Virus record (IMG/VR): IMGVR_UViG_3300044952_000107
Span: 1 to 27,041 of that record
DNA: 27,041 nt
Direction: 5' to 3' (one strand)
Origin: a virus
The position numbers were made by a program, and so were the translations under genes. The notes under the pieces are model-generated. The model was not told the DNA's origin. It saw nothing but the letters and a program-made list of their open reading frames with translations, and searched no databases. This document shows positions 1 to 27,041 of this stretch, one piece after another (position 1 is the stretch's first letter; each line of letters starts with the position of its first letter).

Positions 1-1
1 A

Positions 2-1000
2 GACCCCATGCTAATCCGTTGGTCAGCGCAAGATGATCCTTTTAACTGGACACCTGACCCCACAAACCAAGCGGGATTTATACGCATTTCTCATGGCTCT
101 GAGATTATTACTACAGTTCAAACTCGTCAAGAAATTATAGTATTTACTGACTCGGCTGTGTACTCTTTGCAGTATCTCGGCCCCCCGTACGTGTGGGCAC
201 CGCAACTTTTAGGTGACAACGTTTCTATCATGAGCACAAACGCGGCTGTAATTGCTTCGGGTATTGTGTACTGGATGGGCGTAGATAAATTCTATTCTTA
301 CGATGGCCGCGTGCAAACGCTTAATTGCGACTTGCGCCGTTTTGTGTTTAGTGATCTTAACCAAGATCAGGGCTTGCAAGTATTTGCAGGCACCAACGAA
401 GGCTTCAACGAGGTCTGGTGGTTCTACTGCTCAGCTAACAGCACAGCCATTGACAAGTACGTCATATACAACTACGTTGAGAAAATCTGGTATTACGGCA
501 CCATGTCACGTACTGCTTGGCTAGATTCAGGCTTGCAGTCATACCCAATTGCGGCAAACTATTTTACGAACACAGCCACAGGTAATTTGATTAACCATGA
601 GACAGGTTTGAATGACAATACAACCGGCACCGCTGTTGCGATTGATGCTTACATTAGCTCGTCTGAGTTTGATATTGGTGACGGCCATAACTTTGGTTTT
701 GTGTGGCGTGTATTACCTGACTTGACCTTTGAGAACGCTGAGAGTACTCCCGCTGGTGCGCTACCCTCAGTAGCCATGACTTTGCAAGGGTTGGCTAATT
801 CTGGCTCTGGGGTTACAAGTACAGCTTCACAACCTGTGTCTAAGAGTAATACATACGTTATTACAGAACAGTTTACAGGGCAGATATACACACGCATGCG
901 CGGTCGCCAGATGATCTTTAAGATTAGCTCCAACCAAATTAACACTTGCTGGCAGTTGGGCGCACCCCGTATTGACATTCGTCCTGATGGGAGGAGATGA
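2..1000 (+). CDS. Head-to-tail hub/nozzle-like structural protein, C-terminal part (partial at left edge)
   Basis: The reading frame is open through the left edge (D-P precede the first Met at position 8), so this is the 3' part of a longer gene and the visible Met is probably internal. It starts with an IRWSAQDDPFNWTPD stretch that I know from phage hub/DNA-stabilisation proteins (P22 gp10-like and related tail tube proteins). Short beta-strand-like blocks rich in aromatics follow (GPPYVW, IVYWMGVDKFYSYDG, EVWWFYCS, YVIYNYVEKIWYYG), which fits a beta-propeller-like fold. Such proteins extend the portal channel and lie at the head-tail junction. It is the first visible gene of the virion arm; a GGGAGGAG sequence at its end serves the next gene. 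The hub assignment comes from motif resemblance only; another beta-rich tail protein is possible. Confidence 0.6.
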   Translation, partial: DPMLIRWSAQDDPFNWTPDPTNQAGFIRISHGSEIITTVQTRQEIIVFTDSAVYSLQYLGPPYVWAPQLLGDNVSIMSTNAAVIASGIVYWMGVDKFYSYDGRVQTLNCDLRRFVFSDLNQDQGLQVFAGTNEGFNEVWWFYCSANSTAIDKYVIYNYVEKIWYYGTMSRTAWLDSGLQSYPIAANYFTNTATGNLINHETGLNDNTTGTAVAIDAYISSSEFDIGDGHNFGFVWRVLPDLTFENAESTPAGALPSVAMTLQGLANSGSGVTSTASQPVSKSNTYVITEQFTGQIYTRMRGRQMIFKISSNQINTCWQLGAPRIDIRPDGRR

Positions 1001-1003
1001 CTT

Positions 1004-1276
1004 GTGGCTGAACTAAACGCACCCCCACCAAGCTTGCCACTGGCTCCAAGAGAGTACGACGCCCGCTACTTCAGCCAACTAAACAACGTCTTACGCCTGT
1101 ACTTCAATCAGTTAAACAACCCCGGTGACATGGGTGGGGCAACGCTGAATCTGAACATCGAGACACTGCCGACTGAAGCTGACTTTGCTAACTTGCGCTT
1201 GGGTGATGTTTACAGAGATACACAAGATGGTGTACAAGCTGGTAGCCAAATGCTTCGCATAAAGACGTCAACATGA
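1004..1276 (+). CDS. Small conserved phage structural-region protein (90 aa)
   Basis: This 90-aa protein starts at a GTG three bases after the previous stop. GGGAGGAG at 989-996 lies about 7 nt upstream, which makes the GTG convincing. The N-terminus is proline-rich (APPPSLPLAPREYD), followed by an amphipathic block around QLNNVLRLYFNQLNN, then a polar C-terminal half. Proteins with this layout recur between the tail hub and the internal-protein genes of many environmental podovirus-like phages, but I know no assigned function. The position suggests a virion or assembly role, for example a small neck or tail-fibre accessory factor; this is inference. No signal peptide, membrane segment or catalytic motif is visible. 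Confidence 0.8.
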   Translation: MAELNAPPPSLPLAPREYDARYFSQLNNVLRLYFNQLNNPGDMGGATLNLNIETLPTEADFANLRLGDVYRDTQDGVQAGSQMLRIKTST

Positions 1277-1310
1277 TATTATCGACCAACCCCCATTTTG
1301 AGAGGCAACT

Positions 1311-4250
1311 ATGAGCCTTGCTGTACTAGCCGACCACATGGCATCCAAAGGTCGCGGCCCCGACTCGATGCTTATCCACATGTCCCCACGTGAAGTGCAG
1401 GGACTACAAGCGTTGGCTATGGCCCACGGTGGCTCATTGACTGTTAACCCTGAGACGGGTCTACCTGAAGCTGGCTTCTTGGATAAGCTCCTGCCAACTA
1501 TTCTTGGCGCAGGTTTAACTTTTATGGGTGTGCCCCCTAACGTGTCGGCGATGATTGTAGGCGGCATCCAGACTGTGCGTACAGGTGATTTAGGTAAGGG
1601 TATTCAAGCAGGGCTTGGTGCTTATGGTGGTGCTAATTTAACTTCTAGCATGACTGCGGCGGGAAGTAGCGCTTTAGGAGCGGATGCAAATCTTTTAGCC
1701 GCCCAACAAGCTACAGAACTTTCTGGTCTCGAGAGTATGTCTAGCGCATTTGGTGGGGCGGGGGCTACTGCTGGTGCAGATGCAGTTGGTCAAGTCGCTA
1801 CCAATGCAGTAGAAAATGCAACTCCTTTTGAAAAATTATCTAGGGGTTTTGGTAGCACAGTAGATCAGTTTAAAAATAACCCCATGCAAGCGCTTAAAAC
1901 TAACGCTAAAGACTTAGGGTATGCGTTTGGCCCCGCTATTCTTGCGGGTGCAAATGTGCAAAATAAACTACCGCAAACGGTTACTAAACCCGGCATGATT
2001 AGCCCCTATACCTTTGACCCATACAGCGGCACATATACCGCTGCGAACCCTTACCAAGCTACGCCGACTAGGGCGGCTGGTGGTGGTTTGATGGGTTTTG
2101 ATGACGGTGGATACAACCCCGGCCAATTAGATTTCACTCAACGTAGTGAGCCTGTTGTTCGTATGGCTGAAGGCGGTATTGCTCATTTTGCAAACGGCGG
2201 TGACGCAGCCCTTGCCGCATATCAAGCTGGAAACTACGGAGAAGCTAGCCGACTACTTGCTGAGGCTGGCATGAGTGCGCAGGACGTTGTAAGCAAGTAT
2301 GGCCTCAGTCAAGCCGATGCTGCAACTGTGGCACAAAATTTAGGCTACACAGGGGACATGAGTGGTATTCAATATGCCGCCCCACCACCTGTAGTTCAAG
2401 CTGCAGCACCAGTAGTTCAGGCCGCAGAAGCGCCAGTGGTTCAAGCAGCCGCCGCGCCGGTGGTTCAAGCCGCCACTGCAGCCCCTACGTACACGCAATA
2501 CACTAACGAGCAAATTGGTAGCTACTTAGCAGCAAACCCAACCGCAGACATTACCGCAGCAACCAAGGCTACAAACGCTGACCCCGCCGCAGTCAATGCG
2601 TACATTGCCAGTTTGACTAGTCCGTTTGTGGGTTCTACCCTTGATACTCGCGGTTCCGGCACTTTGGGTATCTATAACCAAATGCTTGCGCAAGGTGTTG
2701 ATCCTGACGAATACTACAAAGCGGCTTTGGCAGATGATCCTAAGTACGCCGGTTGGTCACTGGCCGACATTAAGCGTGGATATAAGTTAGATGAAGGAGC
2801 GTACGCGCTTTCTAAAAAGTTAAGCGGAAATGTTTCCGACAAAGACTGGGTCAAGTTCATGGACGAGGGTGGTTACTCCGTGAATGATATGGCGCAAGCG
2901 TTTGGTCTGTCTACTAGAGAAGTACAGGCACGCTACGACGCAGCAAAAACAAAGACAACAACGCCAATAATTTGCCCTACCGGATATAAATTAAATGCAG
3001 CGGGCACTGCGTGTGAGCTTATACGCATAGTTGAAACCTTTAACCCGCCTATAACCAACGTAACTACGCCAACTAATATTTCTACGGCGGTTAGTACAGC
3101 GTTGCCACCCGGCGTAAGTGGCGCAGGTATAACCACAATAAACCCCAATGGCACAATCACAACTCGTCCTGATTTAACTTTAGGGATGGGTGAAGTACGT
3201 GATGATTACGTAAGAGGCGGCGGTAGCTTAGGCTATACCTCCCCAACCTTCGCTTCTTTAAAAGCGGTTGAAGATAAGTACCCACTTAGAGGTGGTTCTA
3301 AGCAATCTTATGACTACTTAACAGGCAAGACAGACTACGATCCTGTACCGTATACAAAAACTGGCGAGCTCATGAAGCCATACAGTTCGTCGGTATTAGG
3401 CATTCCTATGGCGTCGTCTAAGAGGATGTATCTGTTTGATCCTGCTACTAAACAGTACAAGATCAACCCTGACTACGCTATTCCTACGTACGACAAAGAT
3501 GGCAAGAAATCTTACAACTTGACAAACGCCGACGTCACAGCGTTCATGGACAAAAAACCGTCTACCGACGCGTTTTACACTTGGGCAACTACAAACAACC
3601 TGTCGCCTGAACAGATTGCGCAGGCTTCCGGAAGGTCAATCAACGAAATTAGCAGGCTGTTTACAGGTGCTAAAGACTTAGTTGGCGAAGATGGCAAGAT
3701 TGACCAGACAAAATTAGATGAAAAAACAGCGGCTGATGAAAAAACTAACTTTGATGCCGACGCTTACTTAAAAGCAAACCCCGATGTGCAAGCTGAGTTA
3801 GATGCTGGCAAAGCTAACTTTGGTACTAAAGACGATCCCGCTGCCGCTGCGTATGAGCACTACCTTAAATATGGCAAAGCAGGCGGGCGTAAGTACACTA
3901 AGAAAGCCGCAGGTGGTGGTTTAATGAATATGGCTATGGCTCGTGGCGGCATGGCTCAGCAATTTAATCTTGGCGATTACTCGGATGGTGGCCGACTGCT
4001 TCGCGGCCCCGGTGATGGCGTATCTGACTCCATCCCTGCATCTATTGGCGGCAAACGCCCCGCACGTTTAGCTGACGGTGAGTTTGTTGTACCCGCACGC
4101 ATCGTATCTGAACTAGGTAACGGTTCAACTGAAGCTGGTGCACGCAAGCTATACGCGATGATGGATCGCATCCAAAAAGCCCGCCGAGGTACAGTCGGTA
4201 GAGGTAGAGTGGCAAAGAATAGCCGCTCCGAAAAATATCTTCCCGCATAA
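1311..4250 (+). CDS. Large virion protein, probable internal/ejection protein with HTH-like repeats (979 aa)
   Basis: The start is ATG with GAGAGG upstream. The N-terminal third is small-residue and glycine-rich with hydrophobic stretches (residues about 60-130). Then come two Gly motifs (RAAGGGLMGFDDGG, about 254-267; RMAEGGIAHFANGG, about 284-296), a four-unit PVVQAA repeat (about 358-390), and four degenerate 30-40 residue HTH-like repeats near 303-349, 397-435, 513-546 and 754-787, each with an A-x-G-L/R-S-x-x-E-type core. A further module with YLKANPDV...EHYLKYGKAGGR (about 814-864) resembles NPDV repeats of bacterial surface and calcium-binding proteins. A third Gly motif (about 865-882) precedes a conserved C-terminal block with SDSIPA, LADGEFVVPA and LGNGSTEAGA (about 899-960). 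Proteins ending in this block are common in environmental phage virion operons. The exact role is unknown; internal-core or ejection protein is inferred from position and neighbours. Confidence 0.75.
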   Translation: MSLAVLADHMASKGRGPDSMLIHMSPREVQGLQALAMAHGGSLTVNPETGLPEAGFLDKLLPTILGAGLTFMGVPPNVSAMIVGGIQTVRTGDLGKGIQAGLGAYGGANLTSSMTAAGSSALGADANLLAAQQATELSGLESMSSAFGGAGATAGADAVGQVATNAVENATPFEKLSRGFGSTVDQFKNNPMQALKTNAKDLGYAFGPAILAGANVQNKLPQTVTKPGMISPYTFDPYSGTYTAANPYQATPTRAAGGGLMGFDDGGYNPGQLDFTQRSEPVVRMAEGGIAHFANGGDAALAAYQAGNYGEASRLLAEAGMSAQDVVSKYGLSQADAATVAQNLGYTGDMSGIQYAAPPPVVQAAAPVVQAAEAPVVQAAAAPVVQAATAAPTYTQYTNEQIGSYLAANPTADITAATKATNADPAAVNAYIASLTSPFVGSTLDTRGSGTLGIYNQMLAQGVDPDEYYKAALADDPKYAGWSLADIKRGYKLDEGAYALSKKLSGNVSDKDWVKFMDEGGYSVNDMAQAFGLSTREVQARYDAAKTKTTTPIICPTGYKLNAAGTACELIRIVETFNPPITNVTTPTNISTAVSTALPPGVSGAGITTINPNGTITTRPDLTLGMGEVRDDYVRGGGSLGYTSPTFASLKAVEDKYPLRGGSKQSYDYLTGKTDYDPVPYTKTGELMKPYSSSVLGIPMASSKRMYLFDPATKQYKINPDYAIPTYDKDGKKSYNLTNADVTAFMDKKPSTDAFYTWATTNNLSPEQIAQASGRSINEISRLFTGAKDLVGEDGKIDQTKLDEKTAADEKTNFDADAYLKANPDVQAELDAGKANFGTKDDPAAAAYEHYLKYGKAGGRKYTKKAAGGGLMNMAMARGGMAQQFNLGDYSDGGRLLRGPGDGVSDSIPASIGGKRPARLADGEFVVPARIVSELGNGSTEAGARKLYAMMDRIQKARRGTVGRGRVAKNSRSEKYLPA
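2385..2478 (+). repeat. Tandem in-frame repeat encoding PVVQAA units
   Basis: Four diverged in-frame copies of a unit read approximately CC-n-GT-n-GTTCA-r-GC-n-GC, separated by zero to two alanine or glutamate codons. They encode PVVQAA four times within the 979-aa virion protein. Third-position differences between copies show they are not a very recent duplication. The product would be an extended Pro/Ala-rich linker separating the first HTH-like repeat from the second. Confidence 0.8.
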
Positions 4251-4261
4251 GGAACTAGAAC

Positions 4262-5359
4262 ATGGCATACGATCCAAAACTTGGTTACTCTGACCCAACA
4301 CAAGTACAGCAAAATCAAATAGGTTTTGCACCGGAGATTGCGCCTTACGCGCAACAGGTACTTGGTCAAGCGCAAGCGTTAACAGATACATCTACTAACC
4401 CCTACATGCAGTATCAGGGAGAGCGTACTGCCCAGTTTGCGCCTATGCAGATGCAGTCGTACGAAAACGCTGCAATGATGCAGACCGCACCTCAACTAAA
4501 AGACGCAACTGCTTTAGCTGGACAAGCTGGCCTTGGCGCACTAAATACTAGTTTTACATACAACCCATTAAACACACAGTCTTTTGTTGGCGGCACACAA
4601 GGGTCTTACGATCAAGCTACCGGTAAATACACACCCGGCACTAGCGCTGCTAGTCAGTACATGTCCCCCTATATGGGCGAAGTTGTTGCTCGTCAACAAG
4701 CTGACGCTCAACGCCAAGCCCAGATTGCTCAGCAGGCACAAGGCGCTCAAGCTGCCCGTTCCGGCGCGTTTGGCGGCAGTGGTGATTACCTGATGCGGGG
4801 TCAGGCAGCAGGTAACTTAGCTCGTCAAAAAGGTGATATTGCTGCCCAAGGACTACAAAGTGCTTATCAACAAGGTATGGGTCAGTTTAATACTGAACAA
4901 GCCGCAAGACAAAATGCTGCTCAATTAAATGCACAACAAGGTCAGTTTGGTGCGGGTCTGGGTCTACAAGGTCTTCAGACAGCACTGACCGGCGCAAATG
5001 CACTTGGTAACTTGGGCGGTGCTCAGTATCAGCAGAACATGGGCATCAACGCACTGCAGAACCAGTACGGCCTGCAGCAGCAAGCGCAGATGCAAAGAGA
5101 CATTGATACTAAGTATCAAGACTTCTTAAACTACCAGAACTACCCATACAAGCAACTTGGCTTTATGTCTGACATTATCCGTGGCGCACCACTGACTCAG
5201 ACCGGCTCGGCTTTGTACCAAGCCCCTCCTTCAACAATGCAAAACATTACTGCTCTAGGTCTTGGCGCGGCTGGTATTAGTAAGCTTATGGCTAACGGTG
5301 GTGTGGCTATGTCTAATGGTGGCGGTCTCGGCGCACTTGCTTTGAACAACTTGGTCTAA
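4262..5359 (+). CDS. Probable internal virion protein, Gln/Ala-rich (365 aa)
   Basis: The start is ATG, with AAGGAA about 8 nt upstream beginning at the previous stop. The composition is strongly Gln, Ala and Gly. A conserved central block reads YMSPYMGEVVARQQADAQRQ, then AARSGAFGGSGDYLM, then a region predicted helical with many Gln residues (LARQKGDIAAQGLQSAYQQG). The SPYM...FGGS block is typical of a family next to large internal proteins in pelagic and freshwater podovirus-like phages, often labelled internal virion or tail protein. The C-terminus carries MANGGVAMSNGGG, the same glycine motif as in both neighbours. There is no signal peptide; a short hydrophobic stretch (ITALGLGAAGISKL) precedes the Gly motif. 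It could be the equivalent of a small T7 core protein, but sequence alone does not establish that. Confidence 0.7.
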   Translation: MAYDPKLGYSDPTQVQQNQIGFAPEIAPYAQQVLGQAQALTDTSTNPYMQYQGERTAQFAPMQMQSYENAAMMQTAPQLKDATALAGQAGLGALNTSFTYNPLNTQSFVGGTQGSYDQATGKYTPGTSAASQYMSPYMGEVVARQQADAQRQAQIAQQAQGAQAARSGAFGGSGDYLMRGQAAGNLARQKGDIAAQGLQSAYQQGMGQFNTEQAARQNAAQLNAQQGQFGAGLGLQGLQTALTGANALGNLGGAQYQQNMGINALQNQYGLQQQAQMQRDIDTKYQDFLNYQNYPYKQLGFMSDIIRGAPLTQTGSALYQAPPSTMQNITALGLGAAGISKLMANGGVAMSNGGGLGALALNNLV

Positions 5360-5368
5360 GGAAATATC

Positions 5369-6967
5369 ATGGCAATTGATATGGCATCTGTCTATGCCGC
5401 ACGGTATAGAAAACAACCCGATATGCTTCGTGCTGCGGTCATGGGCCAAAGCCCTGATGCAAGCCTAGACTCTTACACTGCGCTTAACGCACTACGCTTA
5501 ATTAAAGAAGCCGACATGATGGCTATGGCGGGTCAAGCACAACAGCCAACTTCTGCTCCTTCTATTGTTGCTCAAAATTTAGCCCCTCCTTCTATGCAAC
5601 AAGGTCTAGGCGCAATGGTGCCCGGCGCAATGGGTGGTCAGGGTATGCCGCCTCAAGGTATGCCCCCGCAACAACGTGCTCCTATGCCACAGCCTACTAT
5701 GCAAGCAGCCTCTGGTGGTTTGGCTGGTATGTACACACCCGAAGAAGACTTTGCCGAGGGCGGTATTGTTGCGTTCCAATCAGGTGGCCCTGCTTATACG
5801 GCTAATTCTGCAGGCTCTGTCGCTTATCCAAGTAGCTCTGGCGACGCAGTTAGAGATGATCCTTTGTCTCGGCTGTTAACCGAAGCCGGAGTTAATGAAC
5901 CCACGGTTATAGATGATGGATCCCAAGGTAACCCAGCTATGCAGGACGAGGCTTTTCGAAATTATTTAGAGTCTCGTGGAGTTATTAAAGGCATTAAAGA
6001 CGACGGCTTTACGCCTGATGAAGCTAAAAAAATGCGCCAAGATACCTTTGATTTCTACGAAAAAAATGCTGGGCCAGATATTTACGCGCCAGCTAATAGA
6101 CGACTTACAGAGCGAGAAGGTGCGCGTAGTAAAAGCAAGAGCCAAGGAGAAGGTTTGGCTTTACTAGCTGCTGCTGGCGCTATTCTTGAGGGCAATACTT
6201 TAGCTCGTGGCGCGTCAAAAGCATTCCCTGTATTTGCCAAAGAGATGGGTGAAGTACAACGTGCTGATATAAATGAGCAACGTTCTATTGAGCAAATGCA
6301 ATTTGCTTTGGCCGACGCACAACGCAAAGAACGTATGGGTAACATCCGTGGCGCACAGGCTGCTATGGAGACTGCGCGTAAAGAAAGAGCCGACGCTAAT
6401 AGATTTAAATTAAACAAAGCTGTTGCTCTGAGTACTTTGGATGCTAAAGCATTACAGTCTCTACGTCCTGCTGGTAAAGGCGCTGGTTCTGGCGATGCAG
6501 GTACTAAACTCCCGCAGGTTGATCGCGAGACAGCCGCCATGCAAGACAAACTTATTGAAATGCAGGCTAAAAATCCCGAGGATCCTCAAATTCCAATTTT
6601 GGAAAAGAAAATTAAAGCCCGTATAAATATTATTTCTACTGGTAAAGAGGGGCCAACTGTGGGTAGTAGAGCAGCAGATACGATTAAATCTAAAGAAAAT
6701 ACTGCCGCGCAAACAGCTCTTGCTGACTTTAAATCAATTAGAAAATCTGCTTGGAAAAAATACGTTGAGGCTAATGGTGGTAATGAAAAAGCCGCTGAAG
6801 CAGCGTATAAGAGTGGCTGGATGACAAAAAATCCTAACGCTGGCTCCGACGACTTTGACCCCAATCAGGCAGTAGATTACATCCCAACCGCTGCCCCTGC
6901 TGCAACCTCTTCCGCTAAACCCGGGGCTGTATTAAACTACGATGCAAACGGTAAGCGAATCAATTAA
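5369..6967 (+). CDS. Probable internal virion protein with AEGGIVAF motif and helical C-terminal half (532 aa)
   Basis: The start is ATG, with AAGGAA about 7 nt upstream overlapping the previous stop. The first 110 residues carry Met/Pro/Gln-rich low complexity (GMPPQGMPPQQ). Residues about 110-143 hold AASGGLAGMY and FAEGGIVAFQSGG, the motif shared with the two upstream genes. The region from about 210 to 360 is long, charged and helical (TPDEAKKMRQDTFDFYEKN; EVQRADINEQRSIEQMQFAL), probably coiled coil around a small hydrophobic patch (LALLAAAGAIL). The C-terminal third is Lys/Ala-rich. No enzyme motif is visible. Position between the 365-aa gene and the giant gene suggests a core or ejection protein, an inference from synteny with related environmental phages rather than from any recognised fold. 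Confidence 0.7.
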   Translation: MAIDMASVYAARYRKQPDMLRAAVMGQSPDASLDSYTALNALRLIKEADMMAMAGQAQQPTSAPSIVAQNLAPPSMQQGLGAMVPGAMGGQGMPPQGMPPQQRAPMPQPTMQAASGGLAGMYTPEEDFAEGGIVAFQSGGPAYTANSAGSVAYPSSSGDAVRDDPLSRLLTEAGVNEPTVIDDGSQGNPAMQDEAFRNYLESRGVIKGIKDDGFTPDEAKKMRQDTFDFYEKNAGPDIYAPANRRLTEREGARSKSKSQGEGLALLAAAGAILEGNTLARGASKAFPVFAKEMGEVQRADINEQRSIEQMQFALADAQRKERMGNIRGAQAAMETARKERADANRFKLNKAVALSTLDAKALQSLRPAGKGAGSGDAGTKLPQVDRETAAMQDKLIEMQAKNPEDPQIPILEKKIKARINIISTGKEGPTVGSRAADTIKSKENTAAQTALADFKSIRKSAWKKYVEANGGNEKAAEAAYKSGWMTKNPNAGSDDFDPNQAVDYIPTAAPAATSSAKPGAVLNYDANGKRIN

Positions 6968-6976
6968 AGGGGTTTT

Positions 6977-9900
6977 ATGGCAATCGAGGCAAAACTCGCG
7001 GATGGAAGAGTTCTAAGGTTTCCCGACGGCACAAACCCAGACGTTATTGATTCTACCGTTCAAAGTTTAATTGCGGAAAGCAGACCAGCCCCCGCGCCAA
7101 CGCCTGCTCCGGCTACCCCCGTAGTAGAAAAAATATCCGAGCAGCCTAAACGCGCCCCGTATAAAAATAGGGTTGAAATGCTTGACGATGCCGTTAACCT
7201 TCTTGAAGAGGGTGCTAACCAAGAGAAACTAAAACAGTCTCTTCAAAGCATGGGTGTTAATTTTGAGGACGTAGTTAAGCACGGGCAGCAACGAGGTAGT
7301 GACTACTTTAAACAGCAAGCGCCAATGGCTGTACCTGCGCCGCCTCGCGCTAGGGCTGAACCCACTGGCACGGTCAAAGCTACACCCAAAACTAAATTTA
7401 CTGAATCCCCCGGAAAATATGCCGCAGAAGCAACCGGTAATATGTTTAGGCGTGTGGATGCAAGTTTAGGTGATATTGCTACAAGCTACCTATTTCAGAC
7501 TGGTGTAGCCGACGCTGATGCTGCGGGACGCTTACTAGCACGCAATGCAAAACAAAGAGCAGCCGCTGCCCCTTCCCAAGATATACGTGCGGGTATGGAA
7601 GCAATCGGCAACTCCAAAACCTACGGCGAAGCTATCTCCGCTTTGGCTTCTAACCCACGTGCAACGTTTACCATGTTGGTGGAGTCCGTGGCAGTATCCT
7701 TGCCCGGTATGGTTCCTGCTTTAGTACTCGGCCCTGCTGGAGTTGTAACTAGATCTGTTGTTGGTGGCTCTACATCAGGTGCTACTGAGTATGGCTCGGT
7801 TATGGCTGACGTCTTGCAGGACAAAGGCGTCAATATGTTGGATGCAAACGCAATATCTAAAGCGTTGTCCAACCCAAAAATTATTGCAGAGATGCGCGAT
7901 AAAGCCGCTAAACGCGGTTTGATTATTGGTGTAATTGACGGTTTGTCTCTGGGTGTAGCTGGCAGGTTCTTAAAACCTGCGCAAGCTCTTATTGCTGAAG
8001 GTAAGCTTGCTGGGGCTGCGGCTAAAAAAGCTACTTTGTCTGCTTGGGGTAAAGAGCTGGCAACTCAAACGGCTGGCGGTGCTGGCGGTGAATTTGCAGC
8101 ACAAAAAGCCACAGGCGATGACAAACCCGCCGATGTGTTACTTGAAGCTTTGGCCGGAGTCGTTACTGCTCCGCTAGAAGCGCGTTCTAATTTACGTAAC
8201 GCTAGAATGGCTGAGCAAGAAGCTTCAATTAACGCTGAACTTGCTGCGCAAAAAGAACCAGTAAATATGGATTTAGGTGAACTTGGGGAAGTGCGCCCAA
8301 GCGATGACTTACAGCAAGCACCTCCACCCCCACCACCCATACCAAAGACAACACCGGACGCAGTACGTAAAGCCCGTGTTCAAGAGGAATACGAACGACT
8401 GATTGCATTAGGCACGCCCCCTGATACTGCCGGAAATATGGCGGCGCGTAGAGTTGCCGATGCTATAAAAGCCGAGAATAAAGCTGCGGCTGTTAATATA
8501 CCCAAAGATCGTGTAGAGCAGATCACACAAGAACTGATCGCGGTTGGAGTTCCACCGCAACAGGCAAAGCTTGACGCACAGCAACTAGCTCAAGAGGAGG
8601 CACAAGCAGATGAGCTTGCGCAGAACGAAACAGGAGGAACAGCAAATGTTGCTGAACCTATCAATACTCCAAGTGGAGAAAGCGTTAGCGTGGCTAGACA
8701 GCCCAGTGCAGAACCCCCCGCCGCAGGAGTTGGAGTCGCTGAGCCAAGTGGAGTGGTTCCTACTGGACAGGATGTTGCAGGAGCTACTACTGGAGAAGGA
8801 GCACAGCCGTTTGCATTAACTCGTGGGAACGTTACACTTGAAGCAATTCAAGCGTTGTCTGATGAGCAGCTAGAAAAAGAACTTTCTAACGTTTATCTTA
8901 GCAACAACGAGTTTGAATTATTAAACGAAGAACAAATACGGCGCAAAGAAAAAGCAGCGCCAAAAATAGACACTGCGTCTGAAGCTGCGTATGCCGAGCG
9001 TATTAAGGACGACCCAACAGCCCCTGCGTACAACGATACTGATGCTCGTATTAAACGTATTGCCGACCGCTACGAACAAGCGGGTGATACAGATTTTGCT
9101 AACGCTATCCGCGATATACCTAACCAACGACGCCCCTCTTACGAAGAAACGGCAAAGTTAGAAAAAGCACAAGACCAAGAATTTGCGGATAAAGATAGAG
9201 CAGAAACTTTTGAAACTAATAGAGCAAAAGTTGAAGGTATTGCCCGAACTAATGCGCGTGCCGCATTTGACCAAGCAAGCGATCCTGATTATGGTGGCGA
9301 TATTAATTTGGCAACTGATGACTACCGCCAAAATGTTGTAGATACGCTATTAGAACAAGGGCTAAAAGATGACCCAGACTTTGAAGCTTTACGTGACGCA
9401 GCAGACCGCGCATTTGATGATGAAGTTAATAAACTAAAAGGAACTACAAGTGGCATTGAAACCTCTGAAACCATCAAAACAACGCAAGAAGGACAAGAAG
9501 CACCACCAGCCGGAGCAGTAAGCAAAGGCAAACGTGGTCGGCCACCTGTTCAGCAACGCCACGTAGTTACAGAAAACTCCGAAGGTGGGTTTGACCACGT
9601 TACAGATGGTGAAGTAACTGCAACTTACAAGAACAAGAAGCAAGCTATTGCGGCTGTTAATCTGGCAAGGTCTAAAGATAAAGGCGATGCTGCATTAATT
9701 GCTAAGAATCAAGCAAGCCTAGACAAAGCACTTGCTTCTACAGGCCGAGGTCGACCAGCTAAAGCTCCGTCAGAAGATGGTACTACTGAGATAGACCAAG
9801 AAGCGCGTGACGAAATTAATAGGTTGGAATCAGCGCTTGAAACGTACAACTCAACTACGGATGACAAAGAAGCTAGAAACTCAGCACTGTACATTAGTGA

Positions 9901-12900
9901 TGCCGCAGTTGACCCAAATGTGCCTAAAGCTGCACGTGAACGTGCTAAGCAAATGCTTGAGGACGATATTGATCCAAAAGACATACCTAAAGGTTTGCGC
10001 TCTTCTGAAGCAAAGGTAGCCAAACCCGACACAGGGTTTAGCGGGCTGACTAACGGTTCACAAGCAATTGCGCACATCATTAAGACTGGTAATCTATTCC
10101 AACGGTTTGTAGCGCAGCGCATCCGTAACTTTGTAATTAACGTTAAGTTTGTGGTGGTTGAGAAGGGTGATCCAGCACCGGCTCAGCTAAGCGGTGCGCG
10201 TGGTTTGTTTGTTTATACCCCGGGATCTAAAGAACGTACCATATACGTGCGTGGTAGTAGTTTCGGAGACCAACAAGGTATAAACGTTATAACAGTGTTG
10301 CACGAATTGCTGCACGCAGCAACGGCTAGTCGTATTGACGCAGGTCTATTCAAAGGGTTTAAAAACGCTAGCCTGCAGAAGTTTATGCGCGAGATGGAAA
10401 GCCTGATGAAACGTACGCAAGAAGCGTATGAAGAAGGCGTGCTGTTTGGCGAGTTATCCCCAGAAGTGCAAAAAATGATTGAAGGCACTACTGACCGCGA
10501 CAGAACGGGCAAAGTATCTATTGGTGTATTTTCTGACCCCCATGAGTTCTTAGCTTATGGCATGTCTAGCCCTGAATTTCAGAAGTTCTTAATGAGCGTA
10601 CAGGGTAAACGTGGCACAGGCTTCTCTGGTTTTGTCGATAGCATCCGCGATTTGTTCGGTGTTAAACAAGGTGAAGCTACTGCGTTCTCTGATCTGGTCG
10701 ACATTACTGACAAGATGCTTGATACAAGACTAACCGCAGTCGATACAAAAGGTGGCGCACTACCACAAAAGATTAATTACACCCCTCCTGAGTTTGACGA
10801 AGACGCGGATAAGGGGGAGCAAAAAGAACTGCGCACCGCCAAAGAACTTACTAAGGCTCGCGTAAAGGCTGAGATTACGTACCAGCAATCTGCGGACTCT
10901 CAAAAAGTTAAGAACGCTGGAATGCTGCAAAAGATTAGAGACCCAGAGAAAGCCAAGATACTGTTCAAGGGCGCTTGGAAAAAAATGAATAGCGCCCAGC
11001 GTGCAGTGGCAGTGCGACTCCCAACTTGGGACTTTTTGGCTGACTGGGTTAAAGGCGAATTGCCGCAAGTACAACAAGCACTAGACTTGCACAATGACAT
11101 GAAGGGTATGACCAAAGCACTGCTTGAGGCCGCAGAAGAACGCATCCGTGTAACACGTAATGCTTTTAAAGCCGACAAGACTTTGGAAGAAAAGTTAACC
11201 CAGATGATATACAAAACGACGGATGCTCAGTACGATCCGTCGGATACAACGCAAAAGGTGCGGGACAAAGTATTTGACAACGGTTACAAAGCACTCGGCG
11301 CAAAAGGCCAAGAGTTGTACAAAATGTGGCGTGACTACTACGTCGACATGGGCGACTTATTCATTGAGCTATTAGATGAGCAAGTGCGTGGTATCTCTGG
11401 TTTAACTGACGAAGTTAAAAGCAATTTAGCCGCTGTTATTCGTCAGACGTACGAAACTAAAGATCGGATCAAACCCTTCTTCCCATTTGTGCGTGACGAA
11501 GGTGACTTCTGGTTAGCCGTTGGTAAATCAACCTCTCCTACTAGAGCGTTTTATATTTACGAATCCGCAACAGAACGTGACGAAGATGCCGCACGTATTG
11601 CCGGAGAAAAAAGACAGTCCATTGAGGAGATGCGTGACTCAGGAGAGATGGAGTTAGGCGACGACCTTGATGCTTTGCGTAACACTGCAAGAGACTCTAG
11701 CCAACTGCTGACTTCTATCTTTAGAGCAATTGATGCTATTAAGCTACCTGCTGGGGATACAGAAGGCACAACAAACGCCTACAAAGAGAATCTAAAAGAC
11801 TCTGTGTACCAAGTGTTCTTGAACACAATGCCCGAGCAAAGCTTCCGTCTGATGTTCCGCCATCGTAAAGGCCGTGGTGGTTATAGAACCGACTTTATTC
11901 AGAATGTGGCTAAAACAGCCGCAAAAATGTCTGTGCAGTTGGCCCGCCTCAAGTATGCGCAAAAGATGCGTAACGTTACTTCTGCCGCACGAGATAGCAT
12001 CGTAGGTAGAGAGCAATTACTACCGTATGTAAAAGAGTTGGAACGGCGTGTAGCAACTGTGTTGTCGCCAAAACCACAAGACGTTTGGGATGCGGTTGCT
12101 GGAGTAGCTAACAGAGTTACATACCTGTGGACACTTACTAGTGCGTCGACTGCGTTGATCCAGCCTATATCTATATATGTCTCTGCCCTGCCTATCTTGG
12201 CGGCTAACCATGGCTTCTCGCCTATTAGAACGGCAAAAGAACTTGGAAAAATGATAACGTACTTAAATCAGTACGGTGTTGTTAAAGAGAATGTAGACGG
12301 CACGCACCGCTACGTTGCCCCCAGTATTGCTAACGCCAAGAACTTACCTGCAGATGAGAAGCGGGCTATTCAAGCTATGACCCGCATGAATGTGGCGCAG
12401 TCTACCTACGTTGCACAGGTGTACGATTACTCTCAGACCCCCGTATCCGATTTAGAAAGTGTCAGAGGTAGGGGCAAAGAAGCCGCGTATCTTATAACTG
12501 GTGCATTGATGCACAACATGGAGCGCTTAACCCGTGAGGTGGTGTACCTAGCTTCGTATCGTTTGGGCAAACAACGTGGACTGTCCGAAGCCGACGCAAT
12601 TAAACAAGCCGCTGATGACACTCGTGAGGCGCTCGGCGACTATGAGACTACAAACAAACCACGTTGGATGCAACGTGGTGTGGGGCGTGTTGCGTTTGCA
12701 ATGAAGATGTACCCCGTAGTTATGATTCAGCAATTAGTTGGTAACTTCTTAAAGATGATTCCGTTCTTTAACAAAGAGGGTAAAAAAGAAGCGCTGGCTA
12801 AGTTTATTGGTATCTACATGACTGCTGGGTCTATAGCAGGATTAGCTGGTATACCTGCTTACTCCATATTGATTCACGGTATTGTGGCTGGGCTTAAAGA

Positions 12901-13792
12901 CAAGGTAGATGAGGAAGACTTACCTGAAGAACTTAAAGACATGGATCCAGAGATGTGGCTCAGAGAAGTCTACATGCCGCAAAAGTTTGGTGAGTATTCA
13001 GTTGGCGGTGTGCCCCTTGATGAATGGATTATGGACGGCCCTATTAATGCTGTTACAGGTTGGAGCATATCCTCAAGGATTGGTCTCAATGACATTTGGG
13101 CAAAAGACGGTAAGTCTACTAAAGATGTTAAAGAAGCCGCAGCAGGTTTCTTGGCTGCGTATTTTGGTGGCCCCACTTTAAGCGTAACAACCAGTATGCT
13201 TGATGCTGTTGAGCAGTACATGCTTGGGGACTATGAAAAGGGCAACGAGAAGATGATGCCTAAACCAATTAGAGACTTCTTACTTGCGCAGAAATACAAC
13301 GTTGAAGGTATCAAGTCGGCAACAGGTGTGGAGCTAGTTGCGCCTGAAAACGTTAAGACGTCTGAAAAAGTTGGCCAAATAATTGGTTTTGCCCCCGCGC
13401 TTACCGCTAGTGTTAAAGAAGCTGGTTTCAAAATGCTGTCTAAAGAACAGGATATCCTGAACGAACGCAACAAGATACTGCGCAAGTTGGATATTCAAAA
13501 CCGTAAAGGTACGGACGAAGGTGATGCTAAGTTTGACAACATCATAGATAAAGACGTTGAACAGTTTAACAAGCAATACCCAGACTACTCGTTGAAGATC
13601 AAAGACATTAAGAAATCTTTGAAAACAAAAGACGAACAACGTCAAAAAGCACCAGCCGGTGTAACTACAACTAAGAAGTTCTACGGTATAGGTGACGAAG
13701 CTATTAGCAACCTTGAGAAGAAGCTTGAGCGCAGGGAAAAAGAAATGGAAGAGCGGCGCAAGGTAGAGCTGACTGGTATGGCTAGCAAATAA
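6977..13792 (+). CDS. Giant polyvalent-type internal/ejection protein with zincin-like motif and AT-hooks (2271 aa)
   Basis: The start is ATG after AAAGGGG. Order of parts: an N-terminal 40-residue module (LADGRVLRFPDGTNPDVID) seen at the head of many large phage internal proteins; Pro-rich linkers; a hydrophobic Gly/Ala-rich region (about 231-265 and onward) that may contact membrane; Pro tract PPPPPP (about 449); charged helical segments; AT-hook cores R853-G-R-P and R924-G-R-P; a zincin-like motif H1109-E-L-L-H1113 with candidate third ligand E1190 in PHEFLAYG; long helical middle; and from about 1847 a region with TTNKPRWMQRGVGRVAF and two hydrophobic helices, resembling the large polyvalent-protein-associated domain LPD38. 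Such proteins are packaged and delivered with phage DNA. Proteolytic activity is predicted from the motif only. It ends the virion operon; its stop lies inside the U-tract template of a minus-strand terminator. Confidence 0.8.
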   Translation: MAIEAKLADGRVLRFPDGTNPDVIDSTVQSLIAESRPAPAPTPAPATPVVEKISEQPKRAPYKNRVEMLDDAVNLLEEGANQEKLKQSLQSMGVNFEDVVKHGQQRGSDYFKQQAPMAVPAPPRARAEPTGTVKATPKTKFTESPGKYAAEATGNMFRRVDASLGDIATSYLFQTGVADADAAGRLLARNAKQRAAAAPSQDIRAGMEAIGNSKTYGEAISALASNPRATFTMLVESVAVSLPGMVPALVLGPAGVVTRSVVGGSTSGATEYGSVMADVLQDKGVNMLDANAISKALSNPKIIAEMRDKAAKRGLIIGVIDGLSLGVAGRFLKPAQALIAEGKLAGAAAKKATLSAWGKELATQTAGGAGGEFAAQKATGDDKPADVLLEALAGVVTAPLEARSNLRNARMAEQEASINAELAAQKEPVNMDLGELGEVRPSDDLQQAPPPPPPIPKTTPDAVRKARVQEEYERLIALGTPPDTAGNMAARRVADAIKAENKAAAVNIPKDRVEQITQELIAVGVPPQQAKLDAQQLAQEEAQADELAQNETGGTANVAEPINTPSGESVSVARQPSAEPPAAGVGVAEPSGVVPTGQDVAGATTGEGAQPFALTRGNVTLEAIQALSDEQLEKELSNVYLSNNEFELLNEEQIRRKEKAAPKIDTASEAAYAERIKDDPTAPAYNDTDARIKRIADRYEQAGDTDFANAIRDIPNQRRPSYEETAKLEKAQDQEFADKDRAETFETNRAKVEGIARTNARAAFDQASDPDYGGDINLATDDYRQNVVDTLLEQGLKDDPDFEALRDAADRAFDDEVNKLKGTTSGIETSETIKTTQEGQEAPPAGAVSKGKRGRPPVQQRHVVTENSEGGFDHVTDGEVTATYKNKKQAIAAVNLARSKDKGDAALIAKNQASLDKALASTGRGRPAKAPSEDGTTEIDQEARDEINRLESALETYNSTTDDKEARNSALYISDAAVDPNVPKAARERAKQMLEDDIDPKDIPKGLRSSEAKVAKPDTGFSGLTNGSQAIAHIIKTGNLFQRFVAQRIRNFVINVKFVVVEKGDPAPAQLSGARGLFVYTPGSKERTIYVRGSSFGDQQGINVITVLHELLHAATASRIDAGLFKGFKNASLQKFMREMESLMKRTQEAYEEGVLFGELSPEVQKMIEGTTDRDRTGKVSIGVFSDPHEFLAYGMSSPEFQKFLMSVQGKRGTGFSGFVDSIRDLFGVKQGEATAFSDLVDITDKMLDTRLTAVDTKGGALPQKINYTPPEFDEDADKGEQKELRTAKELTKARVKAEITYQQSADSQKVKNAGMLQKIRDPEKAKILFKGAWKKMNSAQRAVAVRLPTWDFLADWVKGELPQVQQALDLHNDMKGMTKALLEAAEERIRVTRNAFKADKTLEEKLTQMIYKTTDAQYDPSDTTQKVRDKVFDNGYKALGAKGQELYKMWRDYYVDMGDLFIELLDEQVRGISGLTDEVKSNLAAVIRQTYETKDRIKPFFPFVRDEGDFWLAVGKSTSPTRAFYIYESATERDEDAARIAGEKRQSIEEMRDSGEMELGDDLDALRNTARDSSQLLTSIFRAIDAIKLPAGDTEGTTNAYKENLKDSVYQVFLNTMPEQSFRLMFRHRKGRGGYRTDFIQNVAKTAAKMSVQLARLKYAQKMRNVTSAARDSIVGREQLLPYVKELERRVATVLSPKPQDVWDAVAGVANRVTYLWTLTSASTALIQPISIYVSALPILAANHGFSPIRTAKELGKMITYLNQYGVVKENVDGTHRYVAPSIANAKNLPADEKRAIQAMTRMNVAQSTYVAQVYDYSQTPVSDLESVRGRGKEAAYLITGALMHNMERLTREVVYLASYRLGKQRGLSEADAIKQAADDTREALGDYETTNKPRWMQRGVGRVAFAMKMYPVVMIQQLVGNFLKMIPFFNKEGKKEALAKFIGIYMTAGSIAGLAGIPAYSILIHGIVAGLKDKVDEEDLPEELKDMDPEMWLREVYMPQKFGEYSVGGVPLDEWIMDGPINAVTGWSISSRIGLNDIWAKDGKSTKDVKEAAAGFLAAYFGGPTLSVTTSMLDAVEQYMLGDYEKGNEKMMPKPIRDFLLAQKYNVEGIKSATGVELVAPENVKTSEKVGQIIGFAPALTASVKEAGFKMLSKEQDILNERNKILRKLDIQNRKGTDEGDAKFDNIIDKDVEQFNKQYPDYSLKIKDIKKSLKTKDEQRQKAPAGVTTTKKFYGIGDEAISNLEKKLERREKEMEERRKVELTGMASK

Positions 13793-13819
13793 AAAAATCC
13801 CCAGTGATTAGCCGGGGAT
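13790..13819 (-). terminator. Rho-independent terminator for the minus-strand arm
   Basis: Read on the minus strand, ATCCCC (from 13819) pairs with GGGGAT (to 13797) around an 11-nt loop, followed directly by seven T residues (13791-13797 as A on the plus strand). On the plus strand the A-run precedes the hairpin and no T-run follows, so it should end minus-strand transcripts only. It sits between the convergent arms and overlaps the TAA stop of the 2271-aa gene. Confidence 0.8.
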
Positions 13820-13867
13820 AAGAGGAGAATAGCAACCAACTCAGAAAATCTCAGGGTTTAGTTTAAA

Positions 13868-14062
13868 TTAAACCCGCCATACGCGCAAGCCTTTTACGCC
13901 TTCTTCTATAACTACTTTTGTAACCACAGGTATCTTTAACCGCCTACAGATTGCGGTAATTTCTTGCCGGGCGGCTTTCTCGTCAATGCAGAGTACAAAG
14001 AAAGAGTAGCCACGCCGAAATTTAGACCAATCAATTTGATACGTCACCGTCTCGATTTTCAT
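13868..14062 (-). CDS. Small conserved phage protein (64 aa), unknown function
   Basis: This 64-aa ORF begins with ATG inside the last codons of the primase-helicase gene (32-nt overlap) and is the last gene of the minus arm. The sequence is compact, alternating strand and helix: KIETVTYQIDW, then GYSFFVLCID, then a helix KAARQEITAICRRL, then VVTKVVIEEGVKGLRVWRV. The strand-helix-strand pattern and the GLRVWR ending match a small protein I recognise from many phage genomes, never with an assigned function. Its 3' end carries an inverted repeat, GGGTTTA with TAAACCC (13854-13875), which may be a transcript-end hairpin before the terminator. It is likely real because of conservation of this pattern and operon position. 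Confidence 0.75.
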   Translation of the reverse strand: MKIETVTYQIDWSKFRRGYSFFVLCIDEKAARQEITAICRRLKIPVVTKVVIEEGVKGLRVWRV

Positions 14063-16883
14063 CTGTAGCTACAAGGGCGTCCATCTGTAAGAACTCGGTG
14101 GCTGATGCGTCAAACTTCAGCACCCGAACTGCGGGGGATACAACCTTCATGCCTTTGGACATTCGCTTGTTCACACCCTCTAAATAAATCTTGGCGTTAC
14201 CTAACTCTTTCAAGGTGGTCTTGTAATTAATCTGCTGTTTGACGCAAAAGTCTTTAAATTGCTTGGCCGCAATAAAGAGTTCTTTGGTATCTGGCTCGTA
14301 GCGTATGAGCAACTCTCCACGGGGCTCGAGCATAGGCATAGACTGCAGGTTACTACGAGCATCGACCTCACCATTTACAACTAAAGCGTTAATAATATGG
14401 GCGTTAACAAACTCACCAAGGATTGTTACGGGTGTTGAGTTTGGTGCTTGTATCTCAAACCGCATCTCACCTAACATGCCTTTAAGCCAGTCGTACACAG
14501 CCTTCATGTCGTAGTTGTGCAGTTCTAGTTGGGATGCAATCAAACCACCAGCTATGTTACACGCCGACACACCTGACCAGAAACGCTCCTTCTGATTAAA
14601 CTGTACTTCTCTATCAAGCCGAGCCTGAATCTTGCGCACCAAGGCTATTGCTTCTTCCAAGTTATTAACAAGCCACTGGATGTAGATTTCGCCCGCATGC
14701 CCAAAGTTCTCACGCAGTTGGTGGTCAAACATCTGCTTACCCTCTTGCACCTCAATGATGCCGTTGGGTTCAATCTTGTACTCAAGTAGACGCATGGACT
14801 CACCATCGGGCGTATTCTTTGCTACACCTAACTTTTCATAGAAGCTGGCGTTTGCCGAGCACAAAGTCATACCCTGCCAGCTAGTGTTGTTAACACGCAA
14901 CGTATTGGTCTGCCCGTTCATTTTGTTTTTGCCTCGGCCTTGGCTAATGCTGTACGCCAAGTCAGAGAACTCCATGCCACTCAAGTTGGTAATCTCGTCA
15001 ATGGTGTTAGGCAGATTGTTCATCACGCCAAGCTGGTGCATCTTTGCGTTGAACGTATCCTTGTACATAGAGGTTAACCCCTTGGGTTCACCATACACAC
15101 TGTTGCACATAAACAACGCTGTCGACTTACCTGAACCAGACTCGGGGTGAATCACGTTAATGATCGCACCTTCAAGACCTGTAAATTTCAACAGTGGTGA
15201 GCCGAATGCCGTGAGTGCGGCAAACGCATGGGGTTCAAGCCCCGGCCTAGCGTACATGTTGAACGCTTCTTTCCACTTCTCCATCGTGCCTTTGGCAATT
15301 AGCTTTGCGGCAATATCTTTTGTAACGCTTGACGGCGGGCTGTAAAACACTCCGTCTTTTGTAATCTCTCTATCACCGAGGATGAACTTGCTGTTCCCCT
15401 CGACCCAACCAAACTGAGTTCTCATGGTTTCTGCCTTTTTAATGTATTGCAAATTTTTTATAAAGAAAACAACATACCTTGCAAGCAATTCGTACTGTGA
15501 CTTGTGGGCTACAACTCCGTTATGTGCCAACTGTTTGCGCAACTCATCAGGTGAAGAGATACCCATCGTGGGGATACTGAACTCTCGGACACCGTCATGC
15601 GGTAAGTGCAAACGAAACAAAGCTATCTCGCCAAGCTCAGGATCGCGCATGCGCTTGACTACGTATAAGTCATGCTCGTACACAAGTTTTGGCTCGGCTT
15701 CGTCGTCTTCGCTTTCGGGGCGGATGTAAACACCACCCTTTTTGCCACGGAAGAACGGAAATGGGTACTCTGGTATGTGCTGTATCTCAACCTCACCGTC
15801 TTTATCTTCAACGGCATATTCGTTATCTTCTGCTTCGGCTTGTTCAATTTCAACACCAAGCATGATGGGCGATTTAATTTTGCCTCTATGGATGCAACCC
15901 TCACAACCTTGCGGATTGAGTTTTGCAAATGTCGCGCAGTGATGTGGGCCACCCTTGCTACGTAGGTTGTTAACTTTATTATCAACTTCTACGGCATCGT
16001 AACCCTCATGTTTGTTCGACAGTTTATGTGCAGCCTTGTCTCCATCTACGCAGAAAGCCGCAATAGAAAGAGCGGAGCGCCACAACGGTTCTTCAATATC
16101 GTTTTGGTTTTCAAAGCAGTGATTAAGTTGGGCGCACCCACCTTCACCCTTCATCATGATCGTCTTAAACCGCTTGACCTTGTTACCCATGAGCGCTTCC
16201 ATCATCGGGCTCAATGAGCGCGGGATGAAGTCAGGTACGTCGTCCTTTGGTTCAGGCGCACCAAGCAAGTCTTTAACTTCTTGGTATGTCATGCGAGGCG
16301 TCAGTTCGTTTAGTACTGTTACCTCTTTGGGCTCTTCCTGTTTGAAATTGAATGTGCCGGGGATGCGCAGGATACGTGAAGCCTCAAAGACTGAGGAGTC
16401 CACAATCAACCCTTGCTCAACGCACAACTCACGAAGCCTGTTGGCTAGTGGCTCCCATTCTCGGCGAGACACTGTTTCTTCTAGTAGCCAGTACGCATGT
16501 ATGCCGTAACCAGAACTTACTAGTATTGGCCTTGGTAAGCCGACCGCAATGCAGAACTTCTTGAACTCATCGAGTCCGGTTTGCTGATCGAGATAGCCCT
16601 TGATAATGCCTTTTTTGTCGGGTACACCTTTGGTTGGGCCACAGTCAATGTCCATCCACAGAGCACGGAAGTATTTTGCATTCTCATGAGTGCGGTTGTT
16701 TAACGATCCGTACTTGGCGCATCCAAAGAATACGTCAATCTTGCGTTTAACAAACTGCTGCGCTAGCTCTTCAACCTCTTCCTTAGTATCTACAAAATTC
16801 TGGTCAGGATACTTACCAATCCCCATCACACAGTAGCGCCCTTCCGGTGGCAGTACCGTATCGAGTAGATCGAAAGATGACAT
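14031..16883 (-). CDS. Primase-helicase: AEP-type primase fused to DUF927-like helicase (950 aa)
   Basis: Predicted to make primers and unwind DNA at the phage fork. The N-terminal AEP (archaeo-eukaryotic primase) core shows motif I W-M-D78-I-D80, motif II S-G-Y-G-I-H129, and motif III V-D162 followed by R170-x-x-R173-I-P-G-T. A Cys/His cluster with C316, C327, C330 and H332 looks like a zinc-binding element between the domains. An acidic linker (about 345-365) leads to a helicase domain with Walker A G583-S-G-K-S-T (K586) and Walker B T-I-D629-E630, in a context like DUF927/superfamily 3-type phage helicases. The length suits a fusion of both functions. The start codon lies three bases after the preceding regulator's stop; its own Shine-Dalgarno is weak, suggesting translational coupling. 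No Toprim domain is present, so it is not T7 gp4-like. Confidence 0.85.
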   Translation of the reverse strand: MSSFDLLDTVLPPEGRYCVMGIGKYPDQNFVDTKEEVEELAQQFVKRKIDVFFGCAKYGSLNNRTHENAKYFRALWMDIDCGPTKGVPDKKGIIKGYLDQQTGLDEFKKFCIAVGLPRPILVSSGYGIHAYWLLEETVSRREWEPLANRLRELCVEQGLIVDSSVFEASRILRIPGTFNFKQEEPKEVTVLNELTPRMTYQEVKDLLGAPEPKDDVPDFIPRSLSPMMEALMGNKVKRFKTIMMKGEGGCAQLNHCFENQNDIEEPLWRSALSIAAFCVDGDKAAHKLSNKHEGYDAVEVDNKVNNLRSKGGPHHCATFAKLNPQGCEGCIHRGKIKSPIMLGVEIEQAEAEDNEYAVEDKDGEVEIQHIPEYPFPFFRGKKGGVYIRPESEDDEAEPKLVYEHDLYVVKRMRDPELGEIALFRLHLPHDGVREFSIPTMGISSPDELRKQLAHNGVVAHKSQYELLARYVVFFIKNLQYIKKAETMRTQFGWVEGNSKFILGDREITKDGVFYSPPSSVTKDIAAKLIAKGTMEKWKEAFNMYARPGLEPHAFAALTAFGSPLLKFTGLEGAIINVIHPESGSGKSTALFMCNSVYGEPKGLTSMYKDTFNAKMHQLGVMNNLPNTIDEITNLSGMEFSDLAYSISQGRGKNKMNGQTNTLRVNNTSWQGMTLCSANASFYEKLGVAKNTPDGESMRLLEYKIEPNGIIEVQEGKQMFDHQLRENFGHAGEIYIQWLVNNLEEAIALVRKIQARLDREVQFNQKERFWSGVSACNIAGGLIASQLELHNYDMKAVYDWLKGMLGEMRFEIQAPNSTPVTILGEFVNAHIINALVVNGEVDARSNLQSMPMLEPRGELLIRYEPDTKELFIAAKQFKDFCVKQQINYKTTLKELGNAKIYLEGVNKRMSKGMKVVSPAVRVLKFDASATEFLQMDALVATDENRDGDVSN

Positions 16884-16886
16884 GTT

Positions 16887-17135
16887 TTACTTTATTTGGA
16901 TGGTGGCTTGGGTATGGTTTATGTAATCGCTAATGGCTTCATCGTAGCTATGGTAGGGGACAGAATCCCCCTTAAACCAATTGTAGATAGTCATCCGAGT
17001 CACCCCGAAGAACCCTGCAACTTCGCTAACGCTGATGTTTGCGCGGATACAAACACGACCCAAGGCCACACCCAAAGACTTGATGCTTGCTTTTCTATTT
17101 GCATACACCAAGCTTTGGCTGTAACCATAGGGCAT
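16887..17135 (-). CDS. Cro/XRE-like helix-turn-helix protein (82 aa)
   Basis: A small DNA-binding protein. Residues 35-55 (SVSEVAGFFGVTRMTIYNWF) form a classic helix-turn-helix with the recognition helix starting at TRMTIYNWF, followed by a short helical tail. I place the start at ATG 17135, where GAGGA lies 5 nt upstream; a GTG at 17150 would add five residues but has no good ribosome site. The upstream gene's TAA falls between GAGGA and the ATG, so the two genes are probably coupled. It lies between the ssDNA-binding candidate and the primase-helicase, so it may regulate this unit or act at the replication origin; the target is unknown. A possible operator is the inverted repeat at 18472-18491. 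Confidence 0.8.
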   Translation of the reverse strand: MPYGYSQSLVYANRKASIKSLGVALGRVCIRANISVSEVAGFFGVTRMTIYNWFKGDSVPYHSYDEAISDYINHTQATIQIK

Positions 17136-17136
17136 A

Positions 17137-18021
17137 TTAATCCTCGTCACTCCAAGCCTTCACCACAGAGTCAAGGTCTTTTTTAACTGTGGGTTTAGGG
17201 TCGGCTTTCTTTTCACGCTTAGTGGGTTCCTCAATAGGAGACTCAGCTTTAGGCGCGGCGGCTTTCGGTGCTTCTAACTTAGCGGCTTTACCTGCCATGT
17301 CAGCTTGGTATGGTGTCATAACGACCATCTTCAGCACGTCAGGCTTCTTAGCTACTTCGCTAGTCACAGCATATTGAGCTTTGTTAATGTAACCAGTCGG
17401 CGTGAACAGTACAGACTGGTTATCGTTCTCTTCGTTGAAGCTGATCTGCGTAACAACGTAGTCCAAGCTCTTGCCGTTGTTGGACAAGTACTTAGAGTAG
17501 TTTTCAAATGTATGTGAATTTTCACCAGTACCGTCACCGAACAATGACTTAGAAGCCAAATTCATTTGATACACTTCGCCTTCGAGTGAAGTACCAAAGT
17601 CTTCTTCCAACACAAGCGCAATGCGACGTGAGTAACGGCAAGCCTTTGAGTTGCCCATACCTGAACCCTTGGTGTTTTGGGTGCAGTTATCGCAACGCTC
17701 AGCTTGTTTGTTTGTCGCACCATCATCAGGCGTACGACCATCATTAGAGAAGCAGTCGGGCGCAGTCGGCTCAGCATCGGGACTCCATGCTTTTGCATAG
17801 AAGATACGACCCACAGCAGGGGACGCATTAACGATGATGGCGTTCAGGTTGCCCTTGATCTTGCCCATCTCTTCACCACCGACCGTTTTACGGAAGATTC
17901 CGTTTTTAGGCACGATGCGCTTAACGCCAGACTTACCGGCTAATTGTTTTGTGAGCTCACTAACCCCTGCAGTTTGCAGAAAGTCGGGGAGGTCTTGGTT
18001 GAGAATAGTAAGATTACTCAT
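17137..18021 (-). CDS. Candidate ssDNA-binding replication protein, four-Cys, acidic tail (294 aa)
   Basis: The start is taken at ATG 18021, which has AAGGA 8-9 nt upstream and lies one base after the previous stop; a longer frame to 18081 would overlap that gene. An N-terminal mixed alpha/beta region is followed by a Cys-rich insertion with C90, C110, C113 and C128 (C-x19-C-x2-C-x14-C), likely zinc-binding. A second beta-rich segment comes next, then an Ala/Lys/Pro-rich linker (about 240-282), ending in the acidic, aromatic tip VKAWSDED. An acidic C-terminal tip is a hallmark of bacterial and T7-type SSB proteins. With the primase-helicase downstream, a single-strand DNA-binding role is the best guess. 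I recognise the Cys pattern from other aquatic phages, where it is usually unannotated; function is inferred. Confidence 0.6.
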   Translation of the reverse strand: MSNLTILNQDLPDFLQTAGVSELTKQLAGKSGVKRIVPKNGIFRKTVGGEEMGKIKGNLNAIIVNASPAVGRIFYAKAWSPDAEPTAPDCFSNDGRTPDDGATNKQAERCDNCTQNTKGSGMGNSKACRYSRRIALVLEEDFGTSLEGEVYQMNLASKSLFGDGTGENSHTFENYSKYLSNNGKSLDYVVTQISFNEENDNQSVLFTPTGYINKAQYAVTSEVAKKPDVLKMVVMTPYQADMAGKAAKLEAPKAAAPKAESPIEEPTKREKKADPKPTVKKDLDSVVKAWSDED

Positions 18022-18022
18022 T

Positions 18023-18448
18023 TCATTTTTCCTTAGAACGTCTAACAACCACGGTATAAGCATTTTCCACATTGAGGCCAAGTGGAAGAACTGTGGGATT
18101 CTCAGATAAAAACTCCTTCATGTTTGTTTGATGAAGTCTCTTCTCTAACAGGCCAAATGCACCATGCTCCTCTATGAAGTCGTACATTGAATCCCAATCA
18201 TTCGTCCAGTACCGTGACTTTACCGAACGAATAATTGTGCCGTGTGGGGTGCGAATGCTATCAGCATTCATGTCTTTGCATATATCAAGCATCTGTGCTT
18301 CTAACACTTCTGCTTGCTCTTTGAGGTCGTTGTCTTCAGCTTCAAACATGCGCTTATTGTCGGCACGTTTATCTCTGATCTTGATGTAAATAGACGTTAG
18401 CTTTGCTAAGTCCATAGAGGTAACTCTGTCTTTGACTTCTTCGTCCAT
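18023..18448 (-). CDS. Coiled-coil phage protein of unknown function (141 aa)
   Basis: The start is ATG with GGAGA 6-7 nt upstream. Residues about 15-60 are strongly charged and helical (IYIKIRDKRADNKRMFEAED), likely a coiled coil. A short segment TPHGTIIRSVKSRYW follows, then DWDSMYDFIEEHGAFGLLEKR and a C-terminal strand ending in VVVRRSKEK. The layout recalls phage Gp157-like host-interaction or recombination-accessory proteins, but the resemblance is only in architecture. It is the first gene after promoter 18567-18594, separated by one base from the SSB candidate, so the two products are probably made together. No catalytic motif is visible. Confidence 0.75.
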   Translation of the reverse strand: MDEEVKDRVTSMDLAKLTSIYIKIRDKRADNKRMFEAEDNDLKEQAEVLEAQMLDICKDMNADSIRTPHGTIIRSVKSRYWTNDWDSMYDFIEEHGAFGLLEKRLHQTNMKEFLSENPTVLPLGLNVENAYTVVVRRSKEK

Positions 18449-18471
18449 CTAATTCTCCTAATGGTTGGGTG

Positions 18472-18491
18472 TGTGACAGTAGCAGTTCACA
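18472..18491. promoter_or_regulatory. Inverted repeat, possible operator
   Basis: TGTGA and TCACA form perfect 5-bp arms separated by 10 bases in the untranslated leader between promoter 18567-18594 and the 141-aa gene. A Cro/XRE-like gene lies downstream in the same unit. The arms match CRP half-sites, but the 10-base gap differs from the 6 bases of a CRP site. A regulatory role is only a possibility. Confidence 0.3.
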
Positions 18492-18566
18492 TAAAGCAGT
18501 GTGTTTCAAAACTATGGAGGTTTGTAACGGCGCTAACCCGTCACCTACCACCGCCACACAAATACA

Positions 18567-18594
18567 AGTGTACTCTAACTTTTTACATTGTCAA
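18567..18594 (-). promoter_or_regulatory. Sigma70-like promoter P1 for the SSB-primase unit
   Basis: On the minus strand: -35 TTGACA (18594-18589), a 16-nt spacer, and -10 TACACT (18572-18567). The -35 lies inside the end of the helicase gene and the -10 just past its stop. Eleven spacer bases (GTAAAAAGTTA) are identical to those of the promoter at 24744-24771. The expected transcript starts near 18560, leaving a leader of about 110 nt before the ATG at 18448. Confidence 0.7.
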
Positions 18595-19978
18595 GAGTTT
18601 CCGAAGAAATTTCTTGCTTGTACAGATCAATTACTTTTTGATGGTTGTTGATGTTGCCCTGAAGCATCGTGTACATCTTAGCCTCGATGGGGCTACCCGT
18701 AATGTGTACGACTGTCATGTTATTAACTTGCCCGGGGCGGTCGATACGTGCGTTGGCTTGCAAGTACGTTTCAACACTTGTGCATGGAGCATACCAAATA
18801 ATTGTGTTGGCGGCAGTTAGAGTTAACCCGTGTGACGCCGCCTTCGGTTGGATGATTAGTACTTTTGGTTCTTGTTGCTCTTGAAACTGTTTGACAATAT
18901 CCGAACGTTTATTTACAGGAACCGCGCCGTTAATTACTTCGCACGTGATGTTGTTTTTTTGCAAATGCTTCTCAAGTAATTGTATGGTGTGCGTGAACGG
19001 AACAAACACAAGCACCTTGTGGCTTGACTCTTCAATTACTTCTTGAACTACGTTGAGCCTACTGCTCACATCAAACTCAATAACTTCGCTTGTATCCGTA
19101 TACACCGCACCTCCAGCTATTTGCAAGAGTTTGTTAATTTGTACGGCAGCGTTAACGGCTGATACTTCTTCGCCAGCAGCCTCAATCAACATCTGCTTCT
19201 TTAGTATGTTGTAGAACTTTAACTGCTGCGGTGTCAATGGTGCATCTCGCTCAACAAACGTAACGGGCGGCAAATCAAGGCAGTCGGCTTTCTCAAACCG
19301 AATGGCTGGCTGTAATGCTTTGTGAACGATTAGCTGTGCAGTTGGCTTGGGTATCCACTTGTACATAGTAAGCTTCATCATCACTGTGTCGCGGAACTGA
19401 CCAAAGAAAGGCGACACACCCTTGGGGTTCACAAGCTTTGCCAATCCGTAAGCATCCACAGGTGACTGTGCGGCAGGCGTACCAGTCAACATCCACAAGC
19501 CCTTGATAACTTTTGTTAGGTCTCGTAGGTCTTTCCAACGCTCTGTCTGCGCATTTTTATAAGCTGACGCTTCATCCACTACGATGAGGTCAAACCCACC
19601 CGCCATGATTTCTTTCTTGACGATGCCCACACCATCGAAGTTGATAACAACGAACTCGGCACCAAGACTAATAATCTCTTTGCGCTTACGTGCGGCTCCA
19701 TAAGCGACTGATACGGTGCGGTGGATGGCAAACTTAAACAAATCATTCTGCCAAGCCGACTTCATGATCGACAAAGGGCAGATCACTAATACACGCTTCA
19801 CTAATCCAATGGTAATCAAGTAATCGACTGCCCAAATAACTGATGCTGTCTTACCTGTACCTTGCTCGTTAAAACAGAACGCCTTGCGGTTTGTTATAAG
19901 GAATTCTGATGTTGTCTTCTGATGCTCGAATGGCGTGAACCCCGGAGGACGAGGCCACGTATACTCTGATAGGTTCAT
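18575..19978 (-). CDS. SNF2/DEAD-type DNA helicase (467 aa)
   Basis: A superfamily 2 helicase of the SNF2-like phage type. Visible motifs: FTPFEHQ with Q20 near the N-terminus; Walker A E-Q-G-T-G-K43-T; motif Ia-like VICPLS; Walker B V-V-D135-E136-A-S; motif III L-T-G-T-P-A (154-159); a second RecA-like domain with SHGLTLTAANTIIWY (motif V region); and motif VI A-R-I-D-R-P-G-Q near residue 415. The 467-aa length is that of minimal phage members with no accessory domain. It likely remodels DNA or protein-DNA complexes during replication or recombination. The ATG overlaps the previous stop by four bases (ATGA). Its last codons contain the -35 of promoter P1. Confidence 0.9.
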   Translation of the reverse strand: MNLSEYTWPRPPGFTPFEHQKTTSEFLITNRKAFCFNEQGTGKTASVIWAVDYLITIGLVKRVLVICPLSIMKSAWQNDLFKFAIHRTVSVAYGAARKRKEIISLGAEFVVINFDGVGIVKKEIMAGGFDLIVVDEASAYKNAQTERWKDLRDLTKVIKGLWMLTGTPAAQSPVDAYGLAKLVNPKGVSPFFGQFRDTVMMKLTMYKWIPKPTAQLIVHKALQPAIRFEKADCLDLPPVTFVERDAPLTPQQLKFYNILKKQMLIEAAGEEVSAVNAAVQINKLLQIAGGAVYTDTSEVIEFDVSSRLNVVQEVIEESSHKVLVFVPFTHTIQLLEKHLQKNNITCEVINGAVPVNKRSDIVKQFQEQQEPKVLIIQPKAASHGLTLTAANTIIWYAPCTSVETYLQANARIDRPGQVNNMTVVHITGSPIEAKMYTMLQGNINNHQKVIDLYKQEISSETLDNVKS

Positions 19979-20289
19979 TTTTTCTTACGTTCCTTAGTAC
20001 TTACTTCTGATACGACTTTGTGGTTTGATCCACGCTTAAATGATCGATTGGCTGATGGGGTTTGAAGTTTGGTTCCGTTCTTGTTAGAGCCACCTTTAGA
20101 TAGCGCCTTGATATGAGCAACATCTTTTCCTTCGCGGACGTCGGCACGTCCATCTTTGTTTTTGTCTGCATTTTTATTATCTATACCTTCTCTAGCACGC
20201 TGACGCTCTAAGCGAGCTGGGCTTTCACCACGCTCAATTTGCTGCTGATATTCTTTTTTATATGGGCGGGGTTTATTTACGTAGGGCAT
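19975..20289 (-). CDS. HNH-like small nuclease or DNA-binding protein with EF-hand-like loop (104 aa)
   Basis: The start is ATG 20289, with AGGAA 6 nt upstream inside the preceding gene; a GTG at 20310 would overlap that gene further. The very basic protein starts MPYVNKPRPYKKEY, followed by an Arg/Glu helix. Residues 56-86 (KDVAHIKALSKGGSNK ... NRSFKR) match the DVxH ... GG ... N core of a phage HNH endonuclease family, with H59 and N81 as candidate catalytic residues. Just before it, residues 42-53 (DKNKDGRADVRE) fit the spacing of an EF-hand calcium loop. The usual zinc Cys pairs are absent, and A58 replaces the more common Asp before His, so activity is uncertain. It overlaps the helicase start by four bases. 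Confidence 0.65.
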   Translation of the reverse strand: MPYVNKPRPYKKEYQQQIERGESPARLERQRAREGIDNKNADKNKDGRADVREGKDVAHIKALSKGGSNKNGTKLQTPSANRSFKRGSNHKVVSEVSTKERKKK

Positions 20290-20290
20290 A

Positions 20291-20953
20291 TTAGTTCCTG
20301 TTGTATTCACATTCTCTCACTGAGCAGAACTTGCACAGTGGGCCTTGGATTGGATTCCATACCCCATTTTCTAACGCCGCCTCAATTCTTGCAACATCTC
20401 GGGCGAGAGGCTCAATATATTTCTCTACCATTTCTGTATAGTGCATAGCCCGCACGAATTCCTTGCTGACTACAAACAAGAGAGCCGACTTCACCTTTCG
20501 AATCTCCGGAAACTTGGCGAATAATCCACAGGCGACAAGATCCAGTTGCTTCACATCCGCATATCTCGCACTCTTGCTTGTCTTGTAGTCTATGGAGTGT
20601 GCCGTCCCCGTTGTCCGATTGATAATCACCAAATCCGCTACCCCATGCCACCATACATTCGGAGCATCGAATTCGCACGACTCTAAGTTCTTCGTCAACC
20701 CAAGTTTTACTTCGCATAACTTCTCTCCGGGGATGTCTTTTAGGACGTCTAGGGTAGCTTGCATATAAGCAAACTGTTCAGGGATCGGCACCCCATCACG
20801 AATGTATTCCTCTGCCACAGTATGAGCTGTCTTTCCATACAGTGTTGCCTGTGTGTCCGGCTCAACAATGTCCTTGGCTATCTTGGTGTGGTAGTACTTC
20901 TTAGGGCACTGTTGAAATGTTTTCAGGCTACTGAATGACCAAACGATACTCAT
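20291..20953 (-). CDS. PD-(D/E)XK exonuclease, Cas4/RecB-like with Fe-S cysteines (220 aa)
   Basis: A RecB-family nuclease. It begins with a Ser/Leu-rich FSSLKTFQQCPKKYY segment carrying C16, then Y-G-K-T-A-H44 (conserved His motif), G-V-A-D107 (metal-binding Asp), I-D122-Y-K124 (the D/ExK motif), and Q136 in QLDLVA (motif IV). The C-terminus has C207-x2-C210 and C215. C16 plus these three fit the four-Cys iron-sulphur cluster of Cas4 and AddB-type nucleases. Single-strand exonuclease or DNA end-processing activity is expected from the family. There is no Cas1/Cas2 or repeat array here, so it is a phage recombination or replication nuclease, not a CRISPR component. It starts 12 nt after the upstream stop with a weak AGAAAGA ribosome site. 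Confidence 0.85.
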   Translation of the reverse strand: MSIVWSFSSLKTFQQCPKKYYHTKIAKDIVEPDTQATLYGKTAHTVAEEYIRDGVPIPEQFAYMQATLDVLKDIPGEKLCEVKLGLTKNLESCEFDAPNVWWHGVADLVIINRTTGTAHSIDYKTSKSARYADVKQLDLVACGLFAKFPEIRKVKSALLFVVSKEFVRAMHYTEMVEKYIEPLARDVARIEAALENGVWNPIQGPLCKFCSVRECEYNRN

Positions 20954-20965
20954 ACTGTCTTTCTG

Positions 20966-21658
20966 TTAAAGATACGGCCCGGGCACGTATCTTGGTTGTA
21001 CTACAGGTTTTGCTTGTGGTTGACCTTCGCCGTGCTCAAACCTAGCACCACGTGCGGCGGCATAAGCTTTTACCACGTGCGGGTAGTGTCTGTCTGCCGT
21101 TACGTACTTGGTGTCAATACCCCAATCATCCCCTGACGAGTCCAAGTTATACACGGGTTTGACGTCTAGCAGTTCGGCTAACGGCGAATCATCTATAACC
21201 GATAACCCATCTCTACCAAAGAACCCATAACTCTTAATTAGACCTTTGCTGTGCTGAAGTACTGGGTGAAAGTAAATTTTATTGGGGGATGCTTCAGGCA
21301 CTTCGGAAAGCAAGAGCAACCCTGCGTTACTTTTACCAACTGAGTCGGCAAAGTCGGGAAGTATGCTACCCCAATCGTGCATCATTGCATTGTGTTCCCA
21401 ATCTATTTTTAGCCCGTCTTTGTTGCCTTTGACCTCTACAAACATACCCCCTTTACCCCAACGGCAAGGTAAGAAAAAATCAGGTAAGTATCTAAGGTTT
21501 TTAATTCCATCGACAGTATCAACTTCCTTTTCATACCCTTCACTCTCGTACTTCCAAGGTACACCCAAGGTGTCAAAGAACACAGCCCATCGCGCTTCCA
21601 GCCTTGAGCGAAAGCGATAGCCTTTGTACGTAGTTTCAATTGCTTTAATTTGATTCAT
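20966..21658 (-). CDS. PD-(D/E)XK endonuclease-like protein (230 aa)
   Basis: The N-terminal 80 residues carry the nuclease core: YKGYRFRSRLEARWA with E21, YLPDF with D60, and FVEVKG with E75-x-K77. This E ... D ... ExK arrangement with an RSRLEARWA helix is typical of small phage endonucleases sometimes compared with Holliday-junction or T7 endonuclease I-like enzymes. The remaining 150 residues have no motif I recognise and end in a Pro/Gln-rich tail. Substrate is unknown; branched or damaged DNA is plausible next to the helicase, polymerase and exonuclease. The ATG overlaps the previous stop by four bases. Confidence 0.75.
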   Translation of the reverse strand: MNQIKAIETTYKGYRFRSRLEARWAVFFDTLGVPWKYESEGYEKEVDTVDGIKNLRYLPDFFLPCRWGKGGMFVEVKGNKDGLKIDWEHNAMMHDWGSILPDFADSVGKSNAGLLLLSEVPEASPNKIYFHPVLQHSKGLIKSYGFFGRDGLSVIDDSPLAELLDVKPVYNLDSSGDDWGIDTKYVTADRHYPHVVKAYAAARGARFEHGEGQPQAKPVVQPRYVPGPYL

Positions 21659-21891
21659 TCTTCATCCCAAATGTCGTTAGGCCAAACTAGCACAGGTGTT
21701 TGTTCACCCAAATAGCCGCCTTCAATGTTGAACTCAATGAACTCCCTAGCTTCCTCGGCATCCATGCCGTCTCGCATAAGGATTTCTCGTATCTTTTCCG
21801 CGTCGTAAACCAGTACGGATACCATAGTACTGTCACGCCAAATGCTCGCTGGGCCTATGATTGCTTCGTCATAGCCGTCGTACTTAATCAT
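21655..21891 (-). CDS. Conserved phage hypothetical protein (78 aa)
   Basis: A 78-aa acidic protein that I recognise from many phage early regions, without known function. Features: MIKYDGYDEAIIGPASIW at the N-terminus, a central helix AEKIREILMRDGMDAEEAREF, then IEFNIEGGYLGEQTPVLVW. The pattern suggests a small alpha/beta domain. The start and stop both overlap neighbouring genes in ATGA fashion, so it is translated as part of a coupled block. No catalytic or metal-binding set is evident. Confidence 0.8.
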   Translation of the reverse strand: MIKYDGYDEAIIGPASIWRDSTMVSVLVYDAEKIREILMRDGMDAEEAREFIEFNIEGGYLGEQTPVLVWPNDIWDEE

Positions 21892-22073
21892 CGCTTCATA
21901 CCCCGCACAAAAGCGGCAAAGCTTGCTGATGTATCACCAAAAGCTTTCATGCTGTCAAACTCTTTGGCTACTTCTTCCAATACATCATTGCGGTCAACAG
22001 GCATGACGCACTCACGCTTGGGGAAAGCCTCTCTATAGCTTATGTATTCTTGGATATCGTCATCGTCATTCAT
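21888..22073 (-). CDS. Small acidic hypothetical protein (61 aa)
   Basis: A 61-aa protein starting MNDDDDIQEYISYREAFPKRE. The Asp-rich N-terminus is followed by a helical middle (DVLEEVAKEFDSMKAF) and a basic tip (FVRGMKR). There is no strong Shine-Dalgarno; its ATG overlaps the upstream stop by four bases and its stop overlaps the next start likewise, so translation should depend on coupling. It is not recognised. The tight packing between two more convincing genes is the main reason to accept it. Confidence 0.65.
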   Translation of the reverse strand: MNDDDDIQEYISYREAFPKRECVMPVDRNDVLEEVAKEFDSMKAFGDTSASFAAFVRGMKR

Positions 22074-22294
22074 AAATCATCTAAGCCTTTCTTTAGGAAT
22101 TCTTCAAAATGTTCATCATCTTCTTTGGTTTGGTACATCAACTCTACAAACTGCAAAAGATTAGCAAAGTCACCGCGAATCTCAATTTCGTCAATGTCTT
22201 TTTCTTCTTGACCATCTGGGATAAGCCCCGCCATTAACGCAAACGAAACAACGGAACTAAGTCGTACCCTTGAAATTTTCTTAACATTCTCCAT
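22070..22294 (-). CDS. Small hypothetical protein after PolA (74 aa)
   Basis: I use ATG 22294 because GGAG lies 6 nt upstream; an ATG at 22306 would have AGGA almost touching it. The start overlaps the last codons of the DNA polymerase gene by 14 nt. The N-terminus is basic (MENVKKISRVRLSS) with a short hydrophobic segment (VVSFALMAGLI). The rest is very acidic, ending FEEFLKKGLDDL. It is not recognised. Strong acidity in the C-terminal half suggests a protein-binding or DNA-mimic-like surface, which is speculative. Confidence 0.7.
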   Translation of the reverse strand: MENVKKISRVRLSSVVSFALMAGLIPDGQEEKDIDEIEIRGDFANLLQFVELMYQTKEDDEHFEEFLKKGLDDL

Positions 22295-24098
22295 AGCTTG
22301 CTCCATATCCTGCTTCGCAGTTCAGCGGTAACTCCATACCCCAATCCGGGCGGGTGCGCATGCACATCTCAACGTACTCCAAAGCAGTTTCAACTTCTGC
22401 TTCGGGTGCAATACAAGCGATGGCATCATGCACAGTCATCACAACTCGGTACTTCTTCGCAACCAAGAGCATCTGCTCACCAATCACGATACGGGCTAAC
22501 GCTTGGCACACGTTCTCAATTACCTTACCACCATAAATGCGTGTCGGAATAATTGCTTTGCCCTTCTTGGTGTCGTACACCAGCTCCGACTTACCTTCGT
22601 CGTTCTCAAGTATGCGCAGGTTGGGATAGCGTAGGTACAAACCATTGGGAAGTAAAACACCGCTATTGCCATCTATCTTTAAAATATCGCCTCGGCCTAA
22701 TGTGGTCTGCTGATTCTGTAATACAGCTTTGAGGGCTGTCGCCGCAGACTTCCATAGCTCAGTAATCTTCGGATACGTTGCGCGGTACGTGTCGATAATC
22801 CGTGTCGCTTCGTCCAACGTAATCTCCACATTAAAGTTCTTGAGTTGAGCTTGGAACTTCTTCGCACCCATTCCGTATCCGCACCCAAGAATAGTGGTCT
22901 TACCAACAAACCTCTCGTCCTTCGTAATTTCTGTGACGTCCTTGCTATAGATAGCAGATGCCATGATTTTGTATACATCTTCACCCCGATCAAATGCGTC
23001 AACTAAGTCGTCTTGTTCCGCAAGCCATGCTAGCGTACGGGCTTCAATTTGTGATGAGTCCGAATCAATCATCATGTATCCGTCCGGGGCAATGATTGCC
23101 TTCTTCAGCGGAGATGTACGTTGTAGGTTCTGCAAGTTGAGCTTGTCATCCCCACCCCACCGCCCTGTGTGGGCGGCATAGTAGCGTAGGGGTACAGGCA
23201 ACGAGCCACGCTTGGCAATACCAAGAAACCTTTCAGTTCTTGTCTCTTCTATCGTAGACTTAGTGCCCAGTCTCGCTGCCACTAAAGATTGAACCTGTGT
23301 ATTCGGATGCTCGAGCAATGCCTTGAACTCTTCGTCTGTCTTAGAGAAAGCAAAGGTTTGCTTGCCGTTTGCGGGGCTGACTTTCATCGGTGGTGATACA
23401 CCATAGCCTTCCAAGATAATGGCAAACTTTACGTTGCTCATCAGGTCGTCTTTGTCGAAGTTCTCGAGTAGCTCTTCCTTGCGTTGCTTCTCCCGCAACA
23501 AATGGTCTTTGATAAGGTCTCCATTCAACTGCAACACAGGGTCGGTAAACATGCGAACAGTCAAATCAATCAGGCGCAACTCAATAGGCGGGAAGCCTTT
23601 GCTCATTGCCCCAAACAATTCCCACGTAAGCGTAACGTCGTTCTTGCAGTAGTCGCCATAGCGAGCTAACTGCTCGGGGCTGAAGTCCTGACGCCGCAAA
23701 CCTAATGCATTTTCTACCTCTGTACCCTTCTCGCCAAGCCCATAGAAGTTTGACAGCACCTTTAAGCTACCGCCTACTTGCGTACCATGCAAGGCTCTAC
23801 CCATAGATAAAGTATCAAGCCAACCTTTGGGGCTGATGCCGTAGACCCACTTCAAAATTGCGCCATCAAACGGGGCGTTGTGCGCAAGCGCCAAACTGTT
23901 AGCCCAATCGTATCGGGTAAGGAACTGGTGCATGGATTCACCATCGCCACTAAACCACTTGGGCTCACCATCGTTGACCTGTACGGCTACGCCAATAGTT
24001 TCGAACTGTGGGCTACGAACGTATTCCTCCGTGGTAACTTTTGTTAGGCTAAACTCCCGAGAATAATATGTCTCGAAGTCGATTGTTAATATGTTCAC
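22281..24098 (-). CDS. polA: Family A DNA polymerase with 3'-5' exonuclease domain (605 aa)
   Basis: The phage replicative polymerase. I place the start at GTG 24098, since GGAG lies 8 nt upstream; GTG 24107 would add three residues but overlaps that GGAG. Exonuclease (residues about 1-165) is of DEDDy type: D7 and E9 in TIDFE, N74 and D78 in HNAPFD, Y150 and D154 in YCKND. Polymerase: motif A D347-S-S-Q-I-E, motif B R396-x3-K400-x3-L404-x3-Y408 (in TTILGCGYG), motif C V-H557-D558-A. There is no 5' nuclease domain, as usual for phage PolA. The residue matching E. coli Phe762 is Leu, and the aromatic after the motif A Asp is Ser. The gene is tightly coupled with a VRR-NUC nuclease upstream. 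Confidence 0.93.
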   Translation of the reverse strand: MNILTIDFETYYSREFSLTKVTTEEYVRSPQFETIGVAVQVNDGEPKWFSGDGESMHQFLTRYDWANSLALAHNAPFDGAILKWVYGISPKGWLDTLSMGRALHGTQVGGSLKVLSNFYGLGEKGTEVENALGLRRQDFSPEQLARYGDYCKNDVTLTWELFGAMSKGFPPIELRLIDLTVRMFTDPVLQLNGDLIKDHLLREKQRKEELLENFDKDDLMSNVKFAIILEGYGVSPPMKVSPANGKQTFAFSKTDEEFKALLEHPNTQVQSLVAARLGTKSTIEETRTERFLGIAKRGSLPVPLRYYAAHTGRWGGDDKLNLQNLQRTSPLKKAIIAPDGYMMIDSDSSQIEARTLAWLAEQDDLVDAFDRGEDVYKIMASAIYSKDVTEITKDERFVGKTTILGCGYGMGAKKFQAQLKNFNVEITLDEATRIIDTYRATYPKITELWKSAATALKAVLQNQQTTLGRGDILKIDGNSGVLLPNGLYLRYPNLRILENDEGKSELVYDTKKGKAIIPTRIYGGKVIENVCQALARIVIGEQMLLVAKKYRVVMTVHDAIACIAPEAEVETALEYVEMCMRTRPDWGMELPLNCEAGYGASYGEC

Positions 24099-24391
24099 TG
24101 CATGCACTCCGATATAACATTTGTTAGGTATTCAAGGTTGTCTTCACGAATGATGCATGTGTAACCGCCCGATGCGTTGATCGTTTCTAGATTCTTTAGT
24201 TGTAGCGCGGTTGCTTGTCCCTTGCCAGCTTTGGCTTCGATCGCTACGAACTTGCCGTTCACGCAACACAGGAAGTCAGGCACACCGCTATTGCCGTAGC
24301 CAGTGCCGATAGGCATAGCGTAGTAGATGTTGTGGGCTTTTAAGATAGCCTTGATCTTTGCCTTGACCTTGGCTTCAGGTGTCGTTGCCAT
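24095..24391 (-). CDS. VRR-NUC domain nuclease (98 aa)
   Basis: A stand-alone VRR-NUC (PD-(D/E)XK superfamily) nuclease. The N-terminal helix EAKVKAKIKAILKAH supplies E6. Then come IGTGYGNSGVPDF with D39, FVAIEAKAGKGQ with E52-x-K54, and Q63 in the TALQLKNLETI helix, which is the standard order. A length near 100 residues is typical for phage versions. Family members act on structured or branched DNA; the exact substrate here is unknown. The start is ATG 24391 with GGAAGAG upstream, and its last residues overlap the PolA start. Confidence 0.88.
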   Translation of the reverse strand: MATTPEAKVKAKIKAILKAHNIYYAMPIGTGYGNSGVPDFLCCVNGKFVAIEAKAGKGQATALQLKNLETINASGGYTCIIREDNLEYLTNVISECMQ

Positions 24392-24713
24392 AGATCATGC
24401 TCTTCCATACTGAGACCGAGGGCATGTGGTTGTGTGACTTGGTCGGTGTCGTGTAACCATTGTGGGCAATCCATCCGAGCGTACTCAAAGTGCGTACGCC
24501 TGATACCCATACGTTAGGGTGCAGTTCTTTGGGTCGGAATAAAAGTTTCTTGCCGCAGTACTCTCGGAACTCATCGCCGAGAACAACTGGTTTAGACACT
24601 AACAACTCTTCTGCTAACTCTAAGTAGCGCTCAACAAACTCGGGGTTTGCTTTGCTTGCCTTTGACCAACACTTGTCGGCAAGGGCAAGTGCGTTGTCCA
24701 TACGTTCATTCAT
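24375..24713 (-). CDS. Hypothetical protein, possible winged-helix fold (112 aa)
   Basis: The start is ATG 24713 with GGAG 7 nt upstream; the frame extends to a TTG at 24737 that lacks a ribosome site and falls at the predicted transcript start. The first half is helical (MDNALALADKCWSKASKA, ERYLELAEELL). The second half, with FREYCGKKLL, VWVSGVRTLSTLGWIAH and NGYT before a final strand, resembles a winged helix seen in unannotated phage proteins close to replication genes. It is the first gene after promoter P2 and overlaps the VRR-NUC gene by 17 nt. DNA binding is plausible but not shown by a diagnostic motif. Confidence 0.7.
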   Translation of the reverse strand: MNERMDNALALADKCWSKASKANPEFVERYLELAEELLVSKPVVLGDEFREYCGKKLLFRPKELHPNVWVSGVRTLSTLGWIAHNGYTTPTKSHNHMPSVSVWKSMIYGNDT

Positions 24714-24743
24714 CTGATACTCCAAGAAGTTTTTCAAGTCTTG

Positions 24744-24771
24744 ATAATAGCATAACTTTTTACTTTGTCAA
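24744..24771 (-). promoter_or_regulatory. Sigma70-like promoter P2 with extended -10, for the polymerase-helicase unit
   Basis: On the minus strand: -35 TTGACA (24771-24766), a 16-nt spacer, and -10 TATTAT (24749-24744) preceded by TGC, i.e. an extended -10. The spacer contains GTAAAAAGTTA, identical to promoter 18567-18594. It lies just past a terminator (24783-24808) and about 30 nt before the ATG at 24713, so the leader is short. Confidence 0.8.
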
Positions 24772-24782
24772 TAGTACAGACG

Positions 24783-24808
24783 AAAAAAAGCCCGCACTAG
24801 ACGGGCTT
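24783..24808 (-). terminator. Rho-independent terminator after the HTH-DUF3310 gene
   Basis: Minus strand: AAGCCCG (from 24808) and CGGGCTT (to 24788) pair in a 7-bp stem with a 7-nt loop, followed by a T-run (A at 24783-24789). It is positioned 22 nt past the stop of the gene ending at 24830 and directly before promoter P2, so it separates the small-gene unit from the polymerase unit. Confidence 0.85.
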
Positions 24809-24812
24809 AGTT

Positions 24813-24826
24813 CTAACAAATGTTAG
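24813..24826. repeat. Inverted repeat CTAACA-AA-TGTTAG
   Basis: Six-base arms around a two-base centre, directly after the stop of the HTH-DUF3310 gene and before its terminator hairpin. The same core recurs at 26299-26314 (seven-base arms) and, with one arm imperfect, at 24115-24127. Confidence 0.5.
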
Positions 24827-24829
24827 GTG

Positions 24830-25408
24830 TCACTTGAGCGAATTAATCTCACGTGTCAGATACCATTGTGCTTTGCGCAAGTCTTCCAACTTGTTGCCTT
24901 TGTGGTCGGCACGAGTCAGATACTTAATCACATTGCCAAGGTTGTACCCGAGCTTCTTAGCTTCGATGAAGTCGATCGTCTCGATTCCACCTACTGTGTA
25001 ATGAGCAGGGTTGTTGACCGGGTCGGGCTTAGGCTCAAACATTTCGATCTGGCGTTGTCCTTGCATACGCAACTTTGCTTTTGCTACCCCCGCTTCATAC
25101 GCAAGTTGTGCCATACGCTTGGGTGTCGTATCCGTAACCGAATCCTTATAAAAAGGAATGTCCGATGAAGCAAACGCAATCGTCTTCCAGTTAGATTTGT
25201 CAGTCATGGCTTTCTTCTTTTGCATCCCCCCAAGCTTCTTCGCTATTTTGGCTTTCTTCTTTGCGTTCCACAATACTGTGGATACATAAGCAGGGGTTAC
25301 GCCTATCGCCTTGGCTACGTCTACTGACTTAGCCTTTGGGTTAGACGCAACGTAGTTACGGATTTGTGCTGACTTGGTTGCTTTTGGTATTGTTGCTAAT
25401 TCGATCAT
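24830..25408 (-). CDS. HTH domain fused to DUF3310 (192 aa)
   Basis: Residues about 12-46 form a helix-turn-helix (KSAQIRNYVASN, then VDVAKAIGVTPAYVSTVLW), followed by a Lys-rich linker. Residues about 131-190 are a DUF3310 domain: VNNPAHYTVGGIETIDFI, then GNVIKYLTRADHKG and LEDLRKAQWYLTREI. DUF3310 is a small all-helical domain common in phages and sometimes described as nucleotide-kinase-like; its activity is not settled. Many phage copies are the domain alone, so the N-terminal HTH is notable and suggests DNA targeting or autoregulation. The start is ATG with AGGAA upstream, overlapping the previous stop by four bases. It is the last gene of its transcription unit, ended by terminator 24783-24808. 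Confidence 0.85.
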   Translation of the reverse strand: MIELATIPKATKSAQIRNYVASNPKAKSVDVAKAIGVTPAYVSTVLWNAKKKAKIAKKLGGMQKKKAMTDKSNWKTIAFASSDIPFYKDSVTDTTPKRMAQLAYEAGVAKAKLRMQGQRQIEMFEPKPDPVNNPAHYTVGGIETIDFIEAKKLGYNLGNVIKYLTRADHKGNKLEDLRKAQWYLTREINSLK

Positions 25409-25611
25409 GATTTATTTCCTGTTTGGTTGTTAACGTACTCGGTAAGAACTTCTCTCATTTTGGCTTGCTTTGTATACGCATAGTTTGTGTTGAAGTAATC
25501 CATCACATCCTTTGGTAGACGCAAGCTCGTACAAGATAGTGCGGGTTTCTTACCAAGCCCCCGCCCTTTCTTTTGTTGTTCCGGTTTTAGGTATTCAATT
25601 CCTGTTGTCAT
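25405..25611 (-). CDS. Ribbon-helix-helix-like small protein (68 aa)
   Basis: After a basic N-terminal arm (EQQKKGRGLGKKPA), the segment LSCTSLRLPKDVMDYFN gives a short strand and helix, and KQAKMREVLTEYVNN a second helix. This is the strand-helix-helix order of Arc/MetJ/CopG proteins, so dimeric DNA binding is likely. GAGG lies about 8 nt before the ATG. It overlaps the 58-aa gene upstream by 17 nt and the HTH-DUF3310 gene by four. The target site is unknown. Confidence 0.7.
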   Translation of the reverse strand: MTTGIEYLKPEQQKKGRGLGKKPALSCTSLRLPKDVMDYFNTNYAYTKQAKMREVLTEYVNNQTGNKS

Positions 25612-25771
25612 TTAATAATCCCTCGTAGTATTTCTTAGGCATTGGTGCTTTCTTATCCAATAGCTCACGTAGCCATTGCGCACCACCAAGCTGTTGCAGT
25701 ATTAACCAATGCCTGTCCGACATTCGTACCTGTCTCCCCAATAGTTTCTCGGGCGGTTTAGGTCTTGGCAT
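25595..25771 (-). CDS. Very short conserved phage protein (58 aa)
   Basis: A 58-aa ORF read directly from the minus strand, starting ATG at 25771 with AGGGAG about 9 nt upstream and ending TGA at 25597-25595. It begins MPRPKPPEKLLGRQVRMSDR, continues with HWLILQQLGGAQWLRELLDK, and ends in a Lys/Asn tail. The RxVRMSDRxW ... LGGAxWLRxLLDK pattern is one I know from many phage small proteins and from ribbon-helix-helix-like regulators. It fills the otherwise empty space between the zinc-ribbon gene (14-nt overlap) and the ribbon-helix-helix-like gene (17-nt overlap). Function is unknown; DNA binding is possible. Confidence 0.8.
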   Translation of the reverse strand: MPRPKPPEKLLGRQVRMSDRHWLILQQLGGAQWLRELLDKKAPMPKKYYEGLLNDNRN

Positions 25772-25949
25772 TTAGTAAACTCCCTGAAATTACTTTGTTA
25801 GCCCAACATCTAGCGCATGACCACCTTTGTGGGGACAATTCGATTCCCCCCTCGGGGGGCTTTAACTCTTCGCACTTGTTGCATAGCTTGTACTTGTGTA
25901 CAGGTTGCCTACTTCCAAGTTGAAGTTGTCGGTTTACAAATCCGTTCAT
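25758..25949 (-). CDS. Zinc-ribbon small protein (63 aa)
   Basis: C23-x2-C26 (CNKC) and C45-x2-C48 (CARC), 18 residues apart, form a clear zinc-ribbon or knuckle pair. The intervening PPEGGIELSPQRW is a loop and strand. The N-terminus is polar and basic. GAGG lies about 10 nt before the ATG, and the start overlaps the previous stop by four bases. Small phage zinc ribbons of this kind can bind nucleic acid or host proteins; no more precise role can be read. Its coding DNA contains a very strong C/G hairpin at 25846-25858. Confidence 0.75.
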   Translation of the reverse strand: MNGFVNRQLQLGSRQPVHKYKLCNKCEELKPPEGGIELSPQRWSCARCWANKVISGSLLNAKT

Positions 25950-26134
25950 TCGGCTAGTACCTCATCTAAAAATATTCTTACTCGATGTACTGCCTCATCA
26001 CAGTTCCTATCCACTTGCCCACTTGATAGCATCCGGTCAATATCAACCAACGCTAGGTAATACTCTTCACCTTTTAGCGCGTGCTTGAGCTTGCCCTCGT
26101 CTTGTGGATACGTGTATTCAAGTACGGCTTTCAT
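25946..26134 (-). CDS. Conserved phage hypothetical protein (62 aa)
   Basis: Starts MKAVLEYTYPQDEGKLKHAL, then EEYYLALVDIDRMLSSG and a final helix DEAVHRVRIFLDEVL. The order of a short strand, a PxDE helix cap and an ALxDIDxxL helix is one I recognise from many phage early genes of unknown role. GGGG about 7 nt upstream of the ATG serves as ribosome site. It overlaps the preceding 55-aa gene by 17 nt and the zinc-ribbon gene by four. Confidence 0.78.
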   Translation of the reverse strand: MKAVLEYTYPQDEGKLKHALKGEEYYLALVDIDRMLSSGQVDRNCDEAVHRVRIFLDEVLAE

Positions 26135-26285
26135 ACGCTGCCCCTTTGGTGATGCGTATAAGCAAGCGTGCCTTACGCCATGTTCTGCGTATATCGGTAT
26201 TGGCGGCGCTAAAATATTTAAACTTGGGGTCGTTACACCCCCGTAGGGGGATAGCCCTTGAGCTATATTTAATTTCTTCGTTCAT
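26118..26285 (-). CDS. Small basic hypothetical protein (55 aa)
   Basis: I take the start at ATG 26285 because AAGGAG lies 7 nt upstream, a near-perfect site at the end of the preceding gene; a longer frame to 26306 would ignore it. The product is basic and small: MNEEIKYSSRAIPLRGCND, then FKYFSAANTDIRRTWRKARL and a short tail. There is no recognised family or fold. The coding DNA holds a CCCCC-GTA-GGGGG hairpin at 26238-26250. The strong ribosome site and tight spacing support it as a real gene. Confidence 0.7.
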   Translation of the reverse strand: MNEEIKYSSRAIPLRGCNDPKFKYFSAANTDIRRTWRKARLLIRITKGAAYESRT

Positions 26286-26286
26286 T

Positions 26287-27041
26287 TCATACTCCTTTGC
26301 TAACATTTGTTAGCTCATCGACCAACAAAACAAATATCTCATTTGTTACCTTGCAACCCACATCGGTGAGATACTGCTCATCTTCCACAAGTTTAAGCAT
26401 ACCCATCTTCATACGCATATCCACGGGGAGCGTATTATCATCGTATAGGTCTACCTTGTCACCTATTTTGACTAGGTACTTACCTGTATCTTTAACTACC
26501 AATGCGGTCTTATTATTACTAAAGTCCTCTTGCACTTTCTCGATAGTCTTCATCTCGGTATCGAGTAACTCTACCTTCTCCATAGAGACAGTAACCTTGT
26601 GTCTAAGTGAGGGTATCGCTTCTGCTTTTAGGTATTCCAAGAACAAGGCATTGCCTTTAGTCTCAGCCCACGCCAACATCTCATTCTTAACAAGGCTTTG
26701 ATGTTGAGTACGCTCACGCTCTTTGTTCCAGCTCGCTCTAGACACTACACGTTCTGCCGCATCCTTAGCTTTACTGATACGCTCGTTGGGGTTCATTTTG
26801 CCGAACATCTTCTTCGCCATAAGGATAGCTTTGTCTGCATCCACAGTGCGATACGAGTCCGATCGTTGTCTGCCCTTACCAATACGATCGTTACAGATAG
26901 CGATAACCTTCCCGCGTTGACCCATGTAACTCAACCCGATAGTGCCTAGCTCTTCACCATCTAGCTTGACTGTAAAGCCCGATGCCACTCGGTTGCTACC
27001 TGTACCCAAACCGCTGTTATTGATAACGAAAGTCCACAGTG
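26287..27041 (-). CDS. Conserved phage protein of unknown function (partial, N-terminus beyond right edge)
   Basis: The frame stays open to the window edge (LWTFVINNSG precedes the first apparent start at 27009, a TTG), so the 5' end is missing. The visible 250 residues begin with a strand-rich section (FTVKLDGEELGTIGLSY), then an Arg/Lys-rich block (RIGKGRQRSDSYR) and TVDADKAILMAKKMF. A long charged helical region follows (NERISKAKDAAERVVSRASW onward), then a smaller beta part (GKYLVKIGDKVDLYDD) and a helical end. I recall similar proteins in other phages without assigned function. It is the most upstream gene seen of the minus arm, and its promoter must lie outside the window. Confidence 0.7.
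   Translation of the reverse strand, partial: LWTFVINNSGLGTGSNRVASGFTVKLDGEELGTIGLSYMGQRGKVIAICNDRIGKGRQRSDSYRTVDADKAILMAKKMFGKMNPNERISKAKDAAERVVSRASWNKERERTQHQSLVKNEMLAWAETKGNALFLEYLKAEAIPSLRHKVTVSMEKVELLDTEMKTIEKVQEDFSNNKTALVVKDTGKYLVKIGDKVDLYDDNTLPVDMRMKMGMLKLVEDEQYLTDVGCKVTNEIFVLLVDELTNVSKGV
26299..26314. repeat. Inverted repeat GCTAACATTTGTTAGC
   Basis: Seven-base arms around a TT centre, at the 3' end of the partial 5' gene and 14 nt upstream of the ATG at 26285. The same core is found at 24813-24826 and, less perfectly, at 24115-24127. It overlaps codons for LTNVS, so it may be coincidental. Confidence 0.4.

Follow-up and report, generated by a model that had tools for sequence, protein, structure and literature searches.

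What raises a question at this locus is that two promoters of one phage share an almost identical −35 box and spacer. The window analysed here—the whole of a 27,041-base virus record (IMGVR_UViG_3300044952_000107, positions 1 to 27,041)—contains long plus-strand open reading frames in the left half, and a replication module comprising polymerase A, exonuclease, SNF2 helicase and primase on the minus strand. The earlier note had described two minus-strand promoters, each with TTGACA and a 16-nt spacer, and the sequence confirmed them. P1 (18567–18594) reads TTGACA-ATGTAAAAAGTTAGAG-TACACT from 18594 to 18567, with the −35 at 18594–18589 and the −10 at 18572–18567; P2 (24744–24771) reads TTGACA-AAGTAAAAAGTTATGC-TATTAT from 24771 to 24744, with an extended −10 (TGC-TATTAT). 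As also stated there, the two sites differ at one of 19 positions from the −35 through the shared block, and their −10 hexamers are unlike. Both are of the sigma70 type (TTGACA-like −35, 16–18 nt spacer, TATAAT-like −10), with a spacer of 16 nt and hexamer matches at 10 of 12 positions in P1 and 11 of 12 in P2, and both are kept in relatives. Judging by these elements, transcription is expected to start at ~18560 and ~24737, respectively. P1 overlaps the end of the SNF2 helicase gene, its last codons and stop included, while an intrinsic terminator (24788–24808, minus strand) lies immediately upstream of P2; a hairpin and T-run ahead of P2 are found in relatives, too.

All genes of the two putative units lie on the minus strand. 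The P1 operon begins with a 141-aa protein (18023–18448, phrog_13900) annotated as ‘minor head protein’, a doubtful name given that its homologues (including those in Xp15 and KPP25) adjoin the helicase inside the replication module in several phages. It continues with a protein of up to 314 aa whose start is uncertain (17137–18081, phrog_27714), followed, as third gene, by a helix-turn-helix (HTH) protein of the XRE/Cro-like type (16887–17150, likely start 17135; 82–87 aa), and also includes a primase/helicase-type protein (DUF927, 14031–16883). The P2 operon comprises a first ORF of ~112 aa (24375–24711, ATG at 24711), a family A DNA polymerase (22281–24107), an exonuclease (20291–20953) and the SNF2-type helicase (18575–19978), whose stop codon overlaps P1. 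Upstream of P2 lie a 192-aa protein that combines an N-terminal winged-HTH-like part with a DUF3310 domain at its C terminus (24830–25408), conserved in all six of six long relatives, and two small ribbon-helix-helix (RHH)-like proteins (25405–25611 and 25595–25771), the 68-aa one of which is conserved in relatives.

P1 and P2 were the sole matches to their common pattern at three or fewer mismatches in the 27 kb (shuffled sequences gave a mean of 0.17 matches, and two of 100 gave two), a figure that is post hoc, the pattern having been derived from the sites themselves. Within the window alone, the match is modestly unlikely, and with a pattern picked in this manner the relatives have to decide. 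Further copies in relatives, whose absence the earlier note had named as grounds for abandoning the idea, proved plentiful. The exact 19-mer matched 94 IMG/VR stretches; the majority are orthologous to P1 or P2, and several contigs carry both. Relatives gathered by their helicase or polymerase protein, so as to avoid selection by motif, likewise carry both promoter sites. The promoter at the helicase end is kept in nearly all relatives with at least 79% helicase identity; as its placement with respect to the helicase stop, and its frame, differ among them, conservation acts at the level of DNA rather than protein. The P2 site upstream of the polymerase is conserved as well. In 19 long contigs, the block-plus-promoter pattern occurs mostly twice, with 5–8 kb between P1 at the helicase stop and P2 ahead of the DNA polymerase, and stray one-mismatch matches are few; where a few contigs have a single copy, the second is more divergent than the pattern or lies off the contig. 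These sequences are metagenomic, relatives within a clade are not independent of each other, and a search for host assignment returned only four matches to metagenome-assembled genomes (MAGs), their taxonomy too mixed to be of use.

Neither chance similarity nor recent duplication of a promoter—readings for which the modest improbability of the match within the window left room—can be given more than minimal weight at this point. Conservation of both sites, each at its orthologous place, within the family rules out chance, and because P1 and P2 are each orthologous across relatives down to ~65–70% protein identity, the recent duplication implied by the earlier note’s ‘duplicated promoter’ is unsupported.

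The unit that is conserved is a 13-bp palindrome, TNNAC-N3-GTNNA, which comprises the −35 box and the first spacer bases. Its copies read TTGAC-AAT-GTAAA over the P1 −35 (18582–18594, minus strand) and TTGAC-AAA-GTAAA over the P2 −35 (24759–24771, minus strand). The proposal of a phage-specific operator coordinating two replication units gained support, while the unit that had been named as the element, the eleven-base run GTAAAAAGTTA, did not hold: the remainder of that run is a version specific to the window’s clade. Among 132 distinct promoters (64 P1, 68 P2), 131 contain the palindrome, the sole exception being a mis-pick in coding sequence on a contig too short to hold P2. Within the dyad, the pairs T1/A13, A4/T10 and C5/G9 are essentially invariant, and positions 2–3 and 11–12 vary within a limited alphabet. 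The spacer of 16 nt at times extends to 17 at P2 with the operator block intact, and one deep clade retains the block despite a poor −10. In several genomes the half-sites exchange ends (P1 TTGAC-AAT-GTACA, P2 TGTAC-AAA-GTCAA), with the consequence that P2 loses its −35 consensus. Within a genome, the blocks at P1 and P2 are also more alike than pairs drawn across genome clusters (permutation p < 1/20,000), in a clustered test that corrects for phylogeny only roughly; a first within-genome permutation test ignores phylogeny. Two distant relatives (L467 and L499), with helicase identities of 54–55%, carry the block as TTGAC-ACT-GTATA over the −10, not the −35. A third operator-like palindrome, in the primase gene (15655–15667), recurs in four relatives (G001, G002, G003 and G006); it was rejected as an operator, its central triplet not being A/T-rich, and its recurrence probably reflects coding conservation.

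Could the conserved spacer reflect a preference of the host RNA polymerase or sigma factor, and thus be a feature of the promoter rather than an operator? The constant coincidence of block and −35 in the main family would agree with this. Yet, such a preference accounts neither for the dyad symmetry and half-site swapping nor for retention of the block where −10 spacing or quality changes, and in L467 it is the −10 that the block overlaps. At P2, moreover, positions 2–3 of the −35 vary and 4–5 are fixed, and ordinary −35 boxes do not vary in that way. We therefore hold this explanation to be very improbable. Swapping of half-sites points to a dimeric DNA-binding protein instead, and the invariant dyad, the swapping and the within-genome likeness together fit the operator of a symmetric dimer better than they do a sigma-factor preference.

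Which protein might this be? From sequence, the product of the third P1-operon gene, the HTH protein, is the most likely candidate for the predicted binding to both operator copies. It is present in nearly all family members examined. An AlphaFold model (pLDDT 86.6) has five helices, and its best Foldseek matches are XRE DNA-binding domains, with a probability of up to 0.97 at a weak E-value of ~0.7; C.BclI is among these structural matches. Pfam HTH_3 matched 32 of 37 family members, with the window’s protein under the curated cut-off, and across the family HTH_3, P22_Cro and Phage_CI_repr all scored low. As modelled, the protein thus appears to be a small helical HTH domain with an XRE-like fold.

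The second residue of its recognition helix (in the window’s protein M53 by the 87-aa numbering, M48 by the 82-aa one) covaries with operator position 12. A was found at this position with M or Q in the helix in 88 of 89 cases, and C or T with A or S in 32 of 36; a helix T is mostly paired with T at operator position 11. Exceptions are the four of 36 A/S operators that retain A, and contigs L155 and L156. Ranked by mutual information with operator position 12, the helix residue came first among 1,434 variable columns from six neighbouring proteins, followed by another residue of the HTH protein, and it remained first of 1,921 columns after the polymerase, RHH and DUF3310 proteins had been added. 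Since all columns have one phylogeny in common, the ranking is partly shielded from phylogenetic confounding. Explicit phylogenetic tests gave modest results: each trait changed seven times, the informative independent pairs numbered ~2.4 and all pointed the same way, and Pagel’s likelihood ratio was 23.1 with a post hoc grouping and 12.6 without it, compared with 16.7 for one control column. Contigs later found via an unrelated RNA motif agree with the covariation: M accompanies GTCAA in six contigs, all from one clade, and A accompanies GTATA in L467. The 933W repressor, modelled on that of 434, makes contact with half-site positions 2 and 3 through the second residue of its recognition helix (PMC3317979); by analogy with this geometry, the contacted positions would be the very ones that covary here.

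The same ranking bears on whether another factor reads the block, be it the RHH protein (25405–25611), the winged-HTH–DUF3310 protein (24830–25408) or a host regulator. The two phage proteins have their genes close upstream of P2, most or all of the six long relatives retain them, and RHH residue 15 took sixth place among the 1,921 columns. However, sixth and 23rd were the best places reached by RHH and DUF3310 columns, respectively, against first for the HTH recognition helix, and covariation with a residue of a phage HTH protein would be unexpected for a host regulator. A different reader of the block is thus improbable, if less so than a sigma-factor preference.

We consider it likely that a dimer of the HTH protein binds the operators at P1 and P2 and represses both replication operons. 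The conservation of promoters and palindrome, the half-site swapping, the helix–operator covariation and the XRE-like fold were all obtained by computation; we infer that the protein dimerises and binds, that its effect is to repress and not to activate, and the timing. In the proposed mechanism, two sigma70-type promoters would each have their −35 overlapped by a single TNNAC-N3-GTNNA operator. The HTH protein, made from the P1 operon, would bind both copies as a dimer, with the second recognition-helix residue reading base pairs 2 and 3 of the half-site. Because the operator covers the −35, obstruction of sigma would be the simplest effect of a bound dimer, which would shut off both operons as the protein accumulates; and as its gene would be transcribed from P1, P1 would come under negative feedback, with P2 shut off in coordination. 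It counts against this mechanism that the operators are single rather than tandem, which leaves cooperativity unexplained.

The HTH protein might conversely bind the block and activate P1 and P2, for instance as a middle-gene activator touching sigma. XRE proteins are able to activate as well as repress, and the −10 boxes of P1 are weak in some relatives. PMC3115060 describes controller (C) proteins as both activating and repressing. Against an activator, the −35 that the operator overlaps is close to consensus, and P2 has an extended −10 as well, so that none should be needed. We regard activation as unlikely, although slightly less so than a different reader of the block, and retain repression by the HTH dimer as the preferred reading.

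Between P1 and the first gene, the transcript would contain a structured leader RNA (18459–18566, minus strand) formed by a long stem, a GGGTTAGCGCC hairpin and a CACTGCTTYATGTG hairpin. Both hairpins are invariant, with the loops GGGUUAGCGCC and CACUGCUUYAUGUG, and the stems covary strongly. Across 40 leaders, 98.1% of cells were paired and 14 of 26 pairs had double-sided changes; none of 500 shuffles matched this, and slid controls collapsed. A pattern search returned at least 119 viral stretches, and 85 of the 106 matches examined sit in stretches in which no helicase relative was detected. A model aligned 76 places with still stronger covariation, in an alignment that is itself fitted to the structure. 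Within the phage family, the RNA is patchy and single-copy; leader-type RNA was also seen in L434, L446, L455, L476, L488, L499 and others, some stretches having two copies. Rfam 15 gave no leader match in the window up to an E-value of 1, and in nine other contigs that carry the RNA, the matches were limited to int-alpA, located elsewhere, and a weak mir-191 hit. The int-alpA RNA (RF02996) occurs in L434, L471, L482 and L483, away from the leader-type RNA. The P1 leader looks like an undescribed class of phage RNA without an Rfam 15 match; it may act by binding a ligand or a protein, or by protecting the mRNA. On balance, we favor the view that P1 stacks two uncharacterised layers: a co-evolving Cro-like operator and repressor, and, from about +1, a non-Rfam leader RNA found in many phage contigs that are otherwise unrelated.

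If true, this would provide a wiring rule for a large family of uncultured phages, in which one small regulator acts through two matching operators on two replication operons. The operator and recognition-helix variants of relatives (M/Q, A/S, T) would constitute a natural specificity series, usable to test rules of HTH–DNA recognition without a cultured phage, and the P1 leader would be a new class of structured phage RNA.

Isolated phages gave no nucleotide match to the window. The nearest by protein, at no more than 40% identity, are Rhizobium RHph_TM, Pseudomonas KPP25 and Rollin, Xanthomonas Xp15 and Acinetobacter Effie, and these nearest isolates have neither the block nor a detectable HTH homologue. 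At the helicase end, Xp15 (L233) and Rollin (L234) have promoter-like sequences at the same place that lack the GT-N2-A block, and a large hairpin is apparent in the Xp15 leader. Among known regulators, the LexA box of Bdellovibrio is of the TTAC-N3-GTAA type and thus resembles the operator in its AC-N3-GT palindrome core. LexA, however, is a host SOS regulator, for which covariation with a phage HTH protein would be unexpected, and the literature searched returned no TTAC-N3-GTAA motif and no support for a LexA box here. C proteins such as C.Esp1396I are small homodimeric HTH proteins with pseudo-symmetric operators and a short central spacer, the dimer here being our inference; unlike their adjacent operator pairs at restriction-modification genes, the operators here are single, one 13-bp copy per promoter with no second copy nearby, and lie at replication genes. 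With the lambdoid CI/Cro proteins of 434 and 933W, the system shares a small XRE-type HTH, a short palindromic operator over a promoter, and the matching of the second recognition-helix residue to half-site positions 2–3 (PMC3317979). It departs from them in having one operator at each of two promoters ~6 kb apart, with no divergent pair seen—in six long contigs, the blocks at P1 and P2 lie far apart on one strand, not as the tandem divergent operators of a lambda-type switch—and in placing the regulator gene inside a replication operon of lytic type.
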